From the NCBI RefSeq assembly GCF_000231055.2, contig NZ_CM001466.1:2074165-2138164 (forward strand): DNA of 64,000 nt, given 5' to 3'. The translations under genes and the position numbers were made by a program. The notes below the pieces were generated by a model. The model saw only the letters and a list, made by a program, of their open reading frames with translations. It was not told the DNA's origin and did no database searches. Positions 1-64,000 of this stretch are shown here, piece by piece; position 1 is the stretch's first letter; each line of letters begins with the position of its first letter. Origin of the DNA: Saccharomonospora azurea NA-128. Lineage in GTDB: Bacteria > Actinomycetota > Actinomycetes > Mycobacteriales > Pseudonocardiaceae.

Positions 1-417
1 CTCGATCTCCAGCAGCGTGATGCGCAGGGTGTTGAGAGCGGTCGACAACGTGCCCGCGCCGTAGTACTCCTCGTCCTGGGTCAGGTCCTGCTGCTCCCAC
101 AACCGCAGGAGCGGGGCCTTGAGCGAGGTCACGTCGGGGCGCTTGCTTCCCGACGGTCCCCCGGCGGAACGGGAGGCCAACGAGCTGAGCACCGGCCGGA
201 CGGAGGCGAAGCCCTCGGCGGAGGGGTCCTCCTCCTCACCCGCCTCGATGACCTTCTCGACACTGCGGAGCAGCGCGGCGGCCTCCTCGTCCGAGTCCGC
301 CCGGTTCCGCGTGCTGAAGAGGGGCGTCGCGACCCACTCCCGCAAGATGTCGTCCTTGTGGTCCTCGAGGAACCGAAGCACGCGATTCCGTACCGGGTGC
401 GGGGTCTCGTCAGTCAT
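1..417 (-). CDS. RsbR-like protein (RsbRD N-terminal type), truncated by window edge
   Basis: Only the first 139 residues are visible; the frame is still open at base 1. The start ATG at 417 reads Met-Thr-Asp-Glu. The visible part is acidic and looks largely helical, with an FLEDHKDDILREWV stretch near the N-terminus. This resembles the N-terminal domain of RsbR/RsbRD-type co-antagonists, which usually precedes a C-terminal STAS domain. Such proteins feed signals into partner-switching control of stress sigma factors. The gene is divergent from a STAS protein and an anti-sigma kinase, which fits that role. The STAS half would lie outside the window, so the family call is an inference from the N-terminal part and the context. 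Confidence 0.6.
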   Translation of the reverse strand, partial: MTDETPHPVRNRVLRFLEDHKDDILREWVATPLFSTRNRADSDEEAAALLRSVEKVIEAGEEEDPSAEGFASVRPVLSSLASRSAGGPSGSKRPDVTSLKAPLLRLWEQQDLTQDEEYYGAGTLSTALNTLRITLLEIE

Positions 418-557
418 GGTGGGCTCCCAGCCGGGGTGACGTGGTTTCACGCTGATAGATGTGGCTCTCCCTGGCAAACTTAAGACACGACAGAGCTAAC
501 CTCCAGGTCGGGTACTTTCCGGTAGGGGGTAGAAGCGACTTCCAGGAGCGGTTGAGA

Positions 558-926
558 ATGACGGACGGCGACAAACCGCCCACAACACGAACCCCGCACC
601 GGCCGGAACGATCGACGGTACATGTCGAGCTGGTGAGCAACGAGGAAGGACGCATCACCCTCGTCGGTGAGATCGACCACGGTGTGGCGCCCCAACTCGA
701 CGACGCGTTGGACCGGCTTCTCGCCGAGGGCGCCGATCGGTTCGTCGTCGACTTCGCTCGATTGTCCTTCTTCGACTCCGCGTGCATCAGTGCGCTCGTC
801 CGCGCCCACGCGCGCGTGACCGAGAACGGGGGAACGGTGAAGCTGGTCAACGTCGACCAGTACGCGTACCGGGTGTTGCAGATCGCGGGCCTGCTGCCGC
901 TCTTCGACCTCGAACCGGACACCTGA
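558..926 (+). CDS. STAS-domain anti-anti-sigma factor
   Basis: A 122-residue single-domain protein. The STAS fold covers about residues 20-115, with the phosphorylation-loop pattern FFDSACIS. Ser-74 is the likely residue phosphorylated by the partner kinase. Anti-anti-sigma factors of the SpoIIAA/RsbV type bind the anti-sigma kinase when unphosphorylated and so release a sigma factor. ATG 558 is preferred because an AGGAG box lies at 544-548; an in-frame upstream extension to 459 has no such box. The stop TGA is directly followed by the ATG of the kinase gene, so the two are almost certainly co-transcribed and translationally coupled. No sigma factor gene is visible in the window. Confidence 0.85.
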   Translation: MTDGDKPPTTRTPHRPERSTVHVELVSNEEGRITLVGEIDHGVAPQLDDALDRLLAEGADRFVVDFARLSFFDSACISALVRAHARVTENGGTVKLVNVDQYAYRVLQIAGLLPLFDLEPDT

Positions 927-1346
927 ATGGCGCGGCCGGCTGGTGTCCCGCACGCACTCCCCCTGGTCGACGTGCGGCTGAGCGTGGACAAGAACTTCCC
1001 GGCGCAGGCCAGACGAGCCGCGGACGCCGTTCTCGGCGACATCGAGGCGAACACCCGGTACAACTTCCTTCTCATCGTCTCGGAGCTCGTCGCCAACGCC
1101 GTGCTGCACTCCCACAGCCCCCAGCGGTTGCGGGTGCTGCGGGACGGCTCGGTCCTGCGCACCGAGGTACACGACGGCAGCGTCGAGATGCCGCTCGTGC
1201 TCACGCCCTCGCCGTACCGGGAGCACGGGCGCGGGATGTTCCTCGTCGACTCGTTCGCCGACGCCTGGGGCGTGGAGGCGACCCCGACCGGGAAGATGGT
1301 CTGGGCCGAGGTGGACGCTCCGGTGCGCGGCGACGGGGAGGGCTGA
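927..1346 (+). CDS. anti-sigma factor serine kinase (HATPase_c, RsbW/SpoIIAB type)
   Basis: A 139-residue GHKL-fold ATPase. The N box is ELVANAVLHS with Asn-57, a G1-like box is VHDGS around Asp-83, and the G2 box is GRGMFLV at 101-107. These positions are normal for the small anti-sigma kinases that hold a sigma factor and phosphorylate the cognate STAS antagonist on serine. The gene starts at the base after the upstream stop codon (TGAATG), so the pair forms a partner-switch module. Its target sigma factor cannot be told from the sequence. It ends 24 bp before the convergent LigD-type polymerase gene. Confidence 0.85.
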   Translation: MARPAGVPHALPLVDVRLSVDKNFPAQARRAADAVLGDIEANTRYNFLLIVSELVANAVLHSHSPQRLRVLRDGSVLRTEVHDGSVEMPLVLTPSPYREHGRGMFLVDSFADAWGVEATPTGKMVWAEVDAPVRGDGEG

Positions 1347-1370
1347 CCCACTCGGTGACACGCCGGCGGT

Positions 1371-2300
1371 TCAGGCCTCCAGCCCGTCCCGGTCGGCCCA
1401 GTCGAGAAGCGGTTGCAACGAGTGGGCGACCTCGTCGATCCCCGCGTGCAGGTCACCGAGTTCGGCGAACCTCGCCGGGACCGTGGCGATCGTGAAGTCG
1501 CCCGGTTCGACGTCGTCGATCTCGTCCCACCGCACGGGCGTGGACACCGTGGCCTCGGGCACGCCGCGCACCGAGTACGCCGCCGCGACCGTGTGGTCGC
1601 GCGTGTTCTGGTTGAAGTCCACGAAGACGGCGGTCGGGTCGCGGTCCTTGCGCCACCACTCCGTCGTGACGTCCCGAGGTGCGCGCCTCTCGACTTCGAG
1701 CGCGAACGCGTGTGCGGCCCGCCGGACGTCGGCGAACCCCCACCGGGGCTCGATGCGCACGAGCACGTGCAGCCCCTTCCCGCCGGACGTCTTCGGAAAC
1801 CCTCGGATGCCGAGCTCCGCCAGCACCTCCTCGGCGACGTGGGCGACCCGCTTCACCGTGTCCAGCCCGCACTCCGGCATGGGATCGAGGTCGATGCGCC
1901 ACTCGTCGGGCCGCTCGGTGTCCGCCCGGCGCGAGTTCCACGGATGGAACTCGACCGTCGACATCTGCACCGCCCACACGACGTGCGCGAGCTCGGTGAC
2001 GCACAGCTCGTCGGCCGTGCGGTCGTAGCGCGGGAAATGCACCCGCACGGTCTCCAGCCACGGAGGCGCACCGCGCGGCACGCGCTTCTGGTGCACCTTC
2101 TCGCCGTTCACTCCGGACGGGAAGCGGTGCATCATGCACGGCCGCTCGTACAGTGCGCGCACGATGCCCTCGCCCACGGCCAGGTAGTACCGCGCGAGAT
2201 CGAGCTTCGTCTCGCCCCGCGCCGCGAAATACACGCGGTCGGGATGCGTCAACCGCACCGTGCGTTGGCCCACGTCGAGCTCGACGGCGTCTGTGCTCAT
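1371..2300 (-). CDS. LigD-type polymerase/primase (stand-alone PolDom)
   Basis: A 309-residue protein equal in length to the polymerase domain of bacterial NHEJ ligase D, without ligase or nuclease domains. Visible archaeo-eukaryotic primase signatures are the metal-binding pair Asp-137/Asp-139 in RIDLDPMPE, the SGGKGLHV motif at 172-179, and VDFNQN near 227-232. Such enzymes add NTPs or dNTPs at break ends and can act with Ku. ATG 2300 is chosen because GGTGAGGTG lies just upstream; a start at 2333 would only add 11 unconserved residues. No Ku or ligase gene is nearby, so a role in end joining is an inference from the family. Confidence 0.85.
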   Translation of the reverse strand: MSTDAVELDVGQRTVRLTHPDRVYFAARGETKLDLARYYLAVGEGIVRALYERPCMMHRFPSGVNGEKVHQKRVPRGAPPWLETVRVHFPRYDRTADELCVTELAHVVWAVQMSTVEFHPWNSRRADTERPDEWRIDLDPMPECGLDTVKRVAHVAEEVLAELGIRGFPKTSGGKGLHVLVRIEPRWGFADVRRAAHAFALEVERRAPRDVTTEWWRKDRDPTAVFVDFNQNTRDHTVAAAYSVRGVPEATVSTPVRWDEIDDVEPGDFTIATVPARFAELGDLHAGIDEVAHSLQPLLDWADRDGLEA

Positions 2301-2350
2301 CACCTCACCGTAACGGCGTGGCGGCGACGACACAGTGGACTGCCCGTGAC

Positions 2351-2389
2351 GGGAAAAGCCGTGGCGACGTCGATCGCCACGGCTTTCCC
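2351..2389 (-). terminator. hairpin terminator after the MFS permease gene
   Basis: Arms GGGAAAAGCCGTGGCGA (2351-2367) and TCGCCACGGCTTTCCC (2374-2389) pair over 16 bp with one bulged A and a 6-base loop. It lies 14 bp beyond the stop of the minus-strand permease gene. A clear U tract is absent, as is common in high-GC actinomycetes. Confidence 0.6.
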
Positions 2390-2402
2390 ACCGGCACGAA
2401 CC

Positions 2403-3740
2403 TCAGGTGGTCGCCGCCTTCTTCTCGGCGACCTCGGCCAGGCTCACGTTCTGCTCGGCTGCCTTCTGCGTTTCGGGAGGCAGCGTCAGGAAGCGGGTGA
2501 GCACCGCCGCCACCACGTAGAGGGCCGCGAAGATGATCACCACTCCGCCCGCGCCGAGCGGGACGAGGAACAGGCTGACGATCGCGGGCCCGACGAAGGT
2601 CGCCGCGCCGGCACCGAAGTTCAGCAGGGCCATCGCACCGCCCTTGTTCTCCGGGGCCAACGAGGGCAGCAGCGCCGAGATCGGAACGAAGCCCGCCAGC
2701 GTCGCCCCGTAGAGGGCGCCCACGAGCAACGCGACCCAGTAGTAGTCCTTGCCGAGCTGCAGCGGCACGAAGTACAGCAGCAGGATCGACACCGCGCAGC
2801 CGATGGCACCGAACCAGAAGATGGTCCTCTGCCAACCGATCTTGTCGCTCGCCACCCCGAAGATCAGGTTGAAGAAGATGTTGGTCCCGTAGATCACCGA
2901 GACCAGCAGCAGCCACTGACTCATCCCGAACCCGATCTCGTACGCGAAGATCGTGGGGAAGAAGACCAGCATGCCGAACTGCGGCGCGGTGTTGATGACC
3001 CGCACGAGCATGCCGATCCCGACCCGCGGTTCCTTCCACGCGATCGACATGCTCGACATCAGACTCTGCACGGGCTTGACCTCGGGCGGCGCCAACCGCT
3101 GGTAGCCGGTGCGCTCCCGGACTCCCAGCAGGCAGATCAGACCACCGAGACCGAGGATGCCGACGGACAGCCAGAGCGTGCCGTACTCGCCGAGCAGCGG
3201 GTTGGTGAAGCTCGCGACCAACGCCCCGAGCGTGGGGAGTCCGCCGGTGAAGGCGAAGTAGAACCAGCCCACGGCCGCACCGAGCCGGGCCACCGGAGCC
3301 ACGGCGGTGATCCACACCAGGAAACCGAAGGCGAACATCGGGTACCCGAAACCGCGCAGCCCGTAGAAGACCAGCATCAACGCGTAGTTCTCCCCGGCGA
3401 CGGCCACCGCGAGGAAGAGCACGTCGAAGACGAGCCACACCGCGAGGCCGACGAACATGACGCGGCGCGGTCCCCACAGTTCGGAAAGCGCACCGGAGAG
3501 CCACGACGCGAGCATGACGGCGACGCCGTACACCGTGATGACGTAGGACGCGCGAACGTCGGTGCCGGCGCCGTTCTCGGCCATGTACGGCGCGATGAAG
3601 CCCGACTCGACGCCGTCGCCGATCATGAAGATCAGCAGACCGACGTAACCGAGGAAGAGGGGCGCGGGAAGCCCCCACCGGTTCAGTAACCGGGCCAGGC
3701 CGCCCTGACCCTCCGACCGTGGTGTCGTCGTTGAAACCAT
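2403..3740 (-). CDS. MFS transporter, probable polyol permease (RbtT/DalT/CsbX-like)
   Basis: A 445-residue protein with about 12 hydrophobic segments, the first following a short polar N-terminus near residue 28. The GDGVESGFIAPYM stretch after the first membrane segment and the overall pattern resemble the ribitol/arabitol permease group of the major facilitator superfamily; this is recognition without a search. ATG 3740 has a GGAGG box 5 bases upstream (revcomp of 3746-3750). A 17-bp palindrome at 3777-3793 precedes it. It shares its core with one before the sugar operon at 4848, so permease and operon are probably repressed together by the DeoR protein encoded next door. Confidence 0.8.
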   Translation of the reverse strand: MVSTTTPRSEGQGGLARLLNRWGLPAPLFLGYVGLLIFMIGDGVESGFIAPYMAENGAGTDVRASYVITVYGVAVMLASWLSGALSELWGPRRVMFVGLAVWLVFDVLFLAVAVAGENYALMLVFYGLRGFGYPMFAFGFLVWITAVAPVARLGAAVGWFYFAFTGGLPTLGALVASFTNPLLGEYGTLWLSVGILGLGGLICLLGVRERTGYQRLAPPEVKPVQSLMSSMSIAWKEPRVGIGMLVRVINTAPQFGMLVFFPTIFAYEIGFGMSQWLLLVSVIYGTNIFFNLIFGVASDKIGWQRTIFWFGAIGCAVSILLLYFVPLQLGKDYYWVALLVGALYGATLAGFVPISALLPSLAPENKGGAMALLNFGAGAATFVGPAIVSLFLVPLGAGGVVIIFAALYVVAAVLTRFLTLPPETQKAAEQNVSLAEVAEKKAATT

Positions 3741-3776
3741 GAACGCCTCCGTACTCAGACGGAAAGCATCATGAAC

Positions 3777-3793
3777 CGCGTTAAGTTAACGCG
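3777..3793. promoter_or_regulatory. probable DeoR operator, permease side
   Basis: CGCGTTAAGTTAACGCG is a perfect odd palindrome around G3785. Its core GTTAA-N-TTAAC is the same as at 4806-4822. It lies 36 bp upstream of the permease start, a position suited to repression. Confidence 0.65.
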
Positions 3794-3874
3794 CAAGATG
3801 TTACAACGGCTTTCTTGACCACTTGACCGTTACAGCAGTCCCGGCGTCCGGTCACCCGTCACGCACCGTGGACG

Positions 3875-4663
3875 TCACAGTGGCGCCACGTCGACCATGA
3901 TCCGCTCCTGCAGCTCCTTGACCAGCGACTGCTCGACACCGGAATCCACGATCAACCGGTCGTAGTCCGCCACGGGTGCCAACCGGTGCAGCGCGGGGCG
4001 CGGCATCTTGCTCGAATCCATGAGCAACAGCTTGGTCTCGGCCGACGCGAGCATCGCGCGCTTGACCAGCACCACCTCGGGCTCCTGGTGGAACGTCATG
4101 GACGCGTTCATCGCCGACGTCGACACGAAAGCGGCGTCGACGGTGATGCGCTCGACCATCTCCAGGCAGGGCATGCCGAGGAACGAGTCGTGCGTGCGCG
4201 AGTAGTCGCCGCCGATGCAGATGAGCCTGATGTCGTCGACGTCCTTCAGCACGTCGACGGTGCGGAGGTAGTTGGTGGCCACCGTCAACGGCGCGTGCTC
4301 GGGCAGGAGTTTGGCCAGCGCCAACGCGGTCGTGGAGTCGTCGAGCATGATCGACATGCCGGGCTCCACGAGCGTCGCCGCCCGGCGCGCGATGGCCGCC
4401 TTGGCCTCGACGTGCGCTCCCAGCCGGTATTCCGCGTTGCTCTCGAACACAGTGGACGGCAGGGCCGACACTCCACCGCGGAACTTCCGGAGCACGCCGC
4501 GCCGGACCAGGTCGTCGATGTCCCGGTGGACGGTCATGTGACTGACACCGGTCAGCTCGGCGAGCTCGGAGAGCGCCGCTGTTCCGTGGTCGATGACGAA
4601 GTCGGCGATGCGTTGCTGTCGAGCCTGCCGACTGCGCGTGGTCCCGGACGTCTCACTGCTCAT
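3875..4663 (-). CDS. DeoR/GlpR-family transcriptional repressor
   Basis: A 262-residue regulator. An N-terminal winged helix-turn-helix spans about residues 17-64 and includes SELAELTGVSHMTVHRDIDD. The C-terminal DeoR sensor domain (about 80-250) is related to sugar-phosphate isomerases and includes the typical MLDDSTTALALAKLL and ICIGGDY segments. DeoR proteins usually bind a phosphorylated pathway intermediate that relieves repression. The gene lies between the permease and the divergent catabolic operon. Two matching palindromes, one upstream of each, are the likely targets. A sugar-phosphate made by one of the two kinases is the probable inducer (inference). Confidence 0.85.
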   Translation of the reverse strand: MSSETSGTTRSRQARQQRIADFVIDHGTAALSELAELTGVSHMTVHRDIDDLVRRGVLRKFRGGVSALPSTVFESNAEYRLGAHVEAKAAIARRAATLVEPGMSIMLDDSTTALALAKLLPEHAPLTVATNYLRTVDVLKDVDDIRLICIGGDYSRTHDSFLGMPCLEMVERITVDAAFVSTSAMNASMTFHQEPEVVLVKRAMLASAETKLLLMDSSKMPRPALHRLAPVADYDRLIVDSGVEQSLVKELQERIMVDVAPL

Positions 4664-4805
4664 GGTGAAAGTGTGTCACCCCGCGCAAGCTTTCTCCCGT
4701 CCCGCCCGCATGCTCTCGCCCAGGACAGCACCGCTGGTCACACGTCTGGGACCTCCGAGAACCGGATGATCACCCGAGCGGGGGTGGTTACATTTCCCGC
4801 TGAGC

Positions 4806-4822
4806 GGTGTTAACTTAACACC
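4806..4822. promoter_or_regulatory. probable DeoR operator, operon side
   Basis: GGTGTTAACTTAACACC is a perfect odd palindrome around C4814. It lies 25 bp before the ATG of the first operon gene, between the divergent regulator and the operon. The core GTTAA-N-TTAAC matches 3777-3793. Confidence 0.7.
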
Positions 4823-4847
4823 AATCGTGTGAAAGGGGCTGTGATCG

Positions 4848-5543
4848 ATGGTGCTCGCCGCGGTGGTGTTCGACATGGACGGTGTCCTGGTCGACAGCGA
4901 ACACCTGTGGGAAGAGAACTGGGTCGCCTACGCGGCGAGGTACGGCGTCGAGTGGACGGCGGAGGACACCTCCACGGTGCAGGGCATGAGCGCCCCCGAG
5001 TGGGCGGCCTACCTCGCCGAGCGCAGCGGCTCCCCCGAGAGCCCCGAGCAGGTCGAACGCGCCGTCGTCGACGGCATGATCGGGGCGATCGCCGACGGCC
5101 GCGCCCCGCTTCTGCCGGGTGCCGACGCGATGGTCACCGACGTCAGCGCGAGGGTGCCGATCGCACTGGCGTCGTCCGCGCCGCGCACCGTCATCGACGC
5201 CGTGCTCGCGACCTACGGGCTGACCGAGGAGTTCACCGCCACGGTGTCCAGCGCGGAGGTGCCCCGGGGCAAGCCGAGCCCCGACGTCTACCTCGAAGCC
5301 GCCTCGCGACTGGGTCGCAAGGGCGAGGAATGCCTGGGGGTCGAGGACTCCAGCAACGGCATCCGCGCGGCCGCGGCGGCGGGCCTCACCGTCGTCGCGC
5401 TGCCCAACAAGACCTATCCGCCGAAGCCCGACGCGCTGGAACTCGCCGGCGCGGTGGCCGACAGCAACGACGCTGTGCGCCGCATCCTGCTCGACCGGCT
5501 CGCGGACGGCGCACGGAACGAGCCTGTGGGGAGGACGGTGTGA
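4848..5543 (+). CDS. HAD-superfamily phosphatase (beta-phosphoglucomutase-like)
   Basis: A 231-residue haloacid dehalogenase hydrolase with a helical cap. Motif I is FDMDGVLVDSE, with nucleophile Asp-9 and acid/base Asp-11. Motif II is ALASSAPR, motif III lies in PRGKPSPDVY, and motif IV is GVEDSSNG. This is the sugar-phosphate phosphatase / phosphomutase subgroup. It is the first gene of the operon, with a GAAAGGGG ribosome site at 4831-4838. Its last 4 bases overlap the GTG start of the kinase gene. In this setting it could dephosphorylate a sugar phosphate to avoid build-up, or interconvert an intermediate; the substrate is unknown. Confidence 0.8.
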   Translation: MVLAAVVFDMDGVLVDSEHLWEENWVAYAARYGVEWTAEDTSTVQGMSAPEWAAYLAERSGSPESPEQVERAVVDGMIGAIADGRAPLLPGADAMVTDVSARVPIALASSAPRTVIDAVLATYGLTEEFTATVSSAEVPRGKPSPDVYLEAASRLGRKGEECLGVEDSSNGIRAAAAAGLTVVALPNKTYPPKPDALELAGAVADSNDAVRRILLDRLADGARNEPVGRTV

Positions 5544-7249
5544 CGCACGGGAAGGCACGCACGCTCGGCCGCGCCGAGGTGTTCAAACGGGACTGGCTCG
5601 ACGGCTTCGCCGGCGCCTACGGGCGGACGGTGCGCAAGGTGCCGGACGCCTACGGCGTGGTCGCGGCCCACGCACCGGAGCGGGGCAAGGTCGCGGTCGT
5701 CATCGGCGGAGGTTGCGGACACTACCCGGCGTTCGCGGGCCTCGTGGGACGTGGACTGGCCACGGGCGCTGTCGTGGGCGACGTGTTCACGAGCCCCAGC
5801 GCCGAACAGGTCTACCGCACCGCCCGCGCCGCCGAGGGTGGCGCCGGTGTGCTGTTCTCCTACGGCAACTACCAGGGCGACGTGCTCCACTTCGGACTCG
5901 CGGCGCGGAGGCTGGCCGCCGAGGGGATCGACTCGCGCACGGTGCTGGTGACCGACGACGTGGCGAGCGGCCCCGCCGACGAACCGGAACGGCGCCGGGG
6001 TGTGGCCGGTGACTTCATGGTGTTCAAGGTGGCCGGTGCGGCCGCCGAGCGCGGCGACGACCTCGACACGGTGCACGCGCTCGCGACGCGGGCCAACGAC
6101 CGCACCCGCACGTTCGGCGTGGCGTTCGACGGCTGCACCCTGCCCGGTGCCACGGAACCGCTGTTCACCGTCAACCCGGGTGAGATGGAGCTCGGGCTCG
6201 GCATCCACGGCGAACCCGGTGTGCGCACCGTGCCGCGCCTCGACGCCGTGGGCGTGGCCGACGAACTGGTGAACGGCCTGCTGCCCGAACTGCCGAAGGG
6301 CGGTGACGGCCGCGTCGCGGTGCTGCTCAACGGACTCGGCACCACCAAGTACGAGGACATGTTCGTCCTCTACAAGCGCGTGCACGAGCGGCTCGCCGCG
6401 GAGGGACTGAACCCCCTGCACACCGAGGTCGGCGAGTTCGTCACCTCGCTCGACATGGCCGGCGTGTCGCTCACCGTGCTCGCGTTGGACGACGACCTCG
6501 CGCCACTCTACGCCGCGCCGTGCGACACCCCCGCCTACCGCAGCACCGGGGCTCGGCTGGAGCCGGTCGCTCCCGTGGCGACGGTCGACGAATCCCTGGC
6601 GCGACCCGAGCCCACGCAGACCGCGGGCGTGGTCGACCGCCTGCTCACGGCCGCGATGGTGCGCATCGAGGACAACGAAGCCGAGCTGGGCAGGCTCGAC
6701 GCCGTGGCGGCCGACGGCGACCACGGACTCGGGATGACCCGGGGCATGCGGGCCGCGGTGGCGGCGGCCCGACGGGCCGAGTCGAGCGGTGCCGACCTCT
6801 CCGCCGCACTGCTGGCGGCGGGAACGGCGTTCGCCGACGCCGCGGGCGGCGCGTCCGGAGCGTTGTACGGCGTGTTGCTGGCCGAGACCGGCGCCGGACT
6901 GGCGGACGGGGTCACGCCCACCACGGTGGCCGACGCGGTCGACCGGGCGGTGCGGGCGTTCGTCGAGCTGGGCAAGGCCGAGCTCGGTGACAAGACGATG
7001 CTCGACGCGATCGAACCGTTCCGCACCGTGCTGCGGGAGCAGGCGGCGACGGGCACGGACGTGACGGAGGCGTGGAACGCGGCGGCGAAGCGGGCGACGC
7101 AAGCCGCCGCCGACACCGCGGACCTCCTGCCCACCAAGGGCCGGGCGGCCCGGTTGGCGCAGCGCAGCAAGGGTTACGCCGACCCGGGAGCGACGTCGTT
7201 CGCGCTCCTGGTGTCGGCCATCGGCGACGAGTTGGCGAAGGAGCAGTGA
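5540..7249 (+). CDS. fused DhaK-DhaL dihydroxyacetone/tetrulose kinase
   Basis: A 569-residue ATP-dependent kinase made of a DhaK half (about 1-335) and a DhaL half (about 370-565). DhaK signs are GGGCGHYPAF and GIHGEPG; His-223 of the latter is the presumed ketose-binding residue. DhaL signs are ADGDHGLGM, AGGASGALYG, GDKTMLDA and a late DPGATS, the nucleotide-binding motifs. Fused enzymes phosphorylate dihydroxyacetone; relatives in tetritol pathways phosphorylate erythrulose. An RpiB-type isomerase follows at once, as in characterised erythrulose pathways of mycobacteria. GTG 5540 is preferred for its GGGGAGGA box at 5528-5535 and the GTGA overlap. The substrate choice between DHA and a tetrulose is open. 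Confidence 0.85.
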   Translation: MTHGKARTLGRAEVFKRDWLDGFAGAYGRTVRKVPDAYGVVAAHAPERGKVAVVIGGGCGHYPAFAGLVGRGLATGAVVGDVFTSPSAEQVYRTARAAEGGAGVLFSYGNYQGDVLHFGLAARRLAAEGIDSRTVLVTDDVASGPADEPERRRGVAGDFMVFKVAGAAAERGDDLDTVHALATRANDRTRTFGVAFDGCTLPGATEPLFTVNPGEMELGLGIHGEPGVRTVPRLDAVGVADELVNGLLPELPKGGDGRVAVLLNGLGTTKYEDMFVLYKRVHERLAAEGLNPLHTEVGEFVTSLDMAGVSLTVLALDDDLAPLYAAPCDTPAYRSTGARLEPVAPVATVDESLARPEPTQTAGVVDRLLTAAMVRIEDNEAELGRLDAVAADGDHGLGMTRGMRAAVAAARRAESSGADLSAALLAAGTAFADAAGGASGALYGVLLAETGAGLADGVTPTTVADAVDRAVRAFVELGKAELGDKTMLDAIEPFRTVLREQAATGTDVTEAWNAAAKRATQAAADTADLLPTKGRAARLAQRSKGYADPGATSFALLVSAIGDELAKEQ

Positions 7250-7710
7250 TGCGTGTCGTGGTGGCGGCGGACAACGCCGGGGTCGCACTGAAGAACGCGG
7301 TGCGCGACCAGTTGAACTCGGACGAGCGCGTCACCGAGGTCATCGATCTCGGTGCGGAGAGCGCGACGGACGACACGGCCTATCCGCACTTCGGCATCGC
7401 CGCGGCCGAGAAGATCGCCAAGGGCGAGGCCGACAGGGCGATCCTCGTGTGCGGGACCGGCATCGGCATGGCCATCTCGGCCAACAAGGTGCCCGGAATC
7501 CGGGCTACAGTCGCACACGACTCCTACTCGGCCGAACGGTCGATCAAGTCCAACAACTGCCAGATCATCACCTTCGGCGAGCGGGTCATCGGTCCCGAAC
7601 TCGCCAAGAAGATCACGGCGGAATGGGTCGGCCACACCTTCGACCCCGAGTCGGCCAGCGCGGCCAAGGTCGCTTGCATCACCGACTACGAAACCCAGGC
7701 TGCCTGCTGA
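7249..7710 (+). CDS. RpiB/LacAB-family sugar-phosphate isomerase
   Basis: A 153-residue protein with the RpiB fold. Cys-68 in LVCGTGIGMAISANK is the usual catalytic base, and the segment following it forms the conserved phosphate-binding region. RpiB enzymes interconvert ribose-5-P and ribulose-5-P; close relatives (EryI/DerI type) turn erythrulose-4-P into erythrose-4-P. Its ATG overlaps the TGA of the DhaK-DhaL gene (TGATG), so the two products are made together. That coupling favours a shared tetrose or pentose route over general pentose metabolism. Specific substrate not determined. Confidence 0.85.
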   Translation: MRVVVAADNAGVALKNAVRDQLNSDERVTEVIDLGAESATDDTAYPHFGIAAAEKIAKGEADRAILVCGTGIGMAISANKVPGIRATVAHDSYSAERSIKSNNCQIITFGERVIGPELAKKITAEWVGHTFDPESASAAKVACITDYETQAAC

Positions 7711-7735
7711 CGGGCGAGTTCGAGGAGGAACGAGA

Positions 7736-8779
7736 ATGCGGATTCTCAGTGCAGGCGACGAGTTCGTCGGCAACGACCTGCTGAAGGCCGCCGTGCGGGC
7801 CGAGTTGTCCGGCACGAACACCGACGTCGAGTTCCGGGAGCTGTCGCTGCCCTGGCCGATCGAGCCCTTCGGTCCGGTGGCCGAGGTGAACGAGGCGAGC
7901 GGCACCGAGGAGCAGGTGATCGGGGCGCTGGACGGCGCGGAGGTCGCCGTGACCCAGATGGCGCCGTTCACGCGGAGGGTGTTCGAGGCCGCGCCGCAGT
8001 TGAAGCTCGTGTCGGTGTGCCGGGGCGGCCCCGTGAACATCGACCTCGCCGCGGCCACGGAGGCGGGCGTGGCGGTCACGTTCGCCCCGGGACGCAACGC
8101 GGCGGCCGCGGCCGAGTTCGCGGTGGGTCTGCTGCTGGCGGCGATGCGCCGCATCTCCACCTCGTCGGCGGAACTGCTGTCGGGCACGTGGCGCGGCGAC
8201 TACTACACCTACGCCAACGCGGGCGTGGAGCTGGAGGGCACCACGGTGGGGCTCGTCGGCTTCGGAGCCATCGGTGCCCGGGTGGCGAAGGTGCTGGTGG
8301 CCTTCGGCGCGAAGGTCCTGGTCTCCGACCCGTACGCCGACCGCGCCGCGGTCGAGGCCGTCGGGGCCGAGCTCGCGGAGCTGGACGACCTGCTGCGGCG
8401 CAGCATGGCCGTCAGCCTGCACGCCCGGCTCACCGAGGAGACGCGCAACCTCATCAGCGCCGAGAAGCTCGCTCTGCTGCCCCACGGCGCGGTGCTCGTG
8501 AACTCCGCCCGCGGCGGTCTGCTCGACTACGCGCCGCTTCCCGACGCGCTGCGTTCGGGACGGCTCGGGGCCGTGGCGCTCGACGTGTACGACGTCGAAC
8601 CGCCTCCCGCGGACTGGGCGTTGCGTGACGCGCCCAACGTCATCGCGACACCGCACCTCGCCGGGGCGAGCAAGCAGACCGCCGACCGCGCCGCGTCGAT
8701 CGTGGCGGCGGAGGTCGGCCGGTACGTCCGCGGCGAGGCGCTCGCCAACGTCGCCAACCCGGACGTTCTGACGAGGTAG
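7736..8779 (+). CDS. D-2-hydroxyacid dehydrogenase (phosphoglycerate dehydrogenase-like)
   Basis: A 347-residue NAD-dependent dehydrogenase. The Rossmann motif GLVGFGAIGARV lies near residue 163, with an acidic residue at the end of the next strand (VSDPYAD). Catalytic Arg is in NSARGGLLDY, Glu in DVYDVEPP and His in TPHLAGAS, the usual triad. Family members reduce or oxidise 2-keto/2-hydroxy acids such as glyoxylate, hydroxypyruvate or phosphoglycerate. ATG 7736 follows a strong GAGGAGGA box at 7722-7729. It stands between the isomerase and the FGGY kinase. A role in handling glycolate/glyoxylate or a sugar acid is plausible but unproven. Confidence 0.8.
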   Translation: MRILSAGDEFVGNDLLKAAVRAELSGTNTDVEFRELSLPWPIEPFGPVAEVNEASGTEEQVIGALDGAEVAVTQMAPFTRRVFEAAPQLKLVSVCRGGPVNIDLAAATEAGVAVTFAPGRNAAAAAEFAVGLLLAAMRRISTSSAELLSGTWRGDYYTYANAGVELEGTTVGLVGFGAIGARVAKVLVAFGAKVLVSDPYADRAAVEAVGAELAELDDLLRRSMAVSLHARLTEETRNLISAEKLALLPHGAVLVNSARGGLLDYAPLPDALRSGRLGAVALDVYDVEPPPADWALRDAPNVIATPHLAGASKQTADRAASIVAAEVGRYVRGEALANVANPDVLTR

Positions 8780-8781
8780 CC

Positions 8782-10236
8782 ATGCAACGGATCATCGGCG
8801 TCGACATCGGTACTTCACTGACGAAGGCCGTGGTCTTCGACCACACCGGCGTCTCGGTCGCGCAGGCGTCCGCACCGTCCCAGGTGCGGCACCTGCCCGG
8901 CGGGGCCGTCGAGCAGGACTTCGAGCAGGTGCTGGGGACAGTGGCGTCCGTGGTGCGGGATGTGACCGCGCAGCTCGACGGACCTGTGGACGCGCTGGCC
9001 CTCACCGGCCAGGGCGACGGCGTGTGGTTGCGCGACGCCGACGGATTCAGCGTCCGGCCCGCGATCTCCTGGCTCGACGGCAGGGCGAGTGCGCTGCTGA
9101 CGGAGTGGCAACGCAGCGGGGTGACGCGGGAGGTGTTCCGCCGCACGGGCTCCGGCATGTTCCCGGGGTGCGCGGGCCCGATCCTCGCCTACCTCGACGA
9201 ACACGAGCCGTCGTCGCTCGACCGGGCGGTCGTGGCGGGCTACTGCGTCGACGCGGTGCTCCAGCGGCTGACCGGCGCGATCACGGTGGACGTCTCCGAC
9301 GCCTCGCTGCCGTTCCTCGACCCGCGCACCCGGCAGTACGACGCCGACGCGATCGCGGCCTGCGGGTTGAGCCACCGGACGTCGTTGCTGGCCGAGCCCG
9401 CCAAGCCCTACTCGGTGTTCCACCTCGACCGCGAGGGCGCGGAGCTGCTGGGACTGCCCGAGGGACTCCCGGTGACCGGTGGCCCGTTCGACCTGCCCGC
9501 CTGCGCCATCGGCGCGGGTGTGCGCAGGCCGGGCGACGGCATCCTGACTGCGGGGACCACGCTCGCCTGCCAGGTGCTGAGCACGAGTGCGGAGTTCGAC
9601 CCCGAGGGCGAACCCGCCGGGATGCTGCTGTGCACTCCCGACGAGGGGCTGTACCTGCGCGGCATGCCCGCGATGGTCGGCACCGCGGGACTGGACTGGG
9701 CGTGCCGGATGCTCGGCATCGAGGTCGCGACGATCGGTGAGCTGCTGTCCGCGAGTGCTCCGGGCGCGAACGGTGTGCAGGCGCTGCCCTTCCTGTCGGG
9801 TTCGGGTGAGCGGGCGCCGTTCGTCGACGCCGCCGCTCGGGCCCAGTTCACGGGCCTGTCGCTGAACACCACCCGCGCCGACCTGGTGCGGGCGCTGTGC
9901 GAGTCCGTCGCCTATGCCGCCCGCCACTGCTTCGAGTCGGCCGGGCTCACCGGCACCCTGTACGCCAACGGCGGCGGCGTGCGGTCGGCCGAGTGGACGC
10001 AGATCTTCGCCGACGTGCTCGGCCGGGACGTCGTGATTCCGGCCGACCCGGGGGTCGGCGCGCGGGGCGCGGTCCTCGTGGCCGCCAGGGCCCTGTCCGA
10101 CCCGTTCGACGAGGACGCGTGGGCCGCCAACGCGCGCACGGTCACGGTGCAACCACACATCGCCGACGTCTACGAGCGGGGTTACGCCCACTACCTCGAC
10201 TCGCTGGACGCGGCTCGTCAACGATGGAGCCGATGA
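8782..10236 (+). CDS. FGGY-family carbohydrate kinase
   Basis: A 484-residue kinase of the xylulokinase/glycerol kinase superfamily. The N-terminal phosphate-binding strand is GVDIGTSLTKAVVFD. A GQGDGVWL segment contributes to the sugar site, and the C-terminal half carries the ATP-site stretch GTLYANGGGVRSAEW. The presumed catalytic Asp lies in GGPFDLPACAIG. The start is 2 bp after the previous stop, and its TGA abuts the ATG of the aldolase gene. An FGGY kinase coupled to a class II aldolase is the arrangement seen where a ketose is phosphorylated and then cleaved. Xylulose, ribulose, erythritol-type or apulose-like substrates are all possible. Confidence 0.85.
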   Translation: MQRIIGVDIGTSLTKAVVFDHTGVSVAQASAPSQVRHLPGGAVEQDFEQVLGTVASVVRDVTAQLDGPVDALALTGQGDGVWLRDADGFSVRPAISWLDGRASALLTEWQRSGVTREVFRRTGSGMFPGCAGPILAYLDEHEPSSLDRAVVAGYCVDAVLQRLTGAITVDVSDASLPFLDPRTRQYDADAIAACGLSHRTSLLAEPAKPYSVFHLDREGAELLGLPEGLPVTGGPFDLPACAIGAGVRRPGDGILTAGTTLACQVLSTSAEFDPEGEPAGMLLCTPDEGLYLRGMPAMVGTAGLDWACRMLGIEVATIGELLSASAPGANGVQALPFLSGSGERAPFVDAAARAQFTGLSLNTTRADLVRALCESVAYAARHCFESAGLTGTLYANGGGVRSAEWTQIFADVLGRDVVIPADPGVGARGAVLVAARALSDPFDEDAWAANARTVTVQPHIADVYERGYAHYLDSLDAARQRWSR

Positions 10237-10887
10237 ATGCTACTCGCCGAACACCGTGAGGCGGTGTGCGACTACGCCCGCAGGATGGTCACCGACGGAC
10301 TGGTGGTCGGGACGTCGGGCAACATCTCCGTGCGCGAGGGCGACCTCGTCGCGGTGACCCCGACGGGCGTCGACTACGCGAGCCTGCGACCCGAGGACGT
10401 GCCGGTGCTGCGGCTCGACGGCTCCCCGGTCGAGGGAGCGCTGCGGCCGACGAGCGAGATGCCCATGCACCTCGCCGTCTACCGGGAGGCGAAGGACCCC
10501 GACGGCGCGGACGTCGCCGCCGTGGTGCACACCCACTCCACCCATGCCGTCGCCGTGTCGACGCTCGTCGACGAGGTACCGGCCGTGCACTACATGGTCG
10601 CCGCGATCGGTTCCAGCGTCCGTGTCGCCCCGTACGCGACCTACGGCACCCAGGAGCTCGCGGACCACATGCTGACCGCGCTCGACGGGCGGCGAGGCTG
10701 CGTCCTCGGCAATCACGGCACGGTCACCTACGGCGCCGACCTCGCGGCGGCGTACTCCCGCGCGCAACAGCTGGAGTGGGTGTGCCAGGTATGGCTGGCC
10801 GCGCGTTCCGTGGGCTCGCCCCGGCTGCTTCCGGGCGCCGAGATCGAGCACGTCGTCGACCGGCTGCGCGGTTACGGCCAGAAGTAG
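10237..10887 (+). CDS. class II aldolase (fuculose-phosphate aldolase family)
   Basis: A 216-residue zinc-dependent aldolase. GTSGNISVR forms the phosphate-binding loop, Glu-74 in TSEMPMH is the catalytic acid/base, and His-98, His-100 (HTHSTH) and His-160 (GNHGTVTYG) are the metal ligands. Family members cleave ketose-1-phosphates to DHAP plus an aldehyde, or epimerise/decarboxylate related phosphosugars. It is the last gene of the operon and starts directly after the kinase stop codon. Cleavage of the kinase product to DHAP plus glycolaldehyde or lactaldehyde is the simplest model (inference). Its 3' end overlaps the convergent channel gene by 16 bp. Confidence 0.85.
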   Translation: MLLAEHREAVCDYARRMVTDGLVVGTSGNISVREGDLVAVTPTGVDYASLRPEDVPVLRLDGSPVEGALRPTSEMPMHLAVYREAKDPDGADVAAVVHTHSTHAVAVSTLVDEVPAVHYMVAAIGSSVRVAPYATYGTQELADHMLTALDGRRGCVLGNHGTVTYGADLAAAYSRAQQLEWVCQVWLAARSVGSPRLLPGAEIEHVVDRLRGYGQK

Positions 10888-11507
10888 CGCTGTCGCCGTG
10901 AGAGCCGGTCGAGGAGGTGACCGACCGGGGGTACGAGCAGCCACGACAGTTCCGCCAGCAGCGGATCGACGAACGCCAACGGCAGCGACGGCACGAATCC
11001 GACGACGACGGCGATCCCGCCCGCGAGGCCGCGTCGGACCCACTCCGGATCCGTGTCCTCGTGGGTCAACGGGCGGGTGTCGGCGCGAAGCCGTGCCCGC
11101 CCGACGGCCGCGTACCACCACAGTCCGGTGGAGCTCAGCCCGGTCAGGATGATCGTGCTCGCATACAGCACCACCCCGGCCGTGGTGTCGCCGTGTTCAC
11201 CCAGCACCGCGGTGGGGAACGGCAGGAGCGCGATCCAGAAGAGGAACAGCAGGTTCAGCCCCACCAGCGTGCCGTCGGCACGGACGATGTGGATGAACGC
11301 CTGGTGGTGCACCCTCCAATAGCGACCGATGACGGCGAAGCTCAACGCGAACACCAGAAGCTTCGGGCCGAGGCCGAGCACGTCGCCCCCGACGAAGTCC
11401 TCACGGATGTCGGCGTCCACGAGTGGCAGCGCGAGCAACGTGAGCGCGATGGCGAACACGCCGTCGGAGAGTGCGACGACGCGGTCGACACCACCTGTCT
11501 CGTCCAT
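10872..11507 (-). CDS. TMEM175-family potassium channel-like protein (DUF1211)
   Basis: A 211-residue membrane protein with about six hydrophobic segments. The first carries the family hallmark ALSDGVFAIALTLLALPL (canonical FSDGVFAIA). Bacterial TMEM175 proteins form lysosomal-channel-like K+ or cation pores; one six-helix repeat fits the bacterial form, which assembles as a tetramer. ATG 11507 begins MDETGG. It lies tail-to-tail with the sugar operon and is not obviously linked to it. Function is inferred from the motif and length only. Confidence 0.8.
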   Translation of the reverse strand: MDETGGVDRVVALSDGVFAIALTLLALPLVDADIREDFVGGDVLGLGPKLLVFALSFAVIGRYWRVHHQAFIHIVRADGTLVGLNLLFLFWIALLPFPTAVLGEHGDTTAGVVLYASTIILTGLSSTGLWWYAAVGRARLRADTRPLTHEDTDPEWVRRGLAGGIAVVVGFVPSLPLAFVDPLLAELSWLLVPPVGHLLDRLSRRQRYFWP

Positions 11508-11526
11508 GCGCCGGCCGTGCCGTGCT

Positions 11527-12315
11527 CTAGCTGTAGAGGATTCCTCCGTCGATCAGCACGGACTGGCCGGTCATGTAGTCGGCGTCCGGAGAGGCCAAAT
11601 AGGACACGAACGAGGCCACGTCCTTCGGCTCCTCCACGCGACCGAGCGCGATCGACTCCGAGAACCGCTTCAACGCCGCGCCTCGTTCCTCCCCGGTCTG
11701 CGCGGTCATCTTCTCGTCGATGAGGTCCCACATCGCGGTGCCGACGATGCCGGGGCAGTAGGCGTTGACCGTGATGCCGTGCCTGGCCCACTCCTGTGCG
11801 GCGACCTGCGTCAGTCCCCGCACTCCCCACTTGGTGACGGAGTAGCCGCCGAGCATCTCGAAACCCTTGTGCGCGGCGATGGACGCCGCGCCGATGATCT
11901 TGCCTCCGTGGCCCTGCTCGATCATCTGCCGCGCCGCGGCCTGGTAGGAGTTGAAGACCCCGTACAGGTTCACCCGCACCAGCCGGTCCAGCTCGTCGAG
12001 CGTCATGTCGAGCAACGGATCGACCGCCGCGATGCCCGCGTTGGCGACGAAGACGTCGAGCTTGCCGAACTCCCGCACGGTGTCGCGCACCAGGGCGTTG
12101 ACCTGCTCGGGATCACTGACGTCCGCGGTGAGGGCCACCGACCGGCCCCCGGACTGCTCGATCCCCCTCGCGACGGCGGAGAGCTCCTCGCGCATCGCGT
12201 CGAGGTCGGCCACGGCCACCGCGAGCCCGTCCCGCGCCAACCGCTCGGCGATCCCCTTCCCGATCCCGCGAGCCGCGCCGGTCACGATGGCGATGCGCTG
12301 GTCTGTGCTCGTCAT
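11527..12315 (-). CDS. short-chain dehydrogenase (acetoin/diacetyl reductase or polyol dehydrogenase-like)
   Basis: A 262-residue classical SDR. The cofactor motif TGAARGIG is at 12-19, NAG at 92-94, and the catalytic set is Ser-145, Tyr-158 and Lys-162 (YSVTK). The overall look is that of meso-2,3-butanediol dehydrogenase / acetoin reductase and of some sugar-alcohol dehydrogenases. A GGAGG box precedes ATG 12315. The sugar operon close by contains no polyol dehydrogenase, so this enzyme could supply that step. However, a channel gene lies between, it is on the other strand, and no GTTAA-N-TTAAC operator is seen before it. Confidence 0.8.
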   Translation of the reverse strand: MTSTDQRIAIVTGAARGIGKGIAERLARDGLAVAVADLDAMREELSAVARGIEQSGGRSVALTADVSDPEQVNALVRDTVREFGKLDVFVANAGIAAVDPLLDMTLDELDRLVRVNLYGVFNSYQAAARQMIEQGHGGKIIGAASIAAHKGFEMLGGYSVTKWGVRGLTQVAAQEWARHGITVNAYCPGIVGTAMWDLIDEKMTAQTGEERGAALKRFSESIALGRVEEPKDVASFVSYLASPDADYMTGQSVLIDGGILYS

Positions 12316-12423
12316 GGGACGGACCTCCGAGACGTCTGGGGCCTGCGATCGTGTGCCTAGTCCCTACCCGGTGATCCGGTACTCCACACGTGAGCGTTCC
12401 CGAGCCCACGGCGGCCTGGACCG

Positions 12424-13023
12424 CTACGCCGCTGTCGCCATCACGCCCCGGAGAAAGGTCTCCACCGCCCTGGCCAGCCGGTCGACGCTGGCCGCGCTGC
12501 CGGGCGGTGGTGCGACCAGCGTCCCGTTGCCCGCGATGCGGTCGAACACGAGCCCTTCGGCGAACGCCACGAGGTCGGCGCCCACTGCCGGCGAGTTGCT
12601 CACCCCCAGTGTCGTGAGCAACTCCACCGCCAGCGGCACCGAGAAGGCGCAACGAGCCAACGCCCCCCGCAACTCGTCGTCGTCCGAGACCTCGACGACC
12701 AGGGCGTATCGCGCGAGCGTGTCGCGTCGACGCGTCCCGAGCATCCGATCCAGCAGCACGGCCATTCCCCGCGCGGCCTCGCCGGCGTCGAGCGGCTGCG
12801 TCGTCGCGGTCTGCTCGTCGAAGTCCTCCCGCGCCCGGACGGCCAACCGGCTCACCGCCGCACGCAGCAGGTCCTTGCGCGTGCGGAAGTAGAACGACGT
12901 CGATCCGACGGAGAGCCCCGCCCGCAGATCGACGGCGCGGTGGGTCAGCCCCCGTGTCCCCCGCTCGGCCACGACGTCGAGCGCGGCCTCCGCGATCACG
13001 GTGCGGCGATCTCGGTCACTCAT
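12424..13023 (-). CDS. TetR-family transcriptional regulator
   Basis: A 199-residue regulator. The N-terminal helix-turn-helix covers about residues 5-52, with TRGLTHRAVDLRAGLSVGST followed by FYFRTRKDLL. The C-terminal ligand domain is not diagnostic. The gene is divergent from the ZapE-like ATPase gene, and an inverted repeat ACTCTAC-N4-GTAGAGT at 13049-13066 lies between them, 25 bp from the regulator start. Autoregulation and control of the divergent gene are likely. The SDR gene lies downstream on the same strand, 108 bp away, and may also be a target. Confidence 0.8.
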   Translation of the reverse strand: MSDRDRRTVIAEAALDVVAERGTRGLTHRAVDLRAGLSVGSTSFYFRTRKDLLRAAVSRLAVRAREDFDEQTATTQPLDAGEAARGMAVLLDRMLGTRRRDTLARYALVVEVSDDDELRGALARCAFSVPLAVELLTTLGVSNSPAVGADLVAFAEGLVFDRIAGNGTLVAPPPGSAASVDRLARAVETFLRGVMATAA

Positions 13024-13048
13024 CGCTCACCTCCGGTCGACTGTCCGT

Positions 13049-13066
13049 ACTCTACATCCGTAGAGT
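13049..13066. promoter_or_regulatory. probable TetR operator
   Basis: ACTCTACATCCGTAGAGT is a perfect inverted repeat with 7-bp arms and a 4-bp spacer in the divergent space between the TetR gene and the ZapE-like gene. It lies 18 bp before the latter start, close enough to block its transcription. Confidence 0.6.
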
Positions 13067-13083
13067 TTCGCCATCCAGGGGGG

Positions 13084-14085
13084 ATGATGGACTTCGACGC
13101 ACGCCTCACCGTGATCGCCGCCGCTCGCGGCTTCACACCCGATCCGGCACAGCGCGCCGCGGCGACGGCACTCGCGGAACTGGAACGGCGGTTGCGACGC
13201 CGCCCCCGGCGCTGGTCGCCCGGGGTCTACCTGCACGGCCCCGTCGGACGCGGCAAGACATTCCTCGCCGACGCCTTCCACGCCGCAATGGACGTCGCCC
13301 GCCTGCGGATGTCGTTCCACGAGTTCTTCGACACCCTGCACGACACGACGTTCCGGCTCGGTTCGGCCGACGCCGCCATCGAACACCACGTAAAGGGCCT
13401 TCGACTGCTCGTGTTCGACGAGTTCCAGGTGGACGATCCCGGTGACGCGGCGTTGCTGACCCGACTGCTCAGGGTGTTGCGTGAACGCCGAATCAGCCTG
13501 GTGGCCACGTCGAATCACCACCCTCGCGACCTGCTCCCAAATCCGCTGTACCACCACCTGTTCCTGCCGGGCATCGCACTGATCAAGGAGTGCACCACCG
13601 TCGTCGAAGTGCACGGCCCGCACGACTACCGGGCGAAGGACGCCCCGCTGGGCCGGTTCGCGGGCGGTTACACGTACGACGACAAGCCACTGTGGACACC
13701 GCAACCCGAGGAACACGAACGCACCCGACTACCGTGTGGCGGTGGCCGGACACTCGACGCGCTGGCCGTGCGCGGACGCGAGGCGTGGTTCGACTTCGCC
13801 GAGCTTTGCGAACGCCCGTTGTCCGCAAGGGACTATCTCGACCTGGCAGAACGCTTTGACACGTGGGTCATCTCGGGCGTTCGACCGGCTCGGTCCGCGG
13901 ACGGGTGGCAGCGCTTCGCCCACCTGATCGACATCCTGTACGACCGCGACCTCGCCCTGTACCTGGTCGCCGACCGTCCGCTACCGGAGCTGCTCCGCGA
14001 CAGTCCTACCGGGACCGAACGCACCGCGAGCAGGCTGTCACTGCTGGCCAGGACGAGTGACGTGTCATCGAGTTCCCTTCGGTGA
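13084..14085 (+). CDS. zapE: AFG1/ZapE-like AAA ATPase
   Basis: A 333-residue ATPase. Walker A is HGPVGRGKTF near 51-60 and Walker B is LLVFDEFQVDD near 109-119. This DEFQVxD form is typical of the AFG1/ZapE family. The sensor-1 region is VATSNHHPRDLLPN. E. coli ZapE acts at the division ring under stress; mitochondrial AFG1 is a chaperone-like factor. Start is ATG 13084 or the adjoining ATG 13087. The latter sits better behind the G-rich AGGGGGG at 13077-13083. Divergent TetR gene and operator suggest inducible expression, which is unusual for this family. Confidence 0.8.
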   Translation: MMDFDARLTVIAAARGFTPDPAQRAAATALAELERRLRRRPRRWSPGVYLHGPVGRGKTFLADAFHAAMDVARLRMSFHEFFDTLHDTTFRLGSADAAIEHHVKGLRLLVFDEFQVDDPGDAALLTRLLRVLRERRISLVATSNHHPRDLLPNPLYHHLFLPGIALIKECTTVVEVHGPHDYRAKDAPLGRFAGGYTYDDKPLWTPQPEEHERTRLPCGGGRTLDALAVRGREAWFDFAELCERPLSARDYLDLAERFDTWVISGVRPARSADGWQRFAHLIDILYDRDLALYLVADRPLPELLRDSPTGTERTASRLSLLARTSDVSSSSLR

Positions 14086-14299
14086 GAACCACCACCACCC
14101 GACTGGACCACTCGGCGGTCAGAGCACGCGATTTCCGGGTAGTGAGATCGATGTCACTTCCATTGCTCCGTTCGAGGCAGCGAGGCGATCTCAGTGCCGT
14201 ATTACGCCATCGATTCCGGACAATTTGCGGCGAACGGTGGCGAAGGACTGATCCTTTGCGGAGACTGTCCGGACACAACCGTCTGGTCGGGGAGGATTC

Positions 14300-15694
14300 A
14301 TGGCGGCACCTGAAACACAAGAGCCGCATACTGAAAGCACGCCCGAGCCGAAGGCCGTTCGCAAGGCCGTCGCCGGCTCGGCGATGGGGAACTGCATCGA
14401 GTGGTACGACTTCGGCGTCTTCGGATTCATGCCGGCGATCCTCGGTCAGACGTTCTTCAACGCCGGGAGCACGTCGGAGGGCGCGCTGGCGACCTTCGCG
14501 CTCCTGGCGGTCACGTTCGTCATCCGGCCGTTCGGCAGCTTCGTGCTCGGTCCGCTCGGCGACAAGCTCGGCAGGCAGAAGATTCTCGCCCTGACCGTGC
14601 TGCTCATGTCGGGTTCGACGTTCGTCATCGGGCTCCTGCCGACCTGGGACCAGATCGGCATGTGGGCGGCGATCTTCGTCATCCTCCTGCGGGGCCTGCA
14701 GGGCTTCTCCGCCGGTGGTGAGTACGGCGGCGCGGCCACGTTCATCGCCGAGTACGCGCCGGCCAAGAAACGGGGCTTCTTCGGCAGCTGGCTGGAGTTC
14801 GGCACCCTGGTGGGCTTCTTCCTCGGGGCGAGCACGGTGACGCTGTGCACGATCATCCTCGGCGACGAGGCCATGCAGGCGTGGGGTTGGCGTATCCCGT
14901 TCCTGATCGCGGGACCGCTCGGCCTGGTGGGTCTCTGGCTGCGGACGAAGGTCGAGGACACTCCCCTGTTCAAGGACCTCGCCGTCGAGCACAAGGTGGC
15001 GAAGTCGCCGCTCAAGGAGCTGCTCACCACCAACTGGAAGTCGATCCTGCACCTCATCGGCCTGGTGATCCTGCTGAACGTCGGCGACTGGATCCTGCTC
15101 GGCTACATCGAGACGTACCTGAAGGACCAGCTCGGACTCGAAGGCAACGTCCCGCTGCTGATCATCATGGGAGTCATCCTGGCCATGCTGATCGTGATCG
15201 TGCCGATCGGTGCGCTGTCCGACCGGATCGGGCGCAAACCCCTGCTCGTCGCCTGCTGCGCGGGCTTCCTCACCCTGCCGATCCCGGCGTTCTCGCTGAT
15301 GGAGAGCAGCAAGACCGAGGACGGCGTCAACGGCCTGATGCTGGCGGGCGGCCTGGCGATGATCGGTGGCTGCCTGGTGCTGTTCCTGGCCGTGGTGGCG
15401 TCCACACTGCCCGCGATGTTCCCCACGCGGGTGCGTTACGGCGCCTTCTCGATCGGCTACAACGTGTCGACGGCGGCCTTCGCGGGCACCGCGCCCTACG
15501 TCGTGGGTTCGCTGGTCGACGCCACGGGCAACACGATGTGGCCCGCGTTCTACCTGATGGGCGCGGCCGCCATCGCGACCGTCCCGGTGCTGCTCCTGCC
15601 GGAGACGAACGGCGTCTCGTTGCGCGGCGTCATCAGCTCGCGCCAGCCCACCACCAAGCCAGCCACTCCGCCACCCGCCGCCGTCGCGGGCTGA
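14300..15694 (+). CDS. MHS-family MFS symporter (ProP-like)
   Basis: A 464-residue transporter with about 12 membrane segments. The N-terminal GNCIEWYDFGVFGFM and the cytoplasmic loop GDKLGRQK, followed by FSAGGEYGGAATFIAEY, are hallmarks of the metabolite:H+ symporter group. That group includes the proline/betaine transporter ProP, the shikimate transporter ShiA and the alpha-ketoglutarate transporter KgtP. The WYDFG motif is intact; the substrate cannot be assigned. ATG 14300 follows GGGGAGG. The 214-bp gap upstream has no recognisable gene. A strong bidirectional hairpin follows the stop. Confidence 0.8.
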   Translation: MAAPETQEPHTESTPEPKAVRKAVAGSAMGNCIEWYDFGVFGFMPAILGQTFFNAGSTSEGALATFALLAVTFVIRPFGSFVLGPLGDKLGRQKILALTVLLMSGSTFVIGLLPTWDQIGMWAAIFVILLRGLQGFSAGGEYGGAATFIAEYAPAKKRGFFGSWLEFGTLVGFFLGASTVTLCTIILGDEAMQAWGWRIPFLIAGPLGLVGLWLRTKVEDTPLFKDLAVEHKVAKSPLKELLTTNWKSILHLIGLVILLNVGDWILLGYIETYLKDQLGLEGNVPLLIIMGVILAMLIVIVPIGALSDRIGRKPLLVACCAGFLTLPIPAFSLMESSKTEDGVNGLMLAGGLAMIGGCLVLFLAVVASTLPAMFPTRVRYGAFSIGYNVSTAAFAGTAPYVVGSLVDATGNTMWPAFYLMGAAAIATVPVLLLPETNGVSLRGVISSRQPTTKPATPPPAAVAG

Positions 15695-15721
15695 GGTCGG
15701 TCGAGCACGTGTGAGACGAGC

Positions 15722-15759
15722 CCGGCCCTCACTCCCGAGGACGACGGAGTGAGGGCCGG
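15722..15759. terminator. bidirectional hairpin terminator
   Basis: Perfect 14-bp arms CCGGCCCTCACTCC (15722-15735) and GGAGTGAGGGCCGG (15746-15759) with a 10-base loop, placed between two convergent genes. It can serve both. No long U tract is present. Confidence 0.8.
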
Positions 15760-15772
15760 ATTCGTCGGCCGG

Positions 15773-16657
15773 TCACTTCTCCAGGCTGCCGGTCATGACG
15801 CAGAACCCTCCGTCGGAGGAGTTGACGCCGATGGTTAACGTGGCGTCACCACCGACGAAGTCGGCGTTCGCCCCAGCCATGCGGTGACTGTAGTTTTCCA
15901 TCGTCCACTTCTCACCGGAAGCGATGGCGTCTGCGAATGGGTCCGACAAGAAACCCAGCGACCTGTCCAAGCACTGCATGGAGTGCAAGGTGTCGAGGTC
16001 ACCCGCGTTCAGAGCGTCATGGAAGTCCTCCAGGTAGCCCACGATGTCGCGCAGGTCCTGCCAGCACCATCCGTCGGCCTGCCTCACGAAAGTGAAGCTC
16101 GTGGGTATCTCACCGTCGATGTCGGGCCGACCCATCGCGCTGCCGGACAGGGACACCACCGCTCTCGTGAGACCCTTCTTCTCATCCTCACCGTCGAATC
16201 CCACGTTCACATGGATGTAGCCGACGTCCTGCGGCTCCCGGAACTCGTCGGCGAACGTCTTGAGCTCCTCCGTGGCGTCCGGGCACAGCAACGGCGTCAC
16301 GGCAGCCGACTTGCCCGTTTTCAGGGCTTCCGCGACCTTGTCGCCCAGATCCTGCGCCGCCACTCCCCGAACAGTGAAATCCTCGGCGGTGCCGTGGTTC
16401 GCGGCGCGCTGGGACTCGGAGCCGCCGACGAGAAAGCCCGGCGCGACGAACGCCGTGATGGCGAAGGCCACCAGCGCCACCACGACGATGCTCACGCCGA
16501 CCCACACGCCGGCCTTGTTGCCGCCTGACGGCGGTGGAGGACCGAAGCCTCCAGGCTGCCCGTACGGACCTGACGGCATCGGCTGCTGGCCGCCGTACTG
16601 CGGGTTCGGTCCGCCGGGATACTGCCCGTACGGCCCGGGGTGGGACGGATAACTCAT
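15773..16657 (-). CDS. Pro/Gly-rich single-pass membrane protein of unknown function
   Basis: Not assigned to a named family. About 294 residues. The N-terminal 45 residues are rich in Pro, Gly, Tyr and Gln (YPSHPGPYGQYPGG type) and likely cytoplasmic. A membrane segment VWVGVSIVVVALVAFAITAF follows near residues 50-70. The rest is a soluble, probably extracytoplasmic domain with several Cys (CPDATEEL, GWCWQD, MQCLD, GFCVM), likely disulfide bonded. This layout is common in actinobacterial wall-facing proteins. ATG 16657 (MSYPSHPG) is chosen because AAAGGA lies 5 bases upstream; frames reaching 16732 add a basic segment with no ribosome site. Confidence 0.65.
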   Translation of the reverse strand: MSYPSHPGPYGQYPGGPNPQYGGQQPMPSGPYGQPGGFGPPPPSGGNKAGVWVGVSIVVVALVAFAITAFVAPGFLVGGSESQRAANHGTAEDFTVRGVAAQDLGDKVAEALKTGKSAAVTPLLCPDATEELKTFADEFREPQDVGYIHVNVGFDGEDEKKGLTRAVVSLSGSAMGRPDIDGEIPTSFTFVRQADGWCWQDLRDIVGYLEDFHDALNAGDLDTLHSMQCLDRSLGFLSDPFADAIASGEKWTMENYSHRMAGANADFVGGDATLTIGVNSSDGGFCVMTGSLEK

Positions 16658-16720
16658 CGGCATCCTTTGTGTGCGCACGCGATCTGGACGGTGACCGACA
16701 CGCATCCGAACCAGCCGGTC

Positions 16721-16740
16721 ACGTGGAGTCACGTGGAGTC
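16721..16740. repeat. 10-bp tandem duplication
   Basis: ACGTGGAGTC occurs twice in direct succession just upstream of the minus-strand membrane protein gene and near the broken end of the TspO-like relic. It may mark the site of a past rearrangement. Confidence 0.5.
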
Positions 16741-16802
16741 ATTGTGCCGGTGCCCGGCCCCGTTCGGGCCGAACATCGGCAGCTGCATCGCAGAACACAC
16801 TC

Positions 16803-17003
16803 GTCGCACGCCGCCGCACGCTCTCACTCGCCGTCGTGGTGGCACTGGACGGCGCGATCGCCGCGGAGATCGCCACCGCCGCCCGCCGCGATCCGGTCGC
16901 CGCCGGGCTGCTCGCGCCGTATCTGGCGTGGAGCCTGTACGCCACGGCGCTCACCGCCGCGGTCCGCGATCCCGACAACGAGCCCCAGCGTCACGACGCC
17001 TGA
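16803..17003 (+). pseudogene. C-terminal relic of a TspO/MBR-like gene
   Basis: A short frame ending at TGA 17001 encodes about 66 residues whose end reads AGLLAPYLAWSLYATALTAA. This closely resembles the last helix of TspO/MBR tryptophan-rich sensory proteins (family pattern LLxPYLAWxxFAxxLN). The preceding VVVALDGAIAAEIATAARR fits the fourth helix. There is no start codon with a ribosome site and the first three helices are missing, because the sequence to the left is the upstream region of the opposite gene. It therefore looks like a deletion remnant. The last 13 bases overlap the end of the convergent DUF5946 gene. Confidence 0.5.
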
Positions 17004-17455
17004 CCGCGCGTCATCGACTCGGCCCAGCGACGCATGCGGTCGTGGTAGCCGTCGGCGGGGAACGTGCCGTCGACGGAGACGTCCTCGATCGTCACCAGCG
17101 ACGGCGTCGTCACCGTCGTCGTGGGCGGTGGCGGCTGCCGATCGGCGGTGAGCCACGAGCGCACGCCGCGCCGGTTGTCGCGCACCCGCTCGGCCGTGAG
17201 TCGATGAACGGCGTCCAGTCCGTCGGCGACGAACGTGGTGACGATCTCCCACTGCCCAGAGAGAGCGGCCTCGGGTGTTCGCGAGCGGTGTTGCAGGAGG
17301 TAACAGGCCACGTTGACGCTGTGGAACGCCGCCCACGGCTGTCGACGCTCGTGGTCGAGGGCGAGCAGCACCCCGAACAGCTCGTCACACGAGCCGAAAC
17401 GCCCGCTCGCGCCACAGTCCGCACACACAGAGCTCCCGTCGGTCACGCCACCCAC
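16991..17455 (-). CDS. DUF5946 family protein
   Basis: A 154-residue protein of unknown function. The N-terminal CADCG knuckle is followed by the diagnostic SCDELFGVLLALDHE and a His/Cys stretch with HSVNVACYLLQH. This is the DUF5946 pattern, where conserved Cys and His could bind metal. A GTG at 17446 (three residues in) is an equally good start. The gene is divergent from the DHFR-like gene and convergent with the TspO-like relic. No role is known for the family. Confidence 0.7.
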   Translation of the reverse strand: MGGVTDGSSVCADCGASGRFGSCDELFGVLLALDHERRQPWAAFHSVNVACYLLQHRSRTPEAALSGQWEIVTTFVADGLDAVHRLTAERVRDNRRGVRSWLTADRQPPPPTTTVTTPSLVTIEDVSVDGTFPADGYHDRMRRWAESMTRGQAS

Positions 17456-17541
17456 GCTAGCCCCGCTCGCTTCGCCGGTACAGCGCGATGAATCCTGTGG
17501 CGCTCAACGGGAATACCTCGTGTTCGACCCGTGGAGGAATC

Positions 17542-18108
17542 ATGATGCGTAGCGTCACCTACTCGATGGGCGTCTCGCTGGACGGCTACATCGTCGGGCC
17601 GGACGGCCGCTTCGACTGGACCGAGCCCGACGACGAGCTGTTCCGGTTTCACATCGACCAGATCAGAGAAGTCGGCGTCCACCTGATGGGTCGCCGCCTG
17701 TACAAGACGATGCTCTACTGGGAGACCGTCGACCAGACCACGCTCGACGACACACAGCGCGAGTGGGCCGCGCTGTGGAATCCGCTGCCCAAGGTCGTGT
17801 TCTCCACGACGCTGGCGTCGGTGCGGGGCAACGCCCGCCTGGCCTCCAGGAGCCTGCGGGAGGAGATCACCCGGTTGCGTGCCGAGCCGGCGGAAGGCCA
17901 CATCGCGATCGGCGGCGCCACTGTCGCGGCCGAAGCGGCGGCGCTGGATCTGATCGACGAGTACCGGGTCACGGTCCACCCGGTGCTGGTCGGCGGAGGC
18001 GTTCCGTGCTTTCCCCGCAGCAAACGCCGCGTGGACCTCGACCTCGTCGAAACCCGCACGTTCACCTCGAACGTCGTGTATCTCCGCTATCGCGTGGCAC
18101 GGCGCTGA
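17542..18108 (+). CDS. dihydrofolate reductase-family protein (RibD C-terminal fold)
   Basis: A 188-residue protein of the DHFR / RibD C-terminal group. Visible hallmarks are SMGVSLDGYIVGPDGRFDW at the N-terminus, HLMGRRLYKTM, IAIGGATVAAEA as the nucleotide loop, and HPVLVGGGVPCF near the end. Members reduce pyrimidine or pteridine-like substrates with NADPH, but most single-domain copies are uncharacterised. A GGAGGA box at 17533-17538 serves ATG 17542 or the next ATG at 17545. It is expressed apart from its neighbours. Confidence 0.8.
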   Translation: MMRSVTYSMGVSLDGYIVGPDGRFDWTEPDDELFRFHIDQIREVGVHLMGRRLYKTMLYWETVDQTTLDDTQREWAALWNPLPKVVFSTTLASVRGNARLASRSLREEITRLRAEPAEGHIAIGGATVAAEAAALDLIDEYRVTVHPVLVGGGVPCFPRSKRRVDLDLVETRTFTSNVVYLRYRVARR

Positions 18109-18125
18109 CCGCGAGCCGTATCCGG

Positions 18126-18548
18126 TTACGTGGTCCGTTCGTCGAGGCGACGGCCGAGGACCACGACCTTCGCGTCGGTGTATCCGAGCGTGGCGTAGAA
18201 GTCGATGACGGCCTGGTTCTCGGTACGGACCATGAGCTGCAGCTTGGATATCCCACGGGCCCGTACCCACTGCTCGCAGGCCCGCATCATCTGCCGACCC
18301 AGTCCCCCGGCCTGCCTCGACGGCTCGACCGCGAGGTAGTAGACCCACCCGCGGTGTCCGTCGTGGCCGACCATCGCGGTCGCCACCAGAGTCCGGTCGT
18401 CGATGCCTGCGAGCACCGTCGACGCGGGCCCGGCCATGGCGGTGCGCAGGTCGGTCTCCGGGTCGTTCCAGGGCCGGGTGAGGCCGGTGACGCGCCAGAG
18501 CGTGATCGCGTCGCGGTACAGACGGGGAGGCAGTGGCTCGATCTTCAC
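18126..18548 (-). CDS. GNAT-family N-acetyltransferase (YpeA-like)
   Basis: A 140-residue acetyltransferase. The acetyl-CoA loop is SRQAGGLGRQMM (Q/R-x-x-G-x-G/A pattern) near residue 77-88, preceded by the strand WVYYLAVEP. A late NQAVIDFYATLGY is the usual motif B region. The size and layout match YpeA-type small GNAT enzymes; the acceptor is unknown. GTG start at 18548. Convergent with the DHFR-like gene, from which it is separated by 17 bp. Confidence 0.8.
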   Translation of the reverse strand: MKIEPLPPRLYRDAITLWRVTGLTRPWNDPETDLRTAMAGPASTVLAGIDDRTLVATAMVGHDGHRGWVYYLAVEPSRQAGGLGRQMMRACEQWVRARGISKLQLMVRTENQAVIDFYATLGYTDAKVVVLGRRLDERTT

Positions 18549-18608
18549 GCGCGAAGTCTACGGCCTCAACATCCACAGTGGACCACTGAATTCTTTGAAA
18601 CAGAGCCG

Positions 18609-18998
18609 TCAGAGCGGGTCGATGCGCGCTTTGAGCAGGCAGAAGGCGTTGCCCTCGGGGTCGGCGAGAACACGCCATTGCTCGTCACCGGTCTGGCCGA
18701 TGTCGGCCGGGCGTGCGCCGATCTTGAGGAGGCGTTCGAGTTCGGCGTCCTGATCGCGGTCGGTGGGGTTGAGGTCGATGTGCAGCAACGACGTCCGCTG
18801 CTCCGGCACGTCCGCGGTCCTGAGGATGATCGTCGGCTGCGGCCCGCCGAACCCTTCGCGCGGTCCGATCTCGACGGCGTAACCGCCGTCGCCCTCCTCG
18901 CGGCCGAGCTCCACGAAGTCCAGCACTTCGCACCAGAACCGCGCGAGCTTGTCGGGATCGCGGCAGTCGAGCACGAGCTCACCGATGCGACATGCCAT
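18609..18998 (-). CDS. VOC (glyoxalase/bleomycin-resistance fold) protein
   Basis: A 129-residue protein with two beta-alpha-beta-beta-beta modules. The first begins IGELVLDCRDPDKLARFWCEVL and the second has LLHIDLNPTDRDQ and ends VLADPEGNAFCLL. These are the standard marks of the vicinal oxygen chelate fold. His and Glu residues at the usual metal positions can be seen, but the substrate cannot be predicted. Single gene, with GGTAGG upstream of ATG 18998. Confidence 0.8.
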   Translation of the reverse strand: MACRIGELVLDCRDPDKLARFWCEVLDFVELGREEGDGGYAVEIGPREGFGGPQPTIILRTADVPEQRTSLLHIDLNPTDRDQDAELERLLKIGARPADIGQTGDEQWRVLADPEGNAFCLLKARIDPL

Positions 18999-19107
18999 GA
19001 ACGAGACCTACCTTCGGCGTTGAACGGTCAGGACTCGCGACCGTACAAGCCGAGGCGAGCCTGCGCGAACGGTTTTCGCGCTTCCCCCGGCTCGTCCGCC
19101 TGCGTGC

Positions 19108-19509
19108 TCACGTGGGGATCCCACGAGGAACGTCGGACCCAAGGCGGTGTCGGACGCGCGCGGCGTAGAGGTCGTAACGCGTGGCCATGCGCGCCGTGGG
19201 GAGGCGAACCGGCTTCGCCACCGACGGTCGACCGAGATGTTCGCCGTTGCGGAACTGGTCGCGGGTGAGGTCGATCTCCAGGCCGTTGTCGAGGCGATTC
19301 CAGTAGTGGATCCCGTTGGACGTCCCGTCCCGCAAGGTGACATCCGCCCGCAGGAGAACGCCGCCCAGCAGCTCCGACAACGCAATGGACGTGACTCCAC
19401 AGTGGCCGCGCGCGGGGTTGTCCGGATCCCAGGGGTCGGTAGGGTCGCAGGTCTCGTCGTCCCAGCAATCGCGTAGCGCTGCCTCCAGGGCAACGAAAGA
19501 CCAGACCAT
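19108..19509 (-). CDS. YunG-like family protein
   Basis: About 133 residues from ATG 19509. The core GHCGVTSIALSELLGGVLL, then IHYWNRLDNGLEIDLTRDQF, is the pattern of YunG-type proteins of unknown function. Conserved Cys and His in these motifs suggest a papain/NlpC-like arrangement, but no activity is established. The frame continues upstream to 19575 (ATG) and even through the tRNA, but the tRNA part cannot be coding. The segment 19510-19575 lacks a good ribosome site. Function unknown. Confidence 0.6.
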   Translation of the reverse strand: MVWSFVALEAALRDCWDDETCDPTDPWDPDNPARGHCGVTSIALSELLGGVLLRADVTLRDGTSNGIHYWNRLDNGLEIDLTRDQFRNGEHLGRPSVAKPVRLPTARMATRYDLYAARVRHRLGSDVPRGIPT

Positions 19510-19629
19510 CGGGATGCCGTCCTTCGACGTGCACTCGCGAGTGACCTCGCACAAGCTACCTGGAGGCACCGACATCCCCGTGCCACGCGAGCTCGCGCTG
19601 CTGGCCAGGGCAGCCCTGACCTGCGCCTT

Positions 19630-19706
19630 TGGTGCCCCCGACGGGACTCGAACCCGCACTGAGTCGATTTTAAGTCGACTGCCTCTGCCGGTTGGGCTAC
19701 GGGGGC
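19630..19706 (-). tRNA. tRNA with anticodon UAA (Leu by anticodon), short variable arm, CCA encoded
   Basis: Reading the minus strand, acceptor arms GCCCCCG and CGGGGGC pair perfectly and are followed by A and an encoded CCA. The D arm GCC-C-AACCGGCAGA-GGC has the look of a leucine tRNA. The anticodon stem GTCGA/TCGAC encloses loop CTTAAAA, giving anticodon TAA (bases 19672-19670). The T arm is GCGGG-TTCGAGT-CCCGT. The variable region is only about 5 bases (TCAGT), whereas bacterial tRNA-Leu normally has a long class II arm. The amino acid identity is therefore less certain than the tRNA itself. Confidence 0.85.
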
Positions 19707-19734
19707 AGGGCTTACCTTATGCCCCCGCAGCAAC

Positions 19735-21057
19735 CTACGAGCGGGATGCCCTGGCGAACTCTTCCTTCGGGTTGTTGATCTGCCCGAGCGCGACGGTCTC
19801 ACGCTTGAACAGGCCGCTGAGTGCCCAGTCGAGCAGGATGCGCACCTTGCGGTTGAAGGTCGGCATAGCCTTGACGTGGTAGGTGCGGTGGAACAGCCAG
19901 GCCGGGAAGCCCTTGATCTTCAGGTTCATCGCGTCGGCGACACCCTTGTGGAGACCGAGGCCAGCGACCGCGCCGAGGTTCTTGTGGTAGTAGTCCGTCG
20001 GCGTGCCACCGCGCAGCGACCGGATGATGTTCTTGGACAGGTGCCGCGCCTGACGCACCGCGTGCTGGGCGTTGGGCGGGCAGGTCGCCGTCGGGTCGCT
20101 CTCGGTGCGCGACAGGTCGGGCACCGCGGCGACGTCACCGGCTGTCCAGACGTCCGGGTGGCCCACCACCTGCAGCGCCGCCGTGGCCTGCAGCCTGCCG
20201 CGCTTGTCGGTGGGCAGGTCGGAGTTGGCGAGCACCGGGTTGGCCTTCACGCCGGCGGTCCAGATGATCGTGTCGCTGTCGAACTCGGTGCCGTCGGAGA
20301 GCACGACGTGCCCGTCCTCGAACGACTTCGCCGCCGTCGACAGGTAGACCTCGATGCCGCGCTTCTCCAGCTGTTCGGCGGTCCACACGCCGAGCGTCTC
20401 GCGCACCTCGGGAAGGATGCGGCCGGACGCCTCCACGAGAACCCACCGGATGTCCTCCGGCTTGATGTTCTCGTAGTAGCGGCAGGCGTCGCGGGTCATG
20501 TCCTCCAGCTCGGCCAACGCCTCGATGCCCGCGAAGCCGCCACCGACGACGGTGAACGTGAGCAGCCGCTTGCGCAGCTCGGGGTCGAGGGTGCTCGCGG
20601 CCTCGTCCAGCTTCGTGAGGACGTGGTTGCGCAGGTAGATGGCCTCGCCGATGGTCTTGAGGGCGATGCCCTGCTCGGCCAGTCCGGGGATCGGCAGCAG
20701 TCGCGCGACGGAGCCGAGCGCCACCACGAGCACGTCGTAGTTGAGCTGCTCGATGTGCCCGTCGGGTGCCTCCACCGTGACGGTCTTGTTCGCGTGCTCG
20801 ATGGAGTTCACGCGGGCGGTCAGAACGTGGCAGCGTCGAAGCACCCTGCGCAGCGGCACGACCACGTGACGTGGCTCGATGGACCCCGCAGCCGCCTCCG
20901 GCAGGAAGGGCTGGTAGGTCATGTGTGGCTGCGGGTCGACGACGGTCACGGAAGCCTCGTTGGCCCGCAGCTTCTTCTGCAGCCCGAGGGCCGTGTACAA
21001 GCCGACGTATCCGCCACCGAGGACCAGGATCCGCGTCGGTTCCGACTTGACTGCCAT
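19735..21057 (-). CDS. ndh: type II NADH dehydrogenase (NDH-2)
   Basis: A 440-residue membrane-associated flavoprotein that passes electrons from NADH to menaquinone without proton pumping. The FAD-binding motif ILVLGGGYVGLYTA is at the N-terminus, the NADH-binding motif TVVGGGFAGIEALAE near 170, and the second FAD motif VWTAGDVAAV near 305. The C-terminus has amphipathic stretches (WLFHRTYHVKAMP, VRILLDWALSGLF) typical of membrane attachment. Length and motifs match the mycobacterial Ndh enzymes. It is followed by the UAA tRNA on the same strand, 28 bp beyond its stop codon. Confidence 0.92.
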   Translation of the reverse strand: MAVKSEPTRILVLGGGYVGLYTALGLQKKLRANEASVTVVDPQPHMTYQPFLPEAAAGSIEPRHVVVPLRRVLRRCHVLTARVNSIEHANKTVTVEAPDGHIEQLNYDVLVVALGSVARLLPIPGLAEQGIALKTIGEAIYLRNHVLTKLDEAASTLDPELRKRLLTFTVVGGGFAGIEALAELEDMTRDACRYYENIKPEDIRWVLVEASGRILPEVRETLGVWTAEQLEKRGIEVYLSTAAKSFEDGHVVLSDGTEFDSDTIIWTAGVKANPVLANSDLPTDKRGRLQATAALQVVGHPDVWTAGDVAAVPDLSRTESDPTATCPPNAQHAVRQARHLSKNIIRSLRGGTPTDYYHKNLGAVAGLGLHKGVADAMNLKIKGFPAWLFHRTYHVKAMPTFNRKVRILLDWALSGLFKRETVALGQINNPKEEFARASRS

Positions 21058-21277
21058 GACTCCATGGTTGCACCGCTGTGTGGAAGGTGTTAGCTACCCC
21101 TCCTCGCGTGTGACCAGCGTCGCCACGTCACCCAAACGATTCAGTTGGGGTCCACGACGGGTCATCGACCGGACGCCTGCTGTGAGCATGCGGGACTGTC
21201 GGACCCGCCCGCTACACCTACGGCTTTGCCGCACCTCCACAGACTCGGGCGAGTCCGACGACGAGGTGCGCAGCTGA

Positions 21278-21550
21278 TCACACCGACAGCGGCCGGATTC
21301 GATCCAGCGTGTCGGCGAGCGCGTCCTTCTCGCGCTCCAGGTCGTAACGCGACTGGAGGTTGAGCCAGAACCGCTCCGAGGTCCCGAAGTAGCGCGCGAG
21401 CCGCAACGCCGTGTCAGCCGAAATGCCCCGCTTGCCCTGCACGATCTCGTTGATGCGACGCGGCGGAACCCCGATGGCGACGGCCAATCGATGCTGGGTG
21501 ACACCCAGCGGTTCCAGGTACTCCTCGGCCAGGACCTCGCCTGGATGCAT
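21278..21550 (-). CDS. higA: HigA-family antitoxin / XRE regulator, without its toxin
   Basis: A 90-residue helix-turn-helix protein of the HigA type. It starts MHPGEVLAEEYLEPLGVTQH, then has GVPPRRINEIVQGKRGIS as the recognition region and SERFWLNLQSRYDLE at the end, all family marks. HigA neutralises the RelE-like toxin HigB and represses the operon. ATG 21550 has AAGGGAG upstream. The toxin gene that should precede it is reduced to about 20 codons (21565-21627), and the uracil-DNA glycosylase gene occupies the rest of that space. The antitoxin therefore appears orphaned; it may survive as a regulator. Confidence 0.8.
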   Translation of the reverse strand: MHPGEVLAEEYLEPLGVTQHRLAVAIGVPPRRINEIVQGKRGISADTALRLARYFGTSERFWLNLQSRYDLEREKDALADTLDRIRPLSV

Positions 21551-21564
21551 CGGAGGCACTCCCT

Positions 21565-21627
21565 TCACCGATAGTCCGTGATGTCGACGTTCTCCCGACC
21601 GGTCGGCGTCCACTCGGCAAACGTTAA
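21565..21627 (-). pseudogene. C-terminal remnant of a HigB-like toxin gene
   Basis: Directly before higA a frame ending at TGA 21567-21565 reads LTFAEWTPTGRENVDITDYR. The end resembles the C-terminus of HigB toxins (pattern F-x-W-x(5,8)-V-E-I-x-D-Y-H). No start codon or N-terminal two thirds exist; the adjoining sequence is the end of another gene. The first codon is TTA, rare in this genome. Short, so homology is only suggestive. Confidence 0.45.
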
Positions 21628-21649
21628 GCCGACAGCGCCACCGTGCAGC

Positions 21650-22357
21650 TCAGACCAACCCCGCCAGGTCCTTCGCCCGCTCCAGCACGGCGCGCAGCAT
21701 GGCCGGAGTGAGCTTGCCGGTGAACGTGTTCTGCTGCGACACGTGGTAGCAGCCGAGCAGGTGCAGCGGCGTGGGCCCGTCGAGGGCCACCTGCACGTCG
21801 TGGCCGAACTTCGGCCGGGGGCGCGGGATCACCCAGCCGGCCTCGGCGAGCACGGGCAGGAGCGCCTGCCAGCCGAACGCGCCGAGGACGACCACCGCCT
21901 TCAGCGTCGGGCGCAGCAGGGCGAGTTCGTCGGCGAGCCAGTGGCGGCACGTGTCGCGCTCGGCGGGGGTGGGTTTGTTCGCGGGCGGCGCGCAGTGCAC
22001 GGGCGCGGTGATGCGCGTGCCGCGCAGGGTGAGGCCGTCGTCGCGGTGCGTGGCCGTGGGTTGCGAGGCGAGCCCCACGTCGTACAGCGCCTGGTAGAGG
22101 ACGTCTCCGGAGCGGTCGCCGGTGAACATGCGGCCCGTGCGGTTGCCGCCGTGGGCGGCGGGGGCGAGACCCACGATGACGAGCGCCGCGTCGTCGGCCC
22201 CGAAGCCGGGCACGGGACGGCCCCAGTAGGTCTGGTCGGCGAACGCCGCGCGCTTCGTCCTCGCCACGTGTTCCCGCCACTCGACGAGCCGGGGGCACGC
22301 ACGGCACTCGCTGACGGCCGCGTCGAGCTGGTCCAGAGACTTCCACGACGAACTCAC
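21650..22357 (-). CDS. uracil-DNA glycosylase, family 5 (UdgB-like)
   Basis: A 235-residue base-excision repair enzyme. An N-terminal CRACPRL cluster and later Cys residues (HCAPPANKPT, CRHW) fit the four Cys that hold a [4Fe-4S] cluster in family 4/5 enzymes. Motif 1 is GLAPAAHGGNRTGR; it lacks the polar Asp/Asn of other families, as in family 5. The C-terminal motif is GCYHVSQQNTFTGKL with the active His. It removes uracil and related deaminated bases from DNA, a marked need in high-GC genomes. It is divergent from the S10 peptidase gene. Confidence 0.87.
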   Translation of the reverse strand: MSSSWKSLDQLDAAVSECRACPRLVEWREHVARTKRAAFADQTYWGRPVPGFGADDAALVIVGLAPAAHGGNRTGRMFTGDRSGDVLYQALYDVGLASQPTATHRDDGLTLRGTRITAPVHCAPPANKPTPAERDTCRHWLADELALLRPTLKAVVVLGAFGWQALLPVLAEAGWVIPRPRPKFGHDVQVALDGPTPLHLLGCYHVSQQNTFTGKLTPAMLRAVLERAKDLAGLV

Positions 22358-22389
22358 CGCACCATTGTCCCGTGGCCTACGTTGGTCGC

Positions 22390-23868
22390 ATGTCAGACAA
22401 GATCAGCGAGGACACGCAGGAGACGGACGGCAAGCCCGCCGAACCGCGCGACGACGTGGTCACCACCCACCACACCCTGTCGGTCGGCGACCGGGAGCTC
22501 GCCTACACCGCGAGCACCGGTCGCATCGTCCTGCGCAAGGAAGTACTGAAGGACGGCGCCTTCGACGGGCACAAGCCGAAGGCCGAGGTGTTCCTCACCT
22601 CGTACACGCTCGACGGGGCCGAGCCCGGGTCTCGGCCGGTGACGTTCGCGTTCAACGGCGGGCCCGGATCGTCCAGCATCTGGTTGCATCTCGGACTGTT
22701 CGGACCTCGCCGCGTGGTGTCGGGCGACGTCGACGCCCCCGAGCCGCCGCCGTATCGGCTGGCGGACAACCCCGAGACGCTGCTCGCCCACAGCGACCTC
22801 GTGTTCATCGACCCGGTGTCCACGGGGTACTCGCGAACGGTCGAGGGCGAGAAGCCGAAGGAGTTCCACGGCTTCACGCCCGACGTCGAGGCCGTCGGCG
22901 AGGTGATCCGGCTGTGGACGTCCCGCAACGGACGGTGGCTCTCGCCGAAGTTCGTGGCCGGTGAGTCGTACGGCACCGTGCGCGCCGCCGCGCTCGCCGC
23001 TCACCTCCAGCAGCGCCACGGGCTGTATCTCAACGGGTTGCTGCTGATCTCCTCGGTGCTCGACATGAGCACGGTGATGTTCCACGAGGGCAACGACCTG
23101 CCGTACTCGACGTACGTGCCGACGTACGCGGCGATCGCGCACTACCACGGCAAGCACGGCGACCGGCCGCTGGACGAGGTGCTGGCCGAGGCGGAGGAGT
23201 TCGCCTCGCGCGACCTGCCGTGGGCGTTGGCGCGCGGCTCGCGGCTGTCGGCCGACGAGCGTGCCGACCTCGTGGCCCGCCTCGCGCGACTCACCGGACT
23301 CTCGGAGTCCTATGTGGATCGCGTGAACCTCCGCATCGAGCACGTGCGGTTCTTCACCGAACTGTTGCGAGACAAGGGCCTCACCACGGGCCGCATGGAC
23401 GGCCGGTTCACGACGTGGGAGCCCGACGGCGGGCGCGAGCACATGAGCGACGACGCGTCGATCTCCCGCATCATCGGTGCGTACTCGGCGGCGTTCAACC
23501 ACTACGTGCGCACCGAACTCGGCTACGCCAACGACCTGCCCTACGAGATCCTGTCGCTCGACGTCAACCGCGAATGGTCCTATTCGGACTTCGAGGGCAG
23601 GCCGATCTCCGTGGTGGACGACCTGTCGGCCGCCATGCGCGCCAACCCGCACCTGAAGGTGCACGTCGCGTTCGGCTACTACGACGGCGCCACGCCGCAC
23701 TACGCCGCCGAACACGTCCTCGCCCAGCTCCGCATCCCGGACGAGCTGCGGGACAACATCGACACGGCGTACTACCCGGCGGGCCACATGATGTACGTGC
23801 ACGAGCCGTCGCGGGTCCAGCAGTCGCGCGACCTGGCGCGGTTCGTCGTCGACAGCTCGAACCGCTAG
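22390..23868 (+). CDS. S10-family serine carboxypeptidase-like peptidase
   Basis: A 492-residue alpha/beta-hydrolase. The oxyanion-hole motif FAFNGGPGSSSIWLH, nucleophile Ser-193 in AGESYGTVRAA, Asp in AFGYYDGATPHY and His in YPAGHMMYVH make up the catalytic set of serine carboxypeptidases. No signal peptide is seen with ATG 22390 (MSDKISED), so it looks cytoplasmic, as in other bacterial S10 homologues. The ribosome site is weak. It stands alone between the glycosylase gene and the BlaI-type operator at 23895. Confidence 0.85.
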   Translation: MSDKISEDTQETDGKPAEPRDDVVTTHHTLSVGDRELAYTASTGRIVLRKEVLKDGAFDGHKPKAEVFLTSYTLDGAEPGSRPVTFAFNGGPGSSSIWLHLGLFGPRRVVSGDVDAPEPPPYRLADNPETLLAHSDLVFIDPVSTGYSRTVEGEKPKEFHGFTPDVEAVGEVIRLWTSRNGRWLSPKFVAGESYGTVRAAALAAHLQQRHGLYLNGLLLISSVLDMSTVMFHEGNDLPYSTYVPTYAAIAHYHGKHGDRPLDEVLAEAEEFASRDLPWALARGSRLSADERADLVARLARLTGLSESYVDRVNLRIEHVRFFTELLRDKGLTTGRMDGRFTTWEPDGGREHMSDDASISRIIGAYSAAFNHYVRTELGYANDLPYEILSLDVNREWSYSDFEGRPISVVDDLSAAMRANPHLKVHVAFGYYDGATPHYAAEHVLAQLRIPDELRDNIDTAYYPAGHMMYVHEPSRVQQSRDLARFVVDSSNR

Positions 23869-23894
23869 CGCCCGAGCACTCAGCAGCACCCGAC

Positions 23895-23931
23895 CCGGAC
23901 TCTCTACTATGTCGCATAGTAGAGAGTCCGG
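23895..23931. promoter_or_regulatory. probable BlaI operator before the lipoprotein-blaI-M56 genes
   Basis: A 37-bp palindrome with perfect 17-bp arms (CCGGACTCTCTACTATG and its complement) around TCG. The core TACTATG-N3-CATAGTA (23905-23921) is identical to that at 27034-27050 and holds the TACTA/TAGTA half-sites known for BlaI/MecI repressors. It ends 9 bp before the lipoprotein ATG, overlapping the ribosome site region. Confidence 0.75.
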
Positions 23932-23940
23932 GAGGCGACA

Positions 23941-25212
23941 ATGCGACAGCGCAGAACCCACTATGCCGCTGCGATGGTGGCGGCATCGGCCGCTCTGGTG
24001 GCATGCGGCACCGACCCAGCTCCAGACGGTGAGGACGACCTGCCGACACCGGCCCTGACCACGCACTCCGCCTCGGCCACTCCGGCGCCGGACGGCGTGC
24101 GAGGCCTCGGGCCGGACGCCGCGCCGCCGCACTGGAAGGCACCGTTCGACGACATCCCGCGCACGGGCGGCGAGATGTTCGTCGGCCTGGTGTTCCCGGA
24201 CGACGATCGGGCCGACCTGTCCATCACCGGCGTGGCCCCGGACGGGAGCACGCGGTGGGCCGTCCACACCAATCCCGCCTGCGTCGGCTACGGCGTGACG
24301 AGCGTGGACGGCACCGCGGCCGCGGTGGTGCTCGCCAGCGACGCCGACAACCGGGAGGGCAAGGTCGCCACACGGACCACGGCCAACGCCTACGACGTGC
24401 GAGACGGCACCCGGCTGTGGGGAGCGGCGCCGGTGCCGGGCCCCATGGTGGGCCCCGGCCTGATCTTCGGTCAGGCGACGCCGTCGATCGTCGGCGGCGC
24501 CCAGGGCGAACGCCTCATGCTCGCAGCCCACTCGGGCGACCCGGTGCGGCCGCCCGCCGAAGGAGCGGTGCCGCTCTACGAGCACCACGGCACCGGCCTG
24601 TTCGCCCACGACGACGTCATCACGGCCGTCGACACCGCGAGCGGCGCGACGTTGTGGCACTCCGACACACTTCAAGCCCCGTCCGGATTCGACGAGGGTC
24701 TGCGACACGTGACACTGCTCGACGCCGCCATGGCCTCGACCGGCGACCTCGTCGCACTGCGTTGGACGCACTCACCGGACGACGACACCGGGAGGACGTC
24801 CCTGCACGAGCTCGGCAGCGGCAGGCTGATCGCGGACCTGGGCGACCAACCCGAACTGCGGACGACCGTGGACCAGACCACGAACACGGCCGTTGTGTCC
24901 GGCCTCGACCAGTACCGGACGACCAAGGCACTCGACATCCGCACCGGCGCGGAGTTGTGGCGTGACGACGCAGGCGTCGGGTCTCCCGAGATCACGCTCG
25001 CCCACGACGGCGTCGGATACGGCACTCGGGCCGGCCGATCGGTGGCCGTCGACGTCCTCAGCGGTCGGCTGCTGGGCGACGGCGACTGGCCCGTACCCGT
25101 GGCGGCCGCGTCGGACATCCTCCTCGCTCCTCTGCCGCCGCGTCCGGGAGCCACGCCCTCCGACCGCACCGCGGGCAGTGGCCCCGACTACGTCGCCTAC
25201 GAGGATCGGTGA
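23941..25212 (+). CDS. secreted lipoprotein with PQQ-like beta-propeller repeats
   Basis: A 423-residue exported protein. A basic N-terminus and hydrophobic segment lead to lipobox LVAC with Cys-22. A Pro/Thr-rich linker follows. The rest contains several repeats of the type AYDVRDGTRLWGAAP, AVDTASGATLWHSD, ALDIRTGAELWRDD and AVDVLSGRLLGD, typical of PQQ-like propellers that serve as binding scaffolds. GGGAGG precedes ATG 23941. It is probably the first gene of a lipoprotein-blaI-M56 transcription unit with the palindromic operator right in front. Its role may be sensing or scaffolding at the membrane; not established. Confidence 0.75.
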   Translation: MRQRRTHYAAAMVAASAALVACGTDPAPDGEDDLPTPALTTHSASATPAPDGVRGLGPDAAPPHWKAPFDDIPRTGGEMFVGLVFPDDDRADLSITGVAPDGSTRWAVHTNPACVGYGVTSVDGTAAAVVLASDADNREGKVATRTTANAYDVRDGTRLWGAAPVPGPMVGPGLIFGQATPSIVGGAQGERLMLAAHSGDPVRPPAEGAVPLYEHHGTGLFAHDDVITAVDTASGATLWHSDTLQAPSGFDEGLRHVTLLDAAMASTGDLVALRWTHSPDDDTGRTSLHELGSGRLIADLGDQPELRTTVDQTTNTAVVSGLDQYRTTKALDIRTGAELWRDDAGVGSPEITLAHDGVGYGTRAGRSVAVDVLSGRLLGDGDWPVPVAAASDILLAPLPPRPGATPSDRTAGSGPDYVAYEDR

Positions 25213-25254
25213 CGTCCGCCCCTATCATCGGACGCGGCGGAAGGACGGGTCGTT

Positions 25255-25614
25255 ATGCGTGGTCTCGGGGAACTCGAAGCCAAGGTCATGGACGTGCTGT
25301 GGTCAGCGGAGGCGCCTCTGCGGGTACGGGACGTGCTCGAACGGCTCGACACGGGCCGTCCCCTCGCCTACACCACGGTGATGACCGTGCTGGACAACCT
25401 GCACGGCAAGGAATACGTGCGACGAAACAAGACCGGACGCGCCTACGAGTACACCGCGGCGGAGTCGCGCGAGGAGGTCGGTGCTCGGTTGCTGCGGGAG
25501 GTCCTGTACTCCAGCGGTGACACCGAACAGGTGCTGCTCCACTTCGCCGAGTCGGCGACGCCCGAGGAATCGGACATCCTGCGGCGGGCGTTGCGGAGGG
25601 GGAAGCCGTCATGA
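25255..25614 (+). CDS. blaI: BlaI/MecI/CopY-family repressor
   Basis: A 119-residue winged-helix repressor. The start LGELEAKVMDVLWSAEAPL and the recognition region YTTVMTVLDNLHGKEYVRR are diagnostic. The C-terminal helical part mediates dimerisation and is the site cut when an inducing signal reaches the partner protease. It overlaps the M56 protease gene by ATGA, the standard repressor-sensor pair. Two palindromes with TACTATG-N3-CATAGTA cores (23905, 27034) are its likely targets. One controls this unit; the other lies between redox-related membrane genes. No beta-lactamase gene is present in the window. Confidence 0.88.
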   Translation: MRGLGELEAKVMDVLWSAEAPLRVRDVLERLDTGRPLAYTTVMTVLDNLHGKEYVRRNKTGRAYEYTAAESREEVGARLLREVLYSSGDTEQVLLHFAESATPEESDILRRALRRGKPS

Positions 25615-26552
25615 CGCTCGCACTCGGTCTGCTGGCCGCGGCCGTGGTGATCGGTGTCGCCGCGCCCGGGTACCTCCGGATCGCGGTCACTCCCAGGCTG
25701 CGCCCCGGACTCGCGCTCGCGGGGTGGATGCACTCGTTGCTCGCCGTCGTGCTCGCGATCCCGCTGTCCGGTCTCCTGCTGGCCCTCCCCGCCGACTCCG
25801 GGCTGGACGGCCTCGTCGGGATGGCCGACAACTGCGTGAACGTGTTCCTCGCCCGCGACGACGTGGCGTGGGCCGACGTCGCACGCTTCGGCGGCGCCGC
25901 CATCCTCCTGACGCTCACGGCCCGGCTGGGGGTCGTCGGTGTTCTCCGGACCCGCCGCCACCGGCGCCACCGGCGTGAACATGTCGCGTTGCTGCGGTCG
26001 TTGGGCCGCACCGACGGCGCGGTGCTGTGGCTCGCGGACACGACACCGATCGCCTACAGCGTCGGAGGTCGCGGCGGCACGATCGTCGCGACCCACGGGG
26101 TCCAGCGGCTCGACGCGGACGAGCGCGACGCGGTGCTGGCGCACGAGCTGGCCCATCTGCGAGGACGCCACCACGCACTCGTACTCGCCGCCGACATCGC
26201 CGCGGCCGCGCTGCCCTTCGTCCCCTTGTGCCGCCGGGCTCCCGCGGCCGTGCGAGTGCTGGTGGAGCTGGCAGCCGACGCGGCGGCCGCACGCCGCCAC
26301 GGGCCGGGGCCGGTCCGGTCGGCGCTGTTGACAGTGACGGCACGGCAGACACCGAGTACGGCGCTCGCGATGTCGCGGGACGCGGTCGACGCTCGACTCC
26401 TGTGGCTGGAAGACGGCCGACTGCCCGCTCGAAGGCTGCCGGTCCGAGCCGACTACGCGGCCGCCGCGGCACTGACCACGGTGCCCGCCGCCCTGTCCGT
26501 CGCCACGATCGGGCTGCTGGTCACGCTCTACTGCCTGGCCGTCGTCGGCTGA
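25611..26552 (+). CDS. M56-family membrane metalloprotease (BlaR1-type, no sensor domain)
   Basis: A 313-residue protein with two N-terminal membrane segments, one before the catalytic part (near 98-115) and one at the C-terminus. The zinc motif HELAHLRGRHH has His-178, Glu-179 and His-182. M56 proteases of the BlaR/MecR type cut BlaI-family repressors after signal perception. This copy ends soon after its last membrane helix and lacks the penicillin-binding sensor of BlaR1, so it cannot sense beta-lactams the classical way. It resembles the short M56 partner found with actinobacterial BlaI. Its 3' end overlaps the convergent CPVC membrane gene by 25 bp. Confidence 0.83.
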   Translation: MTLALGLLAAAVVIGVAAPGYLRIAVTPRLRPGLALAGWMHSLLAVVLAIPLSGLLLALPADSGLDGLVGMADNCVNVFLARDDVAWADVARFGGAAILLTLTARLGVVGVLRTRRHRRHRREHVALLRSLGRTDGAVLWLADTTPIAYSVGGRGGTIVATHGVQRLDADERDAVLAHELAHLRGRHHALVLAADIAAAALPFVPLCRRAPAAVRVLVELAADAAAARRHGPGPVRSALLTVTARQTPSTALAMSRDAVDARLLWLEDGRLPARRLPVRADYAAAAALTTVPAALSVATIGLLVTLYCLAVVG

Positions 26553-27004
26553 GTCTGCGGGGCACAGGCCTCCGTCGAGCAGGCACTCCGCCTACGGCGT
26601 TGGACGACGGCCGCGGTGAGCAACGCCAGTGAGATGACCGCCAGGAAGGGCTGCAACGGCGCCCAGAGGCCGAGTGCGCCCGACGTGCCGAGCGCGACGA
26701 GCACGAGTTTGTTGCACACCGGGCAACCCACCGCGAACACCGCCAGCAACACCCCGCCCAGTGGCCGCTGGGACGCGCGCTCGGTCGGCGGCGGACCCTG
26801 GATCGCGAACCAGGCGACCGTGAGGGCGACCGTGGCCGCGACGACGGGGTACTCCCACCAGCGGACCGGGACCTCCCTGGAGAAGAGTGGCGTGTCGATG
26901 ATGTCGGTCGGCACGGACACCACCACCAGCGTCAGCACGCCCATCAGGGCGGCGCGGACGAATCTGCGGCGGGTGTGCCGGTCCGAGGCAACCGTGGTCG
27001 TCAT
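26528..27004 (-). CDS. membrane protein with CPVC motif, possible thiol-redox role
   Basis: No named family recognised. A 158-residue protein with about four hydrophobic segments (near 20-33, 50-66, 85-106, 115-137). A membrane-embedded GCPVCNKLVLVALGTSGALG contains a CxxC pair, as in quinone-linked or thiol-exchange membrane proteins. The C-terminal tail ends with further Cys (CSTEACAPQ). It is divergent from the DsbA/CcdA-like genes, and the shared 75-bp intergenic space is almost filled by a BlaI-type palindrome. A partner role in disulfide or electron transfer across the membrane is an inference from motif and context. Confidence 0.6.
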   Translation of the reverse strand: MTTTVASDRHTRRRFVRAALMGVLTLVVVSVPTDIIDTPLFSREVPVRWWEYPVVAATVALTVAWFAIQGPPPTERASQRPLGGVLLAVFAVGCPVCNKLVLVALGTSGALGLWAPLQPFLAVISLALLTAAVVQRRRRSACSTEACAPQTQPTTARQ

Positions 27005-27025
27005 GGGTCTCCGCTCTCGATCCCC

Positions 27026-27058
27026 CTCTGATTTACTATGCTACATAGTAAATCAGAG
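27026..27058. promoter_or_regulatory. probable BlaI operator between CPVC membrane gene and dsbA-ccdA
   Basis: Perfect 15-bp arms CTCTGATTTACTATG and complement around CTA. Core TACTATG-N3-CATAGTA at 27034-27050 equals the site before the blaI unit. It is centred 38 bp from the minus-strand gene start and 37 bp from the plus-strand start, so it can control both. Confidence 0.75.
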
Positions 27059-27078
27059 CGAGTGGAATGGGAGAGCCG

Positions 27079-27816
27079 ATGACCGCACCAACGCGGCGGG
27101 ACACGTCCAAGCGCGACGGTGTCCTCGTGGCCGTTCTGGTCCTGGTAGCACTGGGGCTGATCATCTACCTGGCCACCTCACGGTCGGGTGAGGACGCGAA
27201 GGCTGGCACGGAGCCGGGCCCACAGCAGACGTCGAGCGCCGAGACCGGCTCCAGTCCGCTGGCCGACCTGCCGCGGCGGGAAACCGGCGATCCCATGGCG
27301 CTCGGCGCCACGGACGCACCGGTGACCATGGTCATGTACGAGGACTACCGCTGCCCGTTCTGCGCGAAGTTCAGCCGGGACATCGCCCCGTCCCTCATCG
27401 ACCGCTACATCGACGCCGGTGTGCTGCGGATGGAATGGCGAGACCTGCCCATCTTCGGGGAGCAGTCGTTGCTGGCCGCCAGGGCTGGGCGCGCCGCGGC
27501 TGAGCAGGGCCGCTTCTGGGAATTCACCGAAGCCGTCTACGCTGCCGCCCCGGACCGTGGACACCCCGACCTCACCGCCGACGCGCTGCGCGACTTCGCC
27601 CGCGAAGCCGGTGTCGACGACCTCGACCGCTTCACCAAGGACATGAACTCCGACCGCTTCGACGCCGCGATCGAGACCGACATCCGGGAAGGCACCGGCG
27701 TGGGGGTGTCCAGCACCCCGACCTTCGTCGTCAACGGACAACCCGTCCTCGGCGCCCAGCCGCTCGACACGTTCACGTCCGTCATCGACGCCGCCGCCGA
27801 CGCCGCCCATGATTGA
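27079..27816 (+). CDS. DsbA-like thiol-disulfide oxidoreductase, membrane anchored
   Basis: A 245-residue protein. One N-terminal membrane segment (about 17-36, GVLVAVLVLVALGLIIYLAT) is followed by a Ser/Pro linker and a thioredoxin-fold domain. The active site is CPFC (Cys-92/Cys-95) after YEDYR. The cis-proline loop SSTPTFVVNG is near the end. This is the DsbA_4/thioredoxin_4 type common on the outer face of actinobacterial membranes, forming or exchanging disulfides. ATG 27079 is preferred over 27067 because GGGAG lies between them. It overlaps the CcdA-like gene by 8 bp. Confidence 0.85.
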   Translation: MTAPTRRDTSKRDGVLVAVLVLVALGLIIYLATSRSGEDAKAGTEPGPQQTSSAETGSSPLADLPRRETGDPMALGATDAPVTMVMYEDYRCPFCAKFSRDIAPSLIDRYIDAGVLRMEWRDLPIFGEQSLLAARAGRAAAEQGRFWEFTEAVYAAAPDRGHPDLTADALRDFAREAGVDDLDRFTKDMNSDRFDAAIETDIREGTGVGVSSTPTFVVNGQPVLGAQPLDTFTSVIDAAADAAHD

Positions 27817-28645
27817 GATCGGACTCCTCGGAGCCTTCCTCGGAGGTGTGCTGAGCCTGCTCAGCCCGTGCTCGGCGTTGCTGCTGCCCTCGTTCTTCGC
27901 CTACGCGTTCGAGCGCGTCGGGACACTGGCACGACGTACGGCGGTGTTCTACGCGGGCCTGCTCGCCGTGCTGGTGCCGCTCGGCGCGGGCGTGGGCGCG
28001 ATCGGTGCCCTGCTCACGCGCTACCGCGGGATCGCCACCATGGTGGGCGGGATCGTCCTCGTGCTGCTCGGCATCGCGATGATCCTCGGCCTCGGCTTCG
28101 GCTCGGCGGCCGCGCAACGGGCTACCGCCCGCATCCGCATCTCGTCGGGCGCCTCGGTGTTCGCACTGGGCACCGTCTACGCGCTGGCCGGCTTCTGCTC
28201 GGGCCCGCTGCTGGGCAGTGTGCTCACCGTGTCCGCGGCCGGCGGCGACCCGGCGTACGGCGGGGTGCTCATGGCGCTCTACGCGCTCGGCATGGCGGCA
28301 CCGTTGTTCGTCCTGGCGTTGGTCTGGGATCGCTTCGACATCGGCGCGAACAGCTGGCTACGGGGACGTCCGGTCCGAATCGGACCGCTCACCACCCACA
28401 CGACCAGCCTCGTGTCCGGGTTGCTGTTCATCGGCGTCGGACTGTTGTTCCTGCTCACCGAGGGCACCGCCAACCTCGGCGGCCTCACCGGCGTCGACGC
28501 CCAGTTCTCACTGCAGGTATGGCTGCGGGACGTCGCCGCCACAGTGTCCGACGCGACCGTTCTGCTGTGGATCGCCCTCGCCGCGCTTCTCGTGCTGGTC
28601 CTTCGACTGGTGCGGAACCGGAAACGACAACACAGTCGCCGGTAG
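27809..28645 (+). CDS. CcdA/DsbD-like membrane thiol transporter
   Basis: A 278-residue protein with six or more membrane segments. The conserved SPCSALLLPS near Cys-21 and GFCSGPLLGS at Cys-130 are the two membrane-facing cysteines of CcdA/DsbD transmembrane domains. These carry reducing equivalents from cytoplasmic thioredoxin to extracytoplasmic partners such as the DsbA-like protein encoded just upstream. Translation is coupled by an 8-bp overlap. Between the Cys motifs lie hydrophobic helices in the usual spacing. The operon is likely under the BlaI-type operator at 27026. It ends shortly before a 63-bp triple repeat. Confidence 0.83.
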   Translation: MIEIGLLGAFLGGVLSLLSPCSALLLPSFFAYAFERVGTLARRTAVFYAGLLAVLVPLGAGVGAIGALLTRYRGIATMVGGIVLVLLGIAMILGLGFGSAAAQRATARIRISSGASVFALGTVYALAGFCSGPLLGSVLTVSAAGGDPAYGGVLMALYALGMAAPLFVLALVWDRFDIGANSWLRGRPVRIGPLTTHTTSLVSGLLFIGVGLLFLLTEGTANLGGLTGVDAQFSLQVWLRDVAATVSDATVLLWIALAALLVLVLRLVRNRKRQHSRR

Positions 28646-28655
28646 CGGGACCGCT

Positions 28656-28718
28656 GTGCGGGAAGTGCGGACACGCGTGCGGGAAGTGCGGACACGCGTG
28701 CGTAGCTCGCGGACACGG
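28656..28718. repeat. three 21-bp tandem units (same family as 42498-42560)
   Basis: Two identical 21-bp copies beginning GTGCGGGAAGTGCGGACAC (28656-28676, 28677-28697) and a diverged third (28698-28718). The junction of each pair can fold as GCGTG...CACGC hairpins. It lies between convergent genes. The same three-unit block, including a third unit that is diverged in its first half, occurs at 42498-42560. Confidence 0.8.
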
Positions 28719-28743
28719 TGCCGCCGTCAGCGCGGCGGCACCG

Positions 28744-29700
28744 TCAGGCGAGGGAGAGCGCGATGCCGTCGAGGATGTCGTGCTCGCTCACGACCAGGGG
28801 GTCGGCCGGGCCGCCGCGCCGGGCGATCTCCTCCGCCAGGGTGCGCACGATCAGGCCGCCGCCGCCGATGACGTCCACCCGGCCCGGATGGATCACGGGG
28901 TTCGCCGCACGCGTGTCGCGGTCGGAGGCGAGCACCTCGTCGACCACGGTGTCCAGGTCCGTGCGCGCGATGGTCGACAGGTGCGTGCGCTCGGAGTCGT
29001 ACTCGGGAAGCTTCTGCGCGAGCGCCGACAGGGTGGTCACGGTGCCCGCGACGCCGATCCACCGGCTCGCCTTCGACACGTCCACCGCCTCGAACGCGGG
29101 CTCCAACGTGCGCGCCACCAGCTCCCGCGCCTCGGCGATCTCCTCGGCCGTGGGCGGGTCCGAGTGCAGGGTGCGCTCGGTGAGCCGCACACACCCGATG
29201 TCGACCGAACGGGCCGCCCACACGTCCGCCTCCCGGCCGTCCCAGGCACCCAGCACGAGCTCGGTGGAGCCGCCCCCGACGTCGACGACGAGGAACGGAC
29301 CGTCCTCGGAGTCCTGCTCGCCCACCGCGCCCGCGAACGACAGCCGCGCCTCCTCGTCGCCGCTGATGACCTCGGCCTCGCTGCCGAGCAGGTCGCGCGT
29401 CATCGAGAAGAACTCGTCCCGATTGCTCGCGTCGCGCGTCGCGGACGTCGCCACCATGCGCAGCCGCTCGACACCCTTGCGCCGCGCCGCGATCGCGTAC
29501 GCCTGCAGGGCTTCACGGGTCCGCTCCAGCGCCTCGGGTGCGAGCCTGCCGGTGGCGTCGACGCCCTGACCGAGCCGCACGATCCGCATCTCGCGGTGCA
29601 GATCCCGGAGGTCGACGCTTCCGTCGTGCCGGTGTGTCAGCTCGGCGACGAGCAGACGAATGGAGTTGGTCCCGCAGTCGATGGCAGCTACCCGTGGCAT
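28744..29700 (-). CDS. ppx: Ppx/GppA exopolyphosphatase family protein
   Basis: A 318-residue protein of the ASKHA fold. AAIDCGTNSIRLLVAE is the first phosphate loop, LVVDVGGGSTELVLG the second, and GVAGTVTTLSALAQ and SEHDILDGIALSLA complete the pattern. Enzymes degrade polyphosphate and/or convert pppGpp to ppGpp. The start is ATG 29700, although the frame is open far upstream. The gene order eno, ftsB-like, DUF501, ppx equals that of mycobacteria (Rv1023-Rv1026), except that a lytic transglycosylase gene lies between DUF501 and ppx here. Confidence 0.9.
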   Translation of the reverse strand: MPRVAAIDCGTNSIRLLVAELTHRHDGSVDLRDLHREMRIVRLGQGVDATGRLAPEALERTREALQAYAIAARRKGVERLRMVATSATRDASNRDEFFSMTRDLLGSEAEVISGDEEARLSFAGAVGEQDSEDGPFLVVDVGGGSTELVLGAWDGREADVWAARSVDIGCVRLTERTLHSDPPTAEEIAEARELVARTLEPAFEAVDVSKASRWIGVAGTVTTLSALAQKLPEYDSERTHLSTIARTDLDTVVDEVLASDRDTRAANPVIHPGRVDVIGGGGLIVRTLAEEIARRGGPADPLVVSEHDILDGIALSLA

Positions 29701-29710
29701 GCGGCCAACC

Positions 29711-31237
29711 CTAGTCCTCGCCCGCGCCCGATTCCCTCGTGGCCGACGTCTGCTCCGGGGCGGATTCGCCCTCGCCCGTGCCGTCGTCCTTCCCGTCGCC
29801 CGTGTCGTCGTCCTCGCACGGTGGGTCGGTGGGCTCGTCGGGGTCCGTCGGGTCGGAGTCCCCGGGCATGGACGACTCGGACGACGTGGACGACGCGGTC
29901 GTGGTGTCCGTGGTGCCGACAGCAGTCGGCGTCGGGGTCGGCGTGGTGGTCGGTGTGCCGGTCTCCGACTCCTCGCCGTCATCCGGATCGCACTCGCCGG
30001 GGTCCGGCTCGGGTTCGGTCGTCGGTGGATCCGTGGGGTCCGGCGGGTCGGTCGGCTCCTCCGGATCCGTGGGCCCCGGATCGGTCGGGTCGCTCGGGTC
30101 GCTCGGGTCGCTCGGGTCGCTCGGGTCGCTCGGGTCGCTCGGGTCGCTCGGGTCGCTCGGGTCGCTCGGGTCGCTCGGGTCGGTCGGGTCGGTCGGGTCC
30201 GTGGCAGGCGGGTCCGTCGGGTCCGACGGCTCCGTCGGCTTGGGGTCGGTCGGCTTCGGGTCGGCGTCCTCGGACTCGCCCGGTGTCCCGGGCTTGTCGG
30301 GCGCGGGGTCGGTGGATCCCGGTGGTGGCGTCGGCTCCGCTCCACCCGACGGCGGGTGAGCACCGAACGAGCCGTCGTGCCCTTGGCCCGCCCCGTGCGC
30401 GAGCAGGGTTTCGGGCACCGCCGACGGCAGGTCGCTGTCGGGCAGGGTCGTCACACCGTTGCGGTAGGCCTTGGCCCAGCGGATCACGGTGTCGACGTAC
30501 GCCCACGAGTTGTTGTAGCGGTAGACGGCGGCGCGCAGCTGTTCCGAGTCCGACAGGTCGACACCACCGGAGCACAGGTACCGGCCCGCCGCGACGGCCG
30601 CGTCGTGGATGTTGTTGGGGTCGGTGACGCCGTCGCCGTTGCCGTCGGCGGCGTAGTGGGCCCACGTCGACGGGATGAACTGCATCGGGCCGACGGCGCG
30701 GTCCCACGTCGTGTCCCCGTCGTAACGGCCGCCGTCCGTGTCCGGGATCGCCGCGACGTCGCCCTGGCCGTCGAGCACCGGGCCGAGGATCGCTTCCAGC
30801 GTGTCGCCGGCCGAGTCGACGTACCCGCCGGACGCGTGGTTGGACTCGATCCGCCCGATACTCGCGAGCAACGCCCAGTCGATGTTGCAGCCCGGATGTT
30901 CGGCCGCAACCTGAGTCGCCGCGCGGCGGTACGCGTCGAGTGCCGAGTGGGGAATGCCGAGAGTCCCTTCCGCGGGCTCGTCGTACAGGCTCAGCTCCTC
31001 GGGAGTCACGGAGTCGGGCAGACTGCCGTCGACCGAAACCCGGCCCAGCGCGTTCGGCCTGCCCCCCTCCAGCGGCGACGACGTGCTGTCCCGCTCCGGG
31101 AGGCCCCACCAGCGGGCTGTGCTGTCGCTGACGACGAGCACCGGAAGAATCGCGAGAGACCCACTGAGCACCGCGATGGTGGCCTTGCGGCCGATCCCGG
31201 AACGCGCGGACGCGCCTCTTCCACCGCGAGCACCCAA
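29711..31237 (-). CDS. lytic murein transglycosylase with Asp/Pro-rich repetitive tail
   Basis: About 508 residues. A basic N-terminus leads to a membrane segment (IAVLSGSLAILPVLVVS) that anchors or exports the protein. The catalytic SLT/MltB-like domain covers about 95-260. The catalytic Glu is in SIGRIESNHASGG, and other marks are GPMQFIPSTWAHYAADGNGD and AYVDTVIRWAKAY. The last 200 or so residues are low-complexity Pro/Thr/Ser/Asp sequence, including ten SDP units encoded by identical 9-bp repeats. TTG 31237 is proposed because GGAGGGG lies 7 bases upstream; GTG 31309 would add 24 residues. It probably trims peptidoglycan near the wall surface and is related to mycobacterial LpqU. Confidence 0.82.
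   Translation of the reverse strand: MGARGGRGASARSGIGRKATIAVLSGSLAILPVLVVSDSTARWWGLPERDSTSSPLEGGRPNALGRVSVDGSLPDSVTPEELSLYDEPAEGTLGIPHSALDAYRRAATQVAAEHPGCNIDWALLASIGRIESNHASGGYVDSAGDTLEAILGPVLDGQGDVAAIPDTDGGRYDGDTTWDRAVGPMQFIPSTWAHYAADGNGDGVTDPNNIHDAAVAAGRYLCSGGVDLSDSEQLRAAVYRYNNSWAYVDTVIRWAKAYRNGVTTLPDSDLPSAVPETLLAHGAGQGHDGSFGAHPPSGGAEPTPPPGSTDPAPDKPGTPGESEDADPKPTDPKPTEPSDPTDPPATDPTDPTDPSDPSDPSDPSDPSDPSDPSDPSDPSDPSDPTDPGPTDPEEPTDPPDPTDPPTTEPEPDPGECDPDDGEESETGTPTTTPTPTPTAVGTTDTTTASSTSSESSMPGDSDPTDPDEPTDPPCEDDDTGDGKDDGTGEGESAPEQTSATRESGAGED
30087..30176. repeat. ten perfect tandem copies of GGGTCGCTC
   Basis: Ten uninterrupted 9-bp units inside the lytic transglycosylase gene encode Ser-Asp-Pro on the minus strand. 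GGGTCGGTC variants (Thr-Asp-Pro) flank them. Absolute identity at synonymous positions points to recent slippage rather than old selection. Confidence 0.9.
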
Positions 31238-31349
31238 GATCGAACCCCTCCCGCGACCGCACGAGTCGTTGCGGGGCACAGCCTGCCGCAAACTCTCCGG
31301 TGGTTTCACCCCCTCGGGAGCGAATCAAACTCGGATTACCCCGGAAGGA

Positions 31350-31856
31350 CTAACGCGGTTGCGCACAATCACCGAGTGGCCACCCGTCCTCGCGCAACAG
31401 GCGGAGCGTCTCGTCGCCGAACGGGTTCACACCAATACCACACGCGAGCGTGTGTGCGAGGTGGACATGCAGGCACTTCACGCGCGTCGGCATGCCTCCG
31501 GCCGTCACCTGATGGCCCAAGGGTTCGATGGCGTCGCGCTGCGCGAGATACGACTCGTGCGCCTGCCGGTACGCCTCGGCGAGGTCGGCGTCCTCGGCGA
31601 GCCGGTCCGTCATCTCGCGCATGATCCCGGACGCCTCCAGCCGACCCACCATCGACGTCAACGTCGCGCAGGTCAGGTAGTAGAGCGTCGGGAAGGGAGT
31701 CCCGTCCTCCAGGCGCGGGTTGGTCTGCACCACGGACGGATGGCCGCTGGGGCACCGGGCCGCGACGGCACGCAACGCGCGAGGCGGCCTGCCCAACTGC
31801 TGCCTGATGACCTCGCGGTCGGCCTCGGTCACCGGCTCGAACTCGATCGGACTCAC
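31350..31856 (-). CDS. DUF501 family protein
   Basis: A 168-residue protein of unknown function, conserved beside eno and the FtsB-like gene in actinobacteria. Recognisable parts are REVIRQQLGRPPRALRAVAA, CPSGHPSVVQTNPRLEDGTP and FPTLYYLTC near the middle, and CLHVHLAHTLACGIGVNPFG with its His/Cys residues towards the end. GTG 31856 is preferred: it overlaps the FtsB-like stop as GTGA and has GGAG upstream. It is therefore the third gene of the eno operon. No activity is known for the family; the Cys/His pattern could bind metal. Confidence 0.85.
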   Translation of the reverse strand: MSPIEFEPVTEADREVIRQQLGRPPRALRAVAARCPSGHPSVVQTNPRLEDGTPFPTLYYLTCATLTSMVGRLEASGIMREMTDRLAEDADLAEAYRQAHESYLAQRDAIEPLGHQVTAGGMPTRVKCLHVHLAHTLACGIGVNPFGDETLRLLREDGWPLGDCAQPR

Positions 31857-32368
31857 CTCTCCGTCACGCTGTTCCACACCATCTCGTACCAGGGTTCCGG
31901 CTCGGTCGGGCCGTCGTCGGCACCGGCGCCCGACTGCGCGCGATCCTCGGGGAACTGCACGATGTACGGCGTCTCGCCCGGCATCACGTACCGCAGCCTG
32001 CGCCGTGCCTCCGCCTCCACCTGCGCGGGATCCCGCAACTCGTCACGCCGCTTCTCGAGGCCGTCGACCTCCGCCTCCAGCCGCTCGACCTCGCGTTCGT
32101 GCGCGGCCACGTCCGCACGCTGCGACAGGTAGGTGCGCAGCGGGACGGCGATCGTGAACGCGAGCGCACACACCACGATGGCCACGAGCGCGGCCCGCCG
32201 TGTGGTGGACAGCCCGAGCGCCTTGGCGGCGTCGGCCATGCGGACGGCACCGAGTCGCCGCAGCCGCGCGACCCGGCGTTCCCTGCCCACACGACCAGGA
32301 CGGCGGGGGACGGAGCGAGCCTCCTTTCCCCCGCCGCGCCTGCTCCGCGGTCTGCCGCGCTCGGCCAC
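31853..32368 (-). CDS. FtsB/DivIC-like septum formation initiator protein
   Basis: A 171-residue bitopic membrane protein. A basic cytoplasmic N-terminus (about 1-55) is followed by a single membrane helix (AALVAIVVCALAFTIAVPL, about 58-77). A coiled coil (REVERLEAEVDGLEKRRDEL) and an RLRYVMPGETPYIV segment complete it, the standard FtsB/DivIC layout. It would join FtsL and FtsQ in the divisome. It begins 5 bp after the eno stop and overlaps DUF501 by 4 bp. This operon order is widely conserved in actinobacteria. Confidence 0.85.
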   Translation of the reverse strand: MAERGRPRSRRGGGKEARSVPRRPGRVGRERRVARLRRLGAVRMADAAKALGLSTTRRAALVAIVVCALAFTIAVPLRTYLSQRADVAAHEREVERLEAEVDGLEKRRDELRDPAQVEAEARRRLRYVMPGETPYIVQFPEDRAQSGAGADDGPTEPEPWYEMVWNSVTER

Positions 32369-32373
32369 GCCGC

Positions 32374-33744
<1,371 letters not shown>

Positions 33745-33794
33745 CTAGTCGTCCACGGTGCGGACACCGTGCGAGGGCGACGCCCGCCCGGGCG

Positions 33795-34316
33795 TCACCC
33801 CAGGTCCGAGTCGTTCCGTACTGCCTCGCCGAGCGCGGGTTCACCCGTGCCGGCCTCACCGTTCTCGTCGGCGCGGATCTCCTGCCAGCCGACGGGCAGG
33901 TCCACGATGTCGGAGATGTGCTGCCAGAAGGTCCAGCTGTTGCCGCCGACGTCCTGCACCGTGAACAGGCGCGCGCCGTACGGCTGGTCCTGGGGCGTGG
34001 TCAGCTCGACCGACTCCCCCACCGCCTCGCGCACCCGCTCGTACTGGGCGTCGACGTCGTCCACGTACACGACGTTGAGCTGGCCGACCGGCCCGTCGAC
34101 TCCCTTGGACTCCCAGTAGGTCGAGTCGACGGCGGTGACCTGCACCTCCGCCTCACCCGCCAGCAGGGTGGCCTGGAAGACCTCCCCCGTGGCGTCGATG
34201 TAGCGCACCCGCTCACGGAACCCGAATACCCGCGTCAACCACTCCACGGCCTCGGTCGCGTCGGTGTAGTACAGGTACGGCGCGAGGCCGAGGTACCTCG
34301 GGACTTCGTCGCTCAT
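33795..34316 (-). CDS. VOC (glyoxalase-fold) family protein
   Basis: About 173 residues from ATG 34316. LAPYLYYTDATEAVEWLTRVFGF followed by RYIDATGEVFQATLL marks the first half of a vicinal oxygen chelate domain. VVYVDDVDAQYERVREAVGE and LFTVQDVGGNSWTFWQHI mark the second. The fold resembles the PhnB-like and extradiol/glyoxalase groups. The C-terminal 25 residues are acidic and unrelated. No function is assigned. The ribosome site is weak, so an alternative GTG a few codons upstream cannot be excluded. Confidence 0.75.
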   Translation of the reverse strand: MSDEVPRYLGLAPYLYYTDATEAVEWLTRVFGFRERVRYIDATGEVFQATLLAGEAEVQVTAVDSTYWESKGVDGPVGQLNVVYVDDVDAQYERVREAVGESVELTTPQDQPYGARLFTVQDVGGNSWTFWQHISDIVDLPVGWQEIRADENGEAGTGEPALGEAVRNDSDLG

Positions 34317-34391
34317 GACGTGCAAGTCCACCACATCGAGGTTTCCCCCGTTCACCACCCCGCCGGATTCGAGCTGCTTGTGGCGGGCGCC

Positions 34392-35017
34392 TCAGCGTCC
34401 GGACGGCCCGGAATCGACCGGCCGAGCGCCGCCGCACGTGTCGGGTGTCCCGGCGATCTCGCGGTCGGGATCGAAGTACTCCGGCGGCCGTCGGGTGTCG
34501 GGCGCACCGGTCAGTGCTCGCTCTGTGTACGCGGGCGAGAGCAGACCGTGTCCGTCGAGAGGGCCGCACGCGATCGAGTAGGCCAGGACGTCGGCGGCCT
34601 CCAGGGACAGTCCCGGTCACGCTCGTACCAGCCCACGCCCCGGCGCACCGCGAACTCCGTGTCGACCCGGTAGGCGGCCACGATGTCCAGCGGCGCCACC
34701 ACCTCGTCCGGGTCCGCGTCGAACGCGTAGGCGAAGGTGTAGCGCGTCCGAACGACGAGCTCGTCGGCCTCGGCACCCGCTTCGGCCGGCATCGAGCCCT
34801 TCACCTTCGGTTCCACCGGCAGCAGCGACACCGAGGGATCGATCCGGGTGGCCACGGCGAACGGCCACACTTCACCGGTGAACTGCTCGTCGGCCCAGTC
34901 CCGCGCGCTGGGTGCGAGCAGCGCGAGGAAGTCATCGGGGTCGCCGTCCTCGACCATCGTGCGGTCGAGACGGGAGGCCACGAGAGCGGCTTTCACCTCG
35001 GCGAAGGCGTCGGCCAC
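34392..35017 (-). pseudogene. conserved hypothetical gene with a probable -1 frameshift
   Basis: From GTG 35017 the frame encodes VADAFAEVKAALVASRLDRT and continues with good G/C third-position bias up to DRDCPW near 34603. It then becomes poor in codon bias and stops at 34511. A frame displaced by one base resumes at 34598 with strong codon bias and reads AADVLAYSIACGPLDGHGLL and so on to TGA 34392. Restoring one G at about 34602 (TGGAGG to TGGGAGG) would join both into one protein of about 208 residues. A second similar joint near 35026 could link an upstream start at ATG 35064. Function unknown. Confidence 0.55.
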
Positions 35018-35089
35018 CTCCTCTTCAAGACCGATTCGAGACGCTCGACGAGGGTGGACGGCATCCGCCTGCGCGGTACCGTCGAGACG

Positions 35090-35503
35090 ATGGCTGACGA
35101 GACACGCTCACCACACCGGCCCGGGGTTTCCGGGCACGAACGGCTGGCGGCGTTCCGCCGGGCCGAGGAGCTGGTGCGTCGGCGCCCGCTCGAAGCGCTC
35201 GACGCGTTGCGCCCACTGCTCGAATCCGACGCCGACAAGCCCAGCGTGCAACTGCTCGCGGGCCGCGCGTACTTCCATTCGGCGCAGCTCAACCGGGCCG
35301 AACGCGCGCTCACCCGGGTCGTGGAACTCGACCCGACCGACCACTACGCACGGCTGGTGCTCGGCAGGACGCTGCAGCGACTCGGCCGGTGGGTGGAGGC
35401 TCTGGCGCAGCTTCGCATCGCCACCGCGATGAACCCGACACCCGAGTACCAGGACGCGCTGGGGCAGGTCTCGGCGCGGGTGGCGCTGAGTCGGAAGGAC
35501 TAG
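35090..35503 (+). CDS. small TPR-repeat protein
   Basis: A 137-residue helical protein. LAAFRRAEELVRRRPLEALD, AGRAYFHSAQLNRAERALT and VLGRTLQRLGRWVEALAQL are successive tetratricopeptide-type units, with typical Gly-Ala-Tyr/Leu spacing. It lacks a signal peptide or membrane segment. Such small TPR proteins act as adaptors. It is divergent from the frameshifted gene and convergent with mazG, 6 bp apart. The ribosome site (GAGACG) is weak. Confidence 0.75.
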   Translation: MADETRSPHRPGVSGHERLAAFRRAEELVRRRPLEALDALRPLLESDADKPSVQLLAGRAYFHSAQLNRAERALTRVVELDPTDHYARLVLGRTLQRLGRWVEALAQLRIATAMNPTPEYQDALGQVSARVALSRKD

Positions 35504-35509
35504 TCGGGG

Positions 35510-36478
35510 TCAGCCCCGCGGCCAGAACCGGCGCCAGCCGTCGGCGTCGAGCCGCGTGGGGTCCACGCCGTGGCGCCGCGCCGCGAGTTCGGCCGCGCGG
35601 ACCTTCTCCGCGAAGTCCTTCGCCGCCGTGCGCAACGCACCCTCGGGGTCCACTCCCGCCCGCCGCGCGGCGGCGGCGATGCGGAAGAGCTTCGAGCCCT
35701 CGTCACCCCCGGCCGGGAACAGGTCGAACGGCAGTTCGCGGCGCCCGGTGCGCTGGCCGAGCTTGCCCGCGAGCGCCGTCGCCGGCTGGCCCAGGGCGAT
35801 CCCGTCGACGATGGAGTCGCGCTGCTTCTCCGCCTGCTTGAGCTGCTCCCAGCGTTGCTGCTGGTGTTCCGGGGTGTGCACCGTCTCGCCGCCGGTGAAG
35901 ATGTGCGGGTGCCGGTTGACGAGCTTGCCGACGAGTTCGTCGGCGACCACGTCGATGTCGAACGGGTCGGCGCCGTGCTCGGCGGCCACCCGCGCGTGGA
36001 ACAGCACCTGGAGCAGGACGTCGCCCAGTTCCTCCCGCATGGCGGACCGGTCGCCCTGCTCGATGGCGTCGAGCAGCTCGTAGGTCTCCTCCACCAGGTA
36101 CTGGAGCAGCGACTCGTGCGTCTGCGCGGCGTCCCACGGGCAGCCGCCCGGGGAACGCAGACGGTCCATGACCTCGACCGCGCGCACCAGGGACGGAACG
36201 GGTGTCTCGACGACCGCCGCCCCGCGGCGCACGAGCTCCGCGGCCCCGGCGTCGTCGGTGCTCAGAGCCACGAGCACCACCCGTGGAATGCGCGCGAGCA
36301 CCTCGGGATGCGGTGCCGCCTTGGCGTCGAGTGCGCTCCGGGTGGCCTCGGGCAGGTCCGCGGCGGCGTAGACCGCCTCGGCGGCCCGCAGTGCGGGCCA
36401 CGCCGCCGCGGGCAGAACCTCCGGCATCGCGGGCGACACCAGCACCACCGTCGCCGCCGCGGTCGGATACGACGTCAT
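35510..36478 (-). CDS. mazG: nucleoside triphosphate pyrophosphohydrolase MazG
   Basis: A 322-residue protein. A poorly conserved N-terminal part (about 1-100) precedes the MazG domain with GGCPWDAAQTHESLLQYLVE, and the metal-binding EETYELLDAIEQGD and EELGDVLLQVLFHA (ExxE...ExxD). NTP pyrophosphohydrolases of this type remove aberrant or oxidised nucleotides and can influence the stringent response. ATG 36478 overlaps the stop of the upstream SurA-like lipoprotein gene as ATGA. The order mfd, lipoprotein, mazG is close to that of mycobacteria (Rv1020-Rv1021). Confidence 0.9.
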   Translation of the reverse strand: MTSYPTAAATVVLVSPAMPEVLPAAAWPALRAAEAVYAAADLPEATRSALDAKAAPHPEVLARIPRVVLVALSTDDAGAAELVRRGAAVVETPVPSLVRAVEVMDRLRSPGGCPWDAAQTHESLLQYLVEETYELLDAIEQGDRSAMREELGDVLLQVLFHARVAAEHGADPFDIDVVADELVGKLVNRHPHIFTGGETVHTPEHQQQRWEQLKQAEKQRDSIVDGIALGQPATALAGKLGQRTGRRELPFDLFPAGGDEGSKLFRIAAAARRAGVDPEGALRTAAKDFAEKVRAAELAARRHGVDPTRLDADGWRRFWPRG

Positions 36479-37482
36479 GGCTGCACAGTACGGGACTCCC
36501 ACTGGTAGCCGGACACCTCGTCCTCGGTCGGTGCCGGAGCGAGGCCCGCGCTGTCCCAGACGCCGAAGCGGGGGTTGATCTCCACGCCGAGCTCGTCGGC
36601 GATCGGCTGGAGCTGTCGCAGGCCGACCCAGTACAGCAGCTGCGGGTTCACCTGCTGCGCCTGCCGTGCCTGCTGCTGCTCGTCGCCCGGCTGCACGGTG
36701 CGCTCCTCGATCAGAGCGACGAGCCAACCGACCTGCTGCTGGCTCGGCTGGATCACGATGACCGAGCCCTCCTCGGCGCCGAACACCGCGCTGATCGCGA
36801 GCTCGGGATCCTGAACCACCGCGTCGGCCAGCGACACCCGCTGGTCGATCACCTGGTGACCCGACTCCCGCACGATCGTCTCCACGTTGCCGGGGTCGGC
36901 GGCGATGCGCCGGCCCAGCTCACGCGCGGTCTCCGAGTCGGTGGCCTCGACGCTCGACTCGGTGACCATCGCACCGACGAAGCGGACCGTCACCCGGTCC
37001 TGCGCCACCCTGCCGAGCTCCTCCAGCAGCACCTGGTCGCGCGCCACCTCGCGCACCCGCGACGGCTCCACGGCGATGTTGCGCGCCGCCGCGTCCATGC
37101 CGCCGGTGGCGTCGATCAGCGCGTCGACCTTGTCCTCGTCGACGCGCAGGTTCTCCCGGCGCTCGGCGATGGCGAGCAGCTCGTGCACGACGCGGCTGCG
37201 CACGATCTCCCGGCTGATCTGGCCGACACTGCGCTGCTGCTGTGCCTGCTGGGCCTGCGGCGCGTTGTCGAGCAACCACTGGATCTCGTCCTGCACGTCG
37301 TCGAGCGCGATCGTGCGATCACCGATGACGGCCGCGGCGTTGGTCGTGCTCGGACCCGACCCGCACGCCGTGAGCGCGAGTGCGGCGGCGAGGGTCAGAA
37401 CGAGCCCGGCGGAGCGGCGGAACGGTCCGGAGTGGCTGGAGCGGCGGCGGTGGCTGTGGTGGCGGCGGATGGTCCGAATCAC
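36475..37482 (-). CDS. SurA N-terminal-like lipoprotein chaperone
   Basis: A 335-residue lipoprotein. An Arg/His-rich start and hydrophobic stretch lead to lipobox LTAC with Cys-40. The region after it (AAAVIGDRTIALDDVQDEIQ, then LRVDEDKVDALIDA) is the SurA/PrsA-type N-terminal helical domain. No parvulin isomerase signature is evident later; Gln-rich runs occur instead (QAQQAQQQR, DEQQQARQAQQ). It likely assists folding of exported proteins. GTG 37482 starts 69 bp from the mfd stop and the 3' end overlaps mazG by 4 bp, so it belongs to the mfd-mazG unit. Confidence 0.75.
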   Translation of the reverse strand: MIRTIRRHHSHRRRSSHSGPFRRSAGLVLTLAAALALTACGSGPSTTNAAAVIGDRTIALDDVQDEIQWLLDNAPQAQQAQQQRSVGQISREIVRSRVVHELLAIAERRENLRVDEDKVDALIDATGGMDAAARNIAVEPSRVREVARDQVLLEELGRVAQDRVTVRFVGAMVTESSVEATDSETARELGRRIAADPGNVETIVRESGHQVIDQRVSLADAVVQDPELAISAVFGAEEGSVIVIQPSQQQVGWLVALIEERTVQPGDEQQQARQAQQVNPQLLYWVGLRQLQPIADELGVEINPRFGVWDSAGLAPAPTEDEVSGYQWESRTVQP

Positions 37483-37550
37483 AGCGCGTACTTTCTCACA
37501 CACCCCGCACGGGACCGCAAGACTGTGATCAGTCTGCGTGTCCGGCCCGC

Positions 37551-41153
<3,603 letters not shown>

Positions 41154-41280
41154 GGACGCGTTCTTCCCCTCAACACGAGACACACCCCTGCCCGAGCGAC
41201 GGGGGACACGGGGCTTCGTCCTTCCAGAGTACGGGTTCGTTCGAGCAGCGACCGCACCTGCACCGGGGCACACTGAGCCC

Positions 41281-42495
41281 ATGCGCGCCCGAGCTCCTCG
41301 CCTCACGTGGTTCGTCCTGCTCACTGTTCTCGGCACGGTTCTCACAGCGTGTGGAGACGATCTGGACCGCGGTGCCCCCGGGGAACCCACCACGTCACGG
41401 CGCGCACCGGGCGGGATGACCCTGCGGGTCGACGCGGTCGCCGAGGGCCTGCAACACCCGTGGGACGTCGGCTTCCTGCCCGACGGCGCACTGCTCGTCA
41501 CGGAACGTCCCGGGCGGATCGTGCTGGTGGACGACGAGGGCACGCACGCGGTGGCCGCCGACCTCTCGACGGTGCACGCACAGGGCGAGGGCGGCCTCAT
41601 GGGACTGGTGGTGCACCCCGACTTCGCATCGTCGCGGCTGTTCACCACCTGTCAGAACCACCGGCGTGGCGCGACGTCCGACGTCCGGCTGGTCACCTGG
41701 CGGTTGTCGGAGGACGCCCGCAGCGCCACGCACGTACGCGACCTCGTCACCGGACTGCCCGCCAACGACAGCGGCAGGCACTCCGGCTGCCGTCCCACCC
41801 TCATGGGCGACGACAGCCTGCTGGTCGGCACCGGCGACGCGGCGAGCGATCCGACGATCCCGCAGGACCGCACCAGTCTCGGCGGCAAGGTGCTGCGCGT
41901 CGACCTCGACACGGGACAGGGCCCGCGCGACAACCCGTTCGCCTCCTCGCGGAACGCCGACGAACGACGGGTCTACACGTACGGCCACCGCAACGTGCAG
42001 GGCGTGGCCGTCCGGCCCGGGACCAGCCAGGTCTTCAACTCCGAACACGGACCGACCGGCTTCGACGAGGTCAACCGCATCCGACCCGGGCGCAACTACG
42101 GCTGGGACCCCTCGCGCGGCGGCACGAACACCGAGGAGTACGACGAGGACGTTCCCATGACCGACCTGCAGCGGTTCCCCGACGCGGTGCCTCCGCTGTG
42201 GACCTCGGGCGAGTCGTCCACCGAGGCGCCGTCGGGAGCGGCGTTCCTGTCCGGTGCGCAGTGGGGACCGCTCAACGGGGCACTCGCCGTGGGCGCGTTG
42301 CGCGGGCAGAAGCTGCTGCTGTTCGCGTTCGACGACGCCGGGGAGAAGGTGACCGAGGTCGTGTTGCCGCCGGAGTTCGACGAGGGATTCGGCCGGTTGC
42401 GCGCCGTGCGGTCGGCGCCGGACGGCTCCCTGTACGTCACGACGTCCGACGGGCAGGACGACTCCGTACTCCGGGTGACGCCACACCGCGGCTAG
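41281..42495 (+). CDS. PQQ-dependent sugar dehydrogenase-like lipoprotein
   Basis: A 404-residue exported lipoprotein. Hydrophobic segment [15 protein letters not shown] has lipobox Cys-24. The six-bladed propeller of soluble glucose dehydrogenase type shows as [42 protein letters not shown] (usually GGRHxGG), [15 protein letters not shown] and [20 protein letters not shown], ending [19 protein letters not shown]. Members oxidise aldose sugars with PQQ, or are uncharacterised. The GGRH-type catalytic His is present; Gly to Cys change beside it is notable. It is divergent from mfd and is followed by the second 63-bp triple repeat. Confidence 0.82.
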
Positions 42496-42497
42496 GC

Positions 42498-42560
42498 GTG
42501 CGGGAAGTGCGAACACGCGTGCGGGAAGTGCGGACACGCGTGCGCAGAGCGCGGACACGC
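42498..42560. repeat. three 21-bp tandem units (same family as 28656-28718)
   Basis: Units at 42498-42518, 42519-42539 and 42540-42560. The second is identical to those at 28656; the first differs by one base (GTGCGAACAC); the third is diverged in its first half as in the other locus. It begins 2 bp after the dehydrogenase stop codon and lies before a convergent TetR gene. Confidence 0.8.
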
Positions 42561-42570
42561 GGGTAGGGGC

Positions 42571-43245
42571 TCAGGAACGCCTGAGTCGGAGCCTCGGCTT
42601 GTGTTCGAGATTGGACAGCCCGTTCCAGGCCAGGTTCACGAGGTGGGCGGCCACCTCGTCGCGCTTGGGTTTGCGGGCGTCGAGCCACCACTGCCCCGTC
42701 AACGCCACCATGCCGACCAACGCCTGCGCGTACAGCGGGGCGAGCTTGTCGTCGTAACCACGGGCGTCGAACTCCTGCGCGAGGACGTACTCCACCTGGC
42801 TCGCGATGTCGTTCAGCAGAGTGGAGAACGTTCCGGTGGAGCTCGCCACCGGCGAGTCGCGCACGAGGATGCGGAAGCCGTCGTGGCAGTCCTCGACGTA
42901 GTCCAGCAGCGCCACCGCGGCCTGTTCGAGCAACTCCCGGGGATGGCCGCCGTGCAGGGTCGACACCATGCGGTCGAGCAGCAGCCGGGTCTCGCGGTCG
43001 ACCACGACCGCGTAGATGCCTTCCTTGCCGCCGAAGTGCTCGTACACCACCGGCTTCGACACGTGAGCCCGCTGGGCGATCTCCTCGACGGACGTGCCGT
43101 CGAACCCCTTCTCGGCGAAGAGGGACCGCGCCACGTCGAGCAGTTGTTGCCGGCGCTCGGCGCCGGTCATGCGTACGCGCGTCACCGGGCGATCCGAGCC
43201 GGACCCGGTGACCACGTCCCGTTTCGCTCGTCGTCTCGCGGCCAC
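42571..43245 (-). CDS. TetR-family transcriptional regulator
   Basis: A 224-residue regulator at the position of Rv1019 in mycobacteria. A basic leader of about 25 residues precedes the helix-turn-helix GFDGTSVEEIAQRAHVSKPV followed by VYEHFGGKEGIYAVVV. The C-terminal domain has YAQALVGMVALTGQWWL, as in regulators of lipid-related genes. A desaturase gene lies upstream on the same strand, 69 bp away, and a TACG-N4-CGTA palindrome precedes that gene. Control of the desaturase by this or another TetR protein is possible but unproven. Confidence 0.83.
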   Translation of the reverse strand: MAARRRAKRDVVTGSGSDRPVTRVRMTGAERRQQLLDVARSLFAEKGFDGTSVEEIAQRAHVSKPVVYEHFGGKEGIYAVVVDRETRLLLDRMVSTLHGGHPRELLEQAAVALLDYVEDCHDGFRILVRDSPVASSTGTFSTLLNDIASQVEYVLAQEFDARGYDDKLAPLYAQALVGMVALTGQWWLDARKPKRDEVAAHLVNLAWNGLSNLEHKPRLRLRRS

Positions 43246-43314
43246 CGAGGCAGCCTAGCCCGGTGGCCGCGAGACGGCTCAGGAGGACGGGGCGCGTCCG
43301 CGGACGCGGGAGTG

Positions 43315-44268
43315 CTACCTGTTCGCCGCCGAGAGCTTCTGCAACCGGGCGGGCGTCGGCCAGCGCACGTTGTACGCCCAGCCGAGCTTCTCGAAGATCC
43401 AGATCATCCGTGCGGAGATGTCGATCTGACCGCGCTTGACACCGTGCCGCGCCGAGGTCGGGTCGGCGTGGTGCAGGTTGTGCCACGACTCGCCGAACGA
43501 GAAGATCGCCAGCGGCCAGAAGTTCGCCGACCGGTCGCGCGCGGCGAAGGGCCGCTCACCGATCATGTGGCAGATCGAGTTCACCGACCAGGTCACGTGG
43601 TGGAGCACGCACGCCCGCACCAGACCGGCCCAGAAGAACGCGGTCAACGCACCCCACCACGACCACGTGATGAGACCACCGAGCAGGGCGGGGAGCACGA
43701 AGCTTAGCGCCGTCCACAGACCGAACAGCTTGTCGACGCGCACGATCGCCTTGTCCTTGAGCAGGTCGGGGGCGAACCGCTCGGCGTTGCTGACGTCGCG
43801 ATCGAACAACCAGCCCATGTGGGCGTGCCAGAAGCCCTTGGCGATGGCGAGCGGCGTGGTGCCGAACAGCCACGGCGAGTGCGGGTCACCCTCCTTGTCG
43901 GAGAACGCGTGGTGACGCCGGTGGTCGGCGACCCACGTGATGACCGGGCCCTGCAACGCCATGCTGCCCGCGATGGCCATGACCACTCGCAGCCACGGCT
44001 TGGCCTTGAACGAGCCGTGGGTGAAGTGCCGGTGGAACGACACGGTGATCCCGAGCCCCGTGAAGGCGTAGAAGAAGACGAACAGGCCCACGTCGACCCA
44101 CGTCAGGCCCCAGCCCCAGGCGAAGGGCACAGCCGCGGCAAGAGCGACCAACGGCGCGATGACACCGAAGTACACCGCGAACTGCACACCCGGTCCGCGC
44201 TTGCCGTCGAGTATCGGTTTGGGTCCTCGCGCGGGCTTCGCCGCGGATTCGTCGAGGGTGGCCGTCAT
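43315..44268 (-). CDS. acyl-CoA desaturase (membrane fatty acid desaturase)
   Basis: A 317-residue integral membrane di-iron desaturase. The three histidine boxes are HRHFTH (following GITVSF), HRRHH (in VADHRRHHAFSDKEGDPHSP) and HNLHHADP (in GESWHNLHH). Pairs of hydrophobic helices lie near 30-75 and 165-215. It introduces a cis double bond, probably delta-9, into acyl-CoA, like mycobacterial DesA3. ATG 44268 gives MTATLDES; GTG 44277 is an alternative. A TACG-N4-CGTA inverted repeat sits 45 bp upstream and may be a regulator site. Confidence 0.88.
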   Translation of the reverse strand: MTATLDESAAKPARGPKPILDGKRGPGVQFAVYFGVIAPLVALAAAVPFAWGWGLTWVDVGLFVFFYAFTGLGITVSFHRHFTHGSFKAKPWLRVVMAIAGSMALQGPVITWVADHRRHHAFSDKEGDPHSPWLFGTTPLAIAKGFWHAHMGWLFDRDVSNAERFAPDLLKDKAIVRVDKLFGLWTALSFVLPALLGGLITWSWWGALTAFFWAGLVRACVLHHVTWSVNSICHMIGERPFAARDRSANFWPLAIFSFGESWHNLHHADPTSARHGVKRGQIDISARMIWIFEKLGWAYNVRWPTPARLQKLSAANR

Positions 44269-44312
44269 GCGCTTCACTTCTTTCCACGAGGGTCGGCAAG
44301 GTCGCCCTTACC

Positions 44313-44324
44313 TACGTTGCCGTA
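44313..44324. promoter_or_regulatory. candidate regulator site before the desaturase gene
   Basis: TACGTTGCCGTA is an inverted repeat (TACG-N4-CGTA) 45 bp upstream of the desaturase start, within the longer stretch CTTACCTACGTTGCCGTAAG, whose ends CTTAC/GTAAG also match. A TetR-type regulator of lipid genes could bind here. Short, so only moderate support. Confidence 0.4.
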
Positions 44325-44429
44325 AGTTACGCTACAGGAGGTTTCCTTGGCTGTGGAGAGCCCAAACCCCCACCGAACCGCCCCTCGGTAAGTACCCGAT
44401 TCCGAAGTAGCTATCCTGACCAGGCGCAA

Positions 44430-44501
44430 TCCGCCGTAGTGTAATTGGCAGCACTTCAGATTTTGGTTCTGACAGTCCAGGTTCGAGTCCTGGCGGCGGA
44501 G
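44430..44501 (+). tRNA. tRNA-Gln (anticodon UUG)
   Basis: A 72-nt cloverleaf. Acceptor arms TCCGCCG and CGGCGGA pair fully. The anticodon stem TCAGA/TCTGA holds loop TTTTGGT, giving anticodon TTG. The T arm is CCAGG-TTCGAGT-CCTGG. The discriminator is G, as usual for tRNA-Gln, and CCA is not encoded. It lies between the desaturase promoter and the GGDEF gene. Confidence 0.95.
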
Positions 44502-44566
44502 CAGAAGGTGGCTCCTGACGTGCCAGGAGATGCCTGAAGGGGGTTGGGGCGCTGCACGAGGACGAC

Positions 44567-46372
44567 GTGGCCGGCGAGCGTCACCCGGCGTTGGGGGACA
44601 TGTCCGACGCATGGGTACTGGGCCGCGCCCGCGAGCTGATCGCCGCTGTACAGCGCACGGATCCCGCCGAACAGTGTCGTGTCACCGCCCTTCTCGACGA
44701 GCTCCTCGAAGAGACCCGGCGCCGGGGTGAACCGATGCTGGTGGCCCAGTTGCTGCGGGCCTCCGGACTCGCCCGCCTCGTGATCCGCGGTGCCGCCGCC
44801 GAGGCGGAGCCGTTGCTCGACGAGATGCTCACCCACACCAGACGGCACGGCCTCGCGTTGCTGCGGGCCGACGCGCACGCGCTGCGGGGCAGGCTGCTGG
44901 TGCTCAACGAGCAGGAGGACGCCGCGCTCACCGAGATCGCCCGGGCGCTCGCGCTGCTCGACGACCTGCCCGCACCGGAGGTCCACTTCGGCAGGCGCGC
45001 GTGGGACCGCATGCTGTCCTCGGCACTCAACGACTGCTGGATCGTGCTGAACCAGCTGGGCGTCTACGAGGCGGCGGAGGAGGTCATCGCCCGCGCCCAC
45101 CAGGCCATCCGCGACAGCGCGGGGCCGCACGAGATCACGCTCCAGCTGCTGAACCGCGTGAAGATGCTGCTCGGGTGGGGACTTCGCCTGGAACGCGTCG
45201 GTCGCGTGGAGGAGGCGGGCGAGAAGTTCCGCACGGCCGCGTCGATCGCGATCGCGGTGGAGGCGCCCTTCGCCGAGTCGCTGTTCCCCCGCCGGCCCGA
45301 CGTCCCGGCCGTCGACCAGGTGGGCGTGCTGGCGGCGTCGCTGGCCCTGGCCGCACCCACCGCGGCGCACATCGAGCGGCTCCGCAGGCTCGCCCTCGAG
45401 CGAGGCTACCCGCACGAGAGGTCGCTGGTGACCATCGCGCTGGGCCGCTGCCTCGCCGCCGACGGCCGCGAGGACGAGGCGATGCGGACCCTGCTGGAGG
45501 CACACCACATCGAAACCGAGTCCGCGTCGCGGCCGTCGATGCGGCTGAACCTGCTCCGCGAGCTCACGGTGCTCAGCGGCGGGCTCAAGGCGGAGCGGAC
45601 CACCGGCGACCCGGACGGCACCGAGCACACCGGATCGCCGGACATCACGGAGTCGGCGCCCCAGTTGCTCCTGGAGTACGCCGCGGAGCTGGAGGCCGAG
45701 CTCTGGTCACTGCGCGAGTCGCGGATCGCGACGCTCAACACGCGCCGCGAGCACGAGCGCCTGTCCGCTGAGCACGGGGCGATCACACAGCAGGCCATGC
45801 AGGATCCGCTGACCGGCCTTCCCAACCGCAGGGCGCTGGACGAGCGCCTGCGCACGCTCGCCACCTCCACGGCGTCGGACCCGCTGTCGGTGGCGTTGGT
45901 GGACCTCGACGGGTTCAAGGACGTGAACGACCAGCACTCGCACGCCGAGGGCGACGCGGTGCTGCGCGTGGTGGCCAGCACGCTGCGCGACGCGTTGCGA
46001 GCCGACGACATCGTGGCCCGTTACGGCGGCGACGAGTTCATCGTGCTGCTCCCGGGAGCCGCGAAGCCCGCGGCGACCCAGGCGCTCACCCGCGCGGTGA
46101 AGGCGGTGGCCTCGCTTCCCCGGCACCTCTCCCACGGCGTCACGCTGTCGGTGGGGCTGGTGTGCCTGCGTACCCAGGAGAGCGCCGAGGAGGTGCTCTC
46201 CCGCGCCGACGCCGCGATGTACCAGGCGAAGCGCCGTGGCGGCAACCAGATCGCCTCCGGAGCCTCCGACGGCGACGGACCGGACTTCGCGCGGCCCGAG
46301 CCCGTCGGCCAACGTGGCGCCACCCACTCCCAGGGGACCGACCCCACGGCGGCGGCCGGGGCGCACCCGTAG
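44567..46372 (+). CDS. GGDEF-domain protein with helical-repeat N-terminus (diguanylate cyclase)
   Basis: About 601 residues. The first 380 are helical and TPR-like (e.g. [38 protein letters not shown]), with no membrane segment. A coiled linker leads to a GGDEF domain at about 415-575. [18 protein letters not shown] begins it, [11 protein letters not shown] is the metal site, and [11 protein letters not shown] has the intact active motif. An RxxD inhibitory site is not obvious. It should make cyclic di-GMP in the cytoplasm, with the repeats as sensor or partner-binding part. GTG 44567 has GAGGA upstream; ATG 44600 is an alternative. It is followed by glmU. Confidence 0.85.
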
Positions 46373-46419
46373 GATCGTGGGCCGTCGGACATCCCTTCGA
46401 AATTCTTCCGAGGAGCACC

Positions 46420-47892
46420 GTGACCGGCCCGCTGAGCACCGTCATTCTCGCCGCGGGTGAGGGCACCCGTATGAGATCCAGTCTCCCGAAGGTTCTCCAC
46501 CCGATCGCGGGGCGTCCGTTGATCGAACACGCGGTGCGAGCCGCGGCGGGGCTCGATCCCGACGAACTCGTCGTGGTCGTGGGTCACGGCCGCGAGGCCG
46601 TCGGTCGGCATCTCTCCCACCTGAAGACCGTCCTGGGTCGCGCCGTCACGAGCGCCGTGCAGGAGAGCCAGAAGGGCACCGGGCACGCCGTGTCGTGCGC
46701 GCTCGACGCGGTGCCGGCGGCGGCCGCGGGCACCGTCCTGGTCACCTACGGGGACGTTCCGCTGCTGGACACCGAGACGTTGACGAGCCTGCTGGCGGAG
46801 CACCAGGAGCGCGGCAACGCGGTCACGGTGCTGACCGCGATCGTCGACGACCCCACCGGCTACGGGCGCATCGTGCGCGACGACGCGGGCGAGGTCACCG
46901 GCATCGTCGAGCACAAGGACGCCGACGAGGCCCAGCGCGCGATCACCGAGATCAACTCGGGGGTCTACGCCTTCGACGGAGCGGTGCTCGTGGACGCGTT
47001 GTCCCGGCTGTCGACCGACAACGCCCAGGGCGAGCTGTACCTGACCGACGTGCTCGGCATCGCGCGCGGCGACGGCCGCGGTGTGGGGGCGCTCGCCGTG
47101 GCCGATCCGTGGCTCACCGAGGGCGTCAACGACCGGGTGCAGCTGTCGGCTCTCGGCGCGGAGCTGAACCGGCGGCTGGTCGAGCGCTGGCAGCGCACCG
47201 GCGTCACGGTGATCGACCCGGCCACCACGTGGCTCGACGCGGACGTGCAGCTCGCCCGCGACGTCGTGTTGCGGCCCAACGTGCAGCTCCACGGTCACAC
47301 CACGATCGGCGAAGGCACCGAGGTGGGTCCCGACACGACGCTGGTCGACGTCACCGTGGGCGTCGGCGCGCAGGTCGTGCGGACGCACGGCTCCGGCGCG
47401 GTCATCGGCGACGGCGCGCAGGTGGGTCCGTTCGCGTACCTGCGGCCCGGCACCAAGCTCGGCGACCAGGGCAAGATCGGCACGTTCGTCGAGACGAAGA
47501 AGGCCGACATCGGCCGCGGCTCCAAGGTGCCGCACCTCACCTACGTCGGCGACGCGACCATCGGCGAGCACAGCAACATCGGTGCGTCGAGCGTGTTCGT
47601 CAACTACGACGGTGTGCAGAAGCACCACACGGTGGTCGGCTCACACGTGCGCACGGGCTCGGACACGATGTTCATCGCGCCGGTCACCGTGGGAGACGGC
47701 GCCTACAGTGGGGCTGGAACGGTGATCCGACGCAACGTTCCTCCCGGCGCGCTGGCGGTCTCGGGAGCACCGCAGCGCAACATCGAGAGCTGGGTGGTCC
47801 GGCGCAGGCCCGGCACACCCGCGGCGGAGGCAGCGGAGAAGGCGCTCGCCGCACAGCAGGAAACCGAAAACGACGGGGAGTCGCCAGAATGA
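46420..47892 (+). CDS. glmU: bifunctional N-acetylglucosamine-1-phosphate uridyltransferase / glucosamine-1-phosphate acetyltransferase
   Basis: A 490-residue enzyme making UDP-GlcNAc for peptidoglycan. The N-terminal pyrophosphorylase domain has [40 protein letters not shown] and [11 protein letters not shown]. The C-terminal left-handed beta-helix shows hexapeptide repeats, [33 protein letters not shown] with the catalytic His, and [16 protein letters not shown] 46420 follows GAGGAG at 46410-46415. Its TGA overlaps the prs ATG (ATGA), the usual glmU-prs pair. Confidence 0.95.
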
Positions 47893-48869
47893 GCCCGAAA
47901 TCCGGCACACCGAAGAAGAACCTCATGCTCTTCTCCGGTCGTTCGCACGTCGAACTCGCCGAAGAGGTCGCCAAGCACCTCAATGTGACGATCACCCCGC
48001 AGACGCTGCACAGTTTCGCCAACGGCGAGATCTACGTCCGCTTCGAGGAGTCCGTCCGCGGCACGGACGCGTTCGTCCTCCAGAGCTTCTCTCCACCGAT
48101 CAACGAGTGGATCATGGAGCAGCTCATCATGGTGGACGCGCTCAAGCGCGGCAGCGCGAAGCGCATCACCGCGATCGTGCCGTTCTACCCGTACTCGCGG
48201 CAGGACAAGAAGCACAAGGGCCGCGAGCCGATCTCGGCGAGGCTCGTCGCCGACCTGTTCAAGACCGCGGGCGCCGACCGCATCCTGACGGTCGACCTGC
48301 ACACGGCACAGATCCAGGGCTTCTTCGACGGCCCGGTGGATCACCTGCACGGACAGAACGTCCTCGCGCAGTACATCCTCGAACACTACGGCGACCAGAA
48401 CATCGCCGTCGTGTCCCCGGACTCGGGTCGCGTGCGCCTGGCGGAGAAGTGGGCGCAGCAGCTCGGTGACCGGCCGATCGCGTTCATCCACAAGACCCGC
48501 GACCCCGACAAGCCCAACCAGGCCGTGGCCAACCGCGTCGTCGGCGACGTCAAGGGCAGGCTGTGCGTGCTGATCGACGACATGATCGACACCGGTGGCA
48601 CGATCACCAAGGCCGCCGACGCGCTCAAGGAGGCGGGCGCCGGCGAGGTCGTGATCGCCTCGACGCACGGCATCCTGTCCGACCCGGCCACCGAACGCCT
48701 CGCCAAGGCGCCGGTCAAGGAGGTCGTCGTCACCAACACGCTCCCGATCCCCGAGGAGAAGCGCTTCCCGAACCTCACGGTGCTCTCGATCGCGCCGCTG
48801 CTCGCGCGCGCGATCCAGGAGGTCTTCGAGGACGGCTCCGTGACGAGCCTCTTCGACGGCAGCGCCTGA
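47889..48869 (+). CDS. prs: ribose-phosphate pyrophosphokinase
   Basis: A 326-residue PRPP synthase, converting ribose-5-phosphate and ATP to PRPP for nucleotide, His and Trp synthesis and, in this group, for arabinan precursors. Marks: [53 protein letters not shown] (metal/ATP site) and the PRPP loop [16 protein letters not shown]. Length and residues are those of class I enzymes. It overlaps glmU by 4 bp and is followed by a strong terminator at 48907. Confidence 0.95.
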
Positions 48870-48906
48870 TCCTGCCTGATCCTGCCCGATCCGCAGTCCG
48901 CTCCAC

Positions 48907-48944
48907 CCGAAGGCCATCGCCCCACGCGGGGCGGTGGCCTTCGG
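48907..48944 (+). terminator. terminator after glmU-prs
   Basis: 17-bp arms CCGAAGGCCATCGCCCC and GGGGCGGTGGCCTTCGG with one mismatched pair and a 4-base loop, followed by a mildly T-rich stretch (TCTGTCCGTTTC). It separates prs from rplY. The 220 bp from here to rplY hold no gene; a TAGACT at 49004 could be a -10 box for rplY. Confidence 0.85.
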
Positions 48945-49165
48945 TCTGTCCGTTTCACAAACAGTGACCGACGGGTGCTGTCAAGAGGAGATTCGGGTTG
49001 GCCTAGACTGAAGCGGTTGTCTCGGCGAGGTGGGTGCCGCGAATGGTCGCCGGCGCCCGACGTGATCGACGCGGCGGCTTGAGGGCCTTCGTGCGCGCAC
49101 GTCGTGGACTCGCCGCCGGACAGCCACAAGCAACGTCTCGATTCCACCGCAAGAGGAGCATCCCC

Positions 49166-49786
49166 GTGTCCGAGGTACGTCTGTCCGTCGAACCACGCAC
49201 CGAGTTCGGCAAGGGCGCTGCGCGCCGCACGCGTCGCGCCGGCAAGATCCCCGCGGTGCTCTACGGCCACGGCGTGGACCCGCAGCACCTGGCGCTGCCC
49301 GCGATCGAGTTCGCGCGCGTCATCCGCGAGAACGGGCAGAACGCGGTCATCACCCTGGACGTGGCGGGCTCCGACGGCGCGCAGCTCGCGCTCACGAAGG
49401 CCGTGACGTTCCACCCGCTCAAGAACTACATCGAGCACGTCGACCTCCTCGCCGTCAAGCGCGGCGAGAAGGTGGTCGTCGACGTCCCGGTCGTCGTGGC
49501 CGGCCAGCCCGCTCCCGGCACCCTGATGACGCAGGAGCAGGACACCGTCCAGGTGGAGGCTGACGCGCTGCGGCTGCCCGACGAACTGGAGGTGTCGGTC
49601 GCCGGCTCCCCGGCGGGCACCCAGATCACCGCCGGCGACCTGTCGCTGCCGGAGGGCGTGACGCTGGTGACCGACCCCGAGGCGCTGCTCGTGGCCGTGG
49701 TCGAGGCCCCGAGCGAGGCCGCCATGGAGGCGTCGGTGGACGTCGAGGGCGCCGGCGTGGTCGAGGACAAGCCCGAAGCCGAGTGA
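49166..49786 (+). CDS. rplY: ribosomal protein bL25, general stress (CTC) form
   Basis: A 206-residue L25/Ctc protein. The 5S-rRNA-binding N-terminal domain (about 1-95) has EPRTEFGKGAARRTRRAGKI, PAVLYGHG and VTFHPLKNYIEHVDLLAV. The C-terminal TL5 domain (about 100-190) has VVVAGQPAPGTLMTQEQDTV and TAGDLSLPEGVTLVTDPE. An acidic tail ends the protein. GTG 49166 follows GAGGAG at 49153-49158. It probably forms a unit with pth, 16 bp downstream, as in mycobacteria (Rv1015c-Rv1014c). Confidence 0.93.
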   Translation: MSEVRLSVEPRTEFGKGAARRTRRAGKIPAVLYGHGVDPQHLALPAIEFARVIRENGQNAVITLDVAGSDGAQLALTKAVTFHPLKNYIEHVDLLAVKRGEKVVVDVPVVVAGQPAPGTLMTQEQDTVQVEADALRLPDELEVSVAGSPAGTQITAGDLSLPEGVTLVTDPEALLVAVVEAPSEAAMEASVDVEGAGVVEDKPEAE

Positions 49787-49802
49787 GTTCTCCCGCGAGG
49801 AC

Positions 49803-50402
49803 ATGACCGTGACTCACGATCTGCCTGGGACCGGCGAGCAGGTGCTGCTCGCCGGTCTCGGCAATCCAGGACCGCGTTACGAGGGCAACCGGCACAACAT
49901 CGGCTTCCTCGTTCTCGACGAACTCGCCGACCGGATCGGCGGCCGGTTCAAGGCGCACAAGAGCGGGGCGGAAGTGTGCGAGGGACGTCTCGCGGGGCGC
50001 CGGGTCGTGCTCGCCAAGCCGCGGTCCTTCATGAACCTCTCGGGCGGCCCGGTCGTGGGCACCGCCCGCTTCTTCAAGATCGGACCCGAGGGCCTCGTCG
50101 TGATCCACGACGAGCTGGACCTGCCCTACGGCTCCGTCCGACTCAAGTTCGGCGGTGGCGCGGGTGGCCACAATGGACTGCGCTCGATCACCAAGTCGTT
50201 GGGTACGCAGGACTACTACCGCGTGCGCTTCGGGATCGATCGCCCGCCGGGGCGCATGGACCCCGCCGACTACGTCCTGCGGGACTTCTCCACCACGGAA
50301 CGTCGTGAGCTGGCGTTGAACATCGACCTGTGTGCGGACGCGGTCGAGGCTCTGATCGGCAAGGGCCTGGCGGCCGCTCAGAACGAGTTCCACAGCCGCT
50401 GA
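49803..50402 (+). CDS. pth: peptidyl-tRNA hydrolase
   Basis: A 199-residue enzyme that recycles peptidyl-tRNA released from stalled ribosomes. AGLGNPGPRYEGNRHNIGF carries the catalytic His and substrate Asn. KPRSFMNLSGGPV, VIHDELDLPYGSVRLKFGGG (catalytic Asp) and GHNGLRSITKSLGTQDYYRV complete the Pth pattern. ATG 49803 lies 16 bp after rplY. No clear terminator follows; the next 158 bp carry the promoter region of the small DivIVA-like genes. Confidence 0.95.
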   Translation: MTVTHDLPGTGEQVLLAGLGNPGPRYEGNRHNIGFLVLDELADRIGGRFKAHKSGAEVCEGRLAGRRVVLAKPRSFMNLSGGPVVGTARFFKIGPEGLVVIHDELDLPYGSVRLKFGGGAGGHNGLRSITKSLGTQDYYRVRFGIDRPPGRMDPADYVLRDFSTTERRELALNIDLCADAVEALIGKGLAAAQNEFHSR

Positions 50403-50560
50403 ACCGCCGTCCACACCGGACGCACTGACCCGCGTCCTGTCATCGCTCGACCGGGTGCTCACCGCCACCCGGCAGGGTCATCCTCTCCTCGGTCAGGTTT
50501 CCGGACCCACTTCTCGTGGCTAGGCCGTTGCGCACAGCGACGACGTCCGAGAGAGGTCCC

Positions 50561-50860
50561 ATGTCGTTCACCGCAGAAGACATCCACGAGATCGAGTTCG
50601 CCAACGCGCCGTTCGGGCGCCGCGGCTATTCGAAGACCGAGGTCGACGCCTTCGTCACGCGCATCGCGGAAACGTTGGCGGGACGGGACGACCTCACCGC
50701 ACCCGAGGTTCACCACGTCCGGTTCGGACGGCCGCTGCTGGGCCGGCGCGGCTACGACGAACAGCAGGTGGACGAATTCCTCGACGCCGTGGAGGCACAG
50801 CTCGTGGCGAGCGGCGGGCTCGGGCGGGCCGCCGCCGCGGTGGAGGTCCACGAAGCTTGA
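50561..50860 (+). CDS. small DivIVA-like domain protein, copy 1
   Basis: A 99-residue protein built of two similar segments: IEFANAPFGRRGYSKTEVDA with FVTRIAETLAGRDDL, then VRFGRPLLGRRGYDEQQVDE with FLDAVEAQL. The F-x-x-(P)-x-G-x-R-G-Y-x-x-x-x-V-D-x-F pattern is the short DivIVA N-terminal signature that tethers proteins to curved membranes or binds DivIVA/Wag31. The long coiled coil of true DivIVA is missing. ATG 50561 has GAGAGG upstream. It overlaps the next gene by one base (TGATG). A role at the cell pole or septum is an inference. Confidence 0.72.
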   Translation: MSFTAEDIHEIEFANAPFGRRGYSKTEVDAFVTRIAETLAGRDDLTAPEVHHVRFGRPLLGRRGYDEQQVDEFLDAVEAQLVASGGLGRAAAAVEVHEA

Positions 50861-51204
50861 TGAAGCTCACCGCCGACGACGTCGACCGGGCCTGGTTTCC
50901 TCCCGCACCGTTCGGAACCCGCGGCTACAACCGGATGCAGGTCGACGCGTTCCTCGACCGGGTGGCGGCTACTTTGGAGGGTCGTGACACCGTGACGGCC
51001 GCCGACGTCCACAAGGTGGCGTTCACCCTGTGCCCGCCCGCGCGCCGCACGATCGGCTACGACCCCGCCGCGGTGGACGCGTTCCTGCGACTGGTGGAGT
51101 CGGCGCTCGGAGCCAGGGAGTCCGCCACGATGGCGAAGCCCTACCTGGCTCCGGCGCTCGACCACAGCAACGCCCGTCCACCCCTGTGGCGCAAGCTGGT
51201 CTGA
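50860..51204 (+). CDS. small DivIVA-like domain protein, copy 2
   Basis: A 114-residue protein like its upstream neighbour: WFPPAPFGTRGYNRMQVDAF with LDRVAATLEGRDTV, then FTLCPPARRTIGYDPAAVDA with FLRLVESALG. The second half is more diverged (no GRRGY). A short basic C-terminus ends PLWRKLV. Translational coupling to copy 1 by TGATG suggests the two proteins act together, perhaps as a heteromer. They arose by tandem duplication, judging by shared segments and order. Convergent with the FAAL gene, 16 bp away. Confidence 0.7.
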   Translation: MKLTADDVDRAWFPPAPFGTRGYNRMQVDAFLDRVAATLEGRDTVTAADVHKVAFTLCPPARRTIGYDPAAVDAFLRLVESALGARESATMAKPYLAPALDHSNARPPLWRKLV

Positions 51205-51220
51205 GGGGAAGGCCGACCGC

Positions 51221-52903
51221 TCAGGCTCGGGAGTCGATGAGCTCGCGGTACTGCGTCGCCGTGGCGGCGCGCTTCACCTTCCCCGAGGGGGTCTTGGGCA
51301 GGCTTCCCTTCGGCAGCACCACGACCGCGTAGGGGCGTGCGTCCACCGCGTCCCGAACCCGCGCCGCGACCTCCTTCGCCACCGTGTTCTCCGCGTCGGC
51401 GTCACCGGCCACAGTGGATTCGAGGACGACGGCGAACCGTTCCCGGCGGGTGCCGGCGTCGATGCGCACCGCCACGGCGTTGCCGGGCCGCACTCCCGAC
51501 ACCGAACTCGCCGCTCGCTCGATGTCCGTGGGATACACGTTGCGGCCACCGAGGATGATGACGTCCTTCTTCCGGCCGCAGATGACGATCTGCCCGTCGA
51601 CGAGGTAGCCGATGTCGCCGGTGGGGAACCAGCCGTCGGCGTCGCGCGTGTCGAGCGGGCCGTCCACGGTCAGGTACCCGGGCGACACGGCCTCGCCGCG
51701 CAGCTGGATCTCCCCGACCTCGCGTTCACCGCGCACCGCACCGCCGTCTCCGACGATCCGCGCCTCCAGCCCCGGCAGCGGACGACCGAGGACGGCGAAC
51801 TGCCGGACCTCGTCGGTACCCCGCCGCGGATCGCCCTCCGGCACCGCCACCGCGCGGTCGTCGGCCTCCAGCGCGTCCGCCTCGACGACGTCGATGGTCA
51901 GCCCCGTGAACAGCGGCGCGAACGACACCGCGAGCGTGGCCTCCGCGAGGCCGTACGCGGGGAAGACACACTCGGCGGGCATGCCGAATCGCGCGCCCGC
52001 GTCCGTGAAGGTGCGCACGGCGGTGGGGTCGATCGGCTCGGCGCCGTTGAGGGCGATGCGCAGCGAGGACAGGTCGTAGGCGTCGTCGTCCTCCACCTTC
52101 GCGAGCCTGCGGCCCACGATGGCGTACGCGAAGTTCGGCGCCGCCGTGGTGGTGCCCCGGTACTTGCTGATCAGCTCCGGCCACACGAGCGGACCCGTGA
52201 GGAAGTCCACCGGGGTGATCTTGACGAGCTCGACGCCGAACGTCATCGGCACGGTCAGGAAGCCGACCATGCCCATGTCGTGGAAGAGGGGAAGCCACGA
52301 CACCATCACGTCGGTGTCGAAGTCGAACTCGGCCCGCTGCACCATCGCGGTGACGTTCGAGTACAGGTTGCCGTGCGTGATCTTCACGGCCTTCGGGTCG
52401 GCGGTCGATCCGCTGGTGAGCTGCAGGAGCGCCAACGCGTCCTCGCCCGTCGGAACGGGTTCGGGCAGCGGACCGGCGTCGAGCAGGTCGCTGATCGAGC
52501 GGTAGGCGATGCCGTGTTCGTCGAGGACGGGCGCGAGGCCGTCGAACGGCTCACCGAGCGCGACCAGCGACGACCCGATCATCCGCAGCACGCGGAGGGT
52601 GTCCTCCGCCCACGTCGCGAGGTCGGTGCGCGCGGTGGGCTGATGCAGCATCGTCACACTGCCACCCGCGAGCCACACCCCCTGGACGGTGGGCGCGATG
52701 AGTTCGGGAGCTCCGGCCAGCACCGCGACCGCTCCGCCCGGTTCGAGTCCCGCCTCGACGAGCCCTCCGGCGACACGGCGAGCCCGCTGGTGCACCTCGA
52801 ACCACGTTCTCCGGACGGGTTCCCGGGGTTCTCCGGTGACCATTCCGCGTTCTCTGCCACCCGCGTTAGCGGTGGTGACCATGGTGTCCACGAACCGGCT
52901 CAT
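51221..52903 (-). CDS. fatty acyl-AMP/acyl-CoA ligase (ANL superfamily, FAAL-like)
   Basis: A 560-residue adenylating enzyme at the place of Rv1013 (pks16) of mycobacteria. Motif A3 is LLQLTSGSTADPKAVKITH; others are VSWLPLFHDMGMVGFLTVP, ALNGAEPIDP, PAYGLAEATLAVSF, WFPTGDIGYLVDGQIVICGR and GGRNVYPTDIE. The catalytic Lys is in LPKTPSGKVKR. HDMGM and GLAEA are the forms common in fatty acyl-AMP ligases. It activates a fatty acid as acyl adenylate for transfer to CoA or an acyl carrier; no carrier gene lies beside it. ATG 52903 (MSRFVDTM) is preferred to 52933. Confidence 0.85.
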   Translation of the reverse strand: MSRFVDTMVTTANAGGRERGMVTGEPREPVRRTWFEVHQRARRVAGGLVEAGLEPGGAVAVLAGAPELIAPTVQGVWLAGGSVTMLHQPTARTDLATWAEDTLRVLRMIGSSLVALGEPFDGLAPVLDEHGIAYRSISDLLDAGPLPEPVPTGEDALALLQLTSGSTADPKAVKITHGNLYSNVTAMVQRAEFDFDTDVMVSWLPLFHDMGMVGFLTVPMTFGVELVKITPVDFLTGPLVWPELISKYRGTTTAAPNFAYAIVGRRLAKVEDDDAYDLSSLRIALNGAEPIDPTAVRTFTDAGARFGMPAECVFPAYGLAEATLAVSFAPLFTGLTIDVVEADALEADDRAVAVPEGDPRRGTDEVRQFAVLGRPLPGLEARIVGDGGAVRGEREVGEIQLRGEAVSPGYLTVDGPLDTRDADGWFPTGDIGYLVDGQIVICGRKKDVIILGGRNVYPTDIERAASSVSGVRPGNAVAVRIDAGTRRERFAVVLESTVAGDADAENTVAKEVAARVRDAVDARPYAVVVLPKGSLPKTPSGKVKRAATATQYRELIDSRA

Positions 52904-52990
52904 GAGTAGCACTCTAACCGTGCCCGGGCGCACGCCATTTCGGCGGAGCCCCTTCCCCGGGTGATGCGCGCTACGCCTCCCGCGGCGACC

Positions 52991-54787
52991 TCAGCCGAGT
53001 TGCTCGGACAGCTCCAGCCAGCTCTCCTCCAGCTCCTCGACCTCCGCTTCGAGCCCACGCAGCCGGTCGGTGTGCTGCTGCAGCCCCTCGTAGTCGCTCG
53101 GGTCGTGCTCGGCCATCTCGTGGTGGACGCTCTCGATGGTCTTGGCGAGCTTCTCCAACCGGCGTTCGATGGCGGACAGCTCCTTCTGGAGAGCCCGTCG
53201 CTCCGCACCCGAGATCGTCTCGTTCGTCGGGGTGGGGTTCGCCCGCGCGACGTCGGGACGATCCTTCGCCGGGGTCGAACGCTGCTCGCTGCGCAGCCGG
53301 AGATACTCGTCCACGCCACCGGGCACGTGCCGCAGGCGTCCATCCACAATGGCGTACTGCTGGTCGGTGACCCGCTCCAGCAGGTACCGGTCGTGGGAGA
53401 CCACGATCAACGTGCCGGGCCAGGAGTCGAGCAGGTCCTCCACGGCGGCGAGCATGTCCGCGTCGACGTCGTTCGTGGGCTCGTCCAGAACGATCACGTT
53501 GGGCTCGCCGAGCAACAGCAGCAGCAACTGCAGCCGCCGCTTCTGTCCGCCGGAGAGGTCGTCGACCCGGGCGGACAGGTGTTCGCGGGCGAAGCCGAGG
53601 CGTTCCAGCAGTTGCGCGGGCGTGTGTTCCTTGCCGTCGATGGTGAACGTCGCCCTGGTGCGGGCGAGGACCTCGCGCACCCGGTCGCCCCGGATGTCGG
53701 CGAGTTGTGAGAACTGCTGGTCCAACAGTCCGATGCGGACGGTCTTGCCGCGCTTGACCCGGCCCGACGTGGGCGTGACGGTGCCGCAGACGAGACCGAG
53801 CAGCGTCGACTTCCCCGCGCCGTTGGCCCCGAGGATGCCGGTGCGCTCCCCCGGCGCGATCCGCCAGGTCACGTCCCGCAACACCTCGCGGTCGCCGAAG
53901 CTCACGCTGACGTCTTCGAGGTCGACGACGTCCTTGCCCAGGCGGGCCACGGCGAGCCGCTGCAGTTCGAGGGGATTGCGTACCGGGGGCACGTCGGCGA
54001 TCAGCTGGTTGGCCGCGTCGATGCGGAACTTCGGCTTCGAGGTCCGGGCGGGCGCGCCTCGGCGCAGCCACGCGAGTTCCTTGCGCAGGAGGTTCTGCCG
54101 CTTGCTCTCGGCGGCGGCCGCGATGCGATCACGCTCGACCCGCTGGAGCACGTAGGCGGCGTATCCGCCCTCGAACGGTTCGACGATCCCGTCGTGCACC
54201 TCCCACGTCTCGGTGCACACCTCGTCGAGGAACCAGCGGTCGTGGGTGATCACCAGCAGACCGCCCGAGTTGGCGGCCCATCGCCGCTTGAGGTGCTCGG
54301 CGAGCCAGGCGATGCCCTCGACGTCGAGGTGGTTCGTCGGCTCGTCCAGCGCGATCAGGTCCCAGTCGCCCACGAGCAGCGCCGCGAGCGCCACGCGGCG
54401 ACGCTGCCCACCGCTGAGCTCGTCGACCTTCGCCTGCCACGGGATGTCGGACACGAGCCCGCCGATCACGTCGCGGACGGCGGGATCGCCCGCCCATTCG
54501 TGCTCCGGCCGGTCACCGACGATCGAGTGGCCGACCGTGTACCCGTCCTCGAGATCGTCGCCCTGACTCAGCACCCCGAACCGGACGCCGTTGCGGCGGG
54601 TCACTCGGCCCGCCTGCGGTTCGATCCGCCCGGCGAGCATGCCCAGCAGGCTCGACTTGCCGTCGCCGTTGCGGCCGACGATCCCGATCCGGTCGCCCTC
54701 CTCGACACCGAGCGTCAGAGAGTCGAACACGACCCGGGTCGGGTACTCCAGATGCAGACCCTCAGCTCCCAGGAGATGCGCGGCCAT
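52991..54787 (-). CDS. ABC-F family ATPase
   Basis: A 598-residue protein with two ABC domains and no membrane segment. First: Walker A GRNGDGKSSL, signature LSGGQRRR, Walker B LIALDEPTNHLDV. Second: Walker A GANGAGKSTL, signature LSGGQKRRL, Walker B VIVLDEPTNDVDA. Both have His in the switch loop (ITHDRWF, VSHDRYL). The inter-domain linker includes RKELAWLRRGAPARTSKPK, as in Uup-like members, and a C-terminal coiled coil (about 535-598) follows. ABC-F proteins act on ribosomes; Uup types also bind DNA junctions. GGAAAGGA precedes ATG 54787, and the gene follows ispE by 22 bp. Confidence 0.9.
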   Translation of the reverse strand: MAAHLLGAEGLHLEYPTRVVFDSLTLGVEEGDRIGIVGRNGDGKSSLLGMLAGRIEPQAGRVTRRNGVRFGVLSQGDDLEDGYTVGHSIVGDRPEHEWAGDPAVRDVIGGLVSDIPWQAKVDELSGGQRRRVALAALLVGDWDLIALDEPTNHLDVEGIAWLAEHLKRRWAANSGGLLVITHDRWFLDEVCTETWEVHDGIVEPFEGGYAAYVLQRVERDRIAAAAESKRQNLLRKELAWLRRGAPARTSKPKFRIDAANQLIADVPPVRNPLELQRLAVARLGKDVVDLEDVSVSFGDREVLRDVTWRIAPGERTGILGANGAGKSTLLGLVCGTVTPTSGRVKRGKTVRIGLLDQQFSQLADIRGDRVREVLARTRATFTIDGKEHTPAQLLERLGFAREHLSARVDDLSGGQKRRLQLLLLLLGEPNVIVLDEPTNDVDADMLAAVEDLLDSWPGTLIVVSHDRYLLERVTDQQYAIVDGRLRHVPGGVDEYLRLRSEQRSTPAKDRPDVARANPTPTNETISGAERRALQKELSAIERRLEKLAKTIESVHHEMAEHDPSDYEGLQQHTDRLRGLEAEVEELEESWLELSEQLG

Positions 54788-54809
54788 CAACGTCCTTTCC
54801 TGTTTCGCG

Positions 54810-55736
54810 TCACTCGTCGCACACGCGGGCGCCCGGCACGGGCCCGTGGGCCACGCGGACGGTGCGACACACGCCCGCGCCCGCGAGCTCGGCGGCCACC
54901 TTGAGCGCCGCATCACCGTCGGTGCACAGGAACGCGCACGTCGGACCCGACCCCGAGACCACGCCGGCGAGCGCACCGGCCGACACCCCGGCCCGCAGAG
55001 TGCGGCGCAGGCCCGGCCGCAGCGACACGGCGGCGGCCTGCAGGTCGTTGCCGAGCAGCAGCGCGAGGCGGCGCGGGTCCCCGGAGGCGAGCGCCTCCAA
55101 CAGCGCCTCGGGTGGGCCGACCCGCGGCGGGTCCCCCGACTCCCGGAGGCGGTCCAGCTCGCCGTACACCTTGGGAGTCGACAAGCCTCGCTGGTCGAAC
55201 GCGAGCACCCAGTGGAACGTGTGCCGCGACAGCACGGGCACGAGTCGCTCCCCGCGACCGGTACCCAACGCCGTGCCCCCGTAGAGCGCGAAGGGCACGT
55301 CGCTGCCCAGGGTGGCGGCCACCTCCGCCAGCTCGTCGCGGTGCAGATCGAGTCCCCACAGGGTCGAGCACGCGAGCAGCGCGGCGGCGGCGTCCGCGCT
55401 GCCGCCCGCCATTCCGCCGGCCACCGGAATGCCTTTGCGGATCACCACACGCACGCGTTCCGCCTCGTCGGGCTTGCCGACGTGGTCGGCCAGGGCGCGC
55501 ACCGCCCGCATCGCGAGGTTGCCGCCGTCGGTGGGCACCAGCCGCGCGCCCTCCCCGGAGACCTCGATCCCGGGTTCCTGCGTGGCGTACACCGTGACCT
55601 CGTCGGTCAGCGACAACGCGTGGAACACCGTCGTGAGGTCGTGGTAGCCGTCCTCCCGCAGGTCACCGACGGACAAATGCAGGTTGATCTTCGACGGCAC
55701 GCGCACGGTGACGGGCGGCGGTACGACGGCAAGCAC
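54810..55736 (-). CDS. ispE: 4-diphosphocytidyl-2-C-methyl-D-erythritol kinase
   Basis: A 308-residue GHMP kinase of the MEP isoprenoid pathway. [20 protein letters not shown] at the start, the ATP loop [18 protein letters not shown] near 104-121 and [13 protein letters not shown] near the C-terminus are the three GHMP motifs. GTG 55736 is close to the family start. It lies 34 bp after the MetN-like gene and 22 bp before abcF, in the syntenic order ksgA, ispE. Confidence 0.93.
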
Positions 55737-55770
55737 GGCCCCAGCCTACTGGCCACCCTCCGACGCCGGT

Positions 55771-56778
55771 TCAGGCAGCGACGTCGCGCAGCCCGAACAT
55801 CGGCGTGCTGAGGTGCGCGCCACGCTCCGCCATCCACGCCAGGGCGGCGTCCGCCCGCTGGCCCTCGACACCGAGGCGGAAGCGCGCGACCGGTGTGTCA
55901 CCGAACCGCGTCAGGCCACCGCCGATGGTGGTGAAGTCGACGTCGAAGCGCGCCGACGCCTCGGGCAGCAACGCGCCCACCGCGGCGAAGCCCACGAGGA
56001 TCACGTCCACGGCCCGGTCGTACGACGACAGCAGCGCCCTCGGGGTGTCGACCCGCGGCAACAGCGCCTCCGCGATGGGGCTGCCGGGCTTGCCCAGCAG
56101 GCTCAGGAGCGTGCCCGACTCGACGACGGTGCCCCGGTCGAGGAGCGCGACCTCGTCGCACAGCCGGCGGGCGATGTCGGCGTCGCGTGACGTGACGATC
56201 ACCGTGGCGCCGAGTTCGGACCGGGCCCGGTCGAGCACGGACAGCACGGCCCCCGACTCCTCGCTGCTCACGCCGTCCACCGGGTCGTCGGCCAGCAGCA
56301 CCGACGGCTCCGTGGCCAGGGCCCGGGCGATGGCCACGCGACGCTGCTGCCCCGGCGAGAGCTCCGACGGCAGCCGGGCCCCGGACCGGGAGAGACCGAT
56401 GACGTCGAGCAGCGTGCCGACGCGGCTCCGGCGGCGATCGGCTTCCACGCCCATCCGCTCCAGCGGTGCGGCGATGTTGCCCGCGACGGTCCGCTCGGGC
56501 CGCAGCGTCGGCTCCATCATCGCGACCTGCCGCTGGGCTCCCCACAGCTTGCGGCCCGCCAACCGGCTCGTGTCCATGCCGTCGTAGCGCACGGTGCCCC
56601 GGTCGGGCCGCTCCCGCAGTGCCACGCAGCGCGCCAGCGTCGTCTTGCCCGCCTCCTTCGGCCCCACGATGCCGAACAGCGACCCCGCGTTGACGACGAG
56701 GTTGACCTCCCGCAGCGCGACCACGGGGGAATGGGTGGAAGGGAACGACTTGCTGACGTTCTCGACAGTGATCACCAC
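55771..56778 (-). CDS. MetN-like ABC ATPase with degenerate catalytic motifs and C-terminal NIL-like domain
   Basis: A 335-residue protein of the methionine-importer ATPase type. Walker A is intact (GPKEAGKT, 39-46). Every other catalytic loop is altered: the Q-loop Gln is Glu-89 (VAMMEPTLRP), the signature is LSPGQ (140-144), the catalytic Glu after Walker B is Asp-165 (LLADDPVDG), and the switch His is Ser-197 (VIVTSRDAD). The C-terminal 80 residues (VILVGFAAVGALLP, FTTIGGGLTRFG) resemble the NIL/ACT methionine-binding domain. No permease or binding protein lies nearby. A SAM-type riboswitch precedes it. It may bind ATP and methionine as a regulator rather than transport; this is inference. 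Start GTG 56778 after GGAG. Confidence 0.8.
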   Translation of the reverse strand: MVITVENVSKSFPSTHSPVVALREVNLVVNAGSLFGIVGPKEAGKTTLARCVALRERPDRGTVRYDGMDTSRLAGRKLWGAQRQVAMMEPTLRPERTVAGNIAAPLERMGVEADRRRSRVGTLLDVIGLSRSGARLPSELSPGQQRRVAIARALATEPSVLLADDPVDGVSSEESGAVLSVLDRARSELGATVIVTSRDADIARRLCDEVALLDRGTVVESGTLLSLLGKPGSPIAEALLPRVDTPRALLSSYDRAVDVILVGFAAVGALLPEASARFDVDFTTIGGGLTRFGDTPVARFRLGVEGQRADAALAWMAERGAHLSTPMFGLRDVAA

Positions 56779-56967
56779 AGCTCCAGGCAGCTCAAAGTCG
56801 GGCGTCCGTACGGGGACGTCCTGAAGACAGACGGCAGAAGAAACCGAAACTCGACGAAGGAAAGGGCCTCAGCGAGACATCGTGTGGCTACAACAAGCAC
56901 ACACGGTGCGGCGGCCCTGGTCGACTACTCGGCGCTGCGTCAGGAGCGGCGTGCGATACACGGAGAT

Positions 56968-57058
56968 CCTCCATCGGTCCTGGCGTTAGCACCTTCCCCA
57001 GTGGGGCGGTTGCTGCGACGTCTCGGAGCCAGGTCTCTCGGTCGCTCGGGATGGATGC
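56968..57058 (-). promoter_or_regulatory. SAM riboswitch (SAM-I/IV clan) upstream of the MetN-like gene
   Basis: On the minus strand: P1 TCCATC/GATGGA (57055-57050 with 56975-56970), P2 GCGAC/GTCGC, the conserved GCAGCAACC, P3 CCCC-ACT-GGGG, then AAGGTGCTAACGCC, and a pseudoknot CCTGGC (P2 loop) with GCCAGG. These are core elements of SAM-binding riboswitches; a clear P4 hairpin is missing, which fits the SAM-IV or SAM-I/IV variants of actinobacteria. The aptamer lies 52 bp after ksgA. The remaining 190 nt to the GTG hold a CGTGTG/CACACG hairpin and no gene, and could be the expression platform. High SAM should lower expression. Confidence 0.8.
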
Positions 57059-57110
57059 GCCCACAGTACATCCGAGGTGGCCCGCCGTTGGCAAGCGAGC
57101 CGGGGCGAGA

Positions 57111-57968
57111 TCACACTTTCGCCGCAGAGCGGGCCAGTTCGGCGAACTGCTCGACGGTGAGCCGTTCACCTCGGGTGGCCGGGTCGATACCGGCGGCGGT
57201 GAGCAGCGCGGCGGCGCGCTCCCCCGAGCCCGCCCAGGAGGCGAGGGCGGCACGGAGGGTCTTGCGGCGCTGGGCGAAGGCGGCGTCGACCAACGAGAAG
57301 ACGAGGTCGCGGTCGACTCCCTCGGGCGGAGCCGTGCGTTCGAACGCGACCAGCGAGGAGTCGACGTTGGGCACGGGCCAGAACACCGACCGGGACACGG
57401 CCGCGACCTTGCGCGCCCGCCCGTACCACGCGAGCTTCACGCTCGGAACCCCGTAGATGCGGCTGCCGGGCGCGGCGGCCATGCGGTCGGCCACCTCGGT
57501 CTGCACCATCACGAGGGCGTGCCGCAGCGAGGGCAGTTCGGCCAGCAGGTGCAGCACGACGGGCACCGCGACGTTGTACGGCAGGTTCGCCACGAGTGCC
57601 GTGGGTTCGGTGGGCAGCTCCTCGGCGCGGAGCCGCAGCGCGTCCCGTTCGAGCACGGTGAACCGCGAGGCGGCCTCAGGCGCGTGTTCGGCCACGGTCG
57701 TGGGCAGCCGCTCGGCCAGGACGGGATCGATCTCCACCGCCAGGACACGCGCCCCGGCGGCCAGCAGACCGAGGGTGAGGGAGCCGAGGCCCGGGCCGAC
57801 CTCCAGCACCGGCTCACCCGACCGCACGTCGGCGAGGTCCACGATGCGGCGCACGGTGTTGGCGTCGTGCACGAAGTTCTGGCCGAGCTTCTTCGTCGGC
57901 CGCACTCCCAGCTCGGTGGCCAACCGGCGGATCTCGGACGCTCCCAGCAGGCCCGGTGTCTCGGTCAC
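57111..57968 (-). CDS. ksgA: 16S rRNA (adenine1518/1519-N6)-dimethyltransferase
   Basis: A 285-residue RsmA/KsgA enzyme that dimethylates two adenines near the 3' end of 16S r[19 protein letters not shown] at the N-terminus, the SAM loop [15 protein letters not shown], acidic VLAVEIDP, and the catalytic motif [12 protein letters not shown] are all present; [11 protein letters not shown] is the later KsgA mark. It lies after rpfB and before the SAM riboswitch/MetN-like gene, in the conserved rpfB, ksgA, ispE order. Confidence 0.95.
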
Positions 57969-58010
57969 CGGGCCAGCCTAGAGACCGCGTTCCACGGCGG
58001 AGCCGTGGGC

Positions 58011-59438
58011 TTACTTCGGCAGACCGAGCTGCGACGAGCAGTGCGGCCAGGCACCGTAGCCACCGCGATCGTCCCGCACCCGTTCCGCGATGTCGATCTG
58101 CTGCTCACGCGTGGCCTCGTGCGGGTACGCCGCGTACTGCGAACCGCCGTAGGCGTCCCAGGTCTGCTTGTTGAACTGCAGGCCGCCGTAGTAGCCGTTG
58201 CCGGTGTTGATGCCCCAGTTGCCGGTCGACTCGCACTGCGCCAGCGCGTCCCACACCGAGGCGTCGCCGATGTCGGGCACCGCCGACTTGGTGCCGATCC
58301 GGACGACCTTCTTCTCGGCCTCCCGCACGACCTCGGTCGACACCTCGACGCTGTCGACGACCTTGCCGTTCTTCTTCGTCACCCGGTAGGTGACGATCTT
58401 CTCGCCGGCCTTGCCCTCTTCCTCGACGATCTCCTTGCCCTTGTCGAGGGTGTCGTCCTCGATGGTCTCGACCTCGGGCTCGATGACCTCGGTCTTCTTC
58501 ACCATCGACACGCCGGTGCGGTTGACGTGCACCTCGGCGCCGTCGGCGAGCTTGAAGTCGGAACCTTCCTCGATCTTGTCCTGCTTGCCGAGGTCGAGGC
58601 CGAGCTCCGCGAGCAGCTCCTCTGCGGTCACGGCGTTGGTGGTGACCTCGCGGGGCTTCTCACCGCCGTCGAAGAGGGTGACGGTCTTCTCGGTCTTGAC
58701 CTCCAGGCGCATGCCGTCGAGCGGCACCTCGCCGGACAGCGGTGCGGAGAACCACGTGCCGCCGGTGCTCAGGTGGTCCAGTCCGAGCTGGCTCAGCGCC
58801 TCGCGCACGGTCGTGGCGCGGACCCACGAGTCGCGCGACTCGCCGTCGACGACGAGGGTGAGCTGCCGACCGCGCTCCAGCTTGATGACGCCGCCGTCGC
58901 CGACCGGCGCCTGCGGAGAAGGCGAGAGGGCGTCGTGAGCGCCGACGCTGATGCCGGCGTCCTCGAGCACCTCGCCGACCGTGTCGCCGTAGCTGCGAAT
59001 GGTCTGCTTCTCGCCGTCGACGTCGACCGTGACGCTCTTGTTCATCGCGAGCGCCGCGGCACCGCCACCGGTGAGCGTGATCATGACCGCGAGGACCGTG
59101 CCCCGCAGGAAGCGCTTCTTCCACGTCTTGACGGCGCTGACGAGACCGTCCTCGGGCTCCGAGGACGCCGCTGTGGCCTCCGCGGACTGCGTCGGGGACT
59201 CGTCCTCGTCCGGCAGCACGATCGGCGGAAGCATCGTGGTCTCGGCGTTGATGAGCCTGATCAGCTCGTCCACGCCGACCCCGGCCTCGGCCATCATCGT
59301 CTCGGCGTCGGGTCCGAGAGCGGTCAGCACGTCCTGGGGTGTGACTTCCGGCTCGGGCGAGAAGTCGAGATCCTCGGCTTCGCTCGGCCAGTCGAGCAGG
59401 GCCGTGGAGGCAGCCGTATGCCCGTCTCTACCAGTCAC
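58011..59438 (-). CDS. rpfB: resuscitation-promoting factor RpfB-like (DUF348-G5-Rpf)
   Basis: About 475 residues. An acidic cytoplasmic N-terminus (about 1-105) precedes a membrane anchor (TVLAVMITLTGGGAAALAM). Three DUF348 repeats follow (e.g. VTVDVDGEKQTIRSYGDTVG, LTLVVDGESRDSWVRATTV), then a G5 domain (KTEVIEPEVETIEDDTLDKG). The C-terminal lysozyme-like Rpf domain has WDALAQCESTGNWGINTG with the catalytic Glu, and GYYGGLQFNKQTWDAYGG. It cleaves peptidoglycan and promotes regrowth from dormancy. GTG 59438 has AAGGGA upstream; the longer start at 59465 would need a rare TTA codon. The 242-bp upstream space is free of genes and holds a CCCCTAGGGG palindrome near 59635. Confidence 0.92.
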   Translation of the reverse strand: MTGRDGHTAASTALLDWPSEAEDLDFSPEPEVTPQDVLTALGPDAETMMAEAGVGVDELIRLINAETTMLPPIVLPDEDESPTQSAEATAASSEPEDGLVSAVKTWKKRFLRGTVLAVMITLTGGGAAALAMNKSVTVDVDGEKQTIRSYGDTVGEVLEDAGISVGAHDALSPSPQAPVGDGGVIKLERGRQLTLVVDGESRDSWVRATTVREALSQLGLDHLSTGGTWFSAPLSGEVPLDGMRLEVKTEKTVTLFDGGEKPREVTTNAVTAEELLAELGLDLGKQDKIEEGSDFKLADGAEVHVNRTGVSMVKKTEVIEPEVETIEDDTLDKGKEIVEEEGKAGEKIVTYRVTKKNGKVVDSVEVSTEVVREAEKKVVRIGTKSAVPDIGDASVWDALAQCESTGNWGINTGNGYYGGLQFNKQTWDAYGGSQYAAYPHEATREQQIDIAERVRDDRGGYGAWPHCSSQLGLPK

Positions 59439-59680
59439 AGGGTCGATCCCTTCACGTAAGTACACCGACTCCCGCAGCCAGCGCCGCCCTCACATCCCGC
59501 AGGATGCTCTCCCCGACGTACACCGACGTGACTGTGGGCCAGGCTGGTGGCGATCCGCAGCGTTGCAGTCACTCGCGGACCACTTCCCAGCACGGTCACG
59601 GGACCATAACGAGTGCCTGAGGGTTGCGCAATCACCCCTAGGGGCACTAGTGATCTTCCTCACGAGAACTCAGGGCAACC

Positions 59681-60517
59681 TCAGACGATCTCGCCGCCAC
59701 CGCTACGCAGGCGGAACACGCGCTCCGCATTCCGCCGTGCGGCGTCGGCCACGGCCTCCACCGGCTGCTTCCGCAACTCGGCGAGTCCCACGACCGTGTA
59801 CGCCGCGCAGTAGGGTTCGTTCGGCCGCCCGCGGAACGGATGCGGCGTGAGGAACGGCGCGTCCGTCTCGATCAGCAACTGCTCGTCGGGCACCAGCCGG
59901 GCGGCCTCCTGGAGGGCCCGCGCGTTGCGGAACGTCACCGTCCCGGCGAACGACAGCACGTAGCCCGCGTCGACGCACCGCCGCGCCACGTCGGCGTCTC
60001 CGGAGAAGCAGTGGAACACCACCTCGTCCGGCGCGCCCTCGGACTCCAGGATCGCCAGCACGTCGTCGTGGGCCTCCCGGTCGTGGATCATGAGTGGCTT
60101 GCCCACGCGCTTGGCGAGGTCGATGTGCCAGCGGAACGCGTCCTGCTGCGCCTCGGGCGGCGAGTAGTCCCAGTAGTAGTCCAGCCCGGTCTCACCCACG
60201 GCGACGACGCGCTCGGCCCGCACGAGGCGTTCCAGCTCCGCCTTCTCCTCGTCGGAGAAGTCCTTCGTGCGCGTCGGGTGCAGGGCGACGGCACCGTGGA
60301 GCCGGTCGTCCCACCCCGACGCCTCGGCGACCCAGCGCGCGGACGCGAGGTCGTCGGCCACGGTGACGACGGCGGCGATACCCGCCGCCTCCGCCCGGTC
60401 GAGTGCGGCGCGAACGCCCTCGGGGGTCGTCGCGCCGCACGCGTCGAGGTGGGTGTGCGAGTCGACCGTCGGCACGGGAAGGCGTTCCGGCACCGGCGGC
60501 AGCTCACGACGACTCAT
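59681..60517 (-). CDS. tatD: TatD-family metal-dependent deoxyribonuclease
   Basis: A 278-residue TIM-barrel hydrolase. [11 protein letters not shown] has the first metal-binding His pair, [16 protein letters not shown] the Glu/Asp site, [14 protein letters not shown] and [14 protein letters not shown] the later His, and [20 protein letters not shown] the end signature. TatD enzymes act in DNA repair/degradation and quality control. ATG 60517 overlaps the metG stop as ATGA, so both genes form one unit; frames to 60541 are not needed. Confidence 0.93.
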
Positions 60518-62313
60518 TCGGCCACCTGGATCGGCGCCCACTCCGGCCCGGTCTCGGCGAGCTTCGGGTCGACCTTGGTGAACAACGGTGTCGGCTTGGC
60601 CAGCGGCCTGCCCACCTCGATCGGCGTGGACTCCCAGCGGGCCTGCTCGACGGTGTAGTCACCGGTCAGGATGGGGTTCACCCGGTCGGGCAGGTCGAGG
60701 TCGGCGACCTCCTGCACCTCGGGCTGGGCCGCCCACACTCCGGTACCGCCGAGTGCCTCGTGCACCTTCTGCGCCGCGTTCGGCAGGAACGGCGTCAGCA
60801 GCGTGTTGGCGTCCGACACCACCTGCAGTGCCGTGTGCAGCACCGTGTCGCGGCGGTCGGGGTCGTCCTTCAGCTTCCACGGCTGCTGGTCCGACAGGTA
60901 CTTGTTGGCCGCCGACACGACGCGCATGGCCTCCTGCACGGCCTGGCGGAACCGCGACCGGCGCAGGTGCCCGCCCACCGTGTCGAACGCGGCGCGAGCC
61001 TGGGCCTTCAGGTCCTCGTCGGCCTGGGTCGGCGTGTTCGGCCTCGGCACCCCGCCGTTGTTCTTGTGTGCCATCGAGATCGAGCGGTTCACCAGGTTGC
61101 CCCACTCGTTGGCGAGCTCGAAGTTGATGCGGCGGGTGAACTCGTCCCACGTGAAGTCGGTGTCCTGGGTCTCCGGCCCGGCGACGCTGATGAAGTAGCG
61201 CAGCGTGTCGGGGCCGAACTCGCGCAGGAAGTCGTGCACGTAGATCACGGTGCCGCGCGAGGTCGAGAACTTCGAGCCGCTCATCGTGAGGAACTCGCTG
61301 GAGACGATCTCGTCGGGCAGCGCGAGCTTGCCGTACGGTCCGGGCTCGCCACCGCGGTCGCCCTCACCGTTGTGCCCCAGAAGCAGCGCGGGCCAGATCT
61401 GGGCGTGGAAGGTGATGTTGTCCTTGCCCATGAAGTAGTAGCTGCGCGCGTCGGGGTTGTTCCACCACTCCTGCCACGCGTCCGGGTTCCCGGTGCGGCG
61501 CGCCCACTCGACGCTCGCCGAGAAGTACCCGATCACCGCGTCGAACCAGACGTAGAAGCGCTTCAGCGGCTGGTCGCGCCAGCCGTCGAGCGGGATCTTC
61601 ACGCCCCAGTCGAGGTCGCGGGTGATGGGCCGCGGCCGCATGTCGTCGACGAGGTTCTTCGTGAAGTTGACGACGTTGGGCCGCCAGTCCGTCTTGGTGG
61701 ACAGCCACTTGCCCAGCGTCTCGGTGAACGCGGGCAGGTCGAGGAACAGGTGCTCGGTCTCGACGAACTTCGGCGTCTCGCCGTTGATGCGCGAGCGCGG
61801 GTTGCGCAGCTCGGCGGCGTCGAGCTGGTTGCCGCAGTTGTCGCACTGGTCGCCGCGCGCGCCGTCGTAGCCGCAGATGGGGCACGTGCCCTCGATGTAG
61901 CGGTCGGGCAGGGTGCGGCCCGTGGACGGGCTGATGGCACCCGTCGTGGTCTTGGGGATGACGTAGCCGTTGCGGTGCAGCGCCAGGAAGATCTGCTGCG
62001 TCACCTCGGCGTGGTTGCCGGTGCTCGTGCGCGTGAAGAGGTCGTAGGACAGGCCGAGGCCGCGCAGGTCCTCGGTGATCTGGCGGGTGTACTTGTCGGC
62101 CGCCTGCTGCGGCGTGAGGCCTTCCTTCTCGGCCTGCACCTGGATCGGCGTGCCGTGCTCGTCCGTACCCGACACCATGAGCACCCGGTTGCCGGCCATT
62201 CGCTGGTAACGGGAGAAGACGTCCGACGGGACGCCGAAGCCGGACACGTGGCCGATGTGGCGGGGGCCGTTGGCATAGGGCCAGGCCACCGCGGTCAACA
62301 CTGGGGTGCTCAT
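60514..62313 (-). CDS. metG: methionyl-tRNA synthetase
   Basis: A 599-residue class I synthetase. The HIGH signature is [10 protein letters not shown] (His-19 to His-22) and the KMSKS loop is FSTSRG in [12 protein letters not shown] zinc knuckle [17 protein letters not shown] lies in the connective region, and [16 protein letters not shown] is the methionine pocket. No C-terminal dimerisation extension is present, as in mycobacterial MetS. It charges tRNA-Met. ATG 62313 lies after GCTAACCAGGT, and the 212 bp to the divergent exporter genes hold both promoters. Confidence 0.95.
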
Positions 62314-62525
62314 ACCTGGTTAGCCTACGGACCTCCTTCGGTGTTTCGTGCGCGAGGGACACGTCGGGAAGGGATGGCGTCGCGACGTCTCGGCCATCCG
62401 GTCACCGGTTCACTCGTTCGGGGTCCCGAGACGCCCGAGTACTCGACCCGGCCCCACTACGGGACATCCGGCACAGCATCGGCGTGCGCGGGGTAACCGG
62501 GCTCGACGACGAGAGAGGGGCACGC

Positions 62526-63512
62526 ATGATCAGGGCACGCGGCCTTGCCCGGCGGTTCTCCGCCCGGGGCCGCACGGTCGAGGCCGTCCGAGGCGTCGAT
62601 ATCGACGTCGACCAGGGTGAACTCGTCGGATTCCTCGGACCCAACGGCGCGGGAAAGACGACCACGCTGCGCATGCTCACCACGCTGCTGCGGCCCACGG
62701 CGGGCGAGGCCGAGGTCGCGGGGCGCGACCTGCTGCGCGACCCGCTCGGGGTGCGCAGACGCATCGGCTACGTCGCCCAGGGCGGTGGCACCCTGCCCGA
62801 GTGCACGGTCGGCGAGGAGATCGGGTTGCAGGGCAGGCTGTACGGGCTGTCGAAGGCCGAGACCGCCCGCCGCGCCGCCGCGCTGGCCGACCAGCTCGAC
62901 CTGTCCGGCCTGGACGACCGGCTCACCAAGACGCTGTCGGGCGGGCAGCGACGCCGGTTGGACATCGCGCTCGGACTCGTCCACAGGCCGCCGCTGGTCT
63001 TCCTCGACGAACCCACCACCGGGCTCGACCCGCAGAGCCGCGCGAACCTGTGGAACCACATCGCCGAACTCCACGCCGAGCAGGGCGTGACGGTGTTCCT
63101 CACGACCCACTACCTCGACGAGGCCGACGCCCTGTGCGACCGCATCCTCGTCATCGACGGGGGCCGGATCGTCGCGGAGGGCACCCCGGACGAGCTCAAG
63201 GCCCGCGTCTCGGGCGACCGGGTGGAGATCGGCCTCGACCACACCGGAGAGCAGGCCGCCGAGGCCGCCGCGCTGGTCGAGAGGCTCGACGGTGCCCACG
63301 AGGTGAGCGTGAGCGGTGGACTCGTGCGGTTCCGCGTGCCGCGCGGTGACGTGGTGCTGCCCGAGCTGCTGCGGGCTTTCGACTCCCGGGGCCTTTCGAT
63401 GACCTCCATGCAGGTGCAGCGGCCCACGCTCGACGACGTGTTCCTCACCATGACGGGCCGCAGCCTGCGCGAGGCCCAGAGCGGAACGGAGGAGGCCACC
63501 GATGTGGCGTGA
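62526..63512 (+). CDS. DrrA-type ABC exporter ATPase
   Basis: A 328-residue nucleotide-binding subunit. Walker A is [10 protein letters not shown], signature LSGGQRRR, Walker [13 protein letters not shown], and the switch His lies in [12 protein letters not shown]. The C-terminal 90 residues ([36 protein letters not shown]) are the DrrA-type extension. Such proteins pair with an ABC-2 permease to export drugs, lipids or polysaccharide precursors. GAGAGGGG precedes ATG 62526. It overlaps the permease gene by 11 bp. Confidence 0.9.
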
Positions 63513-64000
63513 CACCTGGTTGATCTTCCGCAGAGACTTCGCCCTGTCCGCGCGCAACCCCACCTGGCTGATCATCCAGATCATGCAGCCGGTGCTGTAC
63601 CTCGTGCTGTTCGGTCCCCTGATGGAGAAGGTCGTCGCCAGCACACCGGGCTTCCCGCCCGGCGACGTCTGGACCATCTTCACCCCGGCGCTGATCGTGA
63701 TGATCGCGCTGTTCGGCACCTCGTTCGTCGGGTTCGGGCTGCTCGCCGAGTACCGCAGCGGCGTCGTCGAGCGGCTGCGGGTCACCCCGGTGAGCCGGGT
63801 CGCCCTGCTGCTGGGGAAGGTACTGAACAACGTGCTCCAGGCACTGGTTCAGGCGCTCATCCTCATCGGACTGGCGATGGTCGTGTTCGGCCTGCGCGCA
63901 CCACTGGGCGGCATCCTGTTGAGTCTCGTGATCGCCGCGCTGCTCGCCGTCACGATGGCGTCGTCGTCGTACGCGCTGGCACTGACGCTGAAGAGCGAAA
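63502..64000 (+). CDS. ABC-2 type permease (DrrB-like), truncated by window edge
   Basis: The first 166 residues are visible. [20 protein letters not shown] is followed by hydrophobic segments (about 22-40, 61-80, 105-130, 134-156), with RVTPVSRVALLLGK between. This is the usual start of DrrB-type exporters. Its ATG lies inside the end of the ATPase gene, so both subunits are translated together. The transported compound is unknown. The gene continues beyond base 64000. Confidence 0.88.
   Translation, partial: MWRDTWLIFRRDFALSARNPTWLIIQIMQPVLYLVLFGPLMEKVVASTPGFPPGDVWTIFTPALIVMIALFGTSFVGFGLLAEYRSGVVERLRVTPVSRVALLLGKVLNNVLQALVQALILIGLAMVVFGLRAPLGGILLSLVIAALLAVTMASSSYALALTLKSE

Follow-up and report, generated by a model that had tools for sequence, protein, structure and literature searches.

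A MetN-like protein with altered ATPase motifs, encoded behind a SAM riboswitch and a conserved leader ORF in Pseudonocardiaceae

Within the window, by which we mean the whole stretch of 64,000 nucleotides analysed here, a gene for a MetN-like protein lies between ksgA and ispE and is preceded by a SAM (S-box) riboswitch and a short leader open reading frame (ORF) (Table 1). Both the riboswitch and the position inside a ksgA-ispE block had been proposed in an earlier reading made without database searches (hereafter the sequence-only reading), and both are borne out by the Rfam and NCBIfam matches. Translation of the MetN-like gene probably begins at the second of two GTG codons, which is preferred because relatives begin M-ITVEN, and ispE is possibly part of the same transcript. 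The genome itself comprises 4.76 Mb in one contig, and its nearest named relative, a Saccharomonospora, is 93% identical.

Table 1. Coordinates of the genes and leader elements at the locus, numbered from the first letter of the window
Feature	Coordinates	Strand	Description
ispE	54810..55736	(-)	starts 34 nt after the MetN-like gene; NCBIfam match
Orphan MetN-like gene	55771..56778	(-)	335 aa; ABC ATPase at about residues 1-232, NIL at about 251-323
Leader ORF	56869..56961	(-)	30 codons plus stop, GTG start; between aptamer and MetN-like gene
P1 3′ strand	56968-56975	(-)	holds GGAGG (56968-56972), likely Shine-Dalgarno sequence of the leader ORF
SAM (S-box) riboswitch aptamer	56968..57057	(-)	RF00162, 62.4 bits (gathering score 44.4), model positions 1-108, complete
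ksgA	57111..57968	(-)	upstream neighbour of the MetN-like gene; NCBIfam match

By domain content and fold, the product of this gene belongs with MetN, the ATPase of the MetNIQ methionine importer (E. coli structures PDB 3TUI and 3DHW). Pfam ABC_tran and NIL both score over their cut-offs, which upholds the claim that a NIL-like C-terminal domain has been kept, and NIL is likewise present in 30 of 30 family members scanned, 28 of which lack a permease. An AlphaFold2 model of confident quality (mean pLDDT 90.8) finds E. coli MetN (3tui_D) as its top PDB match in Foldseek over the full length (TM 0.82, 339 columns, 32% identity). The top NCBIfam match is also MetN (TIGR02314), at 170.5 bits against a cut-off of 499.7; because a permease-bearing sister, L073 (270.2 bits), and the genome's own MetN (347.6 bits) miss this cut-off as well, it does not discriminate here, although the window protein differs from both in scoring lowest. 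The reading frame is intact and codon bias is normal, as previously stated, with a GC3 of 0.946 that falls within the range of six neighbouring genes (0.899-0.967). Identity as part of a defence system was considered and set aside; PADLOC returned two partial matches, mad3 (4.5e-16) and mad8 (4.1e-8).

The Q-loop is the loop through which such an ATPase contacts its permease; this role, like those of the signature, the catalytic Glu and the switch His, is general knowledge. The window protein keeps an intact Walker A motif (GPKEAGKTT), as had been noted, and departs from MetN at each of the other sites: the Q-loop reads VAMMEPTL, the signature LSPGQ, the Walker B region LLADDP and the H-loop TSRDAD, so that none of the Q-loop Gln, the LSGGQ signature, the catalytic Glu and the switch His is intact. 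The replacement of the first signature Gly by Pro and of the catalytic Glu by Asp agrees with what was first described. The two other assignments need revision. The Q-loop is indeed altered, but the Glu said to replace its Gln stands at residue 89, whereas the Gln column itself (90) holds Pro, and the exact pairing is ambiguous because the loop is two residues shorter than in relatives. The Ser said to stand in place of the switch His lies one column away from it, since alignment with relatives places Arg in the His column (198) and a Thr-to-Ser change one position earlier.

No metI or metQ gene adjoins the MetN-like gene, as the sequence-only reading had remarked, and the genome encodes a separate metQ-N-I operon (approximately 1145616-1148085) with intact ATPase motifs, at which an Rfam scan gave no match. 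A survey of 249 sampled Pseudonocardiaceae genomes at E<=1e-60 identified a homologue of the MetN-like protein in 205 and no match in 44; all 12 genomes of the window genus carry the gene, as do 41 of 46 sampled genera, those with a permease among them. The 66 loci that we fetched around matches to the protein comprise 64 primary loci and, in L077 and L109, second copies of the gene; with the window there are 65 primary loci, and counts over these exclude the second copies. In 61 of the 64 fetched primary loci the gene is preceded by ksgA and followed by ispE, and the three others are missing one flank (L069 and L106 have ispE alone, L108 has ksgA alone). The diverged second copies themselves (L077 719-1735 (+); L109 3998-5056 (+)) have no detected leader ORF, aptamer or metI/metQ, and the L077 copy retains the switch His with Asp for the catalytic Glu.

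Comparison of these loci reveals a close correspondence between the ATPase motifs and the presence of a permease. Genes resembling metI and metQ follow the MetN-like gene in 20 of the 65 primary loci and are absent beside it in 45, the window included; two loci (L108 and L157) lie at contig ends, where the absence is unproven from the locus, and the L108 genome is without MetI2 by search. For the one metI2/metQ2 pair scanned, the MetI subfamily match is below its cut-off and the MetQ/NlpA Pfam match is over it. All 20 permease-bearing genes have Q, G, E and H at positions 90, 142, 165 and 198, whereas the motifs are altered in 43 of the 45 genes lacking a permease. The two intact exceptions (L088 and L129) belong to the same genus as L133, its third sampled member, which still has metI2 and metQ2, and on this comparison they look like recent losses of the permease. 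Other recent orphans are partly altered, reading EPEH (L083), DDEA (L110) and QEEE (L071) at the four positions. In a second set of 80 named loci, the best 80 of 212 relatives, the permease-bearing genes are canonical in 16 of 16 cases and the others altered in 64 of 64; 19 of these loci are shared with the first set, and the two sets together hold 126 distinct loci. The family thus offers a graded series for a transporter motor becoming something else, from a complete importer through a recently orphaned but intact ATPase and partly altered forms to fully altered ones. The alignment of orthologues between ksgA and ispE and the dN/dS estimates that had been suggested as a check were thereby carried out, with motif loss tracking permease absence. 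What the sequence-only reading had missed was that sister genera carry a metN-metI-metQ operon at this very place, that losses have recurred, and that a leader ORF is conserved between riboswitch and gene.

The history of the locus was examined on two trees, both of them 'quick' builds. On a KsgA-IspE-TatD tree of 63 rows, the absence of the permease requires 5 changes, compared with a mean of 15.8 after shuffling and with none of 500 shuffles as low, and the starred branches of this tree force 3 changes. A gene tree rooted on canonical MetN, which carries a long-branch warning, places the permease-bearing genes basally and requires 4 changes; it unites most orphans in one clade, and their shared altered motifs may be drawing them together. 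We read this history as one of permease loss rather than regain, and a no-regain reading of the KsgA-IspE-TatD tree would give about 5 to 7 losses, depending on the position of the root.

Selection on the two parts of the protein was assessed with Nei-Gojobori dN/dS. Median values for the window genus (12 genomes, 66 pairs) are 0.25 for the ATPase domain (NBD), 0.13 for NIL, 0.20 for ksgA and 0.17 for ispE. The corresponding medians are 0.15, 0.17, 0.15 and 0.05 in orphan genus g27 (3 loci) and 0.22, 0.32, 0.19 and 0.11 in orphan genus g45 (7 loci); the NIL value of 0.32 in g45 shows that the strongest constraint does not fall on NIL in every genus. Mean pairwise identities for NBD and NIL are 0.82 and 0.71 among permease-bearing genes, 0.65 and 0.73 in the window's clade, and 0.73 and 0.72 in a second orphan clade of 13 loci. 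NIL is more similar than NBD in 226 of 276 pairs from the window's clade versus 11 of 190 permease-bearing pairs, and in 30 of 78 pairs of the 13-locus clade, where NIL is also fast. The ratio of NBD to NIL tree length is 0.55 with a permease and 1.04 without, or 0.73 and 1.02 after motif columns are removed from NBD; only this ratio was used, as the tree lengths rest on the gene-tree topology and on 40 orphan as against 20 permease genes. Columns conserved at 95% fall from 154 to 70 of 232 in NBD between the 20 permease genes and the 40 orphans, more steeply than in NIL (34 to 26 of 73). Taken from alignments and trees, these comparisons indicate, for the window's clade, a shift of constraint between NBD and NIL. 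No clear signal emerges at Asn295, a methionine-site residue of E. coli MetN, whose column holds Ala, Thr or Ser in 37 of the 40 orphans and Asn in just 6 of the 20 permease genes.

Individual residues of the ATPase have fared very differently. Among the 40 older orphans, the Walker A Lys is kept in 38 (L070 and L103 are orphans with Thr in its place), the Walker B Asp in 39, and the signature Leu, second Gly and Gln in 40, 39 and 39, respectively. By contrast, 39 have lost the Q-loop Gln and all 40 the first signature Gly and the switch His. Positions 90, 142 and 198 vary widely among orphans, a pattern expected under relaxed constraint. At residue 165, by comparison, the 40 older orphans have Asp in 34, Glu in 6 and no third residue. 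This sparing of an acid would not be expected under random drift, although shared descent lowers the weight of the observation, and a single inherited change preserved through a large clade may account for Asp165. Because five late orphans still have Glu, the change to Asp seems to be a late one. Random substitutions or stop codons among orthologues had been named beforehand as signs of decay: there are no stop codons inside the gene among the matches listed in the 249-genome survey, but columns 90, 142 and 198 are variable in orphans. By stop codons, frameshifts and neutral dN/dS the gene does not resemble a pseudogene, with median dN/dS of 0.13-0.25 in the window genus and 0.15-0.32 in g27 and g45. 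Given the low dN/dS, the ATP-binding residues kept in most orphans and a catalytic Glu that has changed to Asp only, simple decay of the orphan MetN is unlikely.

A MetI or MetQ partner was sought elsewhere in the genomes using the operon's own MetI2 (40 genomes), the window genome's canonical MetI and the MetQ family PF03180, a dedicated permease encoded at a distance having been raised at the outset as a possible objection. The search with canonical MetI covered 38 genomes of the 45 permease-less loci. A full MetI is encoded in 13 of these 38 genomes, whereas 25 have no MetI and no MetQ over cut-off; among the latter, 18 have a completeness of at least 97%. Four of the 25 (G196, G018, G031 and G044) show marginal MetI matches (24-32% identity, E 2.7e-10 to 9e-9), and G015 and G227 have MetQ matches below cut-off. 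MetI occurs in 6 of the 12 genomes of the window genus, and of the six without it, G024 is 100% complete and the other five 82-91%. In the window genome, a full MetI and MetQ are found only in the separate operon, with none cognate to the orphan gene. Because 25 of the 38 genomes have neither protein anywhere, partnership with a distant MetI is excluded as the general role. Together with the motif and permease comparison and the dN/dS values, these searches uphold the central part of the sequence-only reading, namely that a transporter ATPase has been cut loose from its transporter and kept under selection rather than simply decaying, its H-loop residue being the part that was wrong.

Each of the 46 scanned genomes with the MetN-like gene has a SAM aptamer just upstream of it, as judged from coordinates. 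Between aptamer and gene lies the leader ORF, which in the window encodes MYRTPLLTQRRVVDQGRRTVCACCSHTMSR and is found in 65 of 65 primary loci and 80 of 80 named loci, or all 126 distinct loci. A pattern search recovers it in 63 of the 65 primary loci but at neither of the second copies, and 1340 base-shuffled controls give 2 hits. The two primary loci that the pattern misses (L101 and L121) have Lys for Arg and were assigned by eye. The core consensus is LTxRRVVDxxRRTxxAC, and dN/dS is 0.14 over 58 distinct 17-codon cores. The last Cys codon of the core is UGU in all 65 primary and all 80 named loci, compared with 88 of 695 Cys codons (12.7%) in ksgA, ispE, the MetN-like gene and two neighbours that we have ourselves labelled rpf and tatD (67 loci), the loci being related and hence not independent trials. 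The peptide is single-copy in the window genome (E 1.9e-16, next match 0.15). Taken as a whole, we regard the observation as real, conserved and unusual.

The placement of the likely Shine-Dalgarno sequence within P1 suggests how aptamer and leader might be coupled. Across 145 rows (126 distinct loci), and with the two P1 strands delimited by our own definition, 7 or 8 of 8 P1 positions pair in 101 and 5 or 6 in 22, the P1 pattern being unmatched in a further 22, of which 14 are named Lentzea. This arrangement differs from the familiar S-box riboswitch in that, in most loci, the P1 3′ strand carries the likely Shine-Dalgarno sequence of a leader ORF and not that of the regulated gene. An intrinsic terminator was rejected as the expression platform, because the two pattern matches seen where the leader ORF ends, versus 0.4 expected, are unconserved in the alignment. 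A single-sequence fold of the leader region was no better than shuffles (z 0.10), and a consensus fold, in which P1 does not appear because several rows are cut short at the 5′ end, gave only helices of 2-3 pairs beyond the aptamer.

The leader core resembles that of NCBIfam NF042933, the Ms5788A family of actinobacterial Cys-rich leader peptides. It differs in that the window peptide scores 17.9 bits, below the family cut-off of 45; of five leader peptides searched, two match weakly (E 0.0018 and 0.0097) and three not at all, and the leaders described here stand behind a SAM aptamer and usually lack a run of Cys codons, with UGU invariably as the last core Cys codon. A mycobacterial cysteine-responsive attenuator has reportedly been the subject of a published study. 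A class-wide search for similar leaders gave matches in 27 of 296 genomes at E<=0.001, two of them in Pseudonocardiaceae, and 18 of the 19 match sites that were read gave a peptide. Seven ORF starts downstream of these were scanned, five of which have Pfam matches over cut-off (PALP, rhodanese, SDF symporter and DUF4395 twice), one has sub-threshold hydrolase matches and one has no match; the PALP enzyme is, on our reading, a cysteine synthase. A leader ORF ahead of a methionine importer operon also has a parallel in Streptomyces lividans, where metNIQ is preceded by metL, although the peptide is a different one and the part of that account available to us lists no SAM aptamer for the operon (PMC8079986). 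Within the collection searched, a literature search by title and abstract opening returned no account of the orphan protein or of a SAM-aptamer/leader-ORF tandem.

We consider the odds to be slightly in favour of a MetN that was orphaned repeatedly and today serves as a soluble pseudo-ATPase ligand switch, controlled by SAM and perhaps by cysteine. The comparison of loci shows descent from a SAM-riboswitch-controlled methionine-type ABC importer operon, metN2-metI2-metQ2, between ksgA and ispE, and the absence of the permease and binding-protein genes, which we read as loss, from several lineages including the window's. It also shows that the ATPase of these lineages lost the Q-loop Gln, first signature Gly and switch His and exchanged its catalytic Glu for Asp, while the ATP-binding residues, NIL, the riboswitch and the cysteine-type leader ORF were retained. 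The present protein would most likely be a soluble homodimer that binds ATP, hydrolyses it poorly and takes up a sulfur amino acid or related ligand on its NIL domain; such a switch, gated by nucleotide and ligand alike, would have another protein as its target. In E. coli, according to two reports, the activity of MetNI drops when L-methionine binds to the C2 domain (PMC8416018; PMC10710835). Expression would be expected when SAM is low, as SAM would close P1 and hide the Shine-Dalgarno sequence of the leader, reducing leader translation and downstream expression, and cysteine supply might act as a second input through the conserved UGU codon. The SAM riboswitch appears to gate a cysteine-type leader peptide, joining two branches of sulfur amino-acid supply, and conservation across many soil bacteria suggests that an old motor now does another job. 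The broader proposal of a new class of soluble pseudo-ABC switches is more tentative, and we place it somewhat short of even: it would hold that a MetN-type ATPase was freed probably at least three times to become an ATP-binding, sulfur-ligand-sensing regulator, expressed by way of a leader with two inputs, where the translation of a peptide that senses cysteine is itself under the control of a SAM aptamer. The MetQNI still encoded in the window genome, a possible interaction partner, counts against the switch reading, as do the variable residues at positions 90, 142 and 198, the faster NIL of the 13-locus clade and of g45, the drop in conserved NIL columns, the chance that Asp165 reflects shared descent, and the Thr in place of the Walker A Lys in L070 and L103.

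That MetQNI, with its intact motifs, also leaves room for the protein to be a transporter part after all, either pairing with a distant MetI or other permease or forming the degenerate half of a heterodimer with canonical MetN that throttles MetNI. The 13 permease-less genomes with a full MetI and the largely kept signature residues beyond the first Gly would fit such a role, which we nevertheless regard as quite unlikely, because the 25 genomes with neither partner include 6 of the 12 from the window genus, and because the Gln lost in nearly all older orphans belongs to the loop that contacts the permease. A somewhat different possibility is that the protein is a slowly decaying relic, drifting since the permease was lost and on its way to loss, with its frame still intact owing to short time or to polarity on ispE. 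The variable Q-loop, signature Gly and switch-His columns, the 44 family genomes with no match, the 34-nt distance to ispE in the window and a NIL dN/dS in g45 that exceeds those of the neighbouring genes all point in this direction. We think it unlikely, however, given dN/dS values well below 1 everywhere tested (with NIL below both ksgA and ispE in the window genus), the absence of stops among the matches listed, the retention of the gene throughout the window genus and in most sampled genera, permease-bearing ones included, and an aptamer and leader retained wherever scanned. Five loci (L075, L080, L086, L091 and L105) moreover keep the gene even though 2.2-2.3 kb separates it from ispE, and a frame kept solely to protect ispE was rejected on that ground. 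The two of these that were examined, from Prauserella shujinwangii (L086, 1741-3906) and Amycolatopsis sacchari (L091, 5068-7201), named through their copies L156 and L178, hold genes for an MFS transporter and a TetR regulator there by Pfam.

The intervening sequence at several loci also counts against the proposal that only the leader region matters, with the riboswitch and leader peptide controlling ispE, or the peptide itself acting, and the MetN-like ORF serving as a passive conduit. An ORF present at every locus with its own low dN/dS, and a short gap to ispE in the window, are in keeping with this proposal; the missense constraint on NIL in the window genus is not, and we judge it very unlikely. 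The soluble switch outlined above remains the reading we favour.

Several further observations concern SAM riboswitches in these and related genomes. At E<=0.01, with 150 of 244 candidates scored, the window genome has at least two RF00162 matches, one at the MetN-like locus and one at threonine synthase; the latter (L112 1627-1761 (-)) overlaps the threonine synthase start, with no leader ORF between. Genome G004 (genus g5) has six RF00162 matches, one of them below cut-off, compared with two in most relatives scanned. One genome that lacks the MetN-like gene at E<=1e-40 carries a SAM riboswitch (L134 5412-5501 (-)) shortly before a gene for a GNAT acetyltransferase. Elsewhere in the order, in a different family, a SAM-IV riboswitch (L137 2758-2873 (+)) precedes a metQ-metN-metI operon, a different SAM class at the same function.
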